Shown here: positions 1 to 64,000 of the stretch, in pieces
How the letters are laid out: each line of letters begins with the position of its first letter
Position numbering within the stretch: the first letter of the stretch is position 1
Source: Streptomyces leeuwenhoekii
Lineage (GTDB): Bacteria; Actinomycetota; Actinomycetes; Streptomycetales; Streptomycetaceae
Assembly (NCBI RefSeq): GCF_001013905.1
Contig: NZ_LN831790.1
Location: 2,556,001 to 2,620,000 of the forward strand
Direction: 5' to 3'
DNA length: 64,000 bases
Notes under the pieces: model-generated
Database searches by the model: none
Told to the model about the DNA's origin: nothing
Seen by the model: the letters and a program-made list of their open reading frames with translations, nothing else
Position numbers and translations under genes: made by a program

Positions 1-579
1 GCGCCGTCCAAGACGCCCTCGAAGTCCGGTACGCCGTCGGAGTCCGCCGAGCCGGAGGAGTCACGGACCTCCGCGCGGGTGACGAAGCCGACGCCCTCCA
101 CCGAGCCGACGCGCACGGCCGGCGGGCAGGTGAACCCCGCACCCACCCGCACGGCCACGCGGGAGCCGGAGAAGTCCGGCGCACCCGTGACGGTGTCCCG
201 GGAGGCCGCCGCCGAGGCCGAGGTGCTCCGGCTCGTCAACGTGGAGCGGGCCCAGGCGGGGTGCAGCCCGGTCGCGGCCAACAGCGCCCTCGCCGACCTG
301 GCCGGGGACTTCAGCGACGCCATGGCCGAGCAGGGCTTCTTCGACCACACCGACCCCAGCGGCGCGACCCCGTGGGACCGGGCCGAGAAGGCCGGGATAA
401 GCAACCTCGGCGGGGAGAACATAGCCCGCGGCCAGGCCGACGCCCAGGCCGTCATGGACGCCTGGATGAACAGCCCCGGTCACCGCGCCAACATCCTGAA
501 CTGCGACTTCAAGACGCTGGGAGTCGGCGTGCACTTCGGGTCGGGCGGCCCGTGGTGGACGCAGAACTTCGGCTACTGA
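1..579 (+). CDS. Secreted CAP/SCP-domain protein, C-terminal part (5' truncated by window edge)
   Basis: The frame is open from base 1, so the start lies outside the window. The first ~65 visible residues are a Ser/Thr/Pro/Lys-rich low-complexity linker (PSKTPSKSGTPSESAEP), followed by a CAP (SCP/PR1-like) domain. Recognisable CAP elements are RLVNVERAQAGC, FFDHTDPSG, NLGGENIARG, AWMNSPGHRANIL and the C-terminal WWTQNFGY just before TGA. Bacterial CAP proteins are usually exported and cell-wall associated; the linker fits that, but the signal peptide is not visible. The last codons (TTC GGC TAC TGA) form the attachment core of the integrated element downstream, so the reading frame was left intact by integration. 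Function unknown beyond the fold. Confidence 0.85.
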   Translation, partial: APSKTPSKSGTPSESAEPEESRTSARVTKPTPSTEPTRTAGGQVNPAPTRTATREPEKSGAPVTVSREAAAEAEVLRLVNVERAQAGCSPVAANSALADLAGDFSDAMAEQGFFDHTDPSGATPWDRAEKAGISNLGGENIARGQADAQAVMDAWMNSPGHRANILNCDFKTLGVGVHFGSGGPWWTQNFGY

Positions 580-581
580 GA
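567..581. repeat. attL core at the stop codon of the CAP gene
   Basis: CTTCGGCTACTGAGA is repeated identically at 5707-5721. It covers the last four codons of the CAP-domain gene, including its TGA, and lies 19 bp from the end of the integrase gene. Bases outside the 15 bp differ on both sides, which fixes the core length. Confidence 0.85.
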
Positions 582-599
582 TAACCGCAGGTCACAGGC

Positions 600-1841
600 T
601 CAGTTCTGCCCCAGGGCCGTCTCCGGGCCGTCTCCCGCAGGTTCCTCGTCCTGGAAGACACGATCCACGGCGGCCCGAGTCCGAGTCTCACTGGACGGCA
701 TCAGGTGCGTGTACGTCCGCAGCGTGAAGCCGGGGTCATGGTGGCCCAGGTACTCGCTGAGAGCCTTGATGCTCTCGCCTGCGTCCAGGAGCACCGAGGC
801 GTAGAAGTGCCGCAGCGCATGCATGCCGTTGTGCCGCCCTGTCTCCACACCCGCAGCCCGAAGCGCCGGCCGCCACACACGATCGTTGAAGCGGTTTCGG
901 TCGAGCGCCAGGCCCATGGAGCCGGTGAAGATGAGCGACGCCGTGACCGGAGGGCCGTCGAGCGTCTTCCACGGCAAGGTGACCTTGACCGCCGGGTGAC
1001 GCTTCAGGTGCGCCGCCAGCGCGAAGGCCACCGACTCGGGCAGAGGTACGTCACGTTCCTTGCCGCCCTTGGGCGGAGCGAACACCGGCCGGTGACGTTG
1101 CAGCAGCTTGACCTGTCGAACCACGTGCATCACTCCCCCGAGGAAGTCCACGTCCTCCACGGCCAGGCCGAAGGCTTCGCCCTGTCGCAAGCCGCATCCG
1201 GCGGCAACGTTCACGAGAGCCTGGTAGCTCTCCGGTAAGGCCGCTCGAACCGCCATCACTCGTTCGGCAGGCCAGGGCTTGACCTTGCGAGGCTCAAGTC
1301 GAGGGGCCCGCACGGACCGGGCATTACACGGGTTCGTGCGGATGATCCTGTCCTCCACCGCAGCCGTGAAGACCGTGGAGACGTGCGCGAAGATCCCGCG
1401 CCGGTATCCGGCCGACAGCCCACGGTCCTCCAGGGCGCGCAACCACAACCGGAGATGGGACGGCGTGAAGGAGCCCATCGGCCGCGTACCCAGGTGAGGG
1501 ATCGCGTGGAGCCGCAACCGACTCTCAACGGACTCCCGTGTCAGAGGGTCCGTGATCTGCGTGGTCATCCACTCCGTGGCGTACTGCTCGAACGTGACCT
1601 TGCCAGCGTCGGGACTGACGTAGTCGCCACGCGACATGTCCGCCTCGATGTTGGCGAGCCACTGTTCCGCCTTGCGCTTCTGCTTGTCCGGGAAGCTCTT
1701 GGACTTCTCGGAGCCGTCCGGCCCGATGTACCGGGCGCGGTAGCGCAGGCCGACGCCGAAGCGGTCGGTCTTGACCCTCACAGGTTTGCCGCCCGGCCCC
1801 GGCTCGGTCTTGTACCAGCGGTCCTGGATGTGTCCGGCCAT
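600..1841 (-). CDS. int: Tyrosine recombinase / AICE integrase
   Basis: 413 aa. An N-terminal arm-binding and SAM-like core-binding region (to about residue 170) precedes a phage-integrase catalytic domain. Catalytic residues are visible: Arg219 in GCGLRQGEAFGL, HALRH (His341, Arg344), LGHHDPGF (His367 or 368) and the nucleophile Tyr377 in RTYTHLM. It would carry out site-specific integration and, with Xis, excision between attL and attR. The ATG shares one base with the xis stop (TGATG), so it is translated from the same message as orf-repSA-xis. Length is within the usual range for AICE integrases; no damage is seen. Confidence 0.95.
   Translation of the reverse strand: MAGHIQDRWYKTEPGPGGKPVRVKTDRFGVGLRYRARYIGPDGSEKSKSFPDKQKRKAEQWLANIEADMSRGDYVSPDAGKVTFEQYATEWMTTQITDPLTRESVESRLRLHAIPHLGTRPMGSFTPSHLRLWLRALEDRGLSAGYRRGIFAHVSTVFTAAVEDRIIRTNPCNARSVRAPRLEPRKVKPWPAERVMAVRAALPESYQALVNVAAGCGLRQGEAFGLAVEDVDFLGGVMHVVRQVKLLQRHRPVFAPPKGGKERDVPLPESVAFALAAHLKRHPAVKVTLPWKTLDGPPVTASLIFTGSMGLALDRNRFNDRVWRPALRAAGVETGRHNGMHALRHFYASVLLDAGESIKALSEYLGHHDPGFTLRTYTHLMPSSETRTRAAVDRVFQDEEPAGDGPETALGQN
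614..632. repeat. Left copy of a 19-bp end repeat (candidate integrase arm site)
   Basis: GGGCCGTCTCCGGGCCGTC lies inside the 3' end of int. It matches 5581-5599 near the other end of the element with a single mismatch and in the same orientation. Each copy is itself a duplicated GGGCCGT. Arm-type integrase sites near both att cores are an expected role; binding is inferred. Confidence 0.45.
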
Positions 1842-2035
1842 CAGGCAGCCCCTTCCATCAAAGCCTCGACCCAGGCGCGGACGTCTTCAGGGTCGAAGCG
1901 AAGATGCCGGCCGACGCGGAAGCCGCGGGGGCCGGTGCCCTTGCGCCGCCACTGATAGACGGTCTCGACCGGCACACCGAGCAGGTCGGCAACGTCAATC
2001 GGGGTCAGGAAGCGGGACGGCAGTGGGCGCTTCAT
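1841..2035 (-). CDS. xis: Excisionase, MerR-like helix-turn-helix
   Basis: 64 aa from the ATG at 2035, which overlaps the repSA stop as ATGA and follows a GGGAGG ribosome site; a GTG six bases upstream is the alternative. The sequence FLTPIDVADLLGVPVETVYQWRRKGTGP is a canonical DNA-binding helix-turn-helix of the AlpA/excisionase type, followed by the wing GFRVGRHLRFDPEDVRAWV. In AICEs such proteins bend DNA at the att sites and turn the integrase toward excision. It lies directly between repSA and int, which is the conserved position of xis. Confidence 0.9.
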   Translation of the reverse strand: MKRPLPSRFLTPIDVADLLGVPVETVYQWRRKGTGPRGFRVGRHLRFDPEDVRAWVEALMEGAA

Positions 2036-3450
2036 GCGCACACCTCCCAGTCATCCAGGCCCGCCAGGGCTTCACGTGCTGTCTCGCGGTTGAACCGGAT
2101 CTCCCGGGCAATCGAGGCTGCCAGCCAGGATTCGCCGGGGGTGTGGCCCTGTCCCGCGTAGGTCCAATGGGCGAGCACGAGCGTGGAGCCCTCCGAGTCG
2201 TCGAGGTCTTCGGGGAGCCCGCGTTCGCGGCGCTCCTGGCGGGCGCGGTAGTCGGCGCGGACCTGGCGCAGGGCACCGAGGGTGGTGGAGTAGCGGCGGG
2301 ACTTGGTGGAGAAGTGGCCGCGGAAGCCGAGCATGTGGGCCCAGCGGGCCAGCAGCCGTTCGGGGTAGGCGTCGTTCAGGTCCCAGCAGGCTTCGATCAG
2401 GTGCCGGGTGTGGGCGGGCAGTGCCAGTTTGTCCAGCTCGGACAGCTCCCCGATCCGGCGGTCGACGGTGCCGGTAGTCTCGGCAGCTTTGGTGGCGTAC
2501 TTGGCGACGTAGGAGGCCACGGCCTGTTCGGTCAGTTCCTCCTGTCCCAGGGCGCCGATTGGCTGCACGTCGACCTGCGAGCCCCAGCACAGCACGCGGG
2601 CCGGTTGGCCGCCGGATGCGGGTACCGGCACGGAGACCCGAGCAGCCGCCGCCTTGATGGCGTCGTCCAGGAGAGCGACCGTGGCCCACGCCGGCGGGGC
2701 GGTGTCCGGGCCGTCCGGGCCGTCGAGCCGCACCACGGCGTGGAAGTGCACCGAGCCGCGTTTCTGGAACTCGGCGACCTTACCGAAAGCGACCCGGCAC
2801 ACCTCCCGCATGGCAGTCTGAGTCAGGCCCGCCCGGGCGGCGATCTCCCGACGCAGGTAGATGGTGAAGCGACGCCATAGATCCCCGGCGAAGTTGTTCC
2901 ACAGCACCGCCCCGGCGTAGTCGTACGAGGCCGGATCGAGCGCCGTCCCCAGGGTGGGGTCATCTTCGGCGTGGGAGCCCCCGCAGCGGCAGCGGCCTGA
3001 AGCGGGACGGTTGTGGACCGGCCCGAACGAGGGGGCGGTGAGGGTGGCGAAGACCCGCGGGTGATCCCGCACGGTAGCGGGTACGTCCTTGCGTTCGTCG
3101 CCGGTGATTCCGGCCCGGATCAGGTGGTAGGTGTCCCCGGCGTAGGTCCAGGCGCAGGCCGGGCAGCGTGAGGCTCGCCGGTTGCCGCAGGCGACCCGCA
3201 GCATGCCTCCCGGCTCATTCGCGGTGCTGTACGAGTAGAGGACGCCACCTGTCACGCGGTCGCGGGTGACGGTCTCGCCCCGGAGCCGGATCGGGTGGGA
3301 GCAGCCGCCGGTACGGCGGATCTGTTCCTGCCACCGCTCGAAGCCCGGCGAGTTCGCCACCCGCAGCAGATCGGCCAGGGTAATAGGATCGGTGCCCAAA
3401 GAGGCCGCAGCACCAGCCACGACCTCCGGAGCGACAGGGAAGACTGTCAT
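2032..3450 (-). CDS. repSA: Rolling-circle replication initiator RepSA
   Basis: 472 aa from the ATG at 3450, which overlaps the upstream stop (ATGA); an upstream GTG would add 9 residues. Zinc-ligand-like CPAC occurs near residue 96 and CRCGG near 154. The HUH metal motif is seen in GSVHFHAVVRL (His235, His237), and the catalytic region in ASYVAKYATKAAE (Tyr314 and Tyr318). This matches the replication initiators of pSAM2-type elements, which nick the double-strand origin and start rolling-circle replication of the excised circle. It is the largest gene of the element and its reading frame is intact. Confidence 0.92.
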   Translation of the reverse strand: MTVFPVAPEVVAGAAASLGTDPITLADLLRVANSPGFERWQEQIRRTGGCSHPIRLRGETVTRDRVTGGVLYSYSTANEPGGMLRVACGNRRASRCPACAWTYAGDTYHLIRAGITGDERKDVPATVRDHPRVFATLTAPSFGPVHNRPASGRCRCGGSHAEDDPTLGTALDPASYDYAGAVLWNNFAGDLWRRFTIYLRREIAARAGLTQTAMREVCRVAFGKVAEFQKRGSVHFHAVVRLDGPDGPDTAPPAWATVALLDDAIKAAAARVSVPVPASGGQPARVLCWGSQVDVQPIGALGQEELTEQAVASYVAKYATKAAETTGTVDRRIGELSELDKLALPAHTRHLIEACWDLNDAYPERLLARWAHMLGFRGHFSTKSRRYSTTLGALRQVRADYRARQERRERGLPEDLDDSEGSTLVLAHWTYAGQGHTPGESWLAASIAREIRFNRETAREALAGLDDWEVCA

Positions 3451-3890
3451 GCAGCACCGCCCCGGTACTTGGCGCACTCGCCATTGACGGGGTACCGCTC
3501 AGACCGAGCCCGTGCTTCGTCGCTCACTCCGTGCCGGAAGGTGATAAGCGCCGCCACCTCCCAGGCCCTCACAGCGCGCACCACGTTTGGGAACCGTTCG
3601 GCCTCCGCCCGCTTGTCCCCTTCGGTGACGTGTCCGTTCATCCAGGCGCGCCGGTAGCCCGAAGCAAGGGCAGCCGTGCGATAGATCGCCTCCAGTCCCA
3701 TTCGGGATACGCCCTGGTCGATCCAGGCCACGAGCTGGGCGTCGTCCCCGCGCCGATAGGAATAGGTGTCCGGCAGATCCGAGGCATACAGCGCCACGGC
3801 CCGCTCAGCATTCGACAGGTCCGTGACCGAGAGGGCCTGTGCCGACGGCAGTAACCGAGCAGGGTGCGAACGGGTCAGCGTCGCAGGCAT
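3447..3890 (-). CDS. Unknown AICE protein upstream of repSA
   Basis: 147 aa. The ATG at 3890 is preceded by GAAGGGAG at a normal distance and the stop overlaps the repSA start, so it is the first gene of the orf-repSA-xis-int operon. The protein is soluble with no signal peptide or membrane segment. It has a helical central part (NAERAVALYASDLPD, LVAWIDQGVSRMG) and no motif I recognise. Small proteins in this position are common in pSAM2-like elements and may take part in replication or its control; that is inferred from position only. An in-frame start further upstream at 4001 would run through the divergent promoter and lacks a ribosome site. Confidence 0.75.
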   Translation of the reverse strand: MPATLTRSHPARLLPSAQALSVTDLSNAERAVALYASDLPDTYSYRRGDDAQLVAWIDQGVSRMGLEAIYRTAALASGYRRAWMNGHVTEGDKRAEAERFPNVVRAVRAWEVAALITFRHGVSDEARARSERYPVNGECAKYRGGAA

Positions 3891-4008
3891 GATGGAAGCT
3901 CCCTTCGAGGGAACCAGGGGCGGCGGATCTTCCTGGCAGTTGAGCGCCGCCCCTGGATGGATTGAGGCGTGCCGGATCTCACCTGTCCAAGCGAGTGGCA
4001 CAGCTCTA

Positions 4009-4055
4009 TAGTGTTTTAGAGCACCTACCTACGTCAAGGTAGTGTTCTAAAGTGC
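4009..4055. promoter_or_regulatory. Tandem operator of the KorSA-like repressor
   Basis: Two direct, individually pseudo-palindromic elements, TAGTGTTTTAGAGCAC (4009-4024) and TAGTGTTCTAAAGTGC (4040-4055), start 31 bp apart, about three helical turns. They lie between the divergent orf-repSA operon and the GntR-type gene and end just before its ribosome site. Outer parts AGAGCAC and GTGCTCT also form an inverted repeat. GntR/HutC-type repressors bind such GT-TA-AC sites; autoregulation is inferred. Confidence 0.6.
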
Positions 4056-4075
4056 TCTAGAAGGGAGTGTCGCGC

Positions 4076-4813
4076 ATGGTCGGGAACTCGCCCGCGCTGC
4101 CGCCGTATCGGCGCATTGCGGTGGAGATCAAGAACCGGATTGAGCGTGGCGAGTTGCAACCCGGAGATCGCATCCCGTCGGTCCGCGAGATCGTGCGCGA
4201 TGAAGGAGTCTCGGTAGCTACTGCTACGCGAGTCGCGTCCGTTTTGCGGGCAGAAGGGTACGCAGAGACCATCCCAGGGATTGGAACGGTGGCGCGTATG
4301 CCGAGCAAGCTCACGACTGGACCCGACCGACTTCAGTTGCAGCGCACCACGGGCAGCGGCTTTAGGCCCGGCGAACGGGTGGAGATCATCAGCGCTGAGC
4401 TAGTCCCTGCGAACGTCGAAGTCGCTGACGCGCTGGAGGTGGAGGAGGGGACCCACGTGGTCCAGCGCCGACGCCGGTACCTCGATGAGGATGGGGTGGT
4501 TGCCCTGTCCACATCGTGGCTGCCAGGAGAGCTGGCGGAGGCAGCGCCAGAGCTGATCTCAACAGGCCCCTTGCCGAAGATGACGTTCGGCCTGATCGAA
4601 GATCGAACGGGCCGCCGGGCAGTCAAGCGTCGAGACTCGGTGTCGATCGAGGAACTGCCGGAGGACGTTGCGCCGCTTTTGGAGCTTGATCCCGGCACCC
4701 CTGTGCTGAGCATGGCGAACCACTACTGGGACCAGCACGGACAGATCACGGAATACGCCCGTGACTACATGGGGCCAGGACGCATCCTCGCAGCGGAGTA
4801 CGACCTCCAGTAG
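4076..4813 (+). CDS. GntR/HutC-family repressor, KorSA-like
   Basis: 245 aa from ATG 4076, 8 bp after AAGGGAG; the GTG at 4067 would sit on that ribosome site. The N-terminal winged helix (PPYRRIAVEIKNRIERGEL, then IPSVREIVRDEGVSVATATRVASVLRAEGY) is typical of GntR. The C-terminal ~150 residues are a UTRA ligand-binding domain (EGTHVVQRRRRYLDEDGVV, STSWLPGELAE, IEDRTG, PVLSMANHYWDQHGQITEY). In pSAM2, KorSA of this family represses the activator of replication, integration and transfer, keeping the element integrated. Here it lies divergent from the replication/integration operon with a tandem operator between them. The ligand cannot be read from sequence. Confidence 0.88.
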   Translation: MVGNSPALPPYRRIAVEIKNRIERGELQPGDRIPSVREIVRDEGVSVATATRVASVLRAEGYAETIPGIGTVARMPSKLTTGPDRLQLQRTTGSGFRPGERVEIISAELVPANVEVADALEVEEGTHVVQRRRRYLDEDGVVALSTSWLPGELAEAAPELISTGPLPKMTFGLIEDRTGRRAVKRRDSVSIEELPEDVAPLLELDPGTPVLSMANHYWDQHGQITEYARDYMGPGRILAAEYDLQ

Positions 4814-5320
4814 GCCGCCTCAGCCGCCGGGAGCTTCGCCATCCCACGCCGCTCAGTTACAGGTTTCTCTACCTCATCAAGCCCCGGCTGCGCTCCGCTC
4901 CGCCGGGCGCGCTCCCGGCTCCGCCGCGGGCGACGCTCCTGCCTCCGGCCCGCTCCGCCCGCGCTGCGCCGACGCGCGCCCTGGTGAGGGTTGGCCGGCG
5001 GCATGAGGCCAGAACACGTCGTGGCTGGGGCGGTCAGCTCCACGGCTTTAGGCAGCCACTTTGGGGCGAGCCTCGAAGATCATGGCCCCAACGTCGTGCT
5101 TTACCGGGCAGGTCCACAGACTGCCCGACTCGCCATCAGCTTACGGGGCCATGATCACTCGCCCCAAAGCAGCTCCAGCCCAAAGCCGCTCCGCCGACCG
5201 CGTGCTAACACGTCTGCGCGGTCTTCGCCTCTTGCCAGTCATTTCGCGGAATGACGTGCGTCTTGCCTGTTTCCAGCACAAGATGGCTACAAGGAGCTGG
5301 GCACTCTTGGGGGAGGGCAA
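4814..5320. other. Noncoding region of the AICE with nested inverted repeats
   Basis: About 500 bases with no credible gene. The first part (4880-4990) is an irregular CTCCGC/CGCTCC-rich stretch. Positions 5059-5169 hold a two-part interrupted inverted repeat (separate entry). Further small palindromes follow: ACCGCG/CGCGGT at 5197-5222 and GTCATT/AATGAC at 5238-5255. This is the only sizeable noncoding part of the element and is the best place for an origin or single-strand conversion structure. Confidence 0.6.
5059..5169. repeat. Two-armed nested inverted repeat around a stem-loop
   Basis: The left arms CTTTGGGGCGAG (5059-5070) and GATCATGGCCCC (5078-5089) are perfectly complementary, in mirrored order, to GGGGCCATGATC (5145-5156) and CTCGCCCCAAAG (5158-5169). 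The 55-base centre contains another hairpin, CGGGCAG (5105-5111) with CTGCCCG (5121-5127). The structure would fold as a long cruciform with one small side bulge (7 versus 1 unpaired bases). A role as single-strand origin, transfer locus or transcription terminator is possible but not shown. Confidence 0.8.
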
Positions 5321-5575
5321 ATGGGACGCTGCGCCTACTGCAACTTGAACATAAAGCCCGGTCAGGTGATCTCCAAGGTGGGTAAGGAGCGCGTATACCA
5401 CCTGGCTTGCCTGCACAAGTCACGGGCTAAGAACACCAACCATCAAGCTCAGCACGAGGTAGAACGAGCTGAGCGCGTGGCGCGTGCAGACGCGGCGGCG
5501 AGGGAATCCATGCGAGCGCAGAAGCGTAGCGACTGGCGTCTCGGAAAGTCTCCGTCGGACTACGGACGTCGCTAG
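5321..5575 (+). CDS. Small zinc-finger protein, AICE cargo
   Basis: 84 aa from ATG 5321, preceded by GGGAGGG. The N-terminus has Cys4-x2-Cys7 (MGRCAYC) and His27-x2-Cys30 (YHLACLHK), a likely single zinc site of LIM- or treble-clef-like shape. The rest is a charged helix rich in Glu, Arg and Ala (EVERAERVARADAAARESM) and a basic tail. No enzyme motif is present. It is the last gene before attR, where AICEs often carry accessory genes. A nucleic-acid or protein-binding role is plausible; function unknown. Confidence 0.7.
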   Translation: MGRCAYCNLNIKPGQVISKVGKERVYHLACLHKSRAKNTNHQAQHEVERAERVARADAAARESMRAQKRSDWRLGKSPSDYGRR

Positions 5576-5787
5576 TCACCGGGCCGTGTCCGGGCCGTCG
5601 GAGGGTGCTCAACGACGACCAACGCTGACAACCACCGACAACTAAGTTGCAGGTCGCAGCGCTGATCGACTACATAGCCGCAGCTCAGTACCCCGGCCCA
5701 CCACTTCTTCGGCTACTGAGAAACACCCTGCTTTCTCGCGGTTAGCGCAAGCTGTCGGTGAGCGCTGTGCTCGCCTACGCTGGATCC
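5576..5787. other. Right end of the AICE with candidate integrase arm sites, and promoter region of the HxlR gene
   Basis: The right copy of the 19-bp end repeat (GGGCCGTGTCCGGGCCGTC) is at 5581-5599. A run with repeated GACAAC and ACGACC-type words follows at 5610-5640, then the palindrome CAACTAAGTTG at 5639-5649. The attR core is at 5707-5721. These match the expected arrangement of integrase and Xis sites next to attR. Confidence 0.5.
5707..5721. repeat. attR core
   Basis: The second copy of CTTCGGCTACTGAGA. It is preceded by CACCACTT, which is unrelated to the CAP gene upstream of attL, so this side carries element DNA up to the core and chromosomal DNA after it. Confidence 0.85.
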
Positions 5788-6189
5788 ATGACGACCACAC
5801 AGGGGCGCACGGCGGAGCAGGACCTTCCGTACGACGTGTTCTCCCGGGCCTGTCCCTCGCGGGGCACCCTGGAACACGTCACCGGGCGCTGGGGCGCGCT
5901 CACGCTCGGCGCCCTGTACGAGGGGTCCTTCCGCTTCAACGAGCTGCGGCGCCGGGTGGACGGCGTCAGCGAGAAGATGCTCTCCCAGACGCTGCACGCG
6001 CTGGAGCGCGACGGCCTGGTGCACCGTGAGGCCCAGCCCACCAACCCGCCCCGCGTCGACTACGAGCTGACGCCGCTGGGACGCGGGGTGGCCGAGCGGC
6101 TGGCCGGTCTCATCGAGTTCCTGGAGGGCAGCATGGACCAGGTGCTCGCGGCGCGGGAGCGGTACGACGCCCGCCGGACCTCCGCGTAA
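5788..6189 (+). CDS. HxlR-family transcriptional regulator
   Basis: 133 aa from ATG 5788. The protein is one HxlR winged-helix domain: a cysteine near the N-terminus (RACPSRGTLEHVTGRWG), the recognition region FNELRRRVDGVSEKMLSQTLHALERDGLVHR, and the wing PPRVDYELTPLGRGV. HxlR proteins are dimeric regulators, often responding to reactive or toxic compounds through the conserved cysteine. There is no divergent enzyme gene nearby to suggest a target; its original left neighbour was the CAP gene, now 5 kb away because of the AICE. An in-frame GTG at 5758 is the alternative start. Confidence 0.85.
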   Translation: MTTTQGRTAEQDLPYDVFSRACPSRGTLEHVTGRWGALTLGALYEGSFRFNELRRRVDGVSEKMLSQTLHALERDGLVHREAQPTNPPRVDYELTPLGRGVAERLAGLIEFLEGSMDQVLAARERYDARRTSA

Positions 6190-6206
6190 CGCCGGTCCGG
6201 CCGCGG

Positions 6207-7067
6207 TCACGGCCGGACGCGGGGAGCCCGCTGGCAGGCGGGACAGTAGTAGCTGGAGCGGTTCATCCAGGGGCGCCGGCGCATCGGGGTGGCGCAGCGG
6301 CGGCACGGCAGGCCCTCGCGGCCGTAGGCGTCGAGCGACCGGTCGAAGTAGCCGGACTCGCCGTTGACGTTGACGTACAGGCTGTCGAAGCTGGTGCCGC
6401 CCACGGCGAGGGCCGCGTTCATGACGTCCCTGACGTGGCCGAGGAGCTGGAGCGTACGGGGGCGGGTGAAGCCGGTCGTCGGGCGCTCGTAGTGGAGGCG
6501 GGAACGCCACAGGGCCTCGTCGGCGTAGATGTTGCCGACGCCGCTGATCAGGGACTGGTCGAGCAGGGCCCGTTTGATGGTGGTGCGCTTGCGGCGCAGC
6601 GCCTGGTGGAACGCCTCGTCGTCGAAGAGCGGGTCCAGCGGGTCGCGCGCGATGTGCCCGATGACGTCCGGCAGTCCGTCGGGGGTGGTGTCGTGCAGCG
6701 ACAGGCCGCCGAAAGTTCGCTGGTCGACGAAGCGCAGCTCGGTTCCCAGGCCGTCGTCGAAGCGGATCCGGATGCGCAGGTGCTTCTCGTCCGGTGCCGA
6801 GTGCGGCTGGACCAGGAGCTGGCCGCTCATGCCGAGGTGGGCGAGGACCGCCTGGCCGGTGTCCTCCAGGGGCAGCCACAGGTACTTGCCGCGACGGCTG
6901 GGTGTGCCGATGCGGTGGCCCTTGAGGCGGTGGGCGAAGTCGCCGGCCCCGGCGACGTGGCGGCGTATCGCGCGCGGGTGCAGTACCTCGGCGTCGGCGA
7001 CGGCACGGTGGGCGACCCACCGTTCCAGGCCGCGCCGGACGACCTCGACCTCGGGCAACTCGGGCAT
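6207..7067 (-). CDS. mutM: Formamidopyrimidine-DNA glycosylase
   Basis: 286 aa. The start is fixed by MPELPEVE, where processing leaves the catalytic Pro2 and Glu3 at the N-terminus. The C-terminus has the zinc finger CRRC-x16-CPAC (residues ~258-279), used in DNA binding, preceded by the helix-two-turn-helix and [11 protein letters not shown]. The enzyme removes oxidised purines such as 8-oxoguanine and cleaves the abasic site. It is downstream of rnc, in the conserved rpmF-rnc-mutM order, and probably in the same transcription unit (170 bp gap). Confidence 0.97.
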
Positions 7068-7236
7068 GTGCTCCCCTGTCCACACGTGTGTGGCCCGAAC
7101 ATACCTGTCCGGGCCGTCGTATGGCCCGTGCCGACCGCGGCCGGGCCGTCGCGGGGCCCGTGGCGAGGGCCGGGCCACGTCAAGGACCGAGCGCCCGGCC
7201 CCTGGGCGGGGGCGGGCGCTCGGGTAGGGCTCGACG

Positions 7237-8082
7237 TCAGGCGGAGGCCGACGAGGCGTCGGCGCCGTTCTGTGCGACGACCTCGGCGGCCGTCGCCTTG
7301 ACGCGCTCGTCCGCCGCGGCCCGGATGGCCCGCCAGGCGGACTCCGCGGCCTGCTGCTCCGCCTCCTTCTTGCTGCGGCCGGTGCCGGTGCCGTACGAGA
7401 CGCCTCCGACGCGGGCGGCAGCAGTGAAGGTCTTCTCGTGATCGGGGCCGGTCTCCGTGACCAGGTACTCGGGCACGCCGAGCCCCTCGGTCGCGGTGAG
7501 CTCCTGGAGGCTGGTCTTCCAGTCCAGGCCGGCTCCGAGGTTGGAGGACTTCTCGATCAGGGGGTCGAACAGGCGGTGCACCAGTTCGGACGCCGCGTCG
7601 AGGCCCTGGTCGAGGTAGACCGCGCCGATCACCGCTTCGAGGGTGTCGGCGAGGATGGACGCCTTGTCCCGGCCGCCCGTGCCCTCTTCACCGCGGCCGA
7701 GCCGGATGAAGGAGCCGAGGTCGAGCGAACGTCCCACTTCCGCCAGCGCACGCGAGTTGACCACCGCGGCCCGCAACTTGGCCAACTGGCCTTCGGGCAG
7801 GTCGGGGTGGGTGCGGTACAGCGTGTCGGTGACGACGAGGCCGAGGACGGAGTCCCCGAGGAACTCCAGCCGCTCGTTCGTCGGCAGACCGCCGTTCTCG
7901 TACGCGTAGGAACGGTGGGTCAGCGCTCGCACCAGAAGGGCGGACTCGACCTGGTAGCCGAGCCGCCCTTCCAGAAGCGTGTGGGACGAGGCCTGGTTGT
8001 CCGCCGGGCCGCCCCCGCGTCGGCGGGAACTGCCGGCTTCGGCGTCTTCCGCCTTCTTGGCAGTGGACACAGTGCCTCTCAC
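7237..8082 (-). CDS. rnc: Ribonuclease III (AbsB-type)
   Basis: 281 aa from GTG 8082 (a second GTG at 8070 has a closer AGAGG). The RNase III signature [16 protein letters not shown] gives the metal-binding acidic residues, with the second acidic site in [17 protein letters not shown]-terminal double-stranded-RNA-binding domain follows ([16 protein letters not shown] to [17 protein letters not shown]). It cleaves double-stranded RNA in rRNA precursor processing and mRNA turnover; in S. coelicolor the same gene (absB) also affects antibiotic production. It directly follows rpmF, whose stop overlaps this start region. The N-terminal ~30 residues are low complexity and variable. Confidence 0.95.
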
Positions 8083-8089
8083 CAGCCGC

Positions 8090-8263
8090 TCAGACCTCGA
8101 GGACCTGGCGCTTGTTGTAGGTGCCGCACGACGGGCACGCGATGTGCTGCAGCTTGGGCTCGTGGCAGCGCTCGCACGCAACCAGGGTGGGGACCGCAGC
8201 CTTCCACTGCGACCGGCGGTGGCGCGTGTTGCTGCGCGACATCTTCCGCTTCGGAACAGCCAC
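8090..8263 (-). CDS. rpmF: 50S ribosomal protein L32
   Basis: 57 aa, GTG start at 8263 with AGGAGAAG upstream. The basic N-terminus [21 protein letters not shown] and the zinc ribbon CERC-x9-CPSC are typical of zinc-binding L32. It sits between the YceD (DUF177) gene and rnc, an arrangement conserved in many bacteria. Confidence 0.97.
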
Positions 8264-8265
8264 GG

Positions 8266-8910
8266 CTACTTCTCCTGCTTCTCGTCGACGCCCGCTTCGG
8301 CGCCGCTCTTGTCGTCCTTATCGCCGGGTTCGAGTGAATCGGCGAGTCCCTGCAGTGCCGCCCAACGGATGTCGACGGCGTCATGGTGGTGGTCCGGGTC
8401 GTCCGCCAGCCGTGCCCCGCACTCGGCGCACAGACCGGGGCAGTCTTCCCGGCACACCGGCTGCATCGGCAGTGCGAGCACCACCGCATCACGCAGCACG
8501 GCTTCGAGGTCGATCAGACCGTCCTCGACAAAGAGCCTGTCCTCGTCGTCCTCGGCGTCGTCGCCCGGTTCCGCCACGGGGCGGCCCCGGTCGTCGGCGT
8601 CAGGGTACGAGAACATCTCCTGGAAGTCCGCTTCGAGCTCCAGCTCGACCGGCTCCAGACACCTTACGCACTCCCCCTCGGCCGTTGCACGGGCGGTGCC
8701 TGTGACGAGCACACCTTCCATGACCGACTCGAGACGGAGTTCGAGCTCCACCGGGGTGCCTTCCGGCACTCCGACGACTCCCTGGATACCGAGGTCCCGG
8801 GGAGCGTCGACCGTACGGGTCAGGCGCTGCAGCGCACCAGGCCGCCGCCCCAGCTCGTGGGTGTCGATCACGAGAGGGTTGCGGTGGTCGAGGCGGGCGT
8901 TCAGGGCCAT
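8266..8910 (-). CDS. YceD/DUF177 family protein
   Basis: 214 aa. The family core is visible in [26 protein letters not shown], which carries the conserved Cys-x-x-Cys, and in the later [13 protein letters not shown] cluster. The middle contains an Asp/Glu-rich stretch ([20 protein letters not shown]). YceD proteins are linked to 23S rRNA metabolism or 50S assembly through their constant neighbour rpmF, only 2 bp downstream here. The exact biochemical role is unsettled. Confidence 0.9.
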
Positions 8911-9036
8911 TCCTGCTTTCGGTCTTCGAGCTCAGGGGACGCCGCCCTGCGGTGTCCCCGGGCAGCGCTGATCGCGGACGTACACGCGACCGAACAGTCA
9001 GGATACTGGACCTTTCGCTGTCGGCCCAATCCGCGG

Positions 9037-10128
9037 TCAGCGGCCCTGCTCGTACCGCTGTTCGTACTGGCGGAGCTGTTCGGCGCTGATCATGCTCGTG
9101 TCGAACAGACTGGTCTCGTCCAGGGCGTACCCCTGGTGGTTCCCCTGGACGCCCGGCTGAGGGCCTCCCTGGGGGCTGCCGTGGGCGTCCTGGTGGCTCT
9201 CCTGGGCGCCCTGCGGGGCCTCGTAGCCCTGATAGGCGTACGGGTCGGCCTGCTGGTAGCCGTAGGGGTCCTGGCCGCCGTACTGCTGCGGGTAGCCGTA
9301 CGGGTCGGCCTGGGCGGGCTCCTGGTAGGCGTAGGACTCCTGGGCGCCGTACGAGGGCTGGGCCGGCACCGCCGGGGGCGCCGGGGGCTGCGGCGGGGTC
9401 GCCGGGGCGGCGGCGAGGGCCGCCAGGTCGGCGAGGTAGTCGGCGTCGCTGGAGTGCTGGAGGGTGGTGGTGTCGTCGGCGAGGGCGCCGAGGTCGTCGC
9501 TGGCGATCCGGCCGTGCAGCTTCTCGCGGCCGCGGCCGACCGCCTCCAGGGTCTTGGCGAGGACCGCCTCGAAGGCTCCCAGCTTGGCGTCGACGTAGGC
9601 ATCGGCGTCGCGGCGCAGGGTCTCCGGGTCGTGGCTGCGCTCGGGGGCGTCCTCGTCCTCGTAGCCCTGCTCGTCGAGGCCGGGGCCGGTGCCGAGCAGC
9701 TTCTCGCGGCCGCGGCCGACGGAGCCGAGGGTCTTGGTGAGGACGACCTCGAAGTTGGCGAGCTTGGAGTCGACGTACTCGTCCGCCTCGGCGCGGATCT
9801 CCTCGGCCTCCTGGCGGGCCTCGGCCAGGATGCGGTCGGCCTCGGCCTGCGAGCGGCGGGCGACCTCGGTGCCGGAGATCAGGGAGCCGCGCTCGGCGTG
9901 CGCGCTCTCGATGATGCGCTCGGCCTCCTGGCGGGCCTGCGCCACCATCTGCTCGCGGTCGCCGATCAGTTCCTGGGCCCTGGCGAGGGAGTCGGGGAGC
10001 GCCGCGCGCACCTCCTCCAGCAGGGAGAGCAGTTCGGCGCGGTTGACCACGCACGACGCCGACATGGGCATCGACCGGGCGCCGGAGACCACCGCGACGA
10101 TCTCGTCGAGCTTCTTCTGCACGTCCAC
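9037..10128 (-). CDS. DivIVA-like coiled-coil protein, SepIVA-type
   Basis: 363 aa from GTG 10128. An N-terminal helical region (LDEIVAVVSGARSMPMSAS, ELLSLLEEVRAALPDSLARAQEL) is followed by long coiled coils (MVAQARQEAERIIESAHAER). The segment YVDSKLANFEVVLTKTLGSV-GRGREKL occurs twice (about residues 115-142 and 190-217). The last ~150 residues are a Pro/Gln/Tyr-rich disordered tail with repeated PYGYQQ-type words. The position between coaD and yceD-rpmF-rnc matches mycobacterial sepIVA, a septation-associated DivIVA-like gene. A role in polar growth or septation is inferred from that. Confidence 0.75.
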   Translation of the reverse strand: MDVQKKLDEIVAVVSGARSMPMSASCVVNRAELLSLLEEVRAALPDSLARAQELIGDREQMVAQARQEAERIIESAHAERGSLISGTEVARRSQAEADRILAEARQEAEEIRAEADEYVDSKLANFEVVLTKTLGSVGRGREKLLGTGPGLDEQGYEDEDAPERSHDPETLRRDADAYVDAKLGAFEAVLAKTLEAVGRGREKLHGRIASDDLGALADDTTTLQHSSDADYLADLAALAAAPATPPQPPAPPAVPAQPSYGAQESYAYQEPAQADPYGYPQQYGGQDPYGYQQADPYAYQGYEAPQGAQESHQDAHGSPQGGPQPGVQGNHQGYALDETSLFDTSMISAEQLRQYEQRYEQGR

Positions 10129-10270
10129 CTGTGCTCGCCACTCTCTACAGCTGTGTTGGAGACGGACGGGACGACTGTACGGCCCCCGGGCGGCGGGGGG
10201 ACACCGGGTGCGCGGCGGTCGCGCCGGCCGCGCACCCGGGGCGGTCCGGCGGCATCCGGCGCGGTGGTGC

Positions 10271-10750
10271 TCAGTCCGTGCGCAGACGCTCGGTCAGCGC
10301 CTGGAGCACCACCTCGGGCACCAGGTGGGAGACGTCGCCGCCCCAGGTCGCGACCTCCTTGACGAGGGAGGACGACAGGAAGCTGTAGGTGGGGTTGGTG
10401 GGGATGAAGAGCGTCTCCACGCCGGAGAGGCCGTTGTTCATCTGCGCCATCTGCAGCTCGTAGTCGAAGTCGCTGACCGCGCGCAGGCCCTTGACGATGG
10501 CGGGGATGTCGCGCTGCTTGCAGAAGTCGACGAGCAGGCCGTGGAAGGACTCGACGCGGACGTTGCCGTACTCGGCGGTGACCTGGCGGATGAGGTCGAT
10601 CCGCTCCTCGATGGCGAACAGGCCCTTCTTGGACTGGTTGATCATCACCGCGACGTAGACCTCGTCGTACAGCCTGGACGCGCGGGCGATGATGTCGAGG
10701 TGTCCATTGGTGATCGGGTCGAACGACCCGGGACAGACGGCGCGGCGCAC
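10271..10750 (-). CDS. coaD: Phosphopantetheine adenylyltransferase
   Basis: 159 aa from GTG 10750, seven bases after GAGGG; this is the usual family length. An in-frame ATG at 10780 overlapping the rsmD stop would add 10 residues but lacks a ribosome site. The nucleotidyltransferase HxGH-type motif is in AVCPGSFDPITNGHLDII, with substrate residues in VKGLRAVSDFDYE and the C-terminal PTNPTYSFLSSSLVKEVA. It makes dephospho-CoA from 4'-phosphopantetheine and ATP, the penultimate CoA step. It follows rsmD, as in most bacteria. Confidence 0.97.
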   Translation of the reverse strand: MRRAVCPGSFDPITNGHLDIIARASRLYDEVYVAVMINQSKKGLFAIEERIDLIRQVTAEYGNVRVESFHGLLVDFCKQRDIPAIVKGLRAVSDFDYELQMAQMNNGLSGVETLFIPTNPTYSFLSSSLVKEVATWGGDVSHLVPEVVLQALTERLRTD

Positions 10751-10776
10751 TTGTGATCCCTCGCTCTCCGGTCCGG

Positions 10777-11364
10777 TCATCGTGCGTCTTCGCACGTAGA
10801 GGCGGCGCGACCGTACCAAAACGTTCCCTCGCCGTAGCGACGGGCCCGGATCGCCTCGAAGCCGTCGGGCCACCGGAATTCGCCGCCTCTGGTGCTGCGC
10901 TCCACGGTGACGAGGGCTTCCTTCGCGAGCCACCCCTCCGAGCGGAGTGTGAGCAGAATCTCCCGAAGATCGTCGTCCGAGACCGCGTACGGCGGGTCGA
11001 GGAAGACCAGGTCGTACGGCTGGGCCGGGGGCGCCGTACGGACGATCTGTTCCGCTTTGCCCTGCCTGACCTCGGCGCCGGGCAGCCCGAGGGCCTTCAC
11101 GTTCTCCCGCACCGTGCGGGCGGCGCGGGCGTCGGCCTCGACCAGCAGCGTGTGACCGGCGCCCCGGGACAGCGCCTCCAGGCCGACGGCGCCGGAACCG
11201 GCGTACAGGTCGAGGACGCGCTCCCCATGGAGGGGGCCGCCGAGCAGGGACTGCCAGGTGGAGAAGAGTCCCTCGCGCGCGCGGTCGGAGGTGGGGCGGG
11301 TGCCGGTCCCTGGCGGGACGGCCAGGCGACGTCCGCCGGCCGCGCCGGCGATCACGCGGGTCAT
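10777..11364 (-). CDS. rsmD: 16S rRNA (guanine966-N2)-methyltransferase
   Basis: 195 aa. The Rossmann-fold SAM-binding motif is VLDLYAGSGAVGLEALSRGA and the catalytic DPPY is in DLVFLDPPYAVSDDD. The N-terminal TRVIAGAAGGRRL and PTSDRAREGLFS are RsmD hallmarks. It methylates G966 of 16S rRNA before subunit completion. It is upstream of coaD and downstream of recG on the same strand, with 132 bp to recG. Confidence 0.96.
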   Translation of the reverse strand: MTRVIAGAAGGRRLAVPPGTGTRPTSDRAREGLFSTWQSLLGGPLHGERVLDLYAGSGAVGLEALSRGAGHTLLVEADARAARTVRENVKALGLPGAEVRQGKAEQIVRTAPPAQPYDLVFLDPPYAVSDDDLREILLTLRSEGWLAKEALVTVERSTRGGEFRWPDGFEAIRARRYGEGTFWYGRAASTCEDAR

Positions 11365-11496
11365 CTGGAGTCCTTGTGAGTAGTGCGGTGGTGGATCCAG
11401 TTTCGCAGGCGGGGCAGGGGGCGTCCTGCCGCCGTGGACGCCCGCGGCCCGCCGTGCCGGGTCCGGCCGCGGCGGGCCCGGCCGGCCGCGCGGTCC

Positions 11497-13737
11497 TCAG
11501 CCCTTCTCCAGGTACTGCTCCCTCTCCTCGTCCAGCAGGGCGTCCAGCGCGGTGCGCAGTCCCGGCAGGTGCTCCAGGTCGGGGTCGGCCGCCACGACCG
11601 CCGCGGCCTCCCGGCGCGCCTCGGCGATGACCTCCTCGTCCTCGATGACGGCGAGCACGCGCAGGGAGGAGCGGGCGCCGGACTGGGCCTGGCCGAGGAC
11701 GTCGCCCTCGCGGCGCTGTTCGAGGTCGATGCGGGACAGCTCGAAGCCGTCGAGGGTGGCGGCGACCGCGTCGAGCCGCTGCCGGGCGGCGCTGGCCGCG
11801 GGCATCTCGGTGACCAGCAGGCACAGGCCGGGGGCGGATCCGCGGCCGACGCGGCCCCGTAGCTGGTGGAGCTGGGAGACGCCGAAGCGGTCGGCGTCCA
11901 TGACCACCATCACGGTGGCGTTGGGGACGTTGACGCCGACCTCGATGACGGTGGTGGCCACCAGCACGTCCGCCTCCCCGGCGGCGAACCGGCGCATGAC
12001 CGCGTCCTTGTCGTCGGGCTGCATCCGGCCGTGCAGCACCTCCACCCGCAGGCCCTTGAGCGGCCCCCGGGCGAGCTGCTCGGCGACGTCCAGGACGGCG
12101 AGCGGCGGGCGCTTGTCCGCCTCGCCCTCGGACGCCTCCTTCTTCGCGGCCTTCTTGGCGTCCGCCGCCTCGTCGGCGTCGTCGCCGATGCGCGGACAGA
12201 CGACGTACGCCTGGTGGCCGTTGCCGACCTCCTCGCGCACCCGCTCCCAGGCCCGCGCGAGGAAGTGCGGCTTGTCGGCGGCGGGGACGACATGGCTCGC
12301 GATGGGCGAACGGCCGGCCGGGAGCTGGTCGAGGACGGAGGTCTCCAGGTCGCCGAAGACGGTCATGGCCACCGTGCGCGGGATGGGCGTGGCGGTCATG
12401 ACCAGCAGGTGCGGCGGCTGCTTGCCCTTGCCGCGCAGCGCGTCGCGCTGTTCCACGCCGAAGCGGTGCTGTTCGTCGACGACGACGAGGCCGAGGTCGT
12501 GGAACTGCACCTTGTCCTCGATCAGCGCATGGGTGCCGATCACGATGCCGGCCTCGCCGGTGGCCAGGTCGAGCAGGGCCTGGCGGCGCGCGGCTGCCCC
12601 CATCGAGCCGGTCAGCAGCACCACCTTGGTGGCGTGTTCGGCCCCGCCGAGCATGCCGCCCTCGGCGAGCTCCCCCATCATCTCGACGACCGAGCGGTGG
12701 TGCTGCTGGGCGAGCACCTCGGTGGGCGCCAGCATCGCCGCCTGTCCGCCCGCGTCGACGACGGCGAGCATGGCGCGCAGGGCCACCAGGGTCTTGCCGC
12801 TGCCGACCTCGCCCTGGAGCAGCCGGTGCATGGGGTGCTCGGTCGCCAGGTCCGCGAAGATCTCCCGGGAGACCTTCCGCTGGCCCTCGGTGAGGGTGAA
12901 GGGGAGGCGGGCGTCGAAGGCCGCGAGCAGCCCGTCGGGCCGGGGCTCGCGGGCGACGGCGGGAAGCTGGGCGTCGGCGTGACGGCGGCGGGCGAGGGCG
13001 ACCTGGAGGACGAACGCCTCGTCCCACTTCAGCCGGGCGCGGGCGTCGGCAATGTCCGCCTTGGTGTGCGGGCGGTGGATCTTCAGCAGGGCCTCGGGGA
13101 GGGGGACCAGGCCGCGGCCCTCGCGCAGCGCCCCGGGGAGGGGGTCGACGGCCTCCTGGGCGCTGGGCAGCACCGTCTGGACGGCCTTGGCGATCTTCCA
13201 GGACTCCAGCTTGGCGGTGGCCGGGTAGAGGGGGATCAGGGCGCCGGCCCAGCTCTCCACCGTCTCGGCCGCCTGGTCCTCGTCGTCGCTGCGCAGCAAC
13301 TCGTATGCAGGGTGCGCCAGTTGGAGACGGCGGTTGAACACCGACACCTTGCCGGCGAACAGCGCGCGGGTGCCCGGCAGGAGTTCCTTGTGCGGCTTGT
13401 GCACGCCGTTGCCGAAGAAGACCAGCTGGAGCCGGCCGCTGCCGTCGGTGATGGTCACCTCCAGGCGCTGCCCCTTGCCGCGCGGGGCCCGGGGGGAGGC
13501 GAAGCTGTGCAGCCGGGCGTCGGCGACCTGGGCGACCACCGTGACGTGCTCGTCCATGGGGAGGTCGGCGAGGTGGGTGAGCTGCCCCCGCTCCTCGTAT
13601 CTGCGCGGATAGTGGTGGAGCAGGTCGCCGACGGTGTGCAGGCCGAGATGCTCGGCCATCACCTTCGCGGTGGCGGGGCCGAGCACCGACTTCAGTGGCT
13701 GTTGCAGTGGTTCTCGCAGTGCGGGCACGAGATCCAT
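11497..13737 (-). CDS. recG: ATP-dependent DNA helicase RecG
   Basis: 746 aa from ATG 13737. The N-terminal wedge domain (residues ~50-150, [16 protein letters not shown]) is followed by helicase motifs: [12 protein letters not shown] (Walker A), the DEQH box in [26 protein letters not shown], and motif VI in QLRGRVGRG. RecG remodels stalled replication forks and branched DNA. A ~35-residue charged, Lys/Ala/Asp-rich insertion ([20 protein letters not shown]) interrupts the second helicase domain, a common feature of actinobacterial RecG. Confidence 0.97.
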
Positions 13738-14115
13738 TGCACACCACGCCACTGACAAAGCCGTAGAGGTGCCCGGAAACCCCGGCCGGGCGGACGGCCC
13801 GGGCGGCCTCGGCACCGTGCCGGGGGTGGGCAAGCCGCGCTCCGACTTTCCGGCGGCTCCGGCTCCCCGGGCGGTTCGGCAGCCGCCCGGCGGGCCGCTT
13901 CCCGGGCTTCGGACCGACCGCGGCCGTGGGCCGCCGCCTCCCGCCGGCCCCCGGGCCCGATGGCCGGACGGCCGGACGGCCGGACGGCCGGATGGCCGGA
14001 CGGCCGGATGGAGGGACGGTCGGACGGCCCGATGGAGGGACGGTCGGACGGCCCGATGGAGGGACGGTCGGACGGCCCGATGGAGGGACGGGCCGGGAAA
14101 GGACCGGTGACCGGC
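13738..14115. repeat. Intergenic tandem repeats between the DAK2 gene and recG
   Basis: No gene. 13960-14006 is a run of the 8-mer GGCCGGAC with one-base variants. It passes directly into three perfect 24-bp copies of GATGGAGGGACGGTCGG plus ACGGCCC (14007-14030, 14031-14054, 14055-14078) and a partial fourth (14079-14092). The DAK2 stop codon is 24 bases further on. Confidence 0.9.
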
Positions 14116-15981
14116 CTACTCGACCCCGATGAGCAGCAGGGATCCCTGCCTGCCGCCCCGGTAGACCACCGTGTCGACGGCCAGGTACGCCTCCCGGACG
14201 CGGGCCTCCAGGTGTCCGGCGACCGTCTCGGGGGCCTCGTCGCCCAGGACCAGGGTGACCAGTTCGCCCCCGGCGGCGAGCATGCGGTCGAGGACGGTCC
14301 GGGCGGTGGCGGTGACGTCCGCCCCGATCACGGCGACATCGCCGTCGATCAGGCCGAGGACGTCCCCGGCCTGGCAGATGCCCGCCGTGGTCCAGGCCTC
14401 GCGTTCGGCGACGGTGACCTCGGCGTAGCGGGTGGCACCGGCCGCCGAGGTCATCGCCACGACGTCCTCGTCGAAGCTCCGGCCGGGCTCGTGCACGGCG
14501 AGCGCCGCGATGCCCTGGACCGCGGAACGGGTGGGGATGAGAGCCACCCGGACGCCCGCCGCGCGGGCCTGCTCGGCCGCCGCGGCGGCGGTGTGGCGCA
14601 GCTCGGCGTCGTTGGGGAGCAGCACCACCTCGCGCGCGTGGGCCCGCCGTACCGCCTCCACCAGCTCGCCGCTGGCCGGCGGCTCCCCGGGGCGGGCCAG
14701 CACGGTGGTGGCACCGGCCTCGGAGTACAGCCCGGCCAGCCCCTCGCCCGGCACCACGGCCACCACGGCGCGCTGCGCCCGCGCGCGGGGCGGGTGACCG
14801 GCGCCCGCGGTGTGCGCGTCGCCCTGCCCGAAGTGGGTGATCCGGATGCGGTACGGCCGCCCGGCCTCCACGCCCGCCTCGACGGCCGCGCCGGCGTCGT
14901 CGACGTGCACATGGACGTTCCACAACCCGTCACCGCCGACCACCACGAGGGAGTCCCCGAGAGCGTCGAGCCGCTCTCGCAGCCGCGTGACGGCGTCGTC
15001 GTCCGCCTCCAGGAGGTAGATCACCTCGAAGGCCGGGCCGGCGCCGGGAAGATCGCAGGTGCCGGGGGGGCCGCTCGCCCCGGGGTCGTCCGCGGGGGCA
15101 TCCGGCCCGGCGTGCTCCCCGCGCGCGGGGGCGTCTTCCGGGTGAACGGCCTCCTCGCGCACGGGGGCGCCGTCGAGCGGAGCGGTCCGCACGCGCGGGT
15201 GGGCGCCGCCGAGCGGGGCCGCCGGACGGTACGCGGCCGGTCCGGCCTCGGGCGCCTCGCCCGTCAGCGCCTCCACCAGCGCGGCGAGCACCGAGACGAG
15301 CCCGCGCCCGCCCGCGTCGACCACTCCGGCGCGGCGCAGCACCGGCAGTTGGCCGGGGGTCGCGGCCAGCGCCGCCCGGGCGCCCTCGTAGGCCGCGCGG
15401 GCCACGGCGCCGCAGTCGCCCTCCGTACCGTCGGCCGCGTCGGCGGCGGCGGAGGCCACCGACAGCACGGTGCCCTCGACCGGGTGGGCCACGGCCTGCC
15501 GGGCGGAGTCGGCCGCGTGCCGCAGGGCGAGCCGCAGGCCGGTCCCGTCGGCCCGCGCGCCCCCGTCCCGGCCGCCGAGCACCTGGGCCATGCCGCGCAG
15601 CATCTGCGCCAGGATCGTCCCGGAGTTCCCGCGCGCGCCGATCAGCGCGCCGTGGGCCATGGCCTGGACGGCGTCGGTCAGCGAGGGGCCGCCGGACGCG
15701 CCCGCTGCTCCGGGACCCGCGCCGCGCGCCCCGGCCCCACCGGCGGCGGAGGCCTCTTCACGGCGGCCGCCGGACGCCTCGTGCCCGGCGAAGACCGCCT
15801 CCACCGCGGCGGCGGCCGACTCGACGGTCAGATACAGGTTGGTCCCGGTGTCCCCGTCCGCGACGGGATAGACGTTGATCGCGTCGATCTCCTCGCGCGC
15901 CCGCCCCAGCGCACGCAACGCCAGACCGCACCAGGAGCGCACCGCCAGAGCGTCGAAGAACCTCTGCGGCACCTGCGCCAC
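14116..15981 (-). CDS. DAK2-domain protein (YloV/FakA-like)
   Basis: 621 aa from GTG 15981, five bases after GGGAGG. The N-terminal DhaL/DAK2 kinase-like domain (residues 1-~210) carries the metal/ATP signature [18 protein letters not shown] and [13 protein letters not shown] Gly/Ala/Pro-rich linker follows, then a C-terminal domain with [15 protein letters not shown]. In Firmicutes the homologue FakA phosphorylates fatty acids with FakB partners; in actinobacteria the substrate is not established. It lies upstream of recG, as yloV does in Bacillus, separated here by the tandem-repeat region. Confidence 0.85.
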
Positions 15982-16093
15982 CTGCGCCTCCCTGAGCTGC
16001 TGGACGTGGCACGCAGCGTAGACCCCGGGGCGGTACCCACCGGAACAGGGCCGGGAACCCACCCCTGAGCTGCCATGGTAGTTTCGTTGTACG

Positions 16094-16214
16094 GGAGCAG
16101 CCGTTGTATGCTGCTCCGGTTGCCCGATCCCATCGGGCTAGTTCCCCTGGCAGCGCCACTCAGATCTCGGAACGCTCGCAAGAGCCTAAGATCTCGATCC
16201 CGGCATGCCGGGAT
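16094..16214 (+). promoter_or_regulatory. Three-hairpin leader of rpmB
   Basis: Three perfect stem-loops precede rpmB: GGAGCAGC/GCTGCTCC (16094-16117), GCCCGAT/ATCGGGC (16122-16138), and the 18-bp palindrome ATCCCGGCATGCCGGGAT (16197-16214). AGATCT also occurs at 16172 and 16190. The -10-like TATGCT at 16107 overlaps the first hairpin, so part of this may be promoter or operator rather than RNA leader. Confidence 0.5.
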
Positions 16215-16250
16215 TAACCGTAAGTGCATCTGAAGTCTTTGGAGTGACCC

Positions 16251-16436
16251 GTGGCTGCCAACTGCGACGTCTGCGGCAAGGGGCCGGGCTTCGGCAACAA
16301 CATCTCGCACTCGCACCGCCGTACGTCCCGTCGCTGGAACCCGAACATCCAGCGTGTGCGTACCGTGGTCGGCGGGACGCCGAAGCGCGTGAACGCTTGC
16401 ACCTCGTGCATCAAGGCCGGCAAGGTCTCGCGCTGA
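16251..16436 (+). CDS. rpmB: 50S ribosomal protein L28, zinc-ligand (C+) form
   Basis: 61 aa from GTG 16251, after TTGGAGTGA. The body [21 protein letters not shown] is the L28 signature. CDVC near the N-terminus and CTSC near the C-terminus give two Cys pairs, the zinc-binding form. Streptomyces often also have cysteine-less paralogues made under zinc starvation; this is the zinc-replete version. It stands alone and is followed by a strong terminator. Confidence 0.96.
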
Positions 16437-16479
16437 CGCTCAGCAACAGCGCGCGGCCACTGCTGGTTCGCTTGCACTG

Positions 16480-16510
16480 AGCCGGTCCACCCCGTGTGGA
16501 CCGGCTTTTT
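16480..16510 (+). terminator. Intrinsic terminator of rpmB
   Basis: AGCCGGTCCAC (16480-16490) pairs perfectly with GTGGACCGGCT (16496-16506) across a 5-base loop, followed by TTTTT to 16510. It lies 44 bp after the rpmB stop. Confidence 0.92.
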
Positions 16511-16575
16511 GCATGCCCGGAAAGACTCGCGCGGGCCGCGCGGGCCCGCCGCCCGCGGCTGCCAGAATCCGGTCC

Positions 16576-19500
16576 ATGCGCTTCGGCATCCTGGGTCCCC
16601 TCGAGGCACGCGCCGACGACGGCACCGCCCTCGACCCCGGCGGCCCGCGTCCCCGCGCCCTGCTGACCCTGCTCCTCCTCGGCGCCGGGCGTGCCGTCCC
16701 CGCGGAGCGGCTCATCGACGGGCTGTACGGTGCCCGGCCACCCGCCGGGGCCGCCAACGCCCTCCAGTCGCAGGTCTCCCGTCTCCGACGGCGGCTCGCC
16801 CCGCACACGGTGATCGACGGCACTCCCGCCGGTTACCGCATCCGCGTCCCGCCCGAGTCCGTCGACGCCCACCTCTTCGAGCGCATGTACGGCGAGGGCC
16901 GCGCCGCCCTCGCCGCCGCCGACCCCGCCCGGGCCGCCGCCCGGCTCCGTGAGGCGCTCGCCCTGTGGCGCGGCCCGGCCCTGGCCGCCCTGCCGGGCAC
17001 GCACCCCGAGGTGACCCGGCTCACCGAGCTGCGGCTGGCCGCCGTACAGGACCGGATCGAGGCGGACCTGGCACTCGGCGGCGGCCCGGAGCTCCTGCCG
17101 GAGCTGCGCGCGCTGCTGTCCGCGCACCCGCTGAGCGAACGGCTGTACGGGCAGTTGATGCGGGCGCTGGACGCGGGCGGGCGCCCCGCCGAGGCGCTCA
17201 CGGTGTACGAGGAGGCGCGGCGCACGCTCGCCGCCGAGCTCGGCGCCGACCCCTCCCCCGAGCTGTCCGCGCTCCACGGGGAACTGCTCCGGGGGCGAAC
17301 CGCCGCCCCGCGCCGCGCCCGGCTCCCCGCCCAGTTGACGTCCTTCGTCGGCCGGGACGAGGAGCTCACCAGGCTCACCGACCTGTTCCGGCGGGCCCGG
17401 CTGGTCACGCTCACCGGCACGGGCGGCACGGGCAAGACCCGGCTGGCGATCAAGGCGGCGGCCGGCCGCCCGGACGTCTGCTTCGTCGAGCTGGCCCCGC
17501 TCACCGACGGCACGCAGATCCCGTACGCCGTCCTCGCCGCCCTCGGCGTACGCGACGGTTTCCGGGGCCCCTCGGGTGACGCCGTGGAGCGGCTGCTGTC
17601 GGCGTTGGAGGACCGCGCACCGCTGCTCGTACTGGACAACTGCGAGCACCTCGTCGAGGAGGCGGCCCGGCTCACCGCGCTGCTCCTCGGGGCCTGCCCC
17701 GGGGTGCGGATGCTGGCGACCAGCCGCGAGGCGCTCGGCATCACCGGCGAGGTCCTGGTGCCCGTGGCGCCGCTGCCGCCGGGGCCCGCCGTCCGGCTCC
17801 TCGTCGAGCGCGCCCGCGCGGTACGCCCGGACTTCGAGGGACACGCGCGCGTGGCGGACATCTGCGCGGCCCTGGACGGGCTGCCGCTGGCCATCGAACT
17901 CGCCGCGGCCCGCCTGCGTACCCTGTCCCCCGACGAACTGGCCGACCGCCTGGACGACCGATTCCGTCTCCTCGCCCGCGGCGACCGCTCCAAGGCGCCC
18001 CGCCACCGCACCCTGCGCGCGGTCGTGGAGTGGAGCTGGGACCTGCTGGACGACGCGGAGCGGGAGCTGGCCCGGCGGCTGACCGTCTTCTCCGGCGGGG
18101 CCACTCTGGAGGCGGTGGAGGCGGTGTGCGGCGTGCCGCGTCCGGAGGAGCTGCTGGCCTCGCTGACCGAGAAGTCCTTCCTGGAGTACGGGGAGCACTT
18201 CCCGGAAGACGGGAAGTTCCCGGGAGGCACGGGAAGGTCCGAGGGGCGCTACCGGATGCTGGAGACGATCCGCGCGTTCGCCGCCGAGAGTCTGACCGGT
18301 GCGGACGCGCTGCACGACGCCCACGCCACGTACTTCGCCGCCCTCGCCCGCCGGGCCGAGCCGCATCTGCGCACCGGTGGCCAGCTTCCGTGGCTGGCCC
18401 GGCTGACCGCCGAGCACGCCGATCTGGGGACGGCCCTGCGCCGGCTCACGCGCACGGACCCCGGCGGTGCGCTGCGCCTCATGGCCGACCTGACCTGGTT
18501 CCGCCGGCTGCGCGGACTCCACGGCGAGCAACTGCCTCAGGCCCGCGCCCTGCTGGCGGCGATCGGCGACGAGGTGCCCGAGGAGATGACCGAGGAGTAC
18601 GTCGTGTGCGCGCTCAACACCGTCACGGGGCGCGGCGACGACCCGTCGGTCAGTGAGGCGGAGGGCGAGCGCGTCGCGCGCGTGGCGGCCGTGATGGAGG
18701 CGCTGGACCGGCCGTTGCGGCTGCCGCACACGGTGGTCCTGTGGTCCCTCGCCTGCGGTCCGGTGCTCGTGACCGACGAGCGGGTCCGTCGCCAGGTGGG
18801 ACGGGACCCCTGGGGGCTGGCACTGCTCGGCCTGGGACTCGCCTACCAGGACATGTTCGCCGGCCGCGCCGCCGACGCGGAGGCCGCCTTCGCCCGCGCC
18901 CTGGCCGGGTTCCGGGCCACCGGGGACCGCTGGGGCATGGCCAACTGCCTCGACCCGCTGGCCGGCTTCGCCGACCGGCGCGGACAGCACGCGCGCGCCC
19001 TGGAACTGCTCGACGAGGGCCTGGCGTACGTGCGGGAGCTGCAGGCGCCGGAGGAGACGGCCGACCTGCTGCGCTCCCGCGCGGCCGTGCTGCTGCACCA
19101 AGGGCACACCGGGGAGGCCGTCTCCCACTTCACGCGCGCCGCCGGCCTCGCCCGTACGGCCGGAATCCCCGACAAGGTGGCCAGTGCCCGGCGCGGGCTC
19201 GGGGACGCGGCGCGGCTGTCCGGTGACACGGCACGCGCGCGGGCGCACTACGAGGACGCCCTGCGGATGTGCACCGCGACCTGGTTCAGCACCGCCGAGA
19301 CGGCCCGGATCCTGGTCGGGCTGGCCCGCACGGCGGTTGCGGAAGGAGACCTGCACACGGCCCGCGACCGGCTCGGCCGGGCCCGCGGCCTCGCCCTGGG
19401 GTCCCCCGACGCCCTGGCCCTGGCGGAGGTCGCCGACGCCCTGGCCGCCGTCGCGCACGCTCCGCTGCGGGCCGCCGAACTCCTCGGCGCGGCGGCCGGA

Positions 19501-19704
19501 CTGCGGGGCGCCACGACCCTCGGCGACCCCGACGTCGTCCGCACCGAGCGGGACGTACGCGCCCGGCTCGCCCCGGAGGCGTACCAGCGGGCCTTCGCGC
19601 GGGGCCGCGCCCTGCGCTCGCGGGCGGTGGGCGGACGGGCGGGGACGGACACCGGGCGGCGGGCGACGACCGGCGAAGCGTGCGGCACGGTCAGCGACCG
19701 GTAG
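16576..19704 (+). CDS. AfsR/SARP-like regulator with BTAD, NB-ARC ATPase and TPR domains
   Basis: 1042 aa from ATG 16576 (MRFGILGPLEA), probably leaderless, with CAGAAT 7 bases upstream. An OmpR-type winged helix (1-~90; ANALQSQVSRLRRRL) is followed by a BTAD domain (~95-245; VDAHLFERMYGEGRAAL). The NB-ARC NTPase has a P-loop in GTGGTGKTRLAIKAA (~280) and Walker B in LLVLDNCEHLVEEAARL. C-terminal helical/TPR repeats follow (WGMANCLDPLAGFADRRGQHARALELLDE). Proteins of this design activate secondary-metabolite or stress genes after ATP-dependent signalling. The next gene, an FAD monooxygenase 35 bp downstream on the same strand, is the obvious candidate partner. Confidence 0.9.
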   Translation: MRFGILGPLEARADDGTALDPGGPRPRALLTLLLLGAGRAVPAERLIDGLYGARPPAGAANALQSQVSRLRRRLAPHTVIDGTPAGYRIRVPPESVDAHLFERMYGEGRAALAAADPARAAARLREALALWRGPALAALPGTHPEVTRLTELRLAAVQDRIEADLALGGGPELLPELRALLSAHPLSERLYGQLMRALDAGGRPAEALTVYEEARRTLAAELGADPSPELSALHGELLRGRTAAPRRARLPAQLTSFVGRDEELTRLTDLFRRARLVTLTGTGGTGKTRLAIKAAAGRPDVCFVELAPLTDGTQIPYAVLAALGVRDGFRGPSGDAVERLLSALEDRAPLLVLDNCEHLVEEAARLTALLLGACPGVRMLATSREALGITGEVLVPVAPLPPGPAVRLLVERARAVRPDFEGHARVADICAALDGLPLAIELAAARLRTLSPDELADRLDDRFRLLARGDRSKAPRHRTLRAVVEWSWDLLDDAERELARRLTVFSGGATLEAVEAVCGVPRPEELLASLTEKSFLEYGEHFPEDGKFPGGTGRSEGRYRMLETIRAFAAESLTGADALHDAHATYFAALARRAEPHLRTGGQLPWLARLTAEHADLGTALRRLTRTDPGGALRLMADLTWFRRLRGLHGEQLPQARALLAAIGDEVPEEMTEEYVVCALNTVTGRGDDPSVSEAEGERVARVAAVMEALDRPLRLPHTVVLWSLACGPVLVTDERVRRQVGRDPWGLALLGLGLAYQDMFAGRAADAEAAFARALAGFRATGDRWGMANCLDPLAGFADRRGQHARALELLDEGLAYVRELQAPEETADLLRSRAAVLLHQGHTGEAVSHFTRAAGLARTAGIPDKVASARRGLGDAARLSGDTARARAHYEDALRMCTATWFSTAETARILVGLARTAVAEGDLHTARDRLGRARGLALGSPDALALAEVADALAAVAHAPLRAAELLGAAAGLRGATTLGDPDVVRTERDVRARLAPEAYQRAFARGRALRSRAVGGRAGTDTGRRATTGEACGTVSDR

Positions 19705-19739
19705 GCGGGTGGTCAGCGCCGCCCCGGACGCTGCCGTGC

Positions 19740-20943
19740 ATGACCGACACGACCCGCACGACCCGCACACCGCGCGCCCACCGCCTGGGCCACCTCTCCG
19801 TCCTCGTCTCCGGCGCCGGTGTCGCCGGCCCCGCCCTCGCCCTGAACCTGGCCCGGCACGGGGCCCGCGTCACCGTCGTCGAGAAGGCGCCCGCCCTGCG
19901 CGAGGGCGGCTTCGCCGTCGACTTCCGGGGCCATGTGCACCGCACGGTCCTGACCTCGATGGGCCTGTGGGAGGAGATCCACGCCCACCGCACCCGCATG
20001 GGCCGGCAGACGGTCGTGGACGCCGACGGCACCCCGCGTCTGGACCTGCCCGCGCAGCTGATGAGCGGCGACGTGGAGATCACCCGCGGCGACCTGGCGC
20101 GGATCATGTACGAGCGCACCAAGGATTCGGCCGAGTACGTCTTCGGCGACTCGGTCGCGACCCTGACCGAGGTCCCGGAAGGGGTGGACGTCACCTTCGA
20201 GCACGGGGCGCCCCGCCGCTTCGACCTGGTGGTCGGCGCCGACGGCCTGCACTCGCACACCCGGCGCCTGGTCTTCGGCGACGAGTCCCGCTTCCTGCGC
20301 TTCCTCGGCCACTACGTGGCGGGCTTCACCGTCCCCAACCACCTGGGCCTGCACGGCACCGGCCGCCTCTACAGCGAGCCCGGCCGGTGCGTGGCCCTGA
20401 GCAACTGCGACGGCGACCCCGACCTCGCCGGTGCCCTGCTGGTCTTCCGGTCCGAGCCGCTGTCCTACGACCGCCGGGACGTCGCCGCGCAGAAGCGGAT
20501 GCTCGCCGAGCGGTTCGCGGGCATGGGCTGGGAGACACCGGCCGTCCTCGACGCCCTCGAAGGGGCCGGCGACCTGTACTTCGACGCGATCGCCCAGATC
20601 CACGCCGACCGCCTCGCCCAGGGCCGGGTGGCGCTGCTCGGCGACGCCGGGTACGGCGCCACGATGGGCGGCATGGGCACCGGCGTGGCGATCGTCGGAG
20701 CCCATGTCCTGGCCGGGGAGCTGGCCCTGGCGGGCGGCGACCACCGGGTGGCCTTCGCCCGTTACGAGCGGCGGATCGGCGGCTTCGCCCGGGGCTGCCA
20801 GAAGATCTCCGGCAACGTCGGCCCGTTCTTCGCCCCGCCGACCGAGCGGCGCATCCGCGGCCGCGACCGCATGTACCGCCTGCTCGCCTCCCGCCCGATG
20901 GCCGGCTCCTTCAAACGGCTCACGGAGAAGGCGGCCACCGCCA

Positions 20944-20969
<26 letters not shown>
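19740..20969 (+). CDS. FAD-dependent monooxygenase (PHBH/TetX-like)
   Basis: 409 aa from ATG 19740. The Rossmann FAD motif is [21 protein letters not shown], and Glu48-like FAD ribose binding is in [14 protein letters not shown]. The DG motif is in [16 protein letters not shown] and the GD motif in [20 protein letters not shown]. These class A flavin hydroxylases oxidise aromatic or polyketide substrates with NAD(P)H and O2, and some inactivate antibiotics. The last 26 bp overlap the end of thiD on the other strand. Only 35 bp separate it from the AfsR-like gene, so the pair probably arrived and acts together. Substrate unknown. Confidence 0.88.
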
Positions 20970-21746
<777 letters not shown>

Positions 21747-21750
<4 letters not shown>

Positions 21751-22715
21751 GACTCGATGTCCTCTCCGAAGTGGTCCCAGCCGCCCTTGCTGGTCCAGGG
21801 GGCCCCGTCGACGGTCACCTGGGGCAGCGCCGAGGGGTTGAGGACCTCGCCGATGACCTTCCAGCGGGCGGGCAGCTTCACGTCCGGCCGGAAGGTCGCC
21901 ACGATCGCGTGGTCCTCTCCCCCGGTCAGCACCCACTGCATCGGGTCGACGCCGACGGCCTGCCCGATGTCGTTCATCTGGGTGGGGATGTCGATCTGCC
22001 CGGAGCGGATGTCGATGCGCACGTTGCTCGCCTCGGCGATGTGCCCGAGGTCGGCGATCAGCCCGTCGCTGACGTCGCACATCGCGGTGGCGCCGAGCGC
22101 GGCGGCGGCCGGGCCCGCGTGGTAGGGCGGCTCCGGGCGGCGGTGGGCCTCCACGAAGGCGCGCGGCGAGCGGAAACCGCGGGAGAGCACCGCGTACCCG
22201 GCCGCGGACCAGCCCAGCCAGCCGGTCACCGCGACGAGGTCGCCGGGCCGCGCGCCGCCCCGGGTCACCGGCTCCTGGCCGCGCAGGTCGCCCAGGGCGG
22301 TGATGGACACGGTGATGGTGTCGCCGCGCACCACGTCACCGCCCACGACGGCGGCACCGGCGACCTGGCACTCGTCGCGCAGCCCGTCCATCAGCTCGGT
22401 CGTCCAGGTCACCGGCAGTTCGGCCGGCACCACCAGGCCGAGCAGCAGGGCGGTGGGCACGGCGCCCATGGCGGAGATGTCGGCGAGGTTCTGCGCCGCC
22501 GCCTTGCGGCCCACGTCGTAGGCGGTGGACCAGTCACGGCGGAAGTGCCGGCCCTCCACCAGGATGTCGGTGCTGGCCACCACCCTGCGGTCGGGCGCGG
22601 CGACCACCGCGGCGTCGTCACCGGGGCCGAGGCGGACCGCCGGGGTCGTGGTGAGACGGGAGGTGAGCTCCCTGATGAGCCCGAACTCCCCGAGCTCACC
22701 AACAGTGCCCTTCAT
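21747..22715 (-). CDS. thiL: Thiamine-monophosphate kinase
   Basis: 322 aa from ATG 22715, nine bases after GGGGAG. ThiL motifs: [47 protein letters not shown] and [16 protein letters not shown]. It converts TMP to the active cofactor TPP with ATP. It is the first gene of the thiL-thiD pair. Confidence 0.96.
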
Positions 22716-23023
22716 CGCCCTTGCTCCCCTTCTGTCCCTGTCCGTGCCCGGTCGCGCGTCATCTGTGTCCTCGTTACGGTCGAAGTAACGGCTGAAGCGA
22801 CGGCCCGTGCAACGGACCCCGCATCGGCCGGGGGGACGGCCGCAGCCACCGCCGTGACGGCCGACGGGGCCGCCGCGACGGCCGCCCGGTGCGTCGACCC
22901 GTATCCTCCCGCTGCCCCGGCACGCGAGCCACGCACCCCCCGGGTCTCCCCGCGACGAGCGGCGACGCGATACCGTGGCGTTCCTTTTCCCCACATGATC
23001 CTCGTGGCCGCCCTGGAGGTTCC
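22716..23023. promoter_or_regulatory. Divergent promoter region of thiL and the Lrp-like gene
   Basis: 308 bp with no gene. An inverted repeat CGTTAC/GTAACG lies at 22772-22790, about 57 bp before thiL. The rest is GCC-repeat-rich until an A/T-richer stretch at 22965-23000 in front of the Lrp-like gene. No riboswitch-like structure was recognised. Confidence 0.4.
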
Positions 23024-23257
23024 GTGGTACAGGCGTACATCCTGATCCAGACGGAGGTCGGCAAGGCGTCGACCGTCGCCGAGACGATCGGCAAGATCCC
23101 TGGGGTGATCCAGGCGGAGGACGTGACCGGGCCGTACGACGTCATCGTCCGCGCCCAGGCCGACACGGTCGACGACCTGGGCCGCATGGTGGTCGCCAAG
23201 GTCCAGCAAGTGGACGGCATCACCCGTACTCTGACCTGCCCGGTCGTCCATCTGTAG
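23024..23257 (+). CDS. Stand-alone Lrp/AsnC ligand-binding (RAM) domain protein
   Basis: 77 aa from GTG 23024 after TGGAGGT. The whole protein is the alpha/beta RAM domain of Lrp regulators (VQAYILIQTEVGKASTVAETI, VIQAEDVTGPYDVIVRAQAD, TRTLTCPVVHL) with no helix-turn-helix. Such SraA-like proteins form oligomeric rings and may bind amino acids or act on full-length Lrp proteins. The gene appears to be monocistronic. Confidence 0.9.
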   Translation: MVQAYILIQTEVGKASTVAETIGKIPGVIQAEDVTGPYDVIVRAQADTVDDLGRMVVAKVQQVDGITRTLTCPVVHL

Positions 23258-23277
23258 CCCCCGTCTACCCTGGGCCG

Positions 23278-23769
23278 GTGAACTCCTTCCCGCACCGGCA
23301 CCGCTTCGTCCTCGCACCGCCCGCGCTCGGCCTGCTGCTCGCCGCGGCGGGCTGCTCCTCGGCGGACGGCAGTGCCTCGGCGGCGGTTCCCAGCCCCGGC
23401 GCGGATGCGACGCGGCTGTGCCGGAACCTGGACGCGGAGCTGCCGTCGAAGGTGGACGGCCTGAGCCGCGAGGACCCGGAGCCCCGGTCCGCCCTGACGG
23501 CGGGCTGGGGAAACCCGGTGATCATACTGCGCTGCGGTGTGCCGCGGCCCGCCGAGATGAGCGATCCGGAAGCCGACGGCGTGGAGGTGGACGGCGTCGG
23601 CTGGCTGCTGCAGAAGCGGAAGGACGGATCGTTCCGGTTCACCACCACGCTGCGCAAGGCGTATGCCGAGGTGACCCTTCCGAAGGAGCGCGCGGGGGAC
23701 GGCTTGGCGCCGCTGGTCGACCTGGCCCCGGCCGTGAAGAAGGCGATCCCCGAGGGGATCGCCGACTGA
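23278..23769 (+). CDS. DUF3515 lipoprotein
   Basis: 163 aa from GTG 23278, which is 6 bases after TACCCT, a leaderless arrangement. The N-terminus is a lipoprotein signal: FVLAPPALGLLLAAAGC with lipobox Ala-Ala-Gly-Cys at ~26. The mature part has paired cysteines (RLCRNLDAELP, VIILRCGVPRP) and EVDGVGWLLQKR, typical of the actinobacterial DUF3515 family. The function is not known; the protein should sit on the outer face of the membrane. It runs convergent to ddl. Confidence 0.88.
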   Translation: MNSFPHRHRFVLAPPALGLLLAAAGCSSADGSASAAVPSPGADATRLCRNLDAELPSKVDGLSREDPEPRSALTAGWGNPVIILRCGVPRPAEMSDPEADGVEVDGVGWLLQKRKDGSFRFTTTLRKAYAEVTLPKERAGDGLAPLVDLAPAVKKAIPEGIAD

Positions 23770-23794
23770 TCGTTTCACCAGGCCGGTACGGTCC

Positions 23795-24952
23795 TCAGCG
23801 CAGCCCCGTGGAGCGCCGCAGCGCCGCCTGCACCAGCCGGTCCACCAGCTCCGGATAGCTGACGCCGCCGGCCTGCCACATCTGCGGGTACATGGAGATC
23901 GGCGTGAAGCCGGGCATGGTGTTGATCTCGTTGATCACGAACTCCCCGTCCTCGGTGAGGAAGAAGTCCGCGCGCACCAGCCCCTCGCAGGAGGCCGCCT
24001 CGAACGCCTCCACCGCCAGCCGCTGCACCTCGGCCGTCTCCTCGGGCGTCAGCGGCGCGGGCACGATGCCGGGCGTGGAGTCGATGTACTTGGCCTCGAA
24101 GTCGTAGTACGCGTGCGCCTCGGGCGGCGGGATCTCGGCGGGTACGGAGGCCCGCGGCCCGTCCTCGAACTCCAGCACCCCGCACTCGATCTCGCGTCCG
24201 CGCAGCGCGGCCTCCACGAGGATCTTCGGGTCGTGCCGCCGGGCCTCCTCGATCGCCTCGTCGAGCCCGGACAGGTCGTCGACCTTGGTGATGCCGATCG
24301 ACGAGCCGGCGCGCGCGGGCTTCACGAACAGCGGCCAGCCGTGCTCGCCGGCGAAGTCGACGATCTTCTTGCGGGCGGCCGAGACGTCCTGCTGCCACTC
24401 GCGCGGCCGGATCACCACGTACGGGCCCACCGCGAGCCCGAAGGAGGTGAACACCCGCTTCATGTACTCCTTGTCCTGGCCGACCGCCGAGGCGAGCACC
24501 CCGGAGCCGACGTAGGGCACACCGGACAGCTCCAGCAGGCCCTGGAGGGTGCCGTCCTCGCCGTAGGGGCCGTGCAGCACCGGGAAGACGACGTCGACCT
24601 CGCCGAGGACCTTGGGCACCGAGCCGGGCTCGCTGTAGACGACCTCGCGGCTGCCGGGGTCGACGGAGAGCACCACGCTGCCCTCGGTGGACTCGGCCAG
24701 GTCCTCGACGCTGGGCGTGCGCCGCTCGGTGATCACCATGCGCTCGGGCTCGTCGGCGGTGAGCGCCCAGCGGCCGTCCCGGGTGATGCCGATCGGCAGG
24801 ACGTCGTACTTGGTCCGGTCGATGGCCTTCAGGACGGCGCCGGCGGTGACCGCGGAGATCCCGTGCTCGGAGCTGCGCCCGCCGAACACGACGGCCACAC
24901 GCGGCTTGCGCGTCGGCTGCCCGGGGCTCTGGGGGAGGTTCTCGGTGCTCAT
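23795..24952 (-). CDS. ddl: D-alanine--D-alanine ligase
   Basis: 385 aa. ATP-grasp ligase with VAVVFGGRSSEHGISAV at the N-terminus, HGPYGEDGTLQGLLE, the ATP-site WPLFVKPARAGSSIGITKV, the omega-loop YYDFEAKYID characteristic of D-Ala-D-Ala specificity, and the metal site RADFFLTEDGEFVINEINTMPG. It makes the terminal dipeptide of peptidoglycan precursors. The YDFEAKY loop argues against a D-Ala-D-Lac resistance enzyme. It is downstream of gpsA. Confidence 0.97.
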   Translation of the reverse strand: MSTENLPQSPGQPTRKPRVAVVFGGRSSEHGISAVTAGAVLKAIDRTKYDVLPIGITRDGRWALTADEPERMVITERRTPSVEDLAESTEGSVVLSVDPGSREVVYSEPGSVPKVLGEVDVVFPVLHGPYGEDGTLQGLLELSGVPYVGSGVLASAVGQDKEYMKRVFTSFGLAVGPYVVIRPREWQQDVSAARKKIVDFAGEHGWPLFVKPARAGSSIGITKVDDLSGLDEAIEEARRHDPKILVEAALRGREIECGVLEFEDGPRASVPAEIPPPEAHAYYDFEAKYIDSTPGIVPAPLTPEETAEVQRLAVEAFEAASCEGLVRADFFLTEDGEFVINEINTMPGFTPISMYPQMWQAGGVSYPELVDRLVQAALRRSTGLR

Positions 24953-25022
24953 ATCGCGATGAGAGTACCCGCCCGTAGGGTCACGGCACAGCGTCGGCTG
25001 GGCCGCGTGGCGCGGCCGTCGC

Positions 25023-26033
25023 TCAGCGTCGCTCCGGCTTCGCGCTGCGCGACATCAGCTCCTTCAGCGCGACCACCGGCGGCTTGCTCTCGTGCACGAT
25101 GCCGACGACCGTCTCGGTGATCGGCATGTCGACGCCGTGGCGCCGGGCCAGATCCAGTACCGACTCGCAGGACTTGACGCCCTCGGCGGTCTGCCTGGTG
25201 ACCGCGATGGTCTCCTGGAGGGTCATGCCCTTGCCGAGGTTGGTGCCGAAGGTGTGGTTGCGGGACAGCGGCGAGGAGCAGGTCGCCACCAGGTCGCCCA
25301 GGCCCGCCAGTCCGGAGAAGGTGAGCGGGTCGGCGCCCAGCGCCACCCCGAGGCGGGTGGTCTCGGCGAGACCGCGGGTGATCAGCGAGCCCTTGGCGTT
25401 GTCGCCGAGGCCCATGCCGTCCGCGATGCCGACGGCCAGCCCGATCACGTTCTTGACCGCGCCGCCGAGTTCGCAGCCGACGACGTCGGTGTTGGTGTAC
25501 GGGCGGAAGTACGGCGTGTGGCAGGCGGTCTGGAGCCGCCGGGCGACGGCCTCGTCGGTGCAGGCGACCACGGAGGCGGCCGGCATGCGGGCGGCGATCT
25601 CCCGGGCGAGGTTGGGCCCGGAGACCACGGCGATCCGGTCCCGGCCGACCGCGGCGACGTCCTCGATGACCTCGCTCATCCGCATCGCGGAGCCGAGCTC
25701 GATGCCCTTCATCAGCGACACCAGCACCGTGCCGGGCGCCAGCAGCGGCGCCCAGGCGGCGAGGTTGCCGCGCAGGGTCTGGGAGGGCACCGCGAGGACG
25801 GTGAAGTCGGCGTCGCGCGCGGCCTCGGCGGCGTCGGTGGTGGCCCGCACGTTCCCGGGCAGCTCCACGCCGGGCAGGTAGTCCGGGTTGGTGCGGGTGG
25901 AGTTGACGGCCTCGGCGAGCTCGGCGCGGCGCCCCCACAGGGTCACCTCGCAGCCGGCGTCGGCGAGGACCATGGCGAAGGCGGTCCCCCACGATCCGGT
26001 GCCGAAGACGGCCGCCTTGACGGGTTCCCTCAC
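25023..26033 (-). CDS. gpsA: NAD(P)-dependent glycerol-3-phosphate dehydrogenase
   Basis: 336 aa from GTG 26033, which overlaps the plsC stop (GTGA). The dinucleotide fold is AAVFGTGSWGTAFAMVLADAG. The catalytic-region signature is GGAVKNVIGLAVGIADG, with GLAGLGDLVATCSSPLSRN and TEGVK-like AEGVKSCESV. It reduces dihydroxyacetone phosphate to sn-glycerol-3-phosphate for phospholipids. Coupling to plsC, which uses the phospholipid pathway, is functionally consistent. Confidence 0.97.
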   Translation of the reverse strand: MREPVKAAVFGTGSWGTAFAMVLADAGCEVTLWGRRAELAEAVNSTRTNPDYLPGVELPGNVRATTDAAEAARDADFTVLAVPSQTLRGNLAAWAPLLAPGTVLVSLMKGIELGSAMRMSEVIEDVAAVGRDRIAVVSGPNLAREIAARMPAASVVACTDEAVARRLQTACHTPYFRPYTNTDVVGCELGGAVKNVIGLAVGIADGMGLGDNAKGSLITRGLAETTRLGVALGADPLTFSGLAGLGDLVATCSSPLSRNHTFGTNLGKGMTLQETIAVTRQTAEGVKSCESVLDLARRHGVDMPITETVVGIVHESKPPVVALKELMSRSAKPERR

Positions 26034-26803
26034 GTGCCCTGCCCTTCCGCCTGCCTGCGCCGCTGCCGCTGCGCCTGCGTCCGGCGCCGCTGCTCGATCC
26101 GCTCGCGGCGCGGGTCGTAGGGGGTGTCGGGCGCCTTCTCGCCGCGGACCTCCTCGAGCTGACGGGTGATGGCGGCCATGATGACCTCCGTCGCCTCCTT
26201 CAGCACGTCGGCGGTCATCTCCTTGCCGTAGAAGCGGGAGAGGTCCACCGGCGGACCCGCGAGCACCCGGTGGGTCTTGCGCGGGAACAGGTTCGGCTTC
26301 TTCGCGTACGGCGGCAGCACCTCGTTGCAGCCCCACTGGGCGACGGGGATCACCGGGCAGCGGGTCTGCAGGGCGACGCGCGCGGCGCCGGTCTTGCCCG
26401 TCATGGGCCAGCCGTCCGGGTCACGGGTCAGGGTGCCCTCGGGGTAGAAGGCGACGCACTCGCCGCGCTCCACGGCGTCGATCGCGGCACGGAAGGCGCT
26501 CAGCGCGTCCGTACTCTCCCGGTAGACGGGGATCTGCCCGGTGCCGCGCATCGCGGCGCCGACGAACCCCTTCCTGAAAAGACCGCTCTTCGCCAGGAAT
26601 CGCGGGACGCGTCCGGTGTTGTACTGGAAATGCGCGTACGCGAAGGGATCGATGTGCGAATTGTGGTTCACGACCGTGATAAATCCACCCTCGGCCGGAA
26701 TGTGCTCCATTCCGCGCCAGTCCCGCTTGAGCAGAACCACCAGCGGCGGTTTGCAGATCACCGCGGCGAAGCGGTACCAGAAGCCGATTCTCCGGCGGGG
26801 CAC
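26030..26803 (-). CDS. plsC: 1-acyl-sn-glycerol-3-phosphate acyltransferase
   Basis: 257 aa from GTG 26803 with AGGAAGG upstream. Acyltransferase motif I is NHNSHIDPFAYAHF (H-x4-D), the glycerol-phosphate-binding motif is FYPEGTLTRDPDGWP, and motif IV is CPVIPVAQWG. A hydrophobic N-terminal segment (FWYRFAAVICKPPLVVLL) should anchor it to the membrane. The C-terminus is a highly basic Arg/Gln-rich tail (IEQRRRTQAQRQRRRQAEG). It makes phosphatidic acid. Confidence 0.93.
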   Translation of the reverse strand: MPRRRIGFWYRFAAVICKPPLVVLLKRDWRGMEHIPAEGGFITVVNHNSHIDPFAYAHFQYNTGRVPRFLAKSGLFRKGFVGAAMRGTGQIPVYRESTDALSAFRAAIDAVERGECVAFYPEGTLTRDPDGWPMTGKTGAARVALQTRCPVIPVAQWGCNEVLPPYAKKPNLFPRKTHRVLAGPPVDLSRFYGKEMTADVLKEATEVIMAAITRQLEEVRGEKAPDTPYDPRRERIEQRRRTQAQRQRRRQAEGQGT

Positions 26804-26959
26804 GCGGACACCTTCCTCTAGGGCCTGGAACGGGGCCAGGGGGGCCGCACAAGTGTCGCCCCAGGCCGCCGGTCTGTCGAGAACACCGTACGCCCCGCCC
26901 CGGGGCCGGCCGGGTCCCCGGGGGGACAATGGCCACGACAAGAGAGGGACGGAACGCTC

Positions 26960-27610
26960 GTGCAGTGGACCTTGGTCGTACCCGTGAAGCACCTGGCCCG
27001 GGCCAAGAGCAGGCTGTCGGACACCGCGGACGACGGGATGCGGCCGGGCCTCGCGCTCGCCTTCGCGCTGGACACGGTGACCGCGGCGCTGGCCTGCCCG
27101 GAGGTGGCGGATGTGGCAGTCGTCACGGACGACGCGCGGGCCGGCCGGGAACTGGCCGCGCTGGGCGCCGCCGTCGTCCCCGACGAGCCCGGCGGGGGCC
27201 TGAACGCCGCCCTGGCCCACGCGGCGGCGGTGGTGCGGGCCGCGCGTCCCGGGCGTCCGGTGGCCACGCTCAACGCCGATCTCCCGGCGCTGCGCCCCGC
27301 GGAATTGGCCCGTGTTCTCCAGGAGGCCGCGCAATTCCCGCGCGCTTTTCTCGCCGACGCCGCCGCAATCGGTACGACCGTGCTGGCCGCCGCCCCGGGG
27401 CAGTCATTGCGGCCCGCTTTCGGGCCGGATTCCCGGGCCCGTCACCGCGCGTCCGGCGCGGCGGAACTCCGGCTGGACGCGGTGGATTCCGTACGGCAGG
27501 ACGTCGACACCGGTGACGATCTGCGGGCGGCGCTGGCGCTGGGCGTGGGCCCGCACACCGCCGCGGCGGCGGCGCTGCTGCCCGGGCGGGCCCCGGTGCC
27601 GGGGCAGTAG
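26960..27610 (+). CDS. cofC: Guanylyltransferase of coenzyme F420 synthesis (CofC/FbiD)
   Basis: 216 aa from GTG 26960. The N-terminal WTLVVPVKHLARAKSRLS contains the nucleotidyltransferase lysine-rich start, with VAVVTDDARAG, ATLNADLPALRPAEL and FGPDSRARHRASGA following. In actinobacteria this family activates phosphoenolpyruvate or phospholactate with GTP as the first step of F420 assembly. It is divergent from plsC. The N-terminal half has typical codon bias; nothing unusual. Confidence 0.92.
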   Translation: MQWTLVVPVKHLARAKSRLSDTADDGMRPGLALAFALDTVTAALACPEVADVAVVTDDARAGRELAALGAAVVPDEPGGGLNAALAHAAAVVRAARPGRPVATLNADLPALRPAELARVLQEAAQFPRAFLADAAAIGTTVLAAAPGQSLRPAFGPDSRARHRASGAAELRLDAVDSVRQDVDTGDDLRAALALGVGPHTAAAAALLPGRAPVPGQ

Positions 27611-27619
27611 GCTGCCGTC

Positions 27620-27823
27620 ATGCAGGCGACCGCATACACGTACGACCCGGACAGCCGCAGCGGGCAGGTGCTCCTCGACGACGGCACGCCCGTCCCCTTC
27701 GACGCGGCGGCGTTCGACGCGGGGGGCTTGAGGCTGCTGCGCCCCGGTCAGCGGGTGCGCATCGAGACCGAGGGCGAGGGCGCGGGGCGCCGGATCACGC
27801 TGGTGACCCTGCAGACCTTCTGA
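27620..27823 (+). CDS. Small OB-fold-like (cold-shock-like) protein
   Basis: 67 aa from ATG 27620; TAGGCT ends 6 bases before the ATG, suggesting its own leaderless transcript even though cofC ends only 9 bp upstream. The pattern of short beta strands (SGQVLLDDGTPVPFDAAAF, LRPGQRVRIETEGEG, RITLVTLQTF) resembles a degenerate cold-shock/OB domain lacking the usual RNP aromatic motifs. No catalytic motif. Function unknown. Confidence 0.75.
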   Translation: MQATAYTYDPDSRSGQVLLDDGTPVPFDAAAFDAGGLRLLRPGQRVRIETEGEGAGRRITLVTLQTF

Positions 27824-27883
27824 TTCCCGGGCCCGGACGGGTTCGGAAGGCCCGGAGGACCGCGAGGAACCCGGACAGGCCGC

Positions 27884-27912
27884 GGGCCGGACTCCGTGAG
27901 GGAGTCCGGCCC
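27884..27912. terminator. Hairpin downstream of hupS and the small OB-fold gene
   Basis: GGGCCGGACTCC (27884-27895) pairs perfectly with GGAGTCCGGCCC (27901-27912) over the loop GTGAG. It lies 32 bp beyond the HU stop (minus strand) and 60 bp beyond the plus-strand gene, so it may serve both. No T-run. Confidence 0.7.
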
Positions 27913-27944
27913 GGCGCGTGAGTGCCCTGGTGCCCTGCCGCTCG

Positions 27945-28610
27945 CTACTTCTTGCGGGCGGTGGTCTTCTTGGCGGTGGTCTTGCGCGCGGTCGACTTCT
28001 TGGCCGGGGCCTTCGTGGCCGTCGCCTTCTTCGCCGGGGCCTTCTTGGCCGTGGCCTTCTTCGCCGCGGTGGTCTTGGTGGCGGTGGCCTTGGTGGCGGG
28101 AGCCTTCTTCGCGGCGGTCTTCTTCGCCGTGGCGGTGGTCTTCTTCGCCGCGCCCGTGGTCTTCTTCGCCGCCGCGGCGGTGGTCTTCTTCGCCGCGGCC
28201 GTGGTCTTCTTCGCCGCGCCCGTGGTCTTCTTCGCGGCGGCCTTCTTGCCCGCGGCCTTGGAGATGGTGGGCGGGGGGCCGGAGAGGCTGCCCTTGGGGG
28301 CCTTCTTCACCGCGATGTCGTTCTTCGGGAGCTTCTTCGAGCCGCTGACCAGGTCCTTGAAGCCCTGACCCGCGCGGAAACGGGGGACGGAGGTCTTCTT
28401 GACCCGAACCCGCTCGCCCGTCTGGGGGTTGCGGGCGTAGCGAGCCGGCCGGTCGACCTTCTCGAAGGAACCGAAGCCGGTGACCGAGACCCGGTCACCC
28501 GCGACCACCGCACGGACGATGGCGTCCAGTACCGCGTCGACGGCATCGGCAGCCTGCTGGCGGCCGCCCATCTTGTCGGCAATCGCTTCTACGAGCTGCG
28601 CCTTGTTCAC
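27945..28610 (-). CDS. hupS: HU-family nucleoid protein with H1-like tail (HupS type)
   Basis: 221 aa. Residues 1-~92 are a standard HU/IHF fold (MNKAQLVEAIADKMGG, FGSFEKVDRPARYARNPQTGE). The remaining ~125 residues are a Lys/Ala/Thr tail built of irregular AAKKTTA, AKKAPA and TATKT words, like histone H1 and mycobacterial HupB. In Streptomyces the long HU (HupS) is expressed in sporulating hyphae and compacts spore DNA, while the short HupA is vegetative. GTG start with AAGGGGAAG upstream. An A/T-rich 135-bp region lies in front, unusual for this chromosome. Confidence 0.95.
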   Translation of the reverse strand: MNKAQLVEAIADKMGGRQQAADAVDAVLDAIVRAVVAGDRVSVTGFGSFEKVDRPARYARNPQTGERVRVKKTSVPRFRAGQGFKDLVSGSKKLPKNDIAVKKAPKGSLSGPPPTISKAAGKKAAAKKTTGAAKKTTAAAKKTTAAAAKKTTGAAKKTTATAKKTAAKKAPATKATATKTTAAKKATAKKAPAKKATATKAPAKKSTARKTTAKKTTARKK

Positions 28611-28746
28611 GTCTTCCCCTTCGGAGACATCGCCGGAACGAAAGTGTTCCAGCTTTTTCGCACGTTAGGCAGATATATACCGCAAATCAAACACGAAACG
28701 GGCTTATCACCCTTGTGCCGCAACCGACTCGACTGTCCCGGCCTGT

Positions 28747-28977
28747 TCAGCGTTCCTCTTCGGGGAATCGCCCCTCGTCGAGGTCCGCACTGAACCGCTC
28801 CAGGCGCCTTGCCGCACCGGCGAGATCATGTTTGGCCGCGGCCGTAATGACCAGCAGCTTCCGGGTCAGCGCCACCCGTACGCCCTCCGGGACTTGCAGT
28901 GCGCGCACCCTGGCGTGCGCTTCCTTGAGCTGGACCGCGACCGCCGTATAGAGCTCGAGTTGGCCGTCGTGTTCCAT
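28747..28977 (-). CDS. Small helical protein of unknown function
   Basis: 76 aa from ATG 28977. CACAAT lies 6 bases before the ATG, so a leaderless message is likely. The protein is predicted all-helical (LELYTAVAVQLKEAHARVRAL, RVALTRKLLVITAAAKHDL, GAARRLERFSADLDEG). The protein has no cysteines, signal peptide or known motif. It lies upstream of the HU gene on the same strand with an A/T-rich gap; no functional link can be claimed. Confidence 0.75.
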   Translation of the reverse strand: MEHDGQLELYTAVAVQLKEAHARVRALQVPEGVRVALTRKLLVITAAAKHDLAGAARRLERFSADLDEGRFPEEER

Positions 28978-29163
28978 GCACAGATTGTGCCATCTGGGGC
29001 GAGTTGTCGCCTGCGCAGGGGGGCAACTGCCGCCTCGGACGGCCTTCCGAGCGGTCCCCGAAGCCTCGGTCACCCGCCTCTCGTACCCCGGCAACACCCG
29101 CTTTAACGTGGGGCGTTGAGGCCGCGGACGAGGGCGCGGGAGGCCGATCGGGCCCAGACATGG

Positions 29164-29196
29164 CTGTACCCCCGATCGGGCCGATCGGGGGTACAG
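29164..29196. terminator. 33-bp palindrome beyond leuD
   Basis: CTGTACCCCCGATCGG (29164-29179) and CCGATCGGGGGTACAG (29181-29196) are perfect complements around one central G. It stands 48 bp past the leuD stop (minus strand). It can act as a strong terminator or RNA-stabilising hairpin; there is no T-run. The surrounding 28978-29243 has no gene. Confidence 0.75.
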
Positions 29197-29243
29197 CGGG
29201 GGTGCCAGGGTGGCCGAAAGTCGACCTTGTGTGCGGCCTGGGC

Positions 29244-29837
29244 TCAGACCTGGAGCGTCCGGGGCTTGTACGCCGGGCGCTTCGCCTCGTACGCGGCGAT
29301 GTCCGCCTCGTTCTGCAGGGTGATCGAGATGTCGTCGAGGCCGTTCAGCAGCCGCCAGCGGGAGTTCTCGTCCAGCTCGAAGGAGGCGGTGATGCCGGCG
29401 GCGCGCACCTCGCGCCCGACCAGGTCGACCGTGACCTCGGCGGTGGGGTCGGCCTCGGTCAGCTCCCACAGCGAGTCCACGATCTTCTGGTCGAGGACGA
29501 CGGTGAGCAGGCCGTTCTTCAGCGAGTTGCCCCGGAAGATGTCGGCGAAGCGGGAGGAGATCACGGCCTTGAAGCCGTAGTTCTGCAGCGCCCAGACGGC
29601 GTGCTCACGGGAGGAGCCGGTGCCGAAGTCGGGGCCGGCGACCAGGACCGTGGCGCCCTGCCGCTCGGGGCGGTTGAGCACGAACTCGGGGTCCTTGCGC
29701 CACGCCTCGAACAGCCCGTCCTCGAACCCGTCGCGCGTGACCTTCTTGAGCCAGTGGGCGGGGATGATCTGGTCGGTGTCGACGTTGCTGCGGCGCAGCG
29801 GGACGGCCCGGCCGGTGTGGGTGGTGAAGGCTTCCAT
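29244..29837 (-). CDS. leuD: 3-isopropylmalate dehydratase small subunit
   Basis: 197 aa. The N-terminal [19 protein letters not shown] and the swivelling-domain signature [22 protein letters not shown] are diagnostic. It pairs with LeuC to isomerise 2- to 3-isopropylmalate (and citraconate to methylmalate in the citramalate route to isoleucine, which CimA in this window feeds). Six bases separate it from leuC. Confidence 0.97.
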
Positions 29838-29843
29838 GACTGA

Positions 29844-31271
29844 TCAGACTCCAGCGGGCGAGGGGGCGTCGGCGGACAGGTCGGCCGGGGAGGCCAGGTG
29901 GCCCAGGACCGCCGTCGCGGCGGCGACCTGCGGCGACACCAGGTGGGTGCGGCCCCCCTTGCCCTGCCGCCCCTCGAAGTTGCGGTTGGAGGTGGACGCG
30001 GAGCGCTCACCGGGGGCGAGCTGGTCGGGGTTCATGCCCAGGCACATCGAGCAGCCCGCGTGCCGCCACTCGGCGCCGGCCTCCTTGAAGACCACGTCGA
30101 GCCCCTCGGAGACGGCCTGGAGACCGACCCGCGCGGAGCCCGGGACCACCAGCATCCGTACGCCGTCGGCGACTTTGCGGCCTTTGAGGATGTCGGCGGC
30201 GGCGCGCAGGTCCTCGATGCGGCCGTTGGTGCAGGAGCCTACGAAGACGGTGTCCACCTTGATGGAGCGCAGCGGCTGTCCGGCCTCCAACCCCATGTAC
30301 TCCAGGGCCTTTTCGGCGGCGAGGCGCTCCGAAGCGTCTTCGTACGAGGCCGGGTCGGGGACGGACGCGGAAAGCGGCGCACCCTGCCCCGGGTTGGTGC
30401 CCCAGGTGACGAACGGCGACAGCTCGGCGGCCTCGATGACCACCTCGGCGTCGAACTCGGCGTCGTCGTCGGTGCGCAGCGTCTTCCAGTACTCCACCGC
30501 CGCGTCCCAGTCCGCGCCCTCGGGGGCGTGCGGGCGGCCCTTGAGGTAGGCGAACGTGGTCTCGTCGGGGGCGATCATGCCCGCGCGGGCGCCGGCCTCG
30601 ATCGACATGTTGCAGATGGTCATCCGGGCCTCCATCGAGAGCTTCTCGATGGCCTCGCCGCGGTACTCCAGGATGTAGCCCTGGCCGCCCCCGGTGCCGA
30701 TCTTCGCGATGATCGCCAGGATGAGGTCCTTGGCGGTGACGCCGTCCGGCAGCTCGCCGTCGACCGTGATCGCCATGGTCTTCGGGCGGGCCATCGGCAG
30801 CGTCTGGGTGGCGAGCACGTGCTCGACCTGCGAGGTGCCGATGCCGAACGCCAGCGCGCCGAAGGCGCCGTGCGTGGAGGTGTGCGAGTCGCCGCAGACC
30901 ACGGTGGTGCCGGGCTGGGTCAGGCCGAGCTGCGGACCGACGACGTGGACGACGCCCTGCTCGACGTCGCCCAGCGGGTGCAGCCGGACGCCGAACTCGG
31001 CGCAGTTCTTGCGCAGCGTCTCGAGCTGGACCCGCGAGACCGGGTCGGCGATGGGCTTGTCGATGTCGAGGGTCGGGGTGTTGTGGTCCTCGGTGGCGAT
31101 GGTGAGGTCGAGGCGGCGCACCGTCCGGCCGCTCTTGCGGAGGCCGTCGAAGGCCTGCGGGCTGGTCACCTCGTGCAGCAGGTGCAGATCGATGTAGAGG
31201 AGGTCGGGCTCGCCCTCGGCGCGCCGGACGACATGGTCGTCCCAGACCTTCTCCGCGAGTGTCCTACCCAT
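29844..31271 (-). CDS. leuC: 3-isopropylmalate dehydratase large subunit
   Basis: 475 aa from ATG 31271 with GGAGGG eight bases before. The 4Fe-4S cluster ligands are visible in [14 protein letters not shown] and [18 protein letters not shown]. Substrate/cluster motifs [21 protein letters not shown] and the [10 protein letters not shown] signature are intact. It is the first gene of leuCD and is divergent from ndgR, whose product is known in S. coelicolor to regulate this operon. A hairpin lies directly 5' of the ribosome site. Confidence 0.98.
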
Positions 31272-31283
31272 CGCTTTCCCTCC

Positions 31284-31305
31284 GGTCGGCGAACGTGCGC
31301 CGACC
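31284..31305 (-). promoter_or_regulatory. Hairpin abutting the leuC ribosome site
   Basis: GGTCGGCG (31284-31291) and CGCCGACC (31298-31305) form an 8-bp perfect stem with a 6-base loop. It ends exactly where the GGAGGG of leuC begins on the transcript. No leucine-rich leader peptide was found between it and ndgR. Confidence 0.5.
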
Positions 31306-31431
31306 CAACTAGAGATCTTGAGGAGGCGCTGCCCGCACCCCTGTTCTCCGGGCATCCGCCGCCAGGCCCTCACGTCCACGGGCCGCTGTGACTTCGTGAC
31401 ATCCAGGGTGGCGTGTTCCACGGAAAATTGA

Positions 31432-31460
31432 ACTTGCGTTTCACAGAGTGAGACGCAAGT
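31432..31460. promoter_or_regulatory. NdgR operator between leuC and ndgR
   Basis: ACTTGCGTTTCAC (31432-31444), AGA, GTGAGACGCAAGT (31448-31460): a 29-bp palindrome with one mismatch. It ends 8 bases before the ndgR ATG, so occupancy would block ndgR initiation and could reach the leuC promoter. IclR-type NdgR is known to bind this intergenic region in Streptomyces; assignment of this exact palindrome is by inspection. Confidence 0.7.
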
Positions 31461-31468
31461 ATCGTTGC

Positions 31469-32185
31469 ATGGACAACAGTAGCGGCGTCGGCGTTCTGGA
31501 CAAGGCGGCACTCGTCCTGAGCGCTCTGGAGTCCGGTCCGGCCACCCTCGCGGGTCTGGTCGGAGCGACCGGACTGGCACGACCCACGGCCCACCGCCTG
31601 GCCGTGGCCCTGGAGCACCACCGCATGGTGGCCCGCGACATGCAGGGCCGTTTCATCCTCGGCCCGCGCCTGGCCGAGCTGGCCGCGGCGGCGGGCGAGG
31701 ACCGCCTCCTGGCCACCGCCGGCCCGGTGCTCACCCACCTCAGGGACGTGACGGGCGAGAGCGCGCAGCTCTACCGCCGCCAGGGCGACATGCGCATCTG
31801 CGTCGCCGCGGCGGAGCGCCTGTCGGGCCTCAGGGACACGGTCCCGGTCGGCTCCACCCTCACGATGAAGGCCGGCTCCTCGGCGCAGATCCTGCTCGCC
31901 TGGGAGGAGCCGGAGCGCCTGCACCGGGGCCTGCAGGGCGCCCGCTTCACGGCGACGGCCCTGTCGGGCGTGCGGCGCCGCGGCTGGGCCCAGTCGATCG
32001 GCGAGCGGGAGCCGGGTGTGGCGTCCGTCTCCGCGCCGGTGCGCGGCCCCTCCAACCGCGTGGTGGCCGCCGTCTCGGTCTCCGGGCCCATCGAGCGCCT
32101 GACCCGCCACCCGGGCCGGATGCACGCCCAGGCGGTCATCGACGCCGCCGCCCGCCTGTCCGAGGCCCTGCGCCGCTCCGGCTGA
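31469..32185 (+). CDS. ndgR: IclR-family amino-acid regulator NdgR
   Basis: 238 aa from ATG 31469. An N-terminal winged helix ([40 protein letters not shown]) is followed by the IclR effector domain ([68 protein letters not shown]). The length and position next to leuC match NdgR of S. coelicolor, which controls leucine, other amino-acid and quorum-related genes. The 29-bp palindrome immediately upstream suggests autoregulation. Confidence 0.95.
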
Positions 32186-32365
32186 CCCCGTGACCGCCAC
32201 CGGGAGGGCCGGCCTCAACGCCGCGGCAGGCCCTCCCCGGCATCCGATCACCCGGTCGACCCCGATCACCCTGATCACCCTGCCGATTCGGGGGCTCCGT
32301 ACGGGGAGTTGCGGGGGCGGGGCCGACGCCCGGACCGCCCGGTACCGGCTGTGCGCCGGAACGAC

Positions 32366-32395
32366 GATGGCCCCCCGCCGAAGCGGAGGGCCATC
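32366..32395 (-). terminator. Terminator of the tRNA array
   Basis: GATGGCCC (32366-32373) pairs with GGGCCATC (32388-32395), with an inner CCGC/GCGG stem capped by CGAA. On the minus strand it begins 9 bases after the last tRNA-Glu and is followed by GTCGTT. Confidence 0.65.
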
Positions 32396-32403
32396 CTCTG
32401 TTG

Positions 32404-32476
32404 TACCCCCGACCGGATTCGAACCGGCGCTACCGCCTTGAGAGGGCGGCGTGCTAGGCCGCTACACAACGGGGGC
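32404..32476 (-). tRNA. tRNA-Glu (CUC)
   Basis: 73 bases on the minus strand starting GCCCCCG, with anticodon loop CTCTCAA in stem CCGCC/GGCGG, T-loop GGTTCGAATCC and acceptor CGGGGGT plus discriminator A. No encoded CCA. Confidence 0.95.
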
Positions 32477-32504
32477 GTGGACTCTGCGTTTCCGCAGGTC
32501 CGAG

Positions 32505-32576
32505 CTGGTCTACCTGGACTCGAACCAAGACTAACTGAACCAGAATCAGTCGTGCTGCCAATTACACCATAGACCA
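32505..32576 (-). tRNA. tRNA-Gln (CUG)
   Basis: 72 bases on the minus strand, acceptor TGGTCTA/TAGACCA, anticodon loop TTCTGGT in stem ACTGA/TCAGT, T-loop GGTTCGAGTCC, discriminator G. It differs from the other Gln copy at one acceptor base pair (U4:A69 here). Confidence 0.95.
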
Positions 32577-32611
32577 AGGTGGTTTAGACCACTGGGGTCG
32601 TTCACCTTCAG

Positions 32612-32684
32612 TACCCCCGACCGGATTCGAACCGGCGCTACCGCCTTGAGAGGGCGGCGTGCTAGGCCGCTACACAACGGGGGC
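32612..32684 (-). tRNA. tRNA-Glu (CUC)
   Basis: Identical over all 73 bases to the copy at 32404-32476. Confidence 0.95.
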
Positions 32685-32713
32685 CCTAGCGATTCCGACA
32701 AGATCGGAACCAG

Positions 32714-32786
32714 TACCCCCGACCGGATTCGAACCGGCGCTACTGCCTTGAGAGGGCAGCGTGCTAGGCCGCTACACAACGGGGGC
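32714..32786 (-). tRNA. tRNA-Glu (CUC), anticodon-stem variant
   Basis: Same as the other two Glu genes except for a compensated pair in the anticodon stem: CTGCC/GGCAG instead of CCGCC/GGCGG. Base pairing and the anticodon are preserved. Confidence 0.95.
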
Positions 32787-32825
32787 TTGCGGATGAGATC
32801 CGCGGGTGCAGATGAGCTCTGCGAG

Positions 32826-32897
32826 CTGGCCTACCTGGACTCGAACCAAGACTAACTGAACCAGAATCAGTCGTGCTGCCAATTACACCATAGGCCA
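32826..32897 (-). tRNA. tRNA-Gln (CUG), acceptor-stem variant
   Basis: 72 bases, first gene of the array in transcription order. The acceptor is TGGCCTA/TAGGCCA, a C4:G69 pair where the second Gln copy has U4:A69; the rest is the same. Confidence 0.95.
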
Positions 32898-32988
32898 CTG
32901 GAACGCAAGCCCCAGAGGGGATCTTGTTCTAGCTTCGCGCTTCGGGGCTCCGGCCTTTCGGCCCGCTCCCCGCGGCGCAGAAAGAACA

Positions 32989-33720
32989 TTACCCGAAGGT
33001 GGACGGGGCTCCAAAACGAGTATCCGGACCGAGGAGGGCGGGCAGTTCGGCGAGGGAGGCGATGCGCCGCGGACCGGCGGGCGGCACGGCCGTCGCGCGG
33101 GGGCCGCCGCGGTCGATCCACACCGACAGCAGCCCGGCGTCGGCGGCGCCGCGGCCGTCGATCTCCGGGTGGTCGCCGACGTAGGCGACCTCGTGCGGGG
33201 CGAGGCCGAGGGCGTCGCAGGCGGCCAGGAAGGCACCGGCCGCGGGCTTGGAGATGCCGATCTCGGCGGCGCACAGGATGATCTCGAAGCGGTCGTGGAG
33301 GCCGAGGACGCGCAGCTTGCGGTCCTGGACGGTGACGCTGGAGTTGGACAGCACCGCGTGGCGGTGGCTGGTGGCGAGGGCGTCGAGGACCGGCAGGACG
33401 TCCGGGAAGAGGGCCCAGGCGGCCTCGTAGTGCGCCAGGTAGCGCTCGAACCAGCCGTCGGCCTCGGCGTCGGTCAGGTCGCGGCCGAGGAAGACCCGGG
33501 TGCGGTCGCGGCGCTGGGTGGCGAAGTCGACCTCGCCGGCCGCGAACCGCGCCCACTGGACCTCGGTGATCTCCCGCCAGCGCGCCAGGGCCCGCTCGGC
33601 GGATCCGTACCCGTCGAGCAGGCCCTCGGCCGCGAGATGGGCGCGCATGCCCGCGCGGTCGGCGGTCGTGTAGTCGAAGAGGGTGTCGTCGACGTCCCAG
33701 ACGACGGCTCTGATCGCCAT
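32989..33720 (-). CDS. HAD-superfamily hydrolase
   Basis: 243 aa from ATG 33720 (TACCGT seven bases upstream, leaderless type). Motif I VVWDVDDTLFDY, motif II VLSNSS, motif III lysine in GISKPAAGAF and motif IV VAYVGDHPEIDGRGA are all present, with a helical C1 cap (residues ~20-95). The likely activity is a small-molecule phosphatase (pyrimidine nucleotidase/YjjG-like); the substrate is not evident. It lies upstream of the tRNA array on the same strand, separated by a hairpin at 32944-32971. Confidence 0.88.
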   Translation of the reverse strand: MAIRAVVWDVDDTLFDYTTADRAGMRAHLAAEGLLDGYGSAERALARWREITEVQWARFAAGEVDFATQRRDRTRVFLGRDLTDAEADGWFERYLAHYEAAWALFPDVLPVLDALATSHRHAVLSNSSVTVQDRKLRVLGLHDRFEIILCAAEIGISKPAAGAFLAACDALGLAPHEVAYVGDHPEIDGRGAADAGLLSVWIDRGGPRATAVPPAGPRRIASLAELPALLGPDTRFGAPSTFG

Positions 33721-33790
33721 GGTTCCGACGGTAGCGCCGGGCGGGCGGGCCCGGGCGGGGATCACCGGAAACCGGCGGGAGGGCGGGCGG

Positions 33791-34492
33791 TCAGGCGGTG
33801 GCCGTGGCGGGCGCCGGCGGCTCGGCGGACTCGGAGGGGTCCGGGGCGACGAAGAAGTCCGTGACGAAGCAGGTGATCTCGCCGGCCGCGGTGCGGCCTA
33901 TCCAGGTCGGGTAGGCGCCGTCGCCCCAGCCGGAGGTGAACGCGACGACGGTGTGCCCCGTCTCCGGGGCGGTGATCAGGTGGGGGCCGGGCGCCCAGTC
34001 GCTGTGCTCGAAGGCGTCCCACAGGGGTCCCTCGTCGCCCTCGGACGCGGGGAAGGACTCCTCGGCCGCCGCGTCGTAGAAGCAGCCGGTGCCGGCGTCG
34101 ACGCCGTAGCCGTAGAACTCCTCGTCGCCGAGCTCGGCCGGGTCCTGGCCGGGGAGCAGGGCGAGTTCCCAGGTGGCGGTGGGTTCGTCGCGGATGACCA
34201 GGCGGGCGGCGGCCACCCGCAGGTGGGGCTCGTCGGAGGGGGGCTCGCCGGGCTGGGTGAGGGTCGCCACGGCCGCCTCGACGCGGTAGCGGCCGGGCTC
34301 GACGGCGACCGTGAAGGGCTCCGTCTCGCCCTCGCCGAGGCAGACGAAGGGGTCGCAGGCCACGATCCGCCCGGTGGGCAGCCACAGCTCGCCCCCGGAT
34401 GCGACATGGATCACGCCCGTGGTCCCGGACTCGTAGGCGAACGTGCTCCCGGGCGTGAACAGCCAGGTGTAGTCGGGGGCGGACATCGGCAT
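33791..34492 (-). CDS. DUF4241 family protein
   Basis: 233 aa from ATG 34492, after GAAAGG. The family hallmarks are GRIVACDPFVC, a central beta-rich part (GRYRVEAAVATL, WELALLPGQDPAEL) and GYGVDAGTGCFYDAAAEE, then FTSGWGDGAYPTWIGR. DUF4241 proteins are found alone or in bacterial toxin/immunity settings; no toxin gene is adjacent here. The protein has no signal peptide. Function unknown. Confidence 0.85.
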   Translation of the reverse strand: MPMSAPDYTWLFTPGSTFAYESGTTGVIHVASGGELWLPTGRIVACDPFVCLGEGETEPFTVAVEPGRYRVEAAVATLTQPGEPPSDEPHLRVAAARLVIRDEPTATWELALLPGQDPAELGDEEFYGYGVDAGTGCFYDAAAEESFPASEGDEGPLWDAFEHSDWAPGPHLITAPETGHTVVAFTSGWGDGAYPTWIGRTAAGEITCFVTDFFVAPDPSESAEPPAPATATA

Positions 34493-34664
34493 GGAGGCGC
34501 CTTTCCGGAGTGAGCTCTGCGCAGCCGCGCGGTCGCGGGGCGGCGGGCGGCACCGGGGCGCCGCGTGCCGGAACAGTAGCGCCCGGCACCGACAGCGGGC
34601 CGGTACGGCCGAGGGGCGGCACCCGTACCGGTACGGGTGCCGCCCCTCACGCGCGCGTGGCGCC

Positions 34665-36146
34665 CTACGCGGCCAGCTTCGCCAGCGCCGCGTCGATACG
34701 GGCCAGCGACTTCTCCTTGCCGAGGATCTCCAGGGACTCGAAGAGCGGCAGGCCGACCGTGCGGCCGGTGACGGCGACGCGGACCGGGGCCTGGGCCTTG
34801 CCGAGCTTGAGGCCGTGGGCCTCACCGGCGGCCAGGACGGCCTCCTTGAGGGACTCGGGGGAGGTCCAGTCGGCCGCCTCCAGCTTCTCCCGGGCCGTGC
34901 GCAGCAGGGCGTCCGAGCCCTCCTTCATCGCCTTGTTCCAGGACGCCTCGTCCTCGACCGGCTCCGCCAGGAACAGGAAGTCGACGTTGTCGGTGATCTC
35001 GGAGAGGACCTTCAGGCGGGTCTGCGCGTGCGGGGCGATCGCCTGCCACTTGGCCTCGTCGAAGTCCTCCGGCGCCCAGGGGGCGAAGGGGGCCTTCAGC
35101 CACGGGCGGCAGCGCTCGGCGAAGTCCTTCACCTCCAGCATGCGGATGTGGTCGCCGTTGATCGCCTCGCACTTCTTCAGGTCGAAGCGGGCGGGGTTGG
35201 GGTTGACGTCCGCGACGTCGAAGGCCGCGACCATCTCGTCGATCGTGAAGACGTCCTGGTCGGCCGAGAGGGACCAGCCGAGCAGGGAGAGGTAGTTGAG
35301 CAGGCCCTCGGGCAGGAAGCCGCGCTCGCGGTAGAGGTTCAGCGACGACTGCGGGTCGCGCTTGGAGAGCTTCTTGTTGCCCTCGCCCATCACGTACGGC
35401 AGGTGGCCGAACTCGGGGATGCGCTGGGCGATGCCCAGCTCGATCAGCGCCTTGTACAGGGCGATCTGGCGGGGGGTGGAGGAGAGCAGGTCCTCGCCGC
35501 GCAGAACGTGGGTGATCTCCATCAGCGCGTCGTCGACCGGGTTGACGAGCGTGTAGAGGGGGGCGCCGTTGGCGCGGACGATGCCGTAGTCCGGGACGTT
35601 CTCCGGGGTGAAGGTCAGCTCGCCACGGACCAGGTCCGTGAAGGTGATCGTCTCGTCGGGCATGCGGAAGCGGACGATCGGCTCGCGGCCCTGGGCCTTG
35701 TACTCCTCGACCCGGGCGGCGCTCAGCTCGCGGCAGTGGCCGTCGTAGCCGGACGGCCGGCCGGCGGCGCGGGCGGCCTCGCGGCGGGTGTCCAGCTCCT
35801 CCTGGGAGCAGTAGCAGTGGTAGGCGTAACCGCCGTCCAGCAGCTTCTGGGCGACCTCCTTGTAGAGGTCCATGCGCTGCGACTGGCGGTACGGCGCGTG
35901 CGGGCCGCCGATCTCGGGGCCCTCGTCCCAGTCGAAGCCCAGCCAGCGCATCGAGTCGAGGAGCTGGTTGTACGACTCCTCGGAGTCGCGGGCCGCGTCG
36001 GTGTCCTCGATGCGGAAGACCAGGGTGCCCCCGTGGTGCCGGGCGAACGCCCAGTTGAACAGGGCGGTGCGGACCAGGCCCACATGGGGGTTACCGGTGG
36101 GCGAGGGACAGAAACGGACGCGTACGGAGCCGGGTGCGCTAGCCAC
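34665..36146 (-). CDS. gltX: Glutamyl-tRNA synthetase
   Basis: 493 aa from GTG 36146, overlapping the end of the FAH gene by 8 bases. Class I motifs: [14 protein letters not shown] (HIGH-like) and KKLSKRDPQ (KMSKS-like). The insertion [19 protein letters not shown] and the editing-free C-terminal anticodon-binding domain ([33 protein letters not shown]) are normal. It charges tRNA-Glu, and usually also tRNA-Gln for later amidation in actinobacteria; both tRNAs are encoded 1.7 kb away. Confidence 0.97.
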
Positions 36147-36924
36147 GCTTGACAACCTTGTTGGTGAGAGTGCCGATGCCTTCGATGGTGACGGCGACCT
36201 CGTCGCCGACGTTGAGAGGTCCGACGCCCGCGGGGGTGCCGGTGAGGATCACGTCGCCGGGGAGCAGCGTCATGGCCTCGGAGATGTTGACGATCAGGTC
36301 CGCGATGGAGTGGATCATCTCGCTGGTGCGGCCGAGCTGGCGCTGCTGTCCGTTGACCGTGAGCTGGATGGTCAGGTCGGACGCGGTGGCGAGGTCCAGG
36401 TCGGTCTCCACCCAGGGGCCGAGCGGGCAGGAGGTGTCGAAGCCCTTGGCCCGGGCCCACTGCTTCTCGCGCTTCTGCACGTCGCGGGCGGTGACGTCGA
36501 TCGCGCAGGTGTAGCCGAGGATCACGTCCTCGACGCGCTCGCGCGGCACCTCGCGGCACATGCGGCCGATGACGACGGCGAGCTCGGCCTCGTGGTGGAG
36601 CTCCTGCGAGAAGGAGGGGTACTGGATCTCGTCGCCGGGGCCGATGACGGAGGTCGACGGCTTGAAGAAGGCGAACGGGGCGTCGGGCACCTCGTTGCCC
36701 AGTTCCCGCGCGTGCTCGGCGTAGTTGCGGCCGAAGGCCACGACCTTGTTGGGGAGCACCGGCGGCAGCAGCCGTACCTTGCTCACGGGCACCTTGGTGC
36801 CGGAGAGCTCGAAGTCCGCGAACGGGATGCCCTTGATGATGTCGAGGACGAGCTCGTCCGGCTGGTCGCCCTCGACCGCGCCGAAAGCGACGTTACCGTC
36901 GATGGAGAACCTGGCGATGCGCAC
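36139..36924 (-). CDS. Fumarylacetoacetate-hydrolase family protein
   Basis: 261 aa from GTG 36924 ([10 protein letters not shown]). The FAH fold is shown by [31 protein letters not shown], the metal-binding acidic motif [14 protein letters not shown] and [14 protein letters not shown], then [18 protein letters not shown]. It probably hydrolyses or decarboxylates a beta-diketone-like catabolite (2-hydroxyhepta-2,4-diene-1,7-dioate isomerase type). The start codon of gltX lies inside its last codons, a conserved coupling. Confidence 0.92.
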
Positions 36925-37142
36925 GGGTTGCTTGGCCCCTTGGCTACTGGCTGGAGTCTGACGCTCCAGGCTAACGCGGCGGAAGCCGGGTGCCTCGCGC
37001 ATTCCGGGCGGGCGCCTCGCGCGGTTCGGCCGGGCGGGCGCCTCGCGCCGGGCGGCCGGCGCGCACCGGGCCCGCGGACGCGTCCGGCCGCCGGCTGGGG
37101 GGCCGGCGGCCGGAGGGGTGCCCGTGGGCGGTCCGCTGCGTA

Positions 37143-37412
37143 CTACTCTGCCGCCGCGACCGAGACCGGGATCTCGTTCAGCACGGTCCGCTTGGGGTTG
37201 GCGGTCTGGGCGGGGAGCTCGACGCGGTGCTCCGGCCGTTCCGGCGTCTGCAGTTCGTCGGCGTCCTTCAGGTGCGCCAGCGTCGTGCGCCGCGGGTTGG
37301 CGATCTTGTGGAACATCATCGTCGTCTTCACGGTTGTACGAGACCCTGTCGTGTCCGGGCGCCGGGAGGGTCCGGGGACCCCCGCGCGAGCGCGGGTTGT
37401 CGGTTTTGCCAT
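37143..37412 (-). CDS. Small protein with duplicated NPRRT/NPKRT motif
   Basis: 89 aa from ATG 37412; an internal ATG-ATG pair at about 37320 would give a 58-residue form. It is basic, with no signal or membrane segment. Two related segments occur, KIANPRRTTLAHL and QTANPKRTVLNEI, separated by an acidic/Pro-rich spacer (DADELQTPERPEHRVELP). The strong third-position G/C in the last 58 codons supports coding, whereas the first 30 codons are less convincing. I do not recognise the family. Confidence 0.6.
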   Translation of the reverse strand: MAKPTTRARAGVPGPSRRPDTTGSRTTVKTTMMFHKIANPRRTTLAHLKDADELQTPERPEHRVELPAQTANPKRTVLNEIPVSVAAAE

Positions 37413-37934
37413 CTCTGTAAAGCGTCAGGCTAAACATGCGATTCCCACGCAAGGCAGAGGGACCTCACGATCGGTATGTGAGTTTGCTCACTTAAGCAGG
37501 GGCAAATCGGTCAATCCAGGCTCACATCCCACCGCAACGAAACGGACATTGAGCCCCTGAAGCCCTCATTCCGCTCCTGATCATGGCGACTGGGACACCC
37601 CCCGGGATTGGGTGGATCGTCCCTTTGTGACCCTTTTCAAGAAGATCACTTTCTACGCGTGGTGACCCACCCCTCACGAGGTGTCACGTACGTCACGGCG
37701 TGCCTCACGGGCCTTGTTGGAGATCCGGCACTGTGCTGGAATTCCACGGACCGCCGCAGGATCGAGCCGGCGCACAGGGAGCGCAGACAAGCGCCGAGCG
37801 GCGGGCGAGAAGGGGGAACCAGCGCCGGTCACTCACGACCACCACGGGGGCGTAATTCAGGGCGCCCCTATGACGCCGACACCGTGTCCTGCCGTTCATG
37901 CGGCAGGGCGCCTGGTCCAGAGGTTGCGACGCTA
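37413..37934. promoter_or_regulatory. Upstream region of the first conservon
   Basis: About 520 bp with no convincing gene and lower GC than its surroundings. It holds the palindrome GTGAGTTTGCTCAC (37478-37491) and clustered TGTCACGTAC/GTACGTCAC words at 37682-37698. Promoters for the small minus-strand gene and for cvnA should lie here; no sigma-factor consensus stands out. Confidence 0.4.
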
Positions 37935-40900
37935 GTGCAGGGACGTTTCAAGAGGGATGGCAGCGCTTCGGCGGAGCCGGAGCCGCACGGCGGGACTGGC
38001 CCCATGGCCGTCAGCTCCTCGCCCCAGCACGCCCAGAACCAGGGCAAGCACGCGGCCGGCGACGGCGGCGAGCGCCCCGGACGCCCCGGCGCGCCGGCTC
38101 CCTCCGGGCAGACGGGCCCGGCCGCGGCGGCCAAGCAGCCGAAGGGGCCGGTGGGCCCCGGTTCGCGCATGGCCCTGCGCAACTGGCGTATCTCCACGCG
38201 TCTGGTGTCGCTGCTCGCGCTCCCGGTGGTCGCGGCCACCTCGCTCGGCGCGATGCGCATCAGCCAGTCCCTGGACGACATGCAGCAGCTCGACAACATG
38301 AAGCTGCTGACGGACATGACCAAGCAGGCCACCGAACTGGCCGCCGCGCTCCAGGAGGAGCGCGACCAGTCCGCCGGTCCGCTGGCGCACGGCTCCAAGG
38401 CCAGCGCGATCTCCATCAAGGGCGACCGGGAGAAGACCGACCGGGCCCTGAAGAACTTCCTCGAGAGCTCCGAGGAGATCGACAGCGCCAGCAAGAACGG
38501 CACCCTCCACGGTGTCCGCGACAGCCTCGTCGGCCTCGCGAGCGACCTGAACGACCTCAACAAGATCCGCAGCACCGCCTACGAGTCCCGGGAGAACTCC
38601 ACCCGGACCGTCGACGCGTACCACCGCCTGATCTCCCACCTGCTCGACCTCTCGCAGGACATGGCGGAGGCCACCAGCAACCCGGAGATGATCCAGCGCA
38701 CGCGCGCGCTGGCGGCCTTCTCGACCGCCAAGGAGTACGCCTCCGTGCAGCGCGCGGTCATCGCCGCGGCGCTGCCCGCCACCAACACCAAGGCCGGCGA
38801 CCTCTCCGAGAACGACCGGCTCTACGCCGAGGCCGCGCTGCAGAGCCAGCGCTCGGAGCTGCGCAGCTTCACCAGCATCTACGGCGACGGGGCCGAGGAA
38901 CTCCTCAAGCCCATCGACCAGGGCAACCCGACCATCGAGGCCACCGACAAGTACGCGGGCCGCGTGCTGGGCACCGACGGCGCCATCGAGGAGATCGAGA
39001 GGCGGTCCTACCAGGACTGGCTGGACGACAGCTCCACCAAGATCCAGCAGATGAAGAACATCGAGCACACGCTGCTGGAGGACATGGAGCAGAAGGCGCG
39101 TGAGCTGCGCAGCGAGTCGGAGCGCGAGGCGATCATCTCCGGTGCGCTGATCCTGCTCGTGCTCGGTGTGTCGCTGGTCGGCGCCTTCGTCATGGCCCGG
39201 AGCATGATCCGCTCGCTGCGCCGGCTGGAGGACACCGCGACCCGGGTCGCCCAGGACCGCCTGCCCGAGCTGGTCAAGCAGCTCTCGGAGTCCGACCCGC
39301 AGGACGTGGACACCTCCGTGGAGTCGGTCGGCCTGCACTCCCGCGACGAGATCGGCCGGGTGGCCGCGGCCTTCGACGACGTGCACCGCGAGGCGGTCCG
39401 CCTCGCCGCCGAGCAGGCGCTGCTGCGGGGCAACGTCAACGCGATGTTCACCAACCTCTCGCGCCGCTCCCAGGGTCTGATCCAGCGCCAGCTCTCGCTC
39501 ATCTCCGAGCTGGAGTCCCGCGAGGCCGACCCGGACCAGCTCTCCTCGCTGTTCAAGCTGGACCACCTGGCGACCCGTATGCGCCGTAACGGCGAGAACC
39601 TCCTCGTCCTCGCCGGTGAGGAGCCGGGCCGCCGGTGGACGCGCCCGGTCCCGCTGGTCGACGTGCTGCGTGCCGCCGCGTCCGAGGTGGAGCAGTACGA
39701 GCGGATCGAGCTGTCCTCCGTGCCGACCACCGAGGTCGCCGGACGGGTCGTCAACGACCTCGTGCACCTGCTCGCCGAGCTGCTGGAGAACGCGACCTCC
39801 TTCTCCTCGCCGCAGACCAAGGTCAAGGTCACCGGTCACGCGCTGCCCGACGGCCGGGTCCTGATCGAGATCCACGACACCGGTATCGGCCTGTCGCCGG
39901 AGGACCTGGCGGCCATCAACGAGCGGCTCGCCTCGCCCCCGACGGTGGACGTCTCCGTCTCCCGCCGCATGGGTCTGTTCGTGGTCGGCCGGCTCTCCCA
40001 GCGCCACGGCATCCGCATCCAGCTCCGCCCGTCCGACTCCGGTGGTACGACCGCGCTGGTCATGCTGCCCGTCGACGTCGCCCAGGGCGGCAAGAAGCCC
40101 CAGCCCAAGCAGGGGCAGGGCCCCGGCATCTCCGGCGGTCCGGCCGCCGCGCAGGCCGCGGCGGGTGCCGCGGCGGCCCGGCGGGCCGCGGCCGGCCAGG
40201 GCGGCGGCCGCGGGATCGGCGGCCCCGGGGCCGGCGGTCCGGGCGGCGGTGCCCTCGGCGCCGGTGCGCCGGGCGGCGGACGGCACGGTGCCGGCCCTGG
40301 TGCGCGCGCCGCGCTGCCCCCGCGTGACGGCGGCCGTCCGGGACAGCCCGGAGCGCCGCGGGGCCCGCAGGGTCCGGGGGGCCCGCAGGAGGGCCGTCCG
40401 GCTCCCGGCGGTCCGGGTGCCGGCCAGGCCCCGGGCGCCCCGCAGGGCCTGCAGGCCGCGGGCATGAACGCGCCGCAGCGCCCCGACGCCTTCGGCGGCC
40501 GCGGGCCCGCCGGCCTGGAACAGACCCGGCCGGGCGCCACCCCGCCGCGGCGCCGCGGCAGGGGCGAGGACCAGGCCGAGCGGGGCCGCCGGCCGCAGCT
40601 TCCGGCCCGCGGTGGCCCGCGGCCCGAACTGCCCGGTGGCGACTCCCAGCCCCGCGTGCCGAGCTGGGGCGACGACAACGCCCGGCCCCCGGTGCCGCGC
40701 GCCTCGCTGGACACCCCGCGCGGCCACGAGGAGCCGGACGTCTCCGCCACGTCCCGCATGCCGCGCGTCGACGACCGTCAGGGCCCCGGCGCCACGGCGG
40801 AGATCCCGGCGTTCCCCGGCACCGGCGACCGTCACGGTCCCGGCGCCACCGCCGAGTTCGCCCGCCCCGACTTCGGTGCCCCGGATCCCGGTGCCGCCGG

Positions 40901-41666
40901 TCCGCAGCAGACCGGCGCGTTCCCCCCGCCCGAGGCGCCCGCCGACCGGTTCGCCGGTGACGCGCAGAACACCGAGCAGTTCGTCCGCGGGGACGTCTTC
41001 GGCACGCCCGCCGGGCAGAACGACCCGGCGTCCGCGGACCGGTTCGCCGCGCCGCAGGCGTACGACAACGGTTCCACTGGCCGGCACGCCCTGCCGGAGC
41101 AGCCGGGTCCGGCCGCGGGCCGGCTGGAGCGTCCGCACTCCGACGGCCCGAGCGCGGGCTCCGGCTTCGGCACCCCGCAGGCGCGCCCCGTCCGTCCGGA
41201 GCCCGAGGCGCTGCCCCCGGCACCGAACGCCGGTGACGGGCGTACGCCGCTGTACGACACCCTGGAGACCAACTGGTTCCGCGGTGAGCAGCGGCAGCAG
41301 GAGAGCGGACCGGCGGCGTCCGAGCCGCAGCAGCCGCAGGCCCCCGCCGCCTCTCCCGAGCAGCCCTCCGCCTCCACCGCCTGGCGCTCGCCGAACGACG
41401 AACTCGTCCGGCAGGCCGAGCGGGTGCGGCAGCCGGCCGCGGGTGGTGTCACCACCTCCGGCCTGCCGCGCCGGGTGCCCCGGGCCAACCTCGTGCCCGG
41501 AACGGCTCAGCAGCAGCCGCACCAGAGCGGTCCGCAGGTCTCGCGCGCGCCCGACGACGTGCGCGGCCGGCTGACCAATCTCCGTCGGGGTATCGCACAG
41601 GGCCGACAGGCGGGGGCTGCCCAGACCGGCAGCCACCCGCGGCCCACTCACCAGCAGGAGCGTTAG
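37935..41666 (+). CDS. cvnA1: CvnA, membrane histidine-kinase-like sensor of conservon 1
   Basis: 1243 aa from GTG 37935. After a ~75-residue Ala/Pro/Gly-rich start come TM1 (LVSLLALPVVAATSLGAM), a ~290-residue extracytoplasmic helical nitrate/nitrite-sensing-like domain, and TM2 (AIISGALILLVLGVSLVGAFVMA). A HAMP-like linker, a dimerisation region (NLSRRSQGLIQRQLSLISELESRE) and a HATPase follow (ELLENATSFSSP, IHDTGIGLSPED, GLFVVGRLSQRHG). The last ~430 residues are a disordered Pro/Gly/Ala tail ending VRGRLTNLRRG. Conservons are proposed GPCR-like membrane complexes of actinomycetes. The TAG is followed directly by the cvnB start. Confidence 0.92.
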   Translation: MQGRFKRDGSASAEPEPHGGTGPMAVSSSPQHAQNQGKHAAGDGGERPGRPGAPAPSGQTGPAAAAKQPKGPVGPGSRMALRNWRISTRLVSLLALPVVAATSLGAMRISQSLDDMQQLDNMKLLTDMTKQATELAAALQEERDQSAGPLAHGSKASAISIKGDREKTDRALKNFLESSEEIDSASKNGTLHGVRDSLVGLASDLNDLNKIRSTAYESRENSTRTVDAYHRLISHLLDLSQDMAEATSNPEMIQRTRALAAFSTAKEYASVQRAVIAAALPATNTKAGDLSENDRLYAEAALQSQRSELRSFTSIYGDGAEELLKPIDQGNPTIEATDKYAGRVLGTDGAIEEIERRSYQDWLDDSSTKIQQMKNIEHTLLEDMEQKARELRSESEREAIISGALILLVLGVSLVGAFVMARSMIRSLRRLEDTATRVAQDRLPELVKQLSESDPQDVDTSVESVGLHSRDEIGRVAAAFDDVHREAVRLAAEQALLRGNVNAMFTNLSRRSQGLIQRQLSLISELESREADPDQLSSLFKLDHLATRMRRNGENLLVLAGEEPGRRWTRPVPLVDVLRAAASEVEQYERIELSSVPTTEVAGRVVNDLVHLLAELLENATSFSSPQTKVKVTGHALPDGRVLIEIHDTGIGLSPEDLAAINERLASPPTVDVSVSRRMGLFVVGRLSQRHGIRIQLRPSDSGGTTALVMLPVDVAQGGKKPQPKQGQGPGISGGPAAAQAAAGAAAARRAAAGQGGGRGIGGPGAGGPGGGALGAGAPGGGRHGAGPGARAALPPRDGGRPGQPGAPRGPQGPGGPQEGRPAPGGPGAGQAPGAPQGLQAAGMNAPQRPDAFGGRGPAGLEQTRPGATPPRRRGRGEDQAERGRRPQLPARGGPRPELPGGDSQPRVPSWGDDNARPPVPRASLDTPRGHEEPDVSATSRMPRVDDRQGPGATAEIPAFPGTGDRHGPGATAEFARPDFGAPDPGAAGPQQTGAFPPPEAPADRFAGDAQNTEQFVRGDVFGTPAGQNDPASADRFAAPQAYDNGSTGRHALPEQPGPAAGRLERPHSDGPSAGSGFGTPQARPVRPEPEALPPAPNAGDGRTPLYDTLETNWFRGEQRQQESGPAASEPQQPQAPAASPEQPSASTAWRSPNDELVRQAERVRQPAAGGVTTSGLPRRVPRANLVPGTAQQQPHQSGPQVSRAPDDVRGRLTNLRRGIAQGRQAGAAQTGSHPRPTHQQER

Positions 41667-42089
41667 TTGAGCCCGATGAGCCAGGCGGCACAGAACCTGA
41701 ACTGGTTGATCACGAATTTCGTGGACAACACCCCCGGGGTGTCCCACACGGTCGTGGTCTCCGCCGACGGACTCCTTCTGGCGATGTCCGAAGGCTTCCC
41801 GCGCGACCGCGCCGACCAGCTCGCGGCCGTCGCCTCCGGACTGACCTCGCTGACGGCCGGGGCGTCCCGGATCTTCGAGGGCGGTCCCGTGGCGCAGACG
41901 GTGGTGGAGATGGAACGCGGGTTCCTCTTCCTGATGTCCGTCTCGGACGGCTCGTCGCTGGCCGTGCTCGCCCACTCGGAGTGCGACATCGGCCTCGTCG
42001 GCTACGAGATGACGCTCCTCGTGGAGCGCGCGGGGGCGGTACTCACGCCCGACCTGCGCGCCGAACTGCAAGGCAGTCTGCTCCACTGA
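41667..42089 (+). CDS. cvnB1: CvnB, roadblock/LC7 protein of conservon 1
   Basis: 140 aa; TTG 41667 directly follows the cvnA stop and sits six bases after GGAG; an internal ATG at 41676 is the alternative. The roadblock/LC7 fold is seen in NLNWLITNFVDNTPGVSHTVVVSADGLLLAMS and SLAVLAHSECDIGLVGYEMTLLV. CvnB is thought to bind and regulate the CvnD GTPase, like MglB with MglA. Confidence 0.93.
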   Translation: MSPMSQAAQNLNWLITNFVDNTPGVSHTVVVSADGLLLAMSEGFPRDRADQLAAVASGLTSLTAGASRIFEGGPVAQTVVEMERGFLFLMSVSDGSSLAVLAHSECDIGLVGYEMTLLVERAGAVLTPDLRAELQGSLLH

Positions 42090-42200
42090 CAGGTCCCGGC
42101 ACCACCCACCTCACCAAATCACCGTCCGGCCGCCACAATCCCCCCACCGGCCCCGTCAGACGGCTTGACTGACCGACTTGCTGTCCCGCCCGGAGGATTC

Positions 42201-42599
42201 ATGAACCCGCCCACCGCCTCTCATGATCCGTACGCGGAGCCGTACGAGGACGAGGGCGACCAGCCGCTGGTACGTCCGTACGCGATGACCGGCGGCCGGA
42301 CCCGGCCGCGCTATCAGCTCGCCATCGAGGCGCTGATCAGTACGACGGCCGACCCGGCAGCGCTCATGGGGCTCCTCCCGGAGCACCAGCGCATCTGCCA
42401 CCTGTGCCGCGAGGTGAAGTCGGTCGCCGAGGTGTCGGCGCTGCTGAACATGCCGCTGGGTGTGGCCAGGATCCTGGTCGCCGACCTCGCCGAGGCCGGA
42501 CTCGTCGCCATCCACCAGCCGGGCGGCGACGAGAACGCCGGCGGAGCGCCGGACGTGACACTGCTCGAAAGGGTGCTCAGTGGACTTCGCAAGCTCTGA
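42201..42599 (+). CDS. cvnC1: CvnC, DUF742 protein of conservon 1
   Basis: 132 aa from ATG 42201, which has GGAGG five bases before. The N-terminus is acidic and variable, followed by the constant core LVRPYAMTGGRTRPRYQLAIEALIST, a Cys pair CHLC and a helix-turn-helix-like region (KSVAEVSALLNMPLGVARILVADLAEAGLV). Its 3' end overlaps cvnD by 20 bases. The role in the complex is unknown; the winged-helix look suggests protein or DNA binding. Confidence 0.92.
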   Translation: MNPPTASHDPYAEPYEDEGDQPLVRPYAMTGGRTRPRYQLAIEALISTTADPAALMGLLPEHQRICHLCREVKSVAEVSALLNMPLGVARILVADLAEAGLVAIHQPGGDENAGGAPDVTLLERVLSGLRKL

Positions 42600-43155
42600 C
42601 GGGGGCCGGTCGACCACCTCCGCGAAGATCGTGGTGGCGGGCGGCTTCGGCGTGGGCAAGACCACGTTCGTCGGCGCCGTCTCCGAGATCGACCCGCTGC
42701 GCACGGAGGCCGTCATGACGTCCGCCTCGGCGGGCATCGACGACCTCACCCACACCGGGGACAAGACGACCACGACGGTCGCCATGGACTTCGGCCGCAT
42801 CACCCTGGACCAGGACCTGATCCTGTACCTGTTCGGCACCCCCGGCCAGGACCGCTTCTGGTTCATGTGGGACGACCTCGTGCGCGGCGCCATCGGCGCG
42901 GTGGTCCTGGTCGACACGAGGAGGCTCGCCGACTGCTTCCCCGCCGTCGACTACTTCGAGAACAGCGGACTGCCGTTCGTCATCGCGCTCAACGGCTTCG
43001 ACGGCCAGCAGCCGCACACTCCGGACGAGGTGCGCGAGGCCCTGCAGATCGGCCCGGACACCCCGATCATCACCACCGACGCCCGCCACCGCGCCGACGC
43101 GAAGGGCGCGCTGATCACGCTCGTGGAGCACGCCCTGATGGCGCGACTGCGCTAG
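42580..43155 (+). CDS. cvnD1: CvnD, small GTPase of conservon 1
   Basis: 191 aa from GTG 42580 inside the end of cvnC. G1 is GGFGVGKTT, G3 is LFGTPGQDRFWFMWDDL and the G4 position reads LNGFDG instead of NKxD. It belongs to the conservon/MglA-like GTPase group, predicted to cycle under CvnB control. 288 bases (42727-43014) are identical, including all silent positions, to cvnD2 at 48172-48459. Confidence 0.93.
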   Translation: MDFASSDGGRSTTSAKIVVAGGFGVGKTTFVGAVSEIDPLRTEAVMTSASAGIDDLTHTGDKTTTTVAMDFGRITLDQDLILYLFGTPGQDRFWFMWDDLVRGAIGAVVLVDTRRLADCFPAVDYFENSGLPFVIALNGFDGQQPHTPDEVREALQIGPDTPIITTDARHRADAKGALITLVEHALMARLR

Positions 43156-43551
43156 AGCGGGTCCTGGCGGCCAAATCGGCAGCCGACCGGGGCAGTTGCC
43201 CGGACGCCGGGGCCGGCTGTGTCGTTTGACACGGTCGGCTTCGGGGTTCATAACGTTTCGGCAGAGGAATCGGGTGGTACAACCACGCGTCGCGCACATC
43301 TGGTCTCACTGTGCTCACGAACGCCCCGTCTTTTGACGGGGCTCGCTCTTTATGACCGTTTTATCGGGCGTTTATCCCGCACGGATTCCCCTGGCTCCAC
43401 TGTTTGGAAGAGCGCTGGTCGTCGTGCTGGAATGCCTGAACTGCCCCCTGGTCAAAGACGTACTCAGCCGTACTGCGTACTCGTTGGCGTACCGGGCTCT
43501 GAGACACTGCGGCACAACGTTGGTGCCGACCGCCGAGAGGTTGTTGGACGA
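43156..43551. other. Spacer between the two conservons, with terminator and a possible short ORF
   Basis: A terminator-like hairpin GCCCCGTC-TTTT-GACGGGGC lies at 43323-43342. After it an open frame of 67 codons (ATG 43352 to TGA 43555) ends with a GTGA overlap on the cvnA2 start. Its codons lack the strong third-position G/C of real genes here and no family is recognisable, so it may simply be untranslated leader. Confidence 0.45.
43323..43342 (+). terminator. Terminator after conservon 1
   Basis: An 8-bp perfect stem GCCCCGTC/GACGGGGC with a TTTT loop, followed by TCGCTCTTTAT. It lies 168 bp past cvnD1 and would separate the two conservon transcripts. Confidence 0.7.
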
Positions 43552-46500
43552 GTGAGGCGAAGCAAGAACAGTCCCGAGCCGTCGACGGCCCGGGGCAACT
43601 TCACCCCGCCGCCGCGCACAGCGGCGCCCGCCCCCGTGCCCGGTCCGGAACCGACGGCCGCGTCCGCCCCGAGCGGCGGCCGCCTCTCCCCGCGCAACTG
43701 GCGGGTGACGACCCGGCTCAACGCGATCCTGCTCATACCCGTGCTGGTCGGTCTGGTCATGGGCGGCTTCCAGGTGAAGAGCTCGATCGACACCTGGCAG
43801 GAGGCCGAGGACGCCGAGAAGACCGCGCGTCTGGTGCAGACCTCGCTGGCCTACGCCGACGCCCTCTACAACGAGCGGGACGTCTCGGCGGCGCCGCTGC
43901 TCCAGGGCAAGGGCCAGGACGACCAGAGTGTCGTGAAGGTCCGCAAGGCCACCGACAAGGCGGCCGACGCCTTCGACCGGGCGGCGCAGGAGATGCCGGA
44001 GAAGCCGGGTCTGGAGCGGCGTCTGAAGCTGTTCCGGGAGCAGGAGCCCAAGCTCCAGATGCTGCGCGCCTCCGCCTACACCTCCAAGCTCAAGGGCGTG
44101 GAGACCCAGGAGGGCTACACCCAGGTCGCCCACCCGCTGATGGAGTTCGCCAACGAGCTCGGTCTGGGCACCGGCAACATCACCTCCTACGGCCGTACCG
44201 TCTACGCGATGGGGCTGACCAAGGCGGCACTGTCGCTGGAGCGGTCCATCGGTATGCAGCTCCTGGTCAAGCCGGGCCCCGAGCCCAGCCACCTGGCCAG
44301 CCAGCGCGTCGCGCTGTCGTCGTACGCCTACCTCGAGCGCATCGCCATGGAGGAGTACCTCGGCGGTGGCACCGAGGAGGACGCCGAGAAGCTGGAGGAG
44401 GCCGAGGCGAAGGTCCGGGCGGACGGCGCGGCCCTGGCCAAGGAGGCCAAGGCCAAGGACCCGGACTACGTGGCGCCGCCGTCGAACCCGACGACGATGG
44501 TCACGGAGCTCGCCCAGCTCTCCTCCACTGACCCCGCCGCCCGCGCGGCTCTGGCCGAGCAGGGCATCACCCCCGAGAACTGGTGGGCGGTCAACACCCT
44601 CAAGTTCGACGCGTACCGCACGATCGAGACGGACATGGCCGGCGCCGCGGTGACCGAGGCCTCCGGCATCGCCGACGACGCCCAGCGCGACGCGATCATC
44701 ACCGGCGCCATCGTCGTGATCGCCCTGCTCGCCGCGTTCATCCTGGCCGGCATGGTGGCCCGCCAGATGAGCCGCTCGATGCGCCAGCTCCGCAACGCCG
44801 CCTTCGGCATCGCCGAGCAGCGCCTGCCGATGCTGGTCGACCAGCTCTCCCGCACCGACCCCGGCCGCGTCGACACCCGCGTCGCCCCGATCCCGATCAC
44901 CTCCACCGACGAGATCGGCGAAGTCGCCCGCGCCTTCGACCAGGTCCACCGCGAGGCGGTCCGGCTCGCCTCCGAGCAGGCCCTGCTGCGCGGCAACATC
45001 AACGCGATCTTCACCAACCTCTCGCGCCGCAACCAGTCGCTGATCGAGGGCCAGCTCACCCTGATCACCGACCTGGAGAACAACGAGGCCGATCCCGACC
45101 AGCTCGAGAACCTCTTCAAGCTGGACCACCTCGCGACCCGTATGCGCCGCAACGGCGAGAACCTCCTCGTCCTCGCCGGCGAGGAGCCCGGCCGCCGCTG
45201 GGACCAGCCGGTGCCACTGGTCGACGTGCTGCGCGCCGCCTCCTCCGAGGTGGAGCAGTACGAGCGCATCGAGCTGTCGGGCGTGCCCGACTGCGAGATC
45301 CACGGCCGTGCCGTGACCGACCTCGTGCACCTGCTGGCCGAGCTGCTGGAGAACGCCACCACGTTCTCCTCACCGCAGACCAAGGTCCGCGTCACCGCGA
45401 CCCGGCTGCCCGACGGCCGCGTGATGGTCGAGATCCACGACAAGGGCATCGGCCTGACCGCCGAGGACTTCGCGGACATCAACCACAAGCTGGCCAACCC
45501 GCCCACCGTGGACGCCGCGATCTCGCAGCGCATGGGCCTGTTCGTGGTCGGCCGCCTGTCCGACCGGCACGGCATCCGCGTCCAGCTCCGTCCGTCGGGC
45601 GAGCAGGCCGGCACCACCTCGCTGGTCATGCTGCCGGACGCCATCACGCACGGCGGCGGTGGCGAGCAGCAGGCCGACCGCGACGAGTTCACGGTCTCCC
45701 AGATCATCCCGGAGCAGAACGTCCGGCGCGAGGACCTCCCGCAGGCGCCGGTGCGGACGGCCGCGGAGCTCGGCTTCGACGACAGCCGCTACAGCGAGGT
45801 CCCCGACGACCTGCGCGGGCTGGACCCCGTCGGCCGTTCCCTGCTGCGCGAGGGGCGCCGCGCGGCCCTGGAGGCCCAGTCGCACGGCCAGCAGGACGGG
45901 CAGCCGGACCACCACGCCCAGGAACCCGCCGAACCGGCCGCGTACCCCGACCAGTTCACCGGTCAGCACCCGCAGCCCGGCTACGACGACGGCCAGCGCG
46001 GCTTCCAGCAGCAGCACCCGGGCACGTACGACGAGCAGCAGTCGGCCTACGACACCGGACAGCACCAGACGCCCTACGACACGGGGCAGCACCAGACGCC
46101 CTACGACACCGGACAGCACCAGACGCCCTACGACACGGGGCAGCACCAGACGCCCTACGACACCGGACAGCACCAGACGCCCTACGACACGGGGCAGCAC
46201 CAGACGTACGGCGAGCAGCACTTCGCGCCGGAGGCCGGCCTGCCGCAGACGGACGGCTTCCCGTCCGGCGGCGGCTACCCCGACGCCGCGTACGCGGAGC
46301 CGTACCAGGGCGAGTCCCCGGCGGCCGGCACCGGCGCGACGGATGGTTTCACCGCCTTCGAGCAGCGGCGCCGGCAGGACGACTGGCCCCAGCAGGACGG
46401 CTACCAGAACGGCTACCCGACCCAGTACCCTGCACAAGCCCCGGAAGCGGAATCTGCGCAGGCCGCTGACGCCGGTGAGGCGGACCACGTAGGCTTCGAC

Positions 46501-46935
46501 CGTCCGGGACCGGCTCCCTCCGCCGCCCACGAGCTGACCGACGCCGGACTTCCCCGCCGCGGTTCCACCGGGGGCGGTCCGGGCGAGGCGCAGCCCGCGC
46601 AGCAGGAAGCGCCGGCTTCCACCCCGGAGACCAGCGGTGACCGCGACTGGCGTTCGGCCAACGACGAGCGCTGGCAGCAGGCCGCTCAGCTCCGGAAGCC
46701 CAAGGCGGGCGGGGTGACCTCCTCCGGCCTGCCGCGGCGGATCCCCAAGGCCAACCTGGTCGACGGCTCCGCCGAATCCACCCCCCAGGGCGGCCCACAG
46801 GTCTCCCGAGCCCCGGAGGACGTCCGGGGCAGGCTGAGCAACCTGCGGCGCGGCGTCCAGCGAGGCCGCAACGCAGGCAGTGAAACGAACGGCCAGGGCT
46901 TCGGTCCTGACAGCACCTACAACCAGGAGCGTTAG
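43552..46935 (+). CDS. cvnA2: CvnA, membrane histidine-kinase-like sensor of conservon 2
   Basis: 1127 aa from GTG 43552 (VRRSKNSPEPS). Architecture as CvnA1: short Pro-rich start, TM1 (LNAILLIPVLVGLVMGGF), a ~300-residue extracytoplasmic sensor domain unlike that of CvnA1, TM2 (AIITGAIVVIALLAAFILAGM), the conserved core NLSRRNQSLIEGQLTLITDLENNEADP, and HATPase (ELLENATTFSSP, IHDKGIGLTAED, GLFVVGRLSDRHG). The disordered tail contains six YDTGQHQTP repeats (residues ~833-885) and ends VRGRLSNLRRG. The different sensor domain implies a different signal from conservon 1. Confidence 0.92.
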   Translation: MRRSKNSPEPSTARGNFTPPPRTAAPAPVPGPEPTAASAPSGGRLSPRNWRVTTRLNAILLIPVLVGLVMGGFQVKSSIDTWQEAEDAEKTARLVQTSLAYADALYNERDVSAAPLLQGKGQDDQSVVKVRKATDKAADAFDRAAQEMPEKPGLERRLKLFREQEPKLQMLRASAYTSKLKGVETQEGYTQVAHPLMEFANELGLGTGNITSYGRTVYAMGLTKAALSLERSIGMQLLVKPGPEPSHLASQRVALSSYAYLERIAMEEYLGGGTEEDAEKLEEAEAKVRADGAALAKEAKAKDPDYVAPPSNPTTMVTELAQLSSTDPAARAALAEQGITPENWWAVNTLKFDAYRTIETDMAGAAVTEASGIADDAQRDAIITGAIVVIALLAAFILAGMVARQMSRSMRQLRNAAFGIAEQRLPMLVDQLSRTDPGRVDTRVAPIPITSTDEIGEVARAFDQVHREAVRLASEQALLRGNINAIFTNLSRRNQSLIEGQLTLITDLENNEADPDQLENLFKLDHLATRMRRNGENLLVLAGEEPGRRWDQPVPLVDVLRAASSEVEQYERIELSGVPDCEIHGRAVTDLVHLLAELLENATTFSSPQTKVRVTATRLPDGRVMVEIHDKGIGLTAEDFADINHKLANPPTVDAAISQRMGLFVVGRLSDRHGIRVQLRPSGEQAGTTSLVMLPDAITHGGGGEQQADRDEFTVSQIIPEQNVRREDLPQAPVRTAAELGFDDSRYSEVPDDLRGLDPVGRSLLREGRRAALEAQSHGQQDGQPDHHAQEPAEPAAYPDQFTGQHPQPGYDDGQRGFQQQHPGTYDEQQSAYDTGQHQTPYDTGQHQTPYDTGQHQTPYDTGQHQTPYDTGQHQTPYDTGQHQTYGEQHFAPEAGLPQTDGFPSGGGYPDAAYAEPYQGESPAAGTGATDGFTAFEQRRRQDDWPQQDGYQNGYPTQYPAQAPEAESAQAADAGEADHVGFDRPGPAPSAAHELTDAGLPRRGSTGGGPGEAQPAQQEAPASTPETSGDRDWRSANDERWQQAAQLRKPKAGGVTSSGLPRRIPKANLVDGSAESTPQGGPQVSRAPEDVRGRLSNLRRGVQRGRNAGSETNGQGFGPDSTYNQER
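46048..46206 (+). repeat. Six YDTGQHQTP repeats in the CvnA2 tail
   Basis: Six in-frame 27-bp units start at 46048, 46075, 46102, 46129, 46156 and 46183 (the last lacks its final codon). Thr-Gly codons alternate ACC-GGA and ACG-GGG from unit to unit, so the true DNA period is 54 bp (three copies). Confidence 0.95.
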
Positions 46936-46936
46936 T

Positions 46937-47359
46937 GTGAGCCCGATGAGCCAGGCGGCACAGAACCTGAACTGGTTGATCACCAACTTCGTGGACAACA
47001 CCCCGGGGGTGTCCCACACGGTGGTGGTCTCCGCCGACGGACTCCTTCTGGCGATGTCCGAAGGCTTCCCGCGCGACCGCGCCGACCAGCTCGCGGCCGT
47101 CGCCTCCGGTCTGACCTCGCTGACCGCCGGTGCCTCGCGCATCTTCGAAGGCGGCAACGTGAACCAGACGGTTGTGGAGATGGAGCGAGGATTTCTCTTC
47201 ATCATGTCCATCTCCGACGGTTCCTCGCTCGCGGTACTCGCGCACCCGGAGGCGGACATCGGCCTCATTGGGTACGAGATGGCCCTTCTCGTGGACCGCG
47301 CCGGAACGGTCCTGACTCCGGATCTGCGTGCGGAGCTCCAAGGGAGCCTTCTCAACTAA
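46937..47359 (+). CDS. cvnB2: CvnB, roadblock/LC7 protein of conservon 2
   Basis: 140 aa from GTG 46937, one base after the cvnA2 stop; CAGGAGCGTTAG ahead of it is identical to the cvnA1-cvnB1 junction. The protein is almost identical to CvnB1, with changes mainly at PVAQ/NVNQ and in the last third (SECDIGLVGYEMTLLVERAGAV versus PEADIGLIGYEMALLVDRAGTV). The fold and probable role are as for CvnB1. Confidence 0.93.
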   Translation: MSPMSQAAQNLNWLITNFVDNTPGVSHTVVVSADGLLLAMSEGFPRDRADQLAAVASGLTSLTAGASRIFEGGNVNQTVVEMERGFLFIMSISDGSSLAVLAHPEADIGLIGYEMALLVDRAGTVLTPDLRAELQGSLLN

Positions 47360-47453
47360 AGGACAGACGGTGCGTTTTGGCGTCCCGGGGCCGTAAGGTT
47401 TCGGGACGCGGCTCCACAATGATGGGTGCCAGGCACAGTCGGAGGAGGAGAAA

Positions 47454-48038
47454 GTGGCAACACCCCCAGGCGGTTCGTCGTCGGGCAATTGGTCGTACGG
47501 CCCTGCACAGGGACCCGGCGACGGTTCCCAGAACCGGTACAACTTCCCCTCCATCCCGAACCACGGCCAGCCGTACGTCCCGCCGGTCCCCGGCTCTTCG
47601 CCCTACGACCAGCCGTACGACCAGCCGCAGGCCCCGCGCATCCAGCCCGTGCAGCCACCGCGCCGTACCCCTGAGCCGGCGCCCTCCGGGGCGTCGAACA
47701 ATCCCCTGGTGCGTCCGTACGCCATGACGGGCGGCCGTACCAGGCCGCGCTACCAGCTCGCCATCGAGGCGCTGGTGCACACCACCGCGCAGCCGCACCA
47801 GATGCAGGGCCAGTTGCCCGAGCATCAGCGGATCTGCAACCTCTGCCGAGAGATCAAGTCGGTCGCCGAGATCTCGGCGCTGCTGACGATCCCCCTCGGC
47901 GTGGCCAGGATCCTCGTCGCCGACTTGGCGGAGGCGGGACTGGTCGCCATCCATCAGCCCGGCGGCGACGAGAACGCCGGCGGCCAGCCAGACGTGACAC
48001 TGCTCGAAAGGGTGCTCAGTGGACTTCGCAAGCTCTAG
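47454..48038 (+). CDS. cvnC2: CvnC, DUF742 protein of conservon 2
   Basis: 194 aa from GTG 47454 with GGAGGAGGAG upstream. It has a ~75-residue Pro/Tyr/Gln-rich N-terminal extension (PYVPPVPGSSPYDQPYDQPQ) absent from CvnC1, then the conserved DUF742 core (LVRPYAMTGGRTRPRYQLAIEAL, CNLC, KSVAEISALLTIPLGVARILVADL). The 95-bp gap to cvnB2 may hold a secondary promoter. It overlaps cvnD2 by 20 bases. Confidence 0.92.
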   Translation: MATPPGGSSSGNWSYGPAQGPGDGSQNRYNFPSIPNHGQPYVPPVPGSSPYDQPYDQPQAPRIQPVQPPRRTPEPAPSGASNNPLVRPYAMTGGRTRPRYQLAIEALVHTTAQPHQMQGQLPEHQRICNLCREIKSVAEISALLTIPLGVARILVADLAEAGLVAIHQPGGDENAGGQPDVTLLERVLSGLRKL

Positions 48039-48600
48039 CGGCGGTCCTTCCCGCTCCACCACCTCCGCGAAGATCGTGGTGGCGGGCGGCTTCGGCGTGG
48101 GCAAGACCACGTTCGTCGGCGCCGTCTCGGAGATCAACCCGCTGCGCACGGAGGCCGTCATGACGTCTGCTTCGGCGGGCATCGACGACCTCACCCACAC
48201 CGGGGACAAGACGACCACGACGGTCGCCATGGACTTCGGCCGCATCACCCTGGACCAGGACCTGATCCTGTACCTGTTCGGCACCCCCGGCCAGGACCGC
48301 TTCTGGTTCATGTGGGACGACCTCGTGCGCGGCGCCATCGGCGCGGTGGTCCTGGTCGACACGAGGAGGCTCGCCGACTGCTTCCCCGCCGTCGACTACT
48401 TCGAGAACAGCGGACTGCCGTTCGTCATCGCGCTCAACGGCTTCGACGGCCAGCAGCCGTACTCGCCGGACGAGGTGCGCGAGGCCCTGCAGATCGGCCC
48501 GGACACCCCGATCATCACCACCGACGCCCGCCACCGCGCGGACGCCAAGTCGACGCTGATCACGCTCGTGGAGCACGCCCTGATGGCGCGACTGCGCTAG
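48019..48600 (+). CDS. cvnD2: CvnD, small GTPase of conservon 2
   Basis: 193 aa. Same motifs as CvnD1 (GGFGVGKTT, GTPGQDR, NGFDG). Differences are confined to the first ~12 residues and a few near the end (PYSPDE, AKSTLITL). No P450 gene (cvnE) follows, so both conservons are of the four-gene kind. Confidence 0.93.
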   Translation: MDFASSSGGPSRSTTSAKIVVAGGFGVGKTTFVGAVSEINPLRTEAVMTSASAGIDDLTHTGDKTTTTVAMDFGRITLDQDLILYLFGTPGQDRFWFMWDDLVRGAIGAVVLVDTRRLADCFPAVDYFENSGLPFVIALNGFDGQQPYSPDEVREALQIGPDTPIITTDARHRADAKSTLITLVEHALMARLR

Positions 48601-48764
48601 AGCGCCCCTGCGCGGCACGTTCCCTCACGGCCCTCGTTCCTCCTGCGGGAGGGGCGGGGGCCGCGGGCCTTGGCGGGCTCGTCGGCCTCCCCCGTCCACC
48701 CGGCCCGGGCGGGCGGCCGTCTCCGGCTCCGCGGGCCACCGGTCCGGACGGCCCCGTGACACGA

Positions 48765-48802
48765 CAGCGGCCCCGCGCTCCCTGAGGAGTGCGGGGCCGC
48801 TG
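48765..48802. terminator. Bidirectional terminator between cvnD2 and accE
   Basis: CAGCGGCCCCGC (48765-48776) pairs with GCGGGGCCGCTG (48791-48802), extended by CTCC/GGAG around loop CTGA. It lies between convergent genes, 165 bp past cvnD2 and 22 bp past accE. Confidence 0.85.
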
Positions 48803-48823
48803 TGCGGTACCGGGGTGGGGGGC

Positions 48824-49018
48824 TCAGCGCCAGCTGTGCGGGGCCCGGAAGCCGCGCTCGCGCTCCAGGCGGCGCCAGGCGGCCCGGGCGCGGCCCGGGC
48901 GGACCGGGGCGATCTCGGCGGGGCGGGCCGCTGCGCGGGCCAGCAGGAGGGCCGTGATCGCGGCGACCTCCTCGGGCTCGGCGTGGCCCTTCTCGACGCG
49001 GATGTCAGGGGTGTTCAT
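48824..49018 (-). CDS. accE: Acyl-CoA carboxylase epsilon subunit
   Basis: 64 aa from ATG 49018. The pattern IRVEKGHAEPEEVAAITALLLARAAAR and the terminal RRLERERGFRAPHSWR fits the small actinobacterial epsilon subunit, which stabilises the alpha-beta acyl-CoA carboxylase. It follows accB by 55 bp in the same direction. Confidence 0.93.
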   Translation of the reverse strand: MNTPDIRVEKGHAEPEEVAAITALLLARAAARPAEIAPVRPGRARAAWRRLERERGFRAPHSWR

Positions 49019-49073
49019 GGGCGTCAGTCTCCGTGAGAGAGGTCCGCGGGGTTGCCGCGGCGGGTCCGCGGGG

Positions 49074-50657
49074 TTACTGCGGCGGGTTGCCGTGCTTGCG
49101 GGAGGGCAGGTCGGCGTGCTTGGACTGGAGCATGGCCAGGGACTTCACCAGCACCTCGCGGGTCTCGGCGGGGTCGATCACGTCGTCGACCAGGCCGCGC
49201 TCGGCCGCGTAGTAGGGGTGCATCAGCTCCGACTTGTACTCCTTGACCATCTTCTGGCGCATGGCCTCGGGGTCGGCGGCCTCGGCGATCTGCCGGCGAA
49301 AGATCACGTTGGCGGCGCCCTCCGCGCCCATCACGGCGATCTCGTTGGTCGGCCAGGCGTAGGTCAGGTCGGCGCCGATGGACTGGGAGTCCATGACGAT
49401 GTAGGCGCCGCCGTAGGCCTTGCGCAGGATCAGGGAGATCCGCGGCACGGTGGCGTTGCAGTAGGCGTACAGCAGCTTCGCGCCGTGGCGGATGATGCCG
49501 CCGTGCTCCTGGTCGACGCCGGGCAGGAAGCCCGGGACGTCGAGGAGGGTGACGATCGGGATGTTGAAGGCGTCGCACATCTGGACGAACCGGGCGGCCT
49601 TCTCGGACGCCTCGATGTCCAGCACGCCCGCCAGCACCTGCGGCTGGTTGGCGATGATGCCGACGACCTGGCCGTCCAGCCGGGCCAGGGCGCAGATGAT
49701 GTTGCGCGCCCAGCGCTCGTGGACCTCCAGGTACTCGCCGTCGTCGACGATCTCCTCGATGACCTTCGTCATGTCGTACGGCCGGTTGCCGTCCGCCGGG
49801 ACGAGGTCCAGCAGCACCTCCGAGCGGCGGTCGACCGGGTCGGCGCACTCCACCCGCGGCGGGTTCTCCCGGTTGTTCTGCGGCAGCAGCGACAGGAGAT
49901 AGCGCACCTCGGCGATGCAGGTCTCCTCGTCGTCGTAGGCGAAGTGGCACACGCCGGAGGTCTCGGCGTGCACGTCCGCACCGCCCAGGCCGTTCTGGGT
50001 GATCTCCTCACCGGTGACCGCCTTGACGACGTCCGGGCCGGTGATGAACATCTGCGAGGTCTCGCGGACCATGAAGACGAAGTCGGTCAGGGCGGGGCTG
50101 TAGGCCGCGCCGCCCGCGCACGGGCCCAGCATCACGCTGATCTGCGGGATGACGCCGGACGCCTTGGTGTTGCGCTGGAAGATGCCGCCGTATCCGGCGA
50201 GGGCGACCACGCCCTCCTGGATGCGGGCGCCGGCGCCGTCGTTCAGGGACACCAGCGGGGCGCCGGCCGCGATGGCCATGTCCATGATCTTGTGGATCTT
50301 CTTGGCGTGGGCCTCGCCCAGCGCGCCGCCGAAGATGCGGAAGTCATGGGCGTAGACGAAGACCGTGCGGCCCTCCACCGTGCCCCAGCCGGTGATCACA
50401 CCGTCGGTGTACGGCTTCTTGGCCTCCAGGCCGAAACCGGTGGCCCGGTGGCGGCGCAACTGCTCGACCTCGTGGAAGGAACCCGGGTCGACGAGCAGCT
50501 CGATGCGCTCCCGCGCGGTCAGCTTGCCCTTGGCGTGCTGCGCCTGCGTGGCTCTGTCGCTGGGGCCCGCCAGAGCCTTCGCACGGATCTCGTGCAGTTC
50601 GGCCACTCGCCCGCGCGCGTCCGTCGGTTCGCTCGGCGCATCATCCAAAACGGTCAT
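49074..50657 (-). CDS. accB: Acyl-CoA carboxylase carboxyltransferase (beta) subunit
   Basis: 527 aa from ATG 50657. The N-terminal crotonase-like domain has KGKLTARERIELLVDPGSFHE, FRIFGGALGEAHAKKIHKIMD and GGAAYSPALTDFVFMV. The C-terminal domain has VPGFLPGVDQEHGGIIRHGAKLLYAY and the oxyanion region YGGAYIVMDSQSIGADLTYAWP. It transfers CO2 from biotin to acetyl- or propionyl-CoA, giving malonyl/methylmalonyl-CoA for fatty acids and polyketides. The biotinylated alpha subunit is not in the window. It forms a transcription unit with accE. Confidence 0.96.
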   Translation of the reverse strand: MTVLDDAPSEPTDARGRVAELHEIRAKALAGPSDRATQAQHAKGKLTARERIELLVDPGSFHEVEQLRRHRATGFGLEAKKPYTDGVITGWGTVEGRTVFVYAHDFRIFGGALGEAHAKKIHKIMDMAIAAGAPLVSLNDGAGARIQEGVVALAGYGGIFQRNTKASGVIPQISVMLGPCAGGAAYSPALTDFVFMVRETSQMFITGPDVVKAVTGEEITQNGLGGADVHAETSGVCHFAYDDEETCIAEVRYLLSLLPQNNRENPPRVECADPVDRRSEVLLDLVPADGNRPYDMTKVIEEIVDDGEYLEVHERWARNIICALARLDGQVVGIIANQPQVLAGVLDIEASEKAARFVQMCDAFNIPIVTLLDVPGFLPGVDQEHGGIIRHGAKLLYAYCNATVPRISLILRKAYGGAYIVMDSQSIGADLTYAWPTNEIAVMGAEGAANVIFRRQIAEAADPEAMRQKMVKEYKSELMHPYYAAERGLVDDVIDPAETREVLVKSLAMLQSKHADLPSRKHGNPPQ

Positions 50658-50811
50658 GTAGCGACCATACGAAGGAGACGGCGGAAAGCGAGCCGTCGAC
50701 TCCGTACAGTCTCCGGCGGGTTTTCCTGGTACCCCTGAACAGAACCACAGCGGCATGCAGCCATTTCGACTGCTCAGGGGGCCCGCTGGTTGTAGGGGTC
50801 TCACAAAGTCG

Positions 50812-53241
50812 TCAGCTGAGAGTCACCTCACATTCGTGGGTGGCACATTCCACCCCCGGAGTGACGCGCAGGTGCAACCGGCGGCCCGTGGCGAGGATCT
50901 CGACCCCCTCGCCGGCCCGGACCACCCCGCGCACCGGATGGTTCCAGACGATCTCCAGCGGCTTCCCGGTGCGCGGCGGCTCGCTCACGCAGAGCGTAGC
51001 GGTACGGCCCCTGCGGCGGACCAGCACGCTCGCGCCCGCCGAGGCGGTGAGCGGGCCCGCCGTACCGGCCCGCCAGAAGTTCGCGGCCGTCACGCCGAGC
51101 AGAGGCGCGGCGACCGCCTGGCGCGCGGCGTCGTTGGCGAGCACCGACAGCCGTCGGCGGGCGCCGGCGGCGCGCCGGGCGGTGGTCCGGCGCGTGGCGC
51201 CGGGCAGGAGGACGTAGGCGTAGGCGGCGTCCACCGGGTCGGTGCCGTGGTCCAGCCAGAGGGTCTGCCAGCGGCGGGTGCGGCGCTCGGTGGCGCTGGT
51301 GGTGTTGATGTCGGACCAGGCGCCGGTGCGGTCCTCGCGCAGGGTTCGCAGCTCGCCGTCGAGGACGATCCAGCCGCCGTGGTGCTCCAGGTGCGCCCAG
51401 TCCGGGCCACGGGTGAAGGTGTCCGTGCCGCCCTCGCCGAGATTGCGGTTGTCGACGACCGTCTCGACGGGCACCCCGTCGGAGCAGGTGATCCCCGCAC
51501 CGAGGCAGACCACCGCGTCGTCGAGGCAGAACCAGGACTTGCGGGCGTCCAGGGTCGAGCCGAGGCCCTTGAGGTGCTGGCCGATCACCGCGTACTCGCC
51601 GTCGGTGGTGCCGCCGACCCAGCGCACGTCCGGCTTGGGCGCGCCCCATTCGCCGCCCGCCCGGTCGGGGAGCCGCCGGGTGGAGACGGTGGTGCCCGGC
51701 AGCCGGTACCAGTCGACGGTCGGCCAGAACCAGTCGGTGTACTGGCCGGACCGGTCGCCGGACCCGGCCCACCAGTACGTCATCCCGGCGCCGGTGTGCC
51801 AGCCGCGCGGGTTCTCGCCGTTGCCGCACTCGTAGTGGGCGATGCGGTCGCTGGACATGGCGATGGCGACGGTGAAGCCGGGGCGGCGGTGCACGGCGCG
51901 GTCCATGGCCGGAAAGAGCCGGTGCTCGACGGGTTCGGGCGCGGCCGGGACGGGTGAGGCGGCGACGGCGTGCAGCCGGGCCAGGTCCGCCACGTCGAAC
52001 TGGCGGGCCGTCAGGACGGGGCTGACGGTGTCGCGTTCGATCCACCCCTTCACCCGCGCGTGCCAGCGGTCCCGCTCCGCCGGGCTCGCCCCGCCCGCCA
52101 GCAGGGCGATCGCCGCGATGACGCCCTGGCCGTGGAAGTGGTCGCCGCGCATGACCCGCCGGTCGTCGCTCTTGAGATAACCGCGGCTGATGGCGCGCCC
52201 GTTGACGCTGTCCATCATCAGGCCGTCGTGGAGGAACGGCGCGAAAGCGTGTTCGACACTGTCGAGGACGATCTGCTTGTTCGGGTCGGTGACCTCCCAC
52301 GGGGATCCGGCGAGGAGGGCGAAGAGTCGCCCGAGTCCGTCGAGCAGGACCTGCCCGTAGGTGCCCGAGTACGCCACCCAGGTGTGCTGGACGAACGAGC
52401 CGTCGGCGTACAGGCCGTCGCCGCGGGTGACGTACGGGAAGACCGGCGAGAGTGCGTCGCGGGCCAGGGCGATCTTGGCGGGATCGCGCCCCAGGACGCC
52501 GCGCAGGGCGACCGAGCGGCACAGGTCGACGCGGTTGGCGCCGGTGGAGGTGCCGGTGTAGTCGCGCAGCGCGGTGTCGGGGACGAAGTGGTCGACGGCG
52601 GCGCACGCGGCCCCGATCCGGTCGGCACCGAGCCGGTCGTACAGGGCGGCGGTGATGTCCATCAGCGGTCGGGGACTGCCGATCTGCCACTCCCACCAGT
52701 TGCCGTAGGGGGTGGTGGAGGGGCGGTAGACGGTGGCCCGGAGGTGGTCGAGACCGCGCACGACGGCGGCGAGGAGGGCCGCGTCGCCGGTGGAGCCGGT
52801 GCCTTGCTGGACGTAGGCCCGGGTCATGGTCCACAGGCGGTTGTAGCTGAAGGTGATGCCGGACGGCGGGTCGAAGGGGTGGCCGGGCCACAGGGAGGTG
52901 GGCGTGGGGGCCATGGCCGCCTGGTAGGCGCGGGCGAGGCCGCCGGTCTCGGCGAGACGGGAGGCGTACGGTTCGGCGGCCGGGTCGTAGCCGGTGCCGA
53001 GCGCGATGTCGAGCCAGCGGCGACGCAGGGCGGGGTAGGGGTTCGCCGGATCGATGGGGTCGGTGGGGCCGGCGGGTTCCGCCGCGGCGGCGCGGGCGGT
53101 CAGGGGGGTCAGTGCGGCGGCGAGGGCCGCGGCGAGGAGGACGGTGCGCCGGGCGGGTGCCCGGTGCACGGCGTGCGGGGCGGAGCGGCGCGGTGCGGCG
53201 GGGCCCGGAGGGACCGGGGAGACGGAGGGCGTCATGTTCAT
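50812..53241 (-). CDS. Tat-exported polysaccharide lyase, PL8 (hyaluronate-lyase type)
   Basis: 809 aa from ATG 53241; ATGs at 53253 and 53235 are alternatives and none has a good ribosome site. A twin-arginine signal (APARRTVLLAAALAAAL, cleavage near ARAAAA) opens the protein. The alpha/alpha-barrel domain carries NWWEWQIGSPR and the catalytic His/Tyr segment SFVQHTWVAYSGTYGQVLL. The beta-sandwich domains follow (GYLKSDDRRVMRGDHFHGQG, NGENPRGWHTGAGMTYWW). PL8 enzymes cleave hyaluronan, chondroitin or xanthan by beta-elimination. Soil polysaccharide use is the likely role; the exact substrate is undecided. Confidence 0.9.
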   Translation of the reverse strand: MNMTPSVSPVPPGPAAPRRSAPHAVHRAPARRTVLLAAALAAALTPLTARAAAAEPAGPTDPIDPANPYPALRRRWLDIALGTGYDPAAEPYASRLAETGGLARAYQAAMAPTPTSLWPGHPFDPPSGITFSYNRLWTMTRAYVQQGTGSTGDAALLAAVVRGLDHLRATVYRPSTTPYGNWWEWQIGSPRPLMDITAALYDRLGADRIGAACAAVDHFVPDTALRDYTGTSTGANRVDLCRSVALRGVLGRDPAKIALARDALSPVFPYVTRGDGLYADGSFVQHTWVAYSGTYGQVLLDGLGRLFALLAGSPWEVTDPNKQIVLDSVEHAFAPFLHDGLMMDSVNGRAISRGYLKSDDRRVMRGDHFHGQGVIAAIALLAGGASPAERDRWHARVKGWIERDTVSPVLTARQFDVADLARLHAVAASPVPAAPEPVEHRLFPAMDRAVHRRPGFTVAIAMSSDRIAHYECGNGENPRGWHTGAGMTYWWAGSGDRSGQYTDWFWPTVDWYRLPGTTVSTRRLPDRAGGEWGAPKPDVRWVGGTTDGEYAVIGQHLKGLGSTLDARKSWFCLDDAVVCLGAGITCSDGVPVETVVDNRNLGEGGTDTFTRGPDWAHLEHHGGWIVLDGELRTLREDRTGAWSDINTTSATERRTRRWQTLWLDHGTDPVDAAYAYVLLPGATRRTTARRAAGARRRLSVLANDAARQAVAAPLLGVTAANFWRAGTAGPLTASAGASVLVRRRGRTATLCVSEPPRTGKPLEIVWNHPVRGVVRAGEGVEILATGRRLHLRVTPGVECATHECEVTLS

Positions 53242-53778
53242 GCCGTTTACCATCCAGGCGGGGCGGAGGGAACCGCCGTGCGGCGGCCGGTCAGCCGGCG
53301 CGGGCCGCCGGGCAGGGCGAGGCCGGCGGGGAGCACGACGGCCGACGCGCCGGCGGCGGCCCCGCCGGCGGCCATGCGCGGGACGCGGGCTCCGGCCCGC
53401 CGCCACCCGCGGGTGCCGGCGGTGCCTCCGTGCGGCGGTACGGGCCGTGCGCCGGGCGCGCGCGCCGGTGGCGAAAGGGGTGCCTCCCGCCTCACCCCGT
53501 TCCGGTTCCCCGACATGGCCGCCCGCCGTGCCGCTGCGCACCAGCTCGACCAGGGCCGCGACCGAGGACATGGCCCATGGGTACCACCGCGACCCGCTCG
53601 GCAACCGGCCGTCGACCGTTCCGCACCCCCGGACACGGCCTCGGGGAGGTCGCCCGAGCCGGACTGTTGAAAGTTGAACTGAATGGGTCTACAGTCGTCC
53701 ACGTTGAAATCGTTGAAGCTTCAACCACCTACCCGTCCGGGCCACCCTTACCCGGCCCCGTCCCCTCAGGAGCACCTC
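53242..53778. promoter_or_regulatory. Divergent intergenic region between the PL8 lyase and yceI
   Basis: About 535 bp without a supported gene. The lyase-proximal 400 bp is GC-rich with frame-open but unrecognisable sequence. The yceI-proximal 120 bp is distinctly A/T-richer and holds a promoter and GTTGAA-type sites (separate entry). Confidence 0.5.
53666..53725 (+). promoter_or_regulatory. yceI promoter with MarR-type operators
   Basis: TTGAAA (53667-53672), 17-bp spacer, TACAGT (53690-53695): close to the vegetative consensus. GTTGAA occurs at 53666, 53673, 53703 and 53712; the last is half of the perfect 14-bp palindrome GTTGAAGCTTCAAC (53712-53725), just downstream of the predicted start site. 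Such TTGAA-n-TTCAA sites are typical of MarR-family repressors. Confidence 0.7.
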
Positions 53779-54390
53779 ATGGGCATCTTCGGCCGCAGCA
53801 GGACCACCACCCCCGCGACCACCGTCCCGTCCCCCGTCGTCAGCCCCGACCTCTCGGCGCTCACCGGCGACTACACGATCGACCCGGCGCACTCGACCCT
53901 CGGCTTCGTGGCACGACACGCCATGGTCACCAACGTCAAGGGCAAGTTCCTGGAGTTCAGCGGCTCGCTGCACCTGGACGGCGGCGACCCCGCCCGGTCC
54001 ACGGCCTCCATCGACGTCGTCATGGACAGCATCGACACCGGGTCCGCGGACCGGGACGGGCACCTGAAGAGCGCGGACTTCTTCAAGACCGACGAGTTCC
54101 CGGCGATGACCTTCCGTTCCACCGGGGCGGAGGCCCTCGGCGGCGACGACTACCGCCTCACCGGCGACCTGACGATCCTCGGCACCACCCGGCCGGTCAC
54201 CATCGACCTGGAGTTCAACGGCGCGGCCCAGGACCCCTTCGGCAACGAGCGCGTCGGCTTCGAGGGCAAGGCGGAGATCCTGCGTTCGGAGTGGGGCCTG
54301 ACCTGGAACGCGGCGCTGGAGACCGGTGGCGTGCTGGTGTCCGACAAGATCAAGCTCGTCTTCGACATCTCGGCGATCCGGCAGGCGTGA
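53779..54390 (+). CDS. YceI-family lipid-binding-like protein
   Basis: 203 aa from ATG 53779, seven bases after AGGAG. After a ~30-residue Ser/Thr/Pro-rich start the YceI lipocalin-like barrel is complete: YTIDPAHSTLGFVARHAMVTNVKGKF, ASIDVVMDSIDTGSADRDGHLKSADFF, TGDLTILGTTRPVTIDLEF and GFEGKAEILRSEWGLTWNAALETGGVLVSDKIKL. YceI proteins bind polyisoprenoid-like lipids and are often induced by stress. No signal peptide is visible, so it is probably cytoplasmic. It has its own promoter and is followed by a 30-bp palindrome. Confidence 0.93.
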   Translation: MGIFGRSRTTTPATTVPSPVVSPDLSALTGDYTIDPAHSTLGFVARHAMVTNVKGKFLEFSGSLHLDGGDPARSTASIDVVMDSIDTGSADRDGHLKSADFFKTDEFPAMTFRSTGAEALGGDDYRLTGDLTILGTTRPVTIDLEFNGAAQDPFGNERVGFEGKAEILRSEWGLTWNAALETGGVLVSDKIKLVFDISAIRQA

Positions 54391-54409
54391 GTCCCCGCCG
54401 CCCCCGACG

Positions 54410-54439
54410 GGGCCCGAGGCCGGTACCGGCCTCGGGCCC
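54410..54439. terminator. 30-bp perfect palindrome after yceI
   Basis: GGGCCCGAGGCCGGT (54410-54424) is followed directly by its exact complement to 54439. It starts 20 bp past the yceI stop. Likely transcription terminator; no T-run. Confidence 0.75.
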
Positions 54440-54573
54440 GGACGCGGACACGGCGCCCTGGCCGCGGCCGACGCCCCGGCGCCGTACCGGGCCCGGCCGC
54501 GCGGCCGGCGCCCACGCCGCCGCGCCGGAAACCCCCTGGCCCGCGCACCCCGGGCCGCGCTAACCTGCCTGCC

Positions 54574-54639
54574 GTGAACAGCCCCGAAGCGTCCAGACTC
54601 CGGCCACCGGCTCTCCGGTGGCTGCTCGTGAGGTCCTGA
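54574..54639 (+). CDS. Leader peptide upstream of the Cmx-type pump
   Basis: A 21-codon ORF (GTG ... TGA) begins 7 bases after TAACCT, a typical leaderless promoter position. It encodes VNSPEASRLRPPAL and a further RWLLVRS. A perfect stem-loop GCCACCGG/CCGGTGGC (54603-54622) lies within it. Its stop is 148 bases before the pump ATG. Chloramphenicol-resistance pump genes of actinomycetes are known to use translated leaders for drug-induced expression; that this is one is inferred. Confidence 0.5.
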   Translation: MNSPEASRLRPPALRWLLVRS

Positions 54640-54787
54640 CTCCGGCCCGAGGCGCGCGCTCGCGCACGCCCGCGGTCCCGCCGGCCCCGTCGCCGGACCC
54701 GCTCACGCCCCCGGACGGCCGCCCGCCATGCCGTCTTCCACGGCTTCTTGGGCCTTCTCCATCGACTTCGGGGTGCGGAGTTTCTTC

Positions 54788-55975
54788 ATGCCGTTCGCTC
54801 TTGTTCTGCTGGGCCTTGCCGTCTTCGCCCAGGGAACGTCCGAGTTCATGCTGTCCGGGCTGGTCCCGGACATCGCCCGGGACCTGGGTGTCTCGGTCCC
54901 GGCCGCGGGGGCGCTGACCTCCGCCTTCGCCGTAGGGATGGTCGTCGGGGCGCCACTGATGGCCGGGCTCGGCCGGCGCTGGTCCCGGCGGGGCGCCCTG
55001 CTGGCCTTCCTGTTCGCCTTCCTCGCCGTCCATGTCGCCGGCGCCCTCACCGACAGCTTCGCGGTCCTGCTGGCCACGCGCGTGATCGGCGCCCTGGCCA
55101 ACGCCGGTTTCCTGGCCGTCGCCCTGGTGACGGCCGCGGCCATGGTCCCGCCGGACGCCAAGGGCCGGGCCACCTCCATGCTGCTCGGCGGGGTCACCCT
55201 GGCCTGCGTCGTCGGGGTCCCCGCGGGGGCGCTGCTCGGCCAGTGGTGGGGCTGGCGCGCCGCGTTCTGGGCGGTGGTCCTGCTGTCGGTGCCCGCCGTG
55301 GTGGCGGTGGCCCGGTCGGTACCGGGCGGCGCCGCCGACACCGCGCCCGGTCCGCTGCGCGGCGAACTGCGGTCGCTGCGCGGCCCGCGGCTCCAGGTCA
55401 CCCTGCTCATGGGCGCCCTGGTGAACGGGGCGACCTTCTGCACGTTCACCTATCTCGCGCCCCTGACCACCGAGGCCGCCGGGCTGGACGGCCGGTGGGT
55501 GCCGGGGGTGCTCGCGCTGTTCGGGGCGGGGTCGCTGGCCGGGGTGAGCCTCGGCGGGCGGTTCGCCGACCGGCGGCCCGGGCCGGTGCTGGTGGCCGGC
55601 GGGGCCGCGCTGTGCGCCGGCTGGGGCCTGTTCGCGCTCGGTGCCGGGGAGCCGGTCCTGCTGCTCGCCCTGGTCCTGGTCCAGGGCGCCCTGTCCTTCG
55701 GCGTCGGGTCCACGCTGATCTCGCAGGCGCTCTACGCGGCCCCCGGCGCGCCCACGCTGGCCGGCGGCTTCGCCACCGCCGCGTTCAACGTGGGCGCGGC
55801 GCTGGGGCCCTGGCTCGGCGGGATGGCGATCGGCGCCGGGTTCGGCTACCGGTCACCGCTGTGGGTCAGCGCCGGGCTGGTGGCCGCCGCCCTCGCGACG
55901 GCCGCCCTGTCGCTCCCCGCCCGGGCGGCCGCCGTAGCACCGGGCCAGGCACGGCCCGGCCCGCGGGACGCCTGA
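54788..55975 (+). CDS. Cmx/CmlR-type MFS drug efflux transporter
   Basis: 395 aa from ATG 54788, after GGAG; an upstream in-frame ATG at 54728 would add 20 residues not typical of the family. Twelve hydrophobic segments are predicted. The start MPFALVLLGLAVFAQGTSEFMLSGLVPDIARDLGVSVP and the loop GLGRRWSRRGAL are hallmarks of the DHA1 chloramphenicol-efflux group (CmlR/Cmx), with GAKGRATS-like DAKGRATSMLLGGV in helix 4-5. It should export chloramphenicol or related phenicols with proton antiport; specificity is not proven by sequence. A short leader ORF lies upstream. Confidence 0.88.
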   Translation: MPFALVLLGLAVFAQGTSEFMLSGLVPDIARDLGVSVPAAGALTSAFAVGMVVGAPLMAGLGRRWSRRGALLAFLFAFLAVHVAGALTDSFAVLLATRVIGALANAGFLAVALVTAAAMVPPDAKGRATSMLLGGVTLACVVGVPAGALLGQWWGWRAAFWAVVLLSVPAVVAVARSVPGGAADTAPGPLRGELRSLRGPRLQVTLLMGALVNGATFCTFTYLAPLTTEAAGLDGRWVPGVLALFGAGSLAGVSLGGRFADRRPGPVLVAGGAALCAGWGLFALGAGEPVLLLALVLVQGALSFGVGSTLISQALYAAPGAPTLAGGFATAAFNVGAALGPWLGGMAIGAGFGYRSPLWVSAGLVAAALATAALSLPARAAAVAPGQARPGPRDA

Positions 55976-56228
55976 CACCACGGGCCCGCCGGGCCGACGC
56001 GCGCGCCCACCCCGGGCGGGGCGTTCCGGACCGGCGGGCCCGCCAGGAGGGGGCTTCCGGTCCGGCCGGCCGGTACGACCGGCCGGGCGGGCACTCCCCG
56101 CCCGGCGGTGCGGGTCGTACCGGACACCGGACGGTGCTCCCCGCCCGGCCGGTCGTACCGGACACCAAGTGGACGGTCCCCGCCCGCCCGGCGGTACCGG
56201 ACGCCCGGCGGCGTGCCCGGCCGCCGGG
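55976..56228. repeat. Degenerate ~40-bp repeats downstream of the MFS gene
   Basis: No gene. Between about 56091 and 56205 three imperfect units share the words CTCCCCGCCCGGC and GGTCGTACCGGACACC. Similar shorter words occur earlier in the interval. The interval separates convergent genes. Confidence 0.55.
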
Positions 56229-57611
56229 TCAGAATCCGCCGCCGCCGAAGTCGCCTCCGCCGCCTCCGCCGAAGTCACCGCCGCCGCCGAAGTCACCGCC
56301 GCCACCGAAGTCACCGGGGTCGAAGTCGGCGCCGGAGACGTCACCGCCCTCGTACCCGCCGCCGAAGTCGCCGTAGCCGGCGCCGTAGTCGGCGGCGTAC
56401 GTGGGGGTGGCCATCATGCTGCCGAGCACGGTGCCCATCAGCAGGCCGGGCAGGATGCCGCCGCCGAAGTAGCCGCCCGCCCAGGGGCCGTAGGCCGGTC
56501 CGGCGTCCCAGTAGGGGCGGCGGCCGTAGGCGGTCTCCACCTCGCGGACCATCGGGTCCCGGCCGTCGGCCAGGCGTGCCCCGTCCGCGGCGCAGACGGG
56601 GACCTCGCGGGTGGCGCCGCCCGGCGGTGTCCAGGTGACGTCGGCGACGGACGGGCCGTGCCGCGGGTCAAAGAAGCAGGGGGGCCGCCGGTCGGGCAGC
56701 GGGCGGCCCTCCCGGCGGGCGGCGAGCTGCGCGAGCGAGAAGCGGCCGTCCTCCAGGGCCTGGGTCACACCGCGGACGTCCTCCGGCCTGCGGGCGTCGG
56801 CCATGTAGGTCTTGGCCTGTTCGTAGGCGTCCAGGGCGCGTGCGTAGTCCGCGCGCATCGCGTCGTCGGCGCCCGCCTCGGCCGGATGGAAGTCCAGCCG
56901 GTCCAGCTCCTCGCCGAAGGCGGTGATGTCCTCGTCGACCACGACCCGCAGCCGTTCCAGCGCCTCCCGCTGCTCCTGCTCGTGGCGGCGCCGGTTGCGG
57001 CGGGAGAGCGTGTACACGCCCGCGCCGCCGGCGACGAGTACGGCGCCCGCGGTGATCAGCGCGGTGGTGGACACTCCGCCGCCCGCCCCCTCGTCCCAGC
57101 CGCTCGGCGCCGCCCCGCCCATGTTGGCCAGGGCGCGGTCGGTGAAGTCGTCGAGCTGGGTGCGCGCGTCCTCGCCCCGCACGCTGCCGACGAGGTTGCC
57201 CACGGCCGCGCGCGGCAGCACCGAGGAGTCGGCGCGGGCGTCGAAGCGGTCGCCGAGCCGGATCGCGTACAGGCCGGTGACACCGGTCGCCGTGCGCAGC
57301 TCGGTGAAGAGGTTCTCGGTGGGGTAGTCGGCCGGGAGCACCGCCACGAACAGCGGCTTGTCCGCGTCCTCGATCTTGTCGGCCAGGGCCTGTGCCTCAC
57401 CCTCCGACAACAGCGCGGAGGCGGCCGGATCGACGTACACCGGCCGCTCCCGCAGGGCCTCGGCGATGGCCGAGACGCTGGTGGCCGTGGCGGCGCGCGG
57501 CGGGGCGGCGCCCGCGGAGGGGGCGACCAGGGCGCCCACGGCGGTCAGGACGGCGATCGTCAGCGCGATCAGCAGTCCGGTCGGGCCTCGGGTGGCTATC
57601 GCGGCCTTCAT
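56229..57611 (-). CDS. TPM-like membrane protein with glycine-rich tail
   Basis: 460 aa. A signal peptide (TGLLIALTIAVLTAVGALVAPSAGA) leads a ~130-residue extracytoplasmic domain (RPVYVDPAASALLSEGEAQALADKIEDADKPLFVAVLP) resembling TPM-type domains. One membrane helix (ALITAGAVLVAGGAGVYTL, ~190) then precedes a charged coiled-coil region (RRNRRRHEQEQREALERLRVVVDED), a Tyr/Gly/Trp stretch and repeated GDFGGGG at the C-terminus. TPM-domain membrane proteins have been linked to photosystem or envelope maintenance elsewhere; no role is established in Streptomyces. It appears to be monocistronic. Confidence 0.75.
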   Translation of the reverse strand: MKAAIATRGPTGLLIALTIAVLTAVGALVAPSAGAAPPRAATATSVSAIAEALRERPVYVDPAASALLSEGEAQALADKIEDADKPLFVAVLPADYPTENLFTELRTATGVTGLYAIRLGDRFDARADSSVLPRAAVGNLVGSVRGEDARTQLDDFTDRALANMGGAAPSGWDEGAGGGVSTTALITAGAVLVAGGAGVYTLSRRNRRRHEQEQREALERLRVVVDEDITAFGEELDRLDFHPAEAGADDAMRADYARALDAYEQAKTYMADARRPEDVRGVTQALEDGRFSLAQLAARREGRPLPDRRPPCFFDPRHGPSVADVTWTPPGGATREVPVCAADGARLADGRDPMVREVETAYGRRPYWDAGPAYGPWAGGYFGGGILPGLLMGTVLGSMMATPTYAADYGAGYGDFGGGYEGGDVSGADFDPGDFGGGGDFGGGGDFGGGGGGDFGGGGF

Positions 57612-57751
57612 ACCTAGAAACTACCCGAAAATAGCCCGAACAGGTCACTTCGGCCCCATGAGTCTGCGATGCGCCCTTTCGCAGGCCCCGGGCGCCGGGG
57701 CGGGCGCCGCCCCGCTGCCGGGGGTGTGGCGCCCGCGACCGGCGGGGACGC

Positions 57752-59356
57752 CTACCGCGCCGGCGCCACCCCGGCCCGCAGCAGCCCGTAGGTGTAGGCG
57801 TCCTCCAGGGCCTGCCAGGAGGCGGCGATGACGTTGTCCCCGACACCCACCGTGGACCACTCCCCCTGTCCGTCGGAGGTGGAGATGAGGACCCGGGTCG
57901 TCGACTGGGTACCGTGCTTGCCCTCCAGGATGCGGACCTTGTAGTCGACCAGCTCCAGCCGGGCGAGCTGCGGGTAGATCTTCTCCAGGGCGACGCGCAG
58001 GGCGCGGTCCAGGGCGTTGACCGGGCCGTTGCCCTCGGCCGTGGCGACGATGCGCTCCCCCTTGGCCCACAGCTTGACGGTGGCCTCGTTGGCGTGGGTG
58101 CCGTCGGGGCGGTCCTCGACGATCGCGCGCCAGGACTCCACCTCGAAGTACTCCAGCGGCCGGCCCTCGGCCTCGGTGCGCAGCAGGAGTTCGAAGCTGG
58201 CGTCGGCCGCCTCGTACGTGTAGCCCTTGAGTTCGCGCTCCTTGACCCGCTCGACGACCCGGCCGACCAGCTCCCGGTCGCCGCCGAGGTCGATGCCGAG
58301 CTCCTTGCCCTTCAGCTCGATCGAGGCGCGGCCGGCCATGTCGGAGACGAGCATCCGCATGGTGTTGCCGACCTGCTCGGGGTCGATGTGCTGGTACAGG
58401 TCGGGGTCCACCTTGATGGCGGAGGCGTGCAGGCCGGCCTTGTGGGCGAAGGCGGAGACACCCACGTAGGGCTGGTGGGTGGAGGGGGTGAGGTTGACGA
58501 CCTCGGCGATGGCGTGCGAGATGCGGGTCGTCTCCCGCAGCCGCCCCTCGGGCAGGACCTTCTTGCCGTACTTCAGCTCCAGCGCGGCCACCACCGGGAA
58601 GAGGTTGGCGTTGCCGACGCGCTCGCCGTAGCCGTTCGCCGTGCACTGGACGTGGGTGGCGCCCGCGTCGACCGCGGCGAGGGTGTTGGCGACGGCGCAC
58701 CCGGTGTCGTCCTGGGCGTGGATGCCGAGGCGGGCACCGGTGTCGGCGAGGACCGTGGAGACCACGGCGTGGATCTGCGCCGGGAGCATGCCGCCGTTGG
58801 TGTCGCACAGGATGACGACGTCCGCGCCCGCCTCCGAGGCCGTGCGGACGACCGCCTTGGCGTACTCGGGGTTGGCGCGGTAGCCGTCGAAGAAGTGCTC
58901 GCAGTCGACGAAGACGCGGCGGCCCTGCGACCGCAGGAAGGAGACGGTGTCGCGGACCATCTCCAGGTTCTCGTCCAGGGTGGTGCGCAGCGCCAGCTCG
59001 ACGTGCCGGTCGTGGGACTTGGCGACCAGTGTGATCACCGGGGCGCCGGACTCCAGCAGGGCCTTGACCTGCGGGTCCTCGGCGGCGGTGGTGCCGGCGC
59101 GGCGGGTGGAGCCGAAGGCCACGAGCTGGGCGTGCTGGAACTCGATCTCCTGCCGGGCACGGGCGAAGAACTCCGTGTCCCGCGGGTTGGCGCCGGGCCA
59201 GCCGCCCTCGATGAAGCCCACGCCGAAGTCGTCCAGGTGCCGCGCGATGGCCAGCTTGTCCGCGACGGTGAGGTTGATGCCCTCGCGCTGCGCGCCGTCG
59301 CGCAGCGTGGTGTCGAAGACGTGGAACGAATCGTCGAGCTCGCTGGTTGCGGTCAT
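57752..59356 (-). CDS. cimA: Citramalate synthase
   Basis: 534 aa. LeuA-type TIM barrel: FHVFDTTLRDGAQREGINLT with the catalytic Arg/Asp, GWPGANPRDTEFF, VDCEHFFDGYRANPEYA and HAQDDTGCAVANTLAAVDAGATHVQCTANGYGERVGN. The C-terminal regulatory LeuA-dimer domain has DYKVRILEGKHGTQSTTRVLISTSDG. It condenses pyruvate and acetyl-CoA to citramalate, a threonine-independent route to isoleucine that also needs LeuCD (in this window). An attenuator-like leader peptide and terminator lie 108-238 bp upstream. Confidence 0.95.
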   Translation of the reverse strand: MTATSELDDSFHVFDTTLRDGAQREGINLTVADKLAIARHLDDFGVGFIEGGWPGANPRDTEFFARARQEIEFQHAQLVAFGSTRRAGTTAAEDPQVKALLESGAPVITLVAKSHDRHVELALRTTLDENLEMVRDTVSFLRSQGRRVFVDCEHFFDGYRANPEYAKAVVRTASEAGADVVILCDTNGGMLPAQIHAVVSTVLADTGARLGIHAQDDTGCAVANTLAAVDAGATHVQCTANGYGERVGNANLFPVVAALELKYGKKVLPEGRLRETTRISHAIAEVVNLTPSTHQPYVGVSAFAHKAGLHASAIKVDPDLYQHIDPEQVGNTMRMLVSDMAGRASIELKGKELGIDLGGDRELVGRVVERVKERELKGYTYEAADASFELLLRTEAEGRPLEYFEVESWRAIVEDRPDGTHANEATVKLWAKGERIVATAEGNGPVNALDRALRVALEKIYPQLARLELVDYKVRILEGKHGTQSTTRVLISTSDGQGEWSTVGVGDNVIAASWQALEDAYTYGLLRAGVAPAR

Positions 59357-59463
59357 GTCTTCAAGGCTCCTGTTTGGGATCTCGGTCTACCGGAATGACC
59401 GGCTCCACCGCCCCCTATGATCCCTCGCGCTCCCTTCCCGGCTTGGGGTGGGCCAGGAAAACG

Positions 59464-59488
59464 AAAAACCCCTCGCGGGTGCGAGAGG
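59464..59488 (-). terminator. Attenuator terminator upstream of cimA
   Basis: On the minus strand CCTCTCGC (59488-59481), loop ACCC, GCGAGGGG (59476-59469) and TTTTT (59468-59464). It lies 55 bases after the leader-peptide stop and 108 bases before the cimA ATG, so transcription of cimA must read through it. Confidence 0.85.
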
Positions 59489-59543
59489 TCTGCGCGCGGG
59501 TCGAGGACGACGGTGTCCGCCCGTACCTGGTCGTACGTGGCGG

Positions 59544-59594
59544 TCACTGCGGACCGGCGCGCCTGCTGCCAATAATCATGGCGAACGAGAGCAC
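59544..59594 (-). CDS. cimA leader peptide
   Basis: 16 residues, MLSFAMIIGSRRAGPQ, from GTG 59594. CAGACT (59606-59601) stands 6 bases before the GTG and GTGAAC 17 bases further up, a good leaderless promoter. An internal ATG (59579) would give an 11-residue form. Two adjacent isoleucine codons are both ATT, which is rare in this GC-rich genome, ideal for sensing charged tRNA-Ile. The terminator downstream completes an attenuation unit; the antiterminator fold is not resolved (GTCCGC near the leader stop can pair with GCGGAC at about 59520). Confidence 0.7.
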   Translation of the reverse strand: MLSFAMIIGSRRAGPQ

Positions 59595-59776
59595 GGAGGC
59601 AGTCTGGCACAAGCGGCCCCCGCGTTCACCGGTCGTCTCAGGATGCGAGCAGCACCGGTGGGTGAGGGGAGCGTCACCGCAGGTGACGGCCGGACGCGGC
59701 CGATGTCTCGCCGGAACCGGGCCGCCCGGGCGGCACCGGCTCTCGCGTCGGACCGGTGCCCGCACGGCCCGGCGGG

Positions 59777-60385
59777 TCAGCCGCCCGTGCCCAGGGACTC
59801 GTCCAGGAACTCCCGTACGTGGCCGAGCACGGCGGCCCGGCCCGTCCCCCGCAGCCCGATCGCGACATGGATGGCGAAGCCGTCCAGCAGGGCCCGCAGG
59901 CGGGTCGCGTAGCGGTCGGGGTCGACGGGGCGGAACTCCCCGCGGGAGACGCCCTCGGCGAGCAGGGCGACCAGATCGCGGTGCCAGGCTCCCTCGATGG
60001 CGGCCTGGCGGTCGCGGGCGTCGCCGTCGGCGTTCTGCGAGCGGTTCCACACCTCCAGCCACAGCGTCCAGTGCGGATCGCGGTGGCCGTCGGGGACGTA
60101 CAGGTCGACGTAGGCGTCGAGGCGTTCGCGGGCCGTGCCCGGGCGGGTCAGGAGCCGGCCGCGCTCGGCGCCGAGGCGGCCCTCGCTCCACTCCAGGGCC
60201 TGCAGCAGCAGTTCGTCCTTGGAGTGGAAGTAGTAGAGCAGGTGGCCGCTGCTCATGCCGACCTCGCGGCCCAGCGCCGCCATGGTGAGCTTCTCCAGGC
60301 CGCGCTCGGCGATCATCTCCATGGCGGCGGCGAGGACCTGCTCGCGCGGTGGCGCGTTCCTGCGCGGCCGTGCCGCACCGGCCAT
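59777..60385 (-). CDS. TetR-family repressor of the urease-like operon
   Basis: 202 aa from ATG 60385 with AGGAG upstream. The N-terminal TetR helix-turn-helix is clear: REQVLAAAMEMIAERGLEKLTMAALGREVGMSSGHLLYYFHSKDELLLQAL. The C-terminal ligand domain contains WTLWLEVWNRSQNADGDARDRQAAIEGAWH and RLRALLDGFAIHVAIGLRGTGR, like BetI/TetR_C_6 regulators that respond to amines such as choline or polyamine-like compounds. It is the last gene of ureAB-ureC-agmatine deiminase-tetR, nine bases behind the deiminase, and is a natural candidate to bind the inverted repeat at 63961-63979. Confidence 0.88.
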   Translation of the reverse strand: MAGAARPRRNAPPREQVLAAAMEMIAERGLEKLTMAALGREVGMSSGHLLYYFHSKDELLLQALEWSEGRLGAERGRLLTRPGTARERLDAYVDLYVPDGHRDPHWTLWLEVWNRSQNADGDARDRQAAIEGAWHRDLVALLAEGVSRGEFRPVDPDRYATRLRALLDGFAIHVAIGLRGTGRAAVLGHVREFLDESLGTGG

Positions 60386-60394
60386 CTGCGGCTC

Positions 60395-61432
60395 CTAGAC
60401 CTTCGGCTGCTGCTGGGTGATGCAGTGGATGCCTCCACCGCCGGCGAAGATCGTACGCGCGTCGACCAGAGTGACGGTCCGCCCGGGGTGGAGCCGCCGG
60501 AAGATGCCGGCCGCGAGCTCGTCGCGCGGGTCGTCGAAGGCGCACAGGACGACGCCGCCGTTGCAGAGGTAGTGGTTGATGTAGGAGTAGTCGGCCCAGT
60601 GGCCGTCGGCCTCCAGGACGGTGGGGGCCGGGACCTCGACGACCTCCAGGCGGCGGCCCCGGGCGTCGGTGGCGGACCTCAGGAGGGCGATGGCCTCCTT
60701 GGTCACCTCGTGGTCGGGGTGGGCCGGGTCCGGCTGGTGGTGGGCGACGACGACACCGGGGCGGGCGAAGGCGGCGACGATGTCGATGTGGCCGAGGGTG
60801 CCGTAGCCGTACGGGGGGTAGTCGGCGGTCAGGCCGCGCGGCAGCCAGATCGCCTTGGTGGTGCCGAGGTGGGCGTGGATCTCCGCCTCGACCTGCTCCC
60901 TGGTCCAGCCGGGGTTGCGCTCGGGGCCGAGCTGCACGGTCTCGGTGAGCAGGACCGTGCCCTCGCCGTCGATGTGGAAGCCGCCGCCCTCGTTGACCAG
61001 GCGGGAGGCGTAGGTGCGGGCGCCCGCGAGGCCGGCGACATGGGCGCCGATCTTCGCGTCGTGGTCCCAGCGGGCCCACTCCTGGGCGCCCCAGCCGTTG
61101 AACGTCCAGTCCACGGCGGCCAGTTCCCGGCCGTCGGTGACGAACGTGGGGCCGATGTCGCGCATCCAGGCGTCGTCGAGGTCGTGTTCGACGGTGTCGA
61201 CGTCCGGGCCGAGCAGGGCGCGGGCCTCAGCCGACCGGCCGGGGCCGCACACCACGGTGACCGGCTCGAAGCGGCGGATCGCGCGGGCGACCGACGCCCA
61301 GGCGGCGCGGGAGGCGGCGAGGTCCTCGGGGTCGTCGAAGGTGGGGTTGGGGCTGGGCCAGGCCATCCAGGTGCGCTCGTGCGGGGCCCACTCGGGGGGC
61401 ATGCGGAAGCCGTCGGCGGCAGGGGTGGTCAT
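60395..61432 (-). CDS. aguA: Agmatine deiminase
   Basis: 345 aa. Peptidylarginine-deiminase fold of the AguA type: MPPEWAPHERTWMAWPSPNPTF at the N-terminus, DAWMRDIGPTFV (substrate Asp), LVNEGGGFHIDGEGTVLLTE (catalytic His) and the nucleophile Cys337 in FAGGGGIHCITQQQP. It converts agmatine to N-carbamoylputrescine and ammonia. No N-carbamoylputrescine amidase (AguB) gene is adjacent; a urease-like gene occupies that place, 63 bp upstream. Confidence 0.95.
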   Translation of the reverse strand: MTTPAADGFRMPPEWAPHERTWMAWPSPNPTFDDPEDLAASRAAWASVARAIRRFEPVTVVCGPGRSAEARALLGPDVDTVEHDLDDAWMRDIGPTFVTDGRELAAVDWTFNGWGAQEWARWDHDAKIGAHVAGLAGARTYASRLVNEGGGFHIDGEGTVLLTETVQLGPERNPGWTREQVEAEIHAHLGTTKAIWLPRGLTADYPPYGYGTLGHIDIVAAFARPGVVVAHHQPDPAHPDHEVTKEAIALLRSATDARGRRLEVVEVPAPTVLEADGHWADYSYINHYLCNGGVVLCAFDDPRDELAAGIFRRLHPGRTVTLVDARTIFAGGGGIHCITQQQPKV

Positions 61433-61495
61433 GGGCGGGTCCTTTGGCGGAAGACGGACGCTGGGCGGGACGGGCGCTCGGTGGCGGCCGGGCGC

Positions 61496-63220
61496 TCAGA
61501 GGAAGTACAGGCGGTTGAGGGAGACCGAGTCGGCCGGGTCGGAGCGGACCGGGTCGCCGTCGAGGGTGACCAGGCCGGTGCGCTGGTCGACCTCGACCGC
61601 TCCGGTACGGGAGTTCAGCAGCAGGTCGGCCGGGCCGATGCCGCGGGTGCCGTGTACGGCGACCCGGCGGCGGCGGGTCGGCATCCCGTCGCCGCCCTGG
61701 TCGAGGGCGGCCCGGGCGACGAAGGCGACGGATATGTCGGCGGGCGTGGCGCCGTGCGCGCCGAACTGCGGGCCGAGCACCAGGGGTTCGCAGGTGTCGG
61801 TGGCCGCGTTGGGGTCGCCGGTCACGCCGTAGGCCGGGAATCCGGACTTCAGCACGAGTTGCGGCTTGGCGCCGAAGTACTCCGGGCGCCACAGCACGAT
61901 GTCGGCGAGCTTGCCGACCTCGATCGAGCCGACCTCGTGGGACAGACCGTGCGCGATGGCGGGGTTGATGGTCAGCTTGGCGATGTAGCGCAGGACGCGG
62001 GCGTTGTCGTCGTCCGGGCCGTCGCCCCGCATCGGGCCCAGCTCGGCCTTCATCTTCCCGGCCATGGCGAAGGTGCGGCGGACGGTCTCGCCGGCCCGGC
62101 CCATGCCCTGCGCGTCGGAGGAGGTGATGCCGATCGCGCCCAGGTCGTGCAGGACGTCCTCGGCGCCCATCGTCCCCGCGCGGATGCGGTCGCGGGCCAT
62201 GGCGGCGTCGCCCGGCAGGTCGGTCTTCAGGTCGTGGACGGAGACGATCATGCCGTAGTGCTCGGCGACGGCGTCCCGGCCGAAGGGCAGGGTGGGGTTG
62301 GTCGAGGAGCCGATGACGTTGGGGACGCCCGCCATCTTCAGCACGTTGGGGACGTGCCCGCCGCCGCAGCCCTCGATGTGGAAGGCGTGGATGGTGCGGC
62401 CCTCCAGGACCCGCAGGGTGTCCTCGACCGACAGGCACTCGTTCAGGCCGTCGCTGTGCAGGGCGACCTGGACGTCGTGCTCCTCGGCGACCCGCAGGGC
62501 GGTGTCCAGGGCCCGGGTGTGGGCGCCCATGTCCTCGTGGACCTTGAAGCCGCAGGCGCCACCCTCGGCGAGGGCCTCGATCAGGGGCGCGGAGCCGGAG
62601 GACGAACCACGGCCCAGGAAGCCGATGTTGACGGGCCAGGCGTCGAAGGCGTTGAAGGCGTGCCTCAGCGCCCAGGGCGAGTTGACGCCGACGCCCCACA
62701 CCGGCCCGAACTCCTGGCCGATGATGGTGGTCACACCGGAGGCGAGCGAGGCTTCCATGATGCGCGGCGACAGCAGGTGGACATGGGTGTCGACGGCTCC
62801 CGCGGTGGCGATGAGGCCCTCGCCGGACACGATGGAGGTGCCCGTGCCGACGACGACGTCGACGCCGTCGAGGGTGTCGGGGTTGCCGGCCCGGCCGATC
62901 GCGCAGATCCGGCCCTCGCGGATGCCGATGGAGACCTTGCGGATGCCCTGCACGGCGTCGATCACCACGACGTTGCTGATCACGACGTCACAGGTGTCGC
63001 GGACGGCGGCGGCCTTCAGGTGCAGTCCGTCCCGGGCGGTCTTGCCGAAACCGGCGAGGAACTCGTCGCCGTACCGCTGCGCGTCGGACTCCACCCGGAT
63101 GGTCAGCCCGCTGTCGCCGAGGCGGACCCGGTCGCCGGCCCGGGGGCCGTGGGTGGCCGCGTAGGCGTGCGGGTCGATGTGGATCGACTCGCTGATCTCC
63201 CGTCCCTTCGAGCGGCTCAT
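61496..63220 (-). CDS. ureC: Urease alpha-subunit-like amidohydrolase
   Basis: 574 aa; ATG 63220 overlaps the ureAB stop (ATGA). The nickel-site residues of urease are kept: His146/His148 (DTHVH), Lys226 carbamylation site in GFKVHED with His228, His255 (VALHSD), His281 (IHAFH) and Asp369 (TSSD), as are His329 and Arg345 (Klebsiella His320, Arg336). The flap Cys319 equivalent is Val328 (IVSVHDLKT instead of VCHHL), and the usual GGGTGPAAG-TTCTPG region is GQEFGPVWGVGVNSPW. Genes for UreDEFG are not in view. It may be a urease paralogue acting on another ureido substrate. Confidence 0.85.
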   Translation of the reverse strand: MSRSKGREISESIHIDPHAYAATHGPRAGDRVRLGDSGLTIRVESDAQRYGDEFLAGFGKTARDGLHLKAAAVRDTCDVVISNVVVIDAVQGIRKVSIGIREGRICAIGRAGNPDTLDGVDVVVGTGTSIVSGEGLIATAGAVDTHVHLLSPRIMEASLASGVTTIIGQEFGPVWGVGVNSPWALRHAFNAFDAWPVNIGFLGRGSSSGSAPLIEALAEGGACGFKVHEDMGAHTRALDTALRVAEEHDVQVALHSDGLNECLSVEDTLRVLEGRTIHAFHIEGCGGGHVPNVLKMAGVPNVIGSSTNPTLPFGRDAVAEHYGMIVSVHDLKTDLPGDAAMARDRIRAGTMGAEDVLHDLGAIGITSSDAQGMGRAGETVRRTFAMAGKMKAELGPMRGDGPDDDNARVLRYIAKLTINPAIAHGLSHEVGSIEVGKLADIVLWRPEYFGAKPQLVLKSGFPAYGVTGDPNAATDTCEPLVLGPQFGAHGATPADISVAFVARAALDQGGDGMPTRRRRVAVHGTRGIGPADLLLNSRTGAVEVDQRTGLVTLDGDPVRSDPADSVSLNRLYFL

Positions 63221-63921
63221 CGCTCGCCCCCTTCCGGCGTGACCTGGGTGACTCCGAGATATCCGCAGGCGGCGGCCCGGCGCAGGGCCTCCTCCTTGGC
63301 CCCCGGCGCGTCCAGCGGTCCGTCGACCAGCCCGGCGAACCCGATGGCGACCCGCTCTCCGCCGATCGGCACCAGGCCCACCTCGTGGCTCTCGCCCGGC
63401 CCGAAGCGCACGGAGGAGCCGGCCGGTACGGCCAGCCGCATGCCGTAGGCGCGCTCCCGGGGGAAGTCCAGGCGGGGGTTGGCCTCGAAGAAGTGGAAGT
63501 GCGAGGTGACCGACACCGGCACGGCGGCCGTGTTGGTGACCGTCAGCCGTACGGCCGGCTCCGGGTCGGCGTGCAGCGGGCCCGGCAGCAGCGCGCCCGG
63601 CGCCCGCTCTCCGAGGCCCCCGCCGATCGGGTCCGAGACGATCGCCAGCCGGGAACCGTCGTCGAAGACGGCCTCGACGTGCACCTCGGTGACCACGTCC
63701 GCCACACCGGGCAGGACGTCGTCCGGGCCGAGCACCGACCGCGCGCGCTCGATGGCCTCCGCGAGCCGGGCGCCGTCCCGGGCCGCCTCGCAGACGGTGT
63801 CCGCGATGAGCGCCGTCGCCTCGGGCACGTTCAGCCTCAGGCCGCGGGCCCGGCGGGCGCGGGCCAGTTCGGCGGCACCGAACAGCAGCAGCCGGTCGCG
63901 TTCCGTGGGGGTCAGTCTCAT
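63217..63921 (-). CDS. ureAB: Fused urease gamma-beta subunit-like protein
   Basis: 234 aa from ATG 63921 after AGGAGGTG. Residues 1-~100 are the gamma (UreA) domain (LTPTERDRLLLFGAAELARARRARGLRLNVPEATALIADTV, DVLPGVADVVTEVHVEAVFDDGSRLA). Residues ~110-234 are the beta (UreB) domain (VTNTAAVPVSVTSHFHFFEANPRLDFPRERAYGMRLAVPAGSSVRF). Fused UreAB occurs in several bacteria. It is the first gene of the operon and is translationally coupled to ureC. Confidence 0.9.
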   Translation of the reverse strand: MRLTPTERDRLLLFGAAELARARRARGLRLNVPEATALIADTVCEAARDGARLAEAIERARSVLGPDDVLPGVADVVTEVHVEAVFDDGSRLAIVSDPIGGGLGERAPGALLPGPLHADPEPAVRLTVTNTAAVPVSVTSHFHFFEANPRLDFPRERAYGMRLAVPAGSSVRFGPGESHEVGLVPIGGERVAIGFAGLVDGPLDAPGAKEEALRRAAACGYLGVTQVTPEGGER

Positions 63922-63935
63922 GACGCGGGCACCTC

Positions 63936-63961
63936 CTTGCCTCCCACTCTTGCCTCCCACT
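63936..63961 (-). repeat. 13-bp tandem duplication in the ureAB leader
   Basis: CTTGCCTCCCACT is present twice in direct contact (63936-63948, 63949-63961). On the transcript it reads AGTGGGAGGCAAG twice, so the leader carries extra GGGAGG words upstream of the true AGGAGG ribosome site. Confidence 0.85.
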
Positions 63962-63979
63962 TTAGAGCAACACTCTAAA
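63961..63979. promoter_or_regulatory. Inverted repeat upstream of the ureAB operon (likely TetR operator)
   Basis: TTTAGAG (63961-63967), CAACA, CTCTAAA (63973-63979): a perfect 7-bp-arm inverted repeat, A/T-rich against the background, 40 bp upstream of ureAB. Size and shape suit a TetR dimer, and the operon ends in a tetR gene. Confidence 0.65.
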
Positions 63980-64000
63980 CCTCGTTTCCGTGCGTGACAC

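Follow-up and report, generated by a model that had tools for sequence, protein, structure and literature searches.

The genes under study lie on the minus strand of a 64,000-nucleotide window of Streptomyces leeuwenhoekii (NZ_LN831790.1), in the order ureAB', ureC', aguA' and tetR. The first of them, ureAB' (63217..63921, with its ATG at 63921), encodes a fused urease gamma/beta-like subunit of 234 aa (PF00547, 120 bits; PF00699, 106 bits) and overlaps by four bases with ureC' (61496..63220, ATG start), the product of which is a urease alpha-like amidohydrolase of 574 aa with an altered pocket (PF00449 and PF01979). The agmatine-deiminase-like product of aguA' (60395..61432, 345 aa) belongs to the PAD_porph guanidino deiminases (PF04371, 363 bits), and tetR (59777..60385) encodes a TetR/BetI-type repressor of 202 aa (TetR_N) that is likely the regulator of the operon. 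A palindrome, TTAGAG-N5-CTCTAA, is present on the same strand 40 bp before ureAB' (63962..63978). The host also has a canonical ureABC-F-G-D operon at C3:6.82 Mb, which rules out a host genome devoid of urease; the absence of ureDEFG reported in the first-pass annotation is thus true of the operon described here and not of the genome.

Across 1.65 Mb of related loci, which are kin and not independent, the palindrome has 34 exact copies, every one of them no more than 170 bp upstream of the leading gene. Besides its place before ureAB', it precedes aguA' (L057, L058, L061, L064; 0-1 mismatch) in genomes having aguA'-tetR without UreABC', whereas a search of the second-copy clusters, of L073 and of the NRPS loci gave nothing nearer than 5-6 mismatches. 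It is likely the TetR operator, which would place ureAB' and aguA' under common control.

Alignment to Klebsiella aerogenes urease, used as the reference for residue numbering, revealed that UreC' retains H134, H136, K217, H219, H246, H272, H320, R336 and D360, confirming the earlier reading of kept nickel ligands, carbamylated-lysine site and general-acid histidine. The gamma, beta and alpha make-up and the metal-site and catalytic residues are shared with canonical nickel ureases (K. aerogenes, S. pasteurii, jack bean 3la4 and the host ureABC), to the UreC of which UreC' is about 45-50% identical. Unlike in these enzymes, the flap C319 is replaced by Val328 (62237..62239, minus strand), A363 by Gly372, S361 by Ala370 and W222 by Met231. 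The Ala167-bearing segment of the urea pocket is substituted by a different sequence, VTTIIGQEFGPVWGVGVNSPW (codons 163-183; 62672..62734, minus strand), which is four residues shorter; both the flap valine and the swapped, shortened segment had been correctly recognized before. As urea bound to urease is held or flanked by Ala167, Ala363 and Cys319 (PMC7433671, in the text available), these changes suggest a pocket reshaped at the places of urea contact. The score of UreC' falls below the TIGR01792 urease equivalog cut-off (648.4 against 680 bits) and exceeds the cut-offs of the wider PRK13207 subfamily and of PF00449.

The 237 distinct UreC'-type proteins compared are the best-scoring of thousands of matches and were thus chosen for their nearness. 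The metal ligands, the Lys, His219, His320, Arg336 and Asp360 are kept in all of these 237 and the flap Cys is present in none (194 Val, 43 Ala), while Gly372 occurs in 218 and Glu170 together with Ala370 and Gly372 in 217. At 80 named UreC' loci, Glu170 is invariant and the catalytic and metal residues are kept in 79-80, with one gap where L157 has a run of X. The dN/dS of ureC' over eight orthologues is 0.10-0.19; this value and the residue invariance across the 237 best-scoring proteins rule out a decayed urease, which had been offered as the alternative in the first-pass annotation. The two next-scoring rows of the actinobacterial sample (g80, 50%; L047/L048) have the canonical pocket and were set aside. 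In the midpoint-rooted tree, with nine forks open, either the Glu170 or the Asn170 branch may be the older.

A guanidino-deiminase-like gene adjoins UreC' nearly always and accessory genes do not, unlike the situation in canonical urease. When two genome-search tables (UreC' and PF04371) were matched by hand, a PF04371 gene was found within 1.1 kb of UreC' at all 38 places in 61 Streptomyces genomes; 33 of these places are full-length, one is in two pieces and four are fragments. UreC' is carried by 33 of the 61 genomes and a PF04371 gene by 43. Among the named loci, aguA lies within 1.5 kb of UreC' at 76 of 80, and three of the four exceptions end at a contig edge; in Microbispora siamensis (L087), UreABC' is present and aguA is absent from 7 kb on each side. 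At least two AguA subfamilies stand beside UreC' in several arrangements, with 59-88% and about 40-46% identity to AguA' of the window. The clusters of G004 and G038 read tetR-ureAB'-ureC'-aguA-SBP5 transporter gene (L069, L071). That of G054, a single case, reads tetR-aguA-nitrilase-SBP5 transporter gene (L056), an AguB-type nitrilase standing in the place of UreABC'. Five of the 61 genomes (G005, G015, G036, G048, G056) have aguA'-tetR without UreABC', which suggests that another hydrolase can serve there.

AguB (TIGR03381) would share its reaction and pathway step with UreAB'C', but it belongs to the unrelated CN_hydrolase nitrilase family. In profile searches of the 61 Streptomyces genomes and of 47 carrier genomes, no protein reached the TIGR03381 cut-off for AguB, so that a dedicated AguB elsewhere in the genome was rejected. 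The best match of the host is a nitrilase of 258 bits against a cut-off of 410; AguB is indeed missing from the cluster, and the genome-wide search that the first-pass annotation had proposed returned the canonical urease operon and no AguB above the cut-off. Close to this 258-bit nitrilase is an amidohydrolase gene, dihydropyrimidinase-like by eye (Pfam: amidohydrolase only), and matches to the TIGR03381 model at E <= 1e-40 are spread over 58 of the 61 Streptomyces genomes, as against 43 for the PF04371 gene. From this neighbour and this spread the nitrilase looks like a beta-ureidopropionase-like enzyme, with roles in both pathways possible. The 246-267-bit nitrilase of Streptomycetaceae, of the SCO6414 type, could act as an N-carbamoylputrescine hydrolase, which counts against such a role of UreABC'; a nitrilase match at E <= 1e-40 is absent in 17 of 18 Streptosporangiaceae carriers. 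A second AguB-like nitrilase occurs in four of the five genomes having aguA' without UreABC' but also in five of the 33 UreABC' carriers (G012, G038, G039, G042, G054), making its complementarity to UreABC' weak.

The aguA linkage, the lack of an AguB over the cut-off, the altered pocket, the purifying selection and the nitrilase swap in G054 together argue that the substrate is a substituted urea which the partner deiminase produces. This part of the first-pass proposal stands, and the compound that it named, N-carbamoylputrescine, is a likely one only. UreAB'C' is thus, with somewhat better than even probability, a urease-derived metallo-amidohydrolase predicted to act on the ureido compound that AguA' forms, most probably N-carbamoylputrescine, in a TetR-controlled operon. 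It would split N-carbamoylputrescine into the amine, NH3 and CO2, and the operon would serve the TetR-controlled use of agmatine or a close guanidino compound. The distal urea nitrogen, which faces the channel in urease, would carry the alkylamine chain, and the shorter loop, the Val/Ala flap and Gly372 would, as judged from the alignment, give room for it. Glu170 of the UreC' subtype may bind the ammonium end of the substrate, and, once the retained flap His has donated a proton, putrescine would leave.

There is a smaller but appreciable chance that AguA' and UreAB'C' deiminate and then decarbamoylate a compound other than agmatine, e.g. a plant or microbial guanidino-alkylamine or acid. AguA' scores 303.8 bits against the TIGR03380 agmatine deiminase equivalog cut-off of 381.8, so that agmatine as its substrate is not assured; its earlier assignment as an agmatine deiminase holds for the PF04371 family, the cut-off of which is reached, and not for the equivalog. 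Beside the His motif it has GHID-I where agmatine deiminases have GHID-N, plus a small insertion. A different substrate is also favoured by the second-copy clusters, which add an SBP5 importer gene and PAD_porph homologues with N termini that, by eye, resemble those of exported proteins, and by the Asn170 relatives in NRPS clusters. Around the latter, no aguA match was present in 17.7-kb stretches (L049-L052), which indicates that the substrate is not set by the fold alone, and these relatives suggest that the family serves further substrates too. Against a non-agmatine substrate, the solved structures nearest to AguA' are agmatine deiminases, and AguA' keeps their GGGGIHCITQQQ, GHID, DDAWMRD and EGGGFHIDGEGT motifs, among which the catalytic residues presumably lie, the GHID His being taken as the catalytic His. 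The 40-46% AguA subfamily is found beside UreC' as well, and one of its members, that of L071, comes closer to the agmatine deiminase model with 346.9 of the 381.8 bits.

It is unlikely that UreAB'C' is an ordinary second urease, hydrolysing urea with UreF, UreG and UreD borrowed from the canonical operon and with pocket changes that are neutral or tune affinity. The retention of all metal ligands, the Lys, His219, His320, Arg336 and Asp360 is in its favour, as are printed accounts. A second ure(AB)C cluster in Streptomyces coelicolor (SCO5525-5526) and S. avermitilis (PMC2492869, PMC3293853) has the same make-up of fused ureAB plus ureC, and we infer from gene numbers and gene order that it is the orthologue of ureAB'C'. 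In the available parts of both papers the cluster is given only as urease or urea-utilising genes (PMC3293853 for urea utilisation by ureABC), with no proposal on pocket, deiminase link or substrate; SCO5527 and SCO6414 are placed there among ADC-pathway homologues (PMC3293853), and ure(AB)C is counted with ureolysis genes in the accessible text of PMC5489568. A search of the open PMC literature yielded no printed account that links UreC' to agmatine deiminase, nor any that describes a urease-like gene within an NRPS cluster. The ureEF(AB)CGD order of Bradyrhizobium BTAi1 and P. syringae B728a (PMC2492869, available part) was represented by the Methylobacterium radiotolerans L169 locus, P. syringae Psyr_2197 being left out. 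Its urease, served by a full accessory set, has a fused UreAB, a pocket loop that is shortened too and a Gly in the position of Ala363, which also speaks for a second urease; unlike UreC', it keeps the flap Cys and has its own UreE/F/G/D, and it groups with the canonical rows of the midpoint-rooted tree, on a long branch of unsure placement.

Canonical-type UreC is matched in all 33 Streptomyces carriers, the four genomes without it also lack UreC', and UreG is over the cut-off in 41 of the 47 carrier genomes (drafts), again in line with urea hydrolysis. Against it, UreG, UreD, UreF and another UreC went undetected in five of these 47 drafts (Thermoactinospora rubra, Planomonospora venezuelensis, Kitasatospora humi, K. 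xanthocidica and K. phosalacinea NRRL B-16228), although in two of them the UreG model gave a faint match below its cut-off (24-31 bits); a further carrier, G378, has only UreD of the three, and tblastn found no host-UreF/G/D-like gene at any of the 80 loci. The conservation of the pocket changes in the 237 best-scoring proteins, the missed TIGR01792 cut-off and the tight link to a deiminase whose reaction yields no urea weigh against it as well. Nickel loading by UreG, UreD and UreF is seemingly not required in those five carriers, and nickel as the metal, proposed previously, is not supported. Ni via the separate ureFGD of the host would be possible in most carriers, and spontaneous loading with Ni, Zn, Fe or Mn in the five lacking these genes. 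The iron urease of Helicobacter mustelae is independent of accessory proteins. This iron-containing enzyme (PMC3816311, in the part available) is a precedent for a metal other than nickel; unlike UreAB'C', it is a true urease.

That UreAB'C' is catalytically dead or moonlights as a scaffold or regulator of the deiminase is very improbable, since, although the flap Cys is lost and the activity of the enzyme is a prediction from sequence, the catalytic residues are invariant in the 237 best-scoring proteins, the dN/dS is low (0.10-0.19) and the flap Cys is excluded as general acid on structural grounds (PMC7433671, in the text available).

The reading of UreAB'C' as an amidohydrolase of the deiminase product may be extended, tentatively and at clearly lower probability, to a urease-fold family that moved to N-substituted ureas without UreDFG, by spontaneous or other metal loading, that replaces AguB across actinobacteria without being homologous to it and that has a sister branch in natural-product assembly. 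In textbooks, urease exemplifies the nickel enzyme of narrow substrate range that depends on chaperones of its own. A urease-like second enzyme with a reshaped pocket is common to many soil actinobacteria. If the proposed function is true, the urease pocket can be re-aimed to a substituted urea, in some hosts without chaperones, and many 'second ureases' would be mis-annotated, e.g. where ure(AB)C is taken as ureolysis potential (PMC5489568, accessible text). The missing agmatine-to-putrescine step would then be accounted for in a broad group of bacteria that produce antibiotics.

The urease-like genes of the window belong to a run of four consecutive minus-strand genes, comprising ureAB' (63217-63921, with its ATG at 63921), which encodes fused gamma and beta domains, the urease alpha-like ureC' (61496-63220), the agmatine-deiminase-like aguA' (60395-61432) and a gene for a TetR/BetI-type regulator, tetR (59777-60385). 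UreC' was detected in 33 of 61 Streptomyces genomes at 38 places (33 full-length, one in two pieces and four fragments), and comparison of the two match tables placed a PF04371 gene within 1.1 kb at all 38. A clade-specific fragment search of GTDB species contigs confirmed 558 loci, the best 80 of which, ordered by similarity to a Sphaerisporangium query and hence a non-random sample, are termed the named loci. Among these, aguA lies immediately downstream of UreC' (≤400 bases) in 71 and within 1.5 kb in other arrangements in five; it was not found at four, three of which (L136, L145 and L156) meet a contig edge on one side. The sole locus of the best 80 of 558 with two flanks and no aguA is that of Microbispora siamensis (L087), where UreABC' stands without it within 7 kb on each side. 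The named loci are spread over Streptomyces, Kitasatospora, Streptacidiphilus, Actinacidiphila, Actinospica, Kineococcus and nine genera of Streptosporangiaceae (membership checked for two, the others presumably belonging), and one record carries the name Saccharothrix. UreC' is thus linked with the deiminase, and the partner AguA, about 40 to 88% identical to that of the window, indicates pairing with more than one AguA subfamily. A LeuA/citramalate-synthase-like gene (HMGL-like plus LeuA dimer; 57752-59356, minus strand) lies downstream of the operon, and roughly 30 of the 80 named loci have the operon framed by such genes together with ilvE- and leuB-like genes.

UreC' shares about 45-50% identity with canonical ureases. 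Alignment with Klebsiella aerogenes UreC bears out the first-pass description of the active site, as evident from the retention of the metal ligands H134, H136, K217, H246, H272 and D360 and of the catalytic H219, H320 and R336, the replacement of the flap cysteine C319 by Val328, and a different, shorter pocket segment, in which the Ala167-bearing loop is swapped for QEFGPVWGVGVN with four residues deleted. Further substitutions are A363 to Gly372, S361 to Ala370 and W222 to Met231. In the 237 relatives drawn from two overlapping lists of 120 each, the best of thousands of matches, with Streptomyces the source of the best among those listed, the catalytic residues never vary; Val (194 proteins) or Ala (43) occupies the flap position, and positions 170/370/372 read Glu/Ala/Gly in 217 proteins, Asn/Ser/Ala in 19 and Asn/Ser/Gly in one. 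A review on how urease works (PMC7433671) names the carbonyls of Ala167, Gly277 and Ala363 as hydrogen-bond acceptors of urea and has its second nitrogen facing the channel of the active site. Judged from the alignment, a group attached to this nitrogen would thus occupy the region altered in UreC'. A plasmid-borne (pMRAD01) urease of Methylobacterium radiotolerans, possibly a further altered urease, shares the shortened pocket loop and the Gly at the Ala363 place, but unlike UreC' retains the flap Cys and a ureEF(AB)CGD cluster with the full accessory set.

In a midpoint-rooted tree, UreC' (Glu170 and Asn170 branches) split from six canonical-type rows with 100/100 support. The Asn170 relatives (66-68% to the window) are plasmid-borne, in Embleya, Streptomyces and Kitasatospora. 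In the three annotated records (that of Kitasatospora carries no annotation), NRPS, phosphotransferase and hypothetical genes come before UreAB-UreC, and a 2OG-Fe(II)-oxygenase-like or hypothetical gene comes after; a conserved NRPS cluster thus surrounds the pair at L049-L051, on NZ_CP108786.1, NZ_CP109401.1 and NZ_CP109047.1. A domain scan of one record revealed FkbH/FkbM, condensation, adenylation and nitroreductase domains, a homoserine-kinase-like protein, a weakly B12/radical-SAM-like protein and the 2OG-Fe(II)-oxygenase gene.

The AguB model TIGR03381 passed its cut-off in none of the 61 Streptomyces genomes and none of 47 further carriers of UreC'; aguB had earlier been noted as absent from the cluster. 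A Streptomycetaceae nitrilase scores 246-267 bits, and the one in the window's genome lies near an amidohydrolase gene resembling, by eye, dihydropyrimidinase. PMC3293853 names SCO6414 and SCO5527 among genes homologous to the ADC pathway of Pseudomonas and assigns SCO5525-5526 to urea utilisation. A nitrilase match at E ≤ 1e-40 is present in all 29 non-Streptosporangiaceae carriers of the 47 and absent in 17 of the 18 Streptosporangiaceae carriers (156.6 bits in the remaining one); these 18 retain aguA with UreABC', Microbispora siamensis excepted.

Orthologous aguA' (74-77%) and tetR (69-80%) adjoin in five Streptomyces genomes without UreABC' (G005, G015, G036, G048 and G056), with cimA- or ilvE-like genes close by, an arrangement shared with the window. 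G004 and G038 carry another type of cluster, tetR-ureAB'-ureC'-aguA-SBP5; the matching cluster of G054 (tetR-aguA-nitrilase-SBP5, L056:4250-8572) carries a nitrilase (234.9 bits against the AguB model) where related clusters have UreABC' but lack a nitrilase, and the like cluster of G015 (L074) has aguA with neither. In this single case (G054), UreABC' and the nitrilase look like stand-ins for each other. The second copies in G004 and G038 (L069-L071) sit in an extensive cluster that also encodes an SBP5 transporter, permease-like proteins, several TetR proteins and additional PAD_porph homologues with N termini that appear, by eye, exported; it looks like an island for guanidino-compound uptake and breakdown.

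The palindrome TTAGAG-N5-CTCTAA has 34 mismatch-free sites in 1.65 Mb of loci, all of them no more than 170 bases before the first gene. It occurs with 0-1 mismatch in 32 of 36 Streptomyces-genus loci; across 79 usable named loci, the mismatch count is 0-1 in 37, 2-3 in 31 (including a Kitasatospora form, TTTGAACGNCGTTCTAA) and at least four in 11. It also precedes aguA' with 0-1 mismatch in four of five aguA'-only loci, the upstream sequence of the fifth (L066) being too short. In the second-copy clusters, at L073 and at the NRPS loci it is missing (5-6 mismatches).

The search for a canonical urease located ureA-ureB-ureC-ureF-ureG-ureD at C3:6.82 Mb of the 8.1-Mb host genome (accessory genes assigned by eye and position; no ureE seen there). 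The earlier statement that ureDEFG genes are lacking thus holds at the locus, host UreF, UreG and UreD matching none of the 80 named loci (best 80 of 558), but not for the genome. Fifty named loci were chosen for a UreG search, giving 47 genomes (two loci shared one genome); UreG was over cut-off in 41. The six negative carriers each have a single PF00449 (urease alpha domain) gene, whose coordinates are those of UreC' itself; UreF was found in none, UreD in one (G378) and a weak sub-cut-off UreG match in two (G387, 31 bits; G397, 24 bits), while two control carriers were positive for all three. The five without a detectable maturation set, Planomonospora venezuelensis, Kitasatospora phosalacinea NRRL B-16228, Thermoactinospora rubra, K. 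humi and K. xanthocidica, retain open UreAB'C' reading frames and the motifs. These are draft assemblies of unstated completeness, and since maturation genes are clustered, one gap could delete all together; five separate gaps seem unlikely. Pointing the other way, a canonical-type UreC match is present in all 33 Streptomyces carriers, and the four of 61 Streptomyces genomes without one also lack UreC'. Nickel, the metal first proposed, is therefore possible but seemingly not required in every carrier, and Zn, Fe or Mn are further candidates. On a Deinococcus radiodurans plasmid (L167), fused UreAB and UreC are followed by HupE/UreJ, HypA and HypB genes, with no ureEFG in the examined stretch.

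Nei-Gojobori dN/dS against Streptomyces orthologues was 0.12-0.26 for ureAB' and 0.20-0.40 for aguA' (eight each) and 0.12-0.29 for tetR (five, partial). The value for ureC' (0.10-0.19, eight orthologues) shows selection and contradicts the decayed urease earlier offered as an alternative.

The best-supported reading is that UreAB'C' is a re-aimed urease, which would take off the carbamoyl group that remains after a guanidino deiminase has acted. The linkage, the altered pocket and the selection are established by the sequence data; we infer the substrate, the metal and the direction of the pathway; N-carbamoylputrescine would most likely be the compound from which the carbamoyl group is removed.
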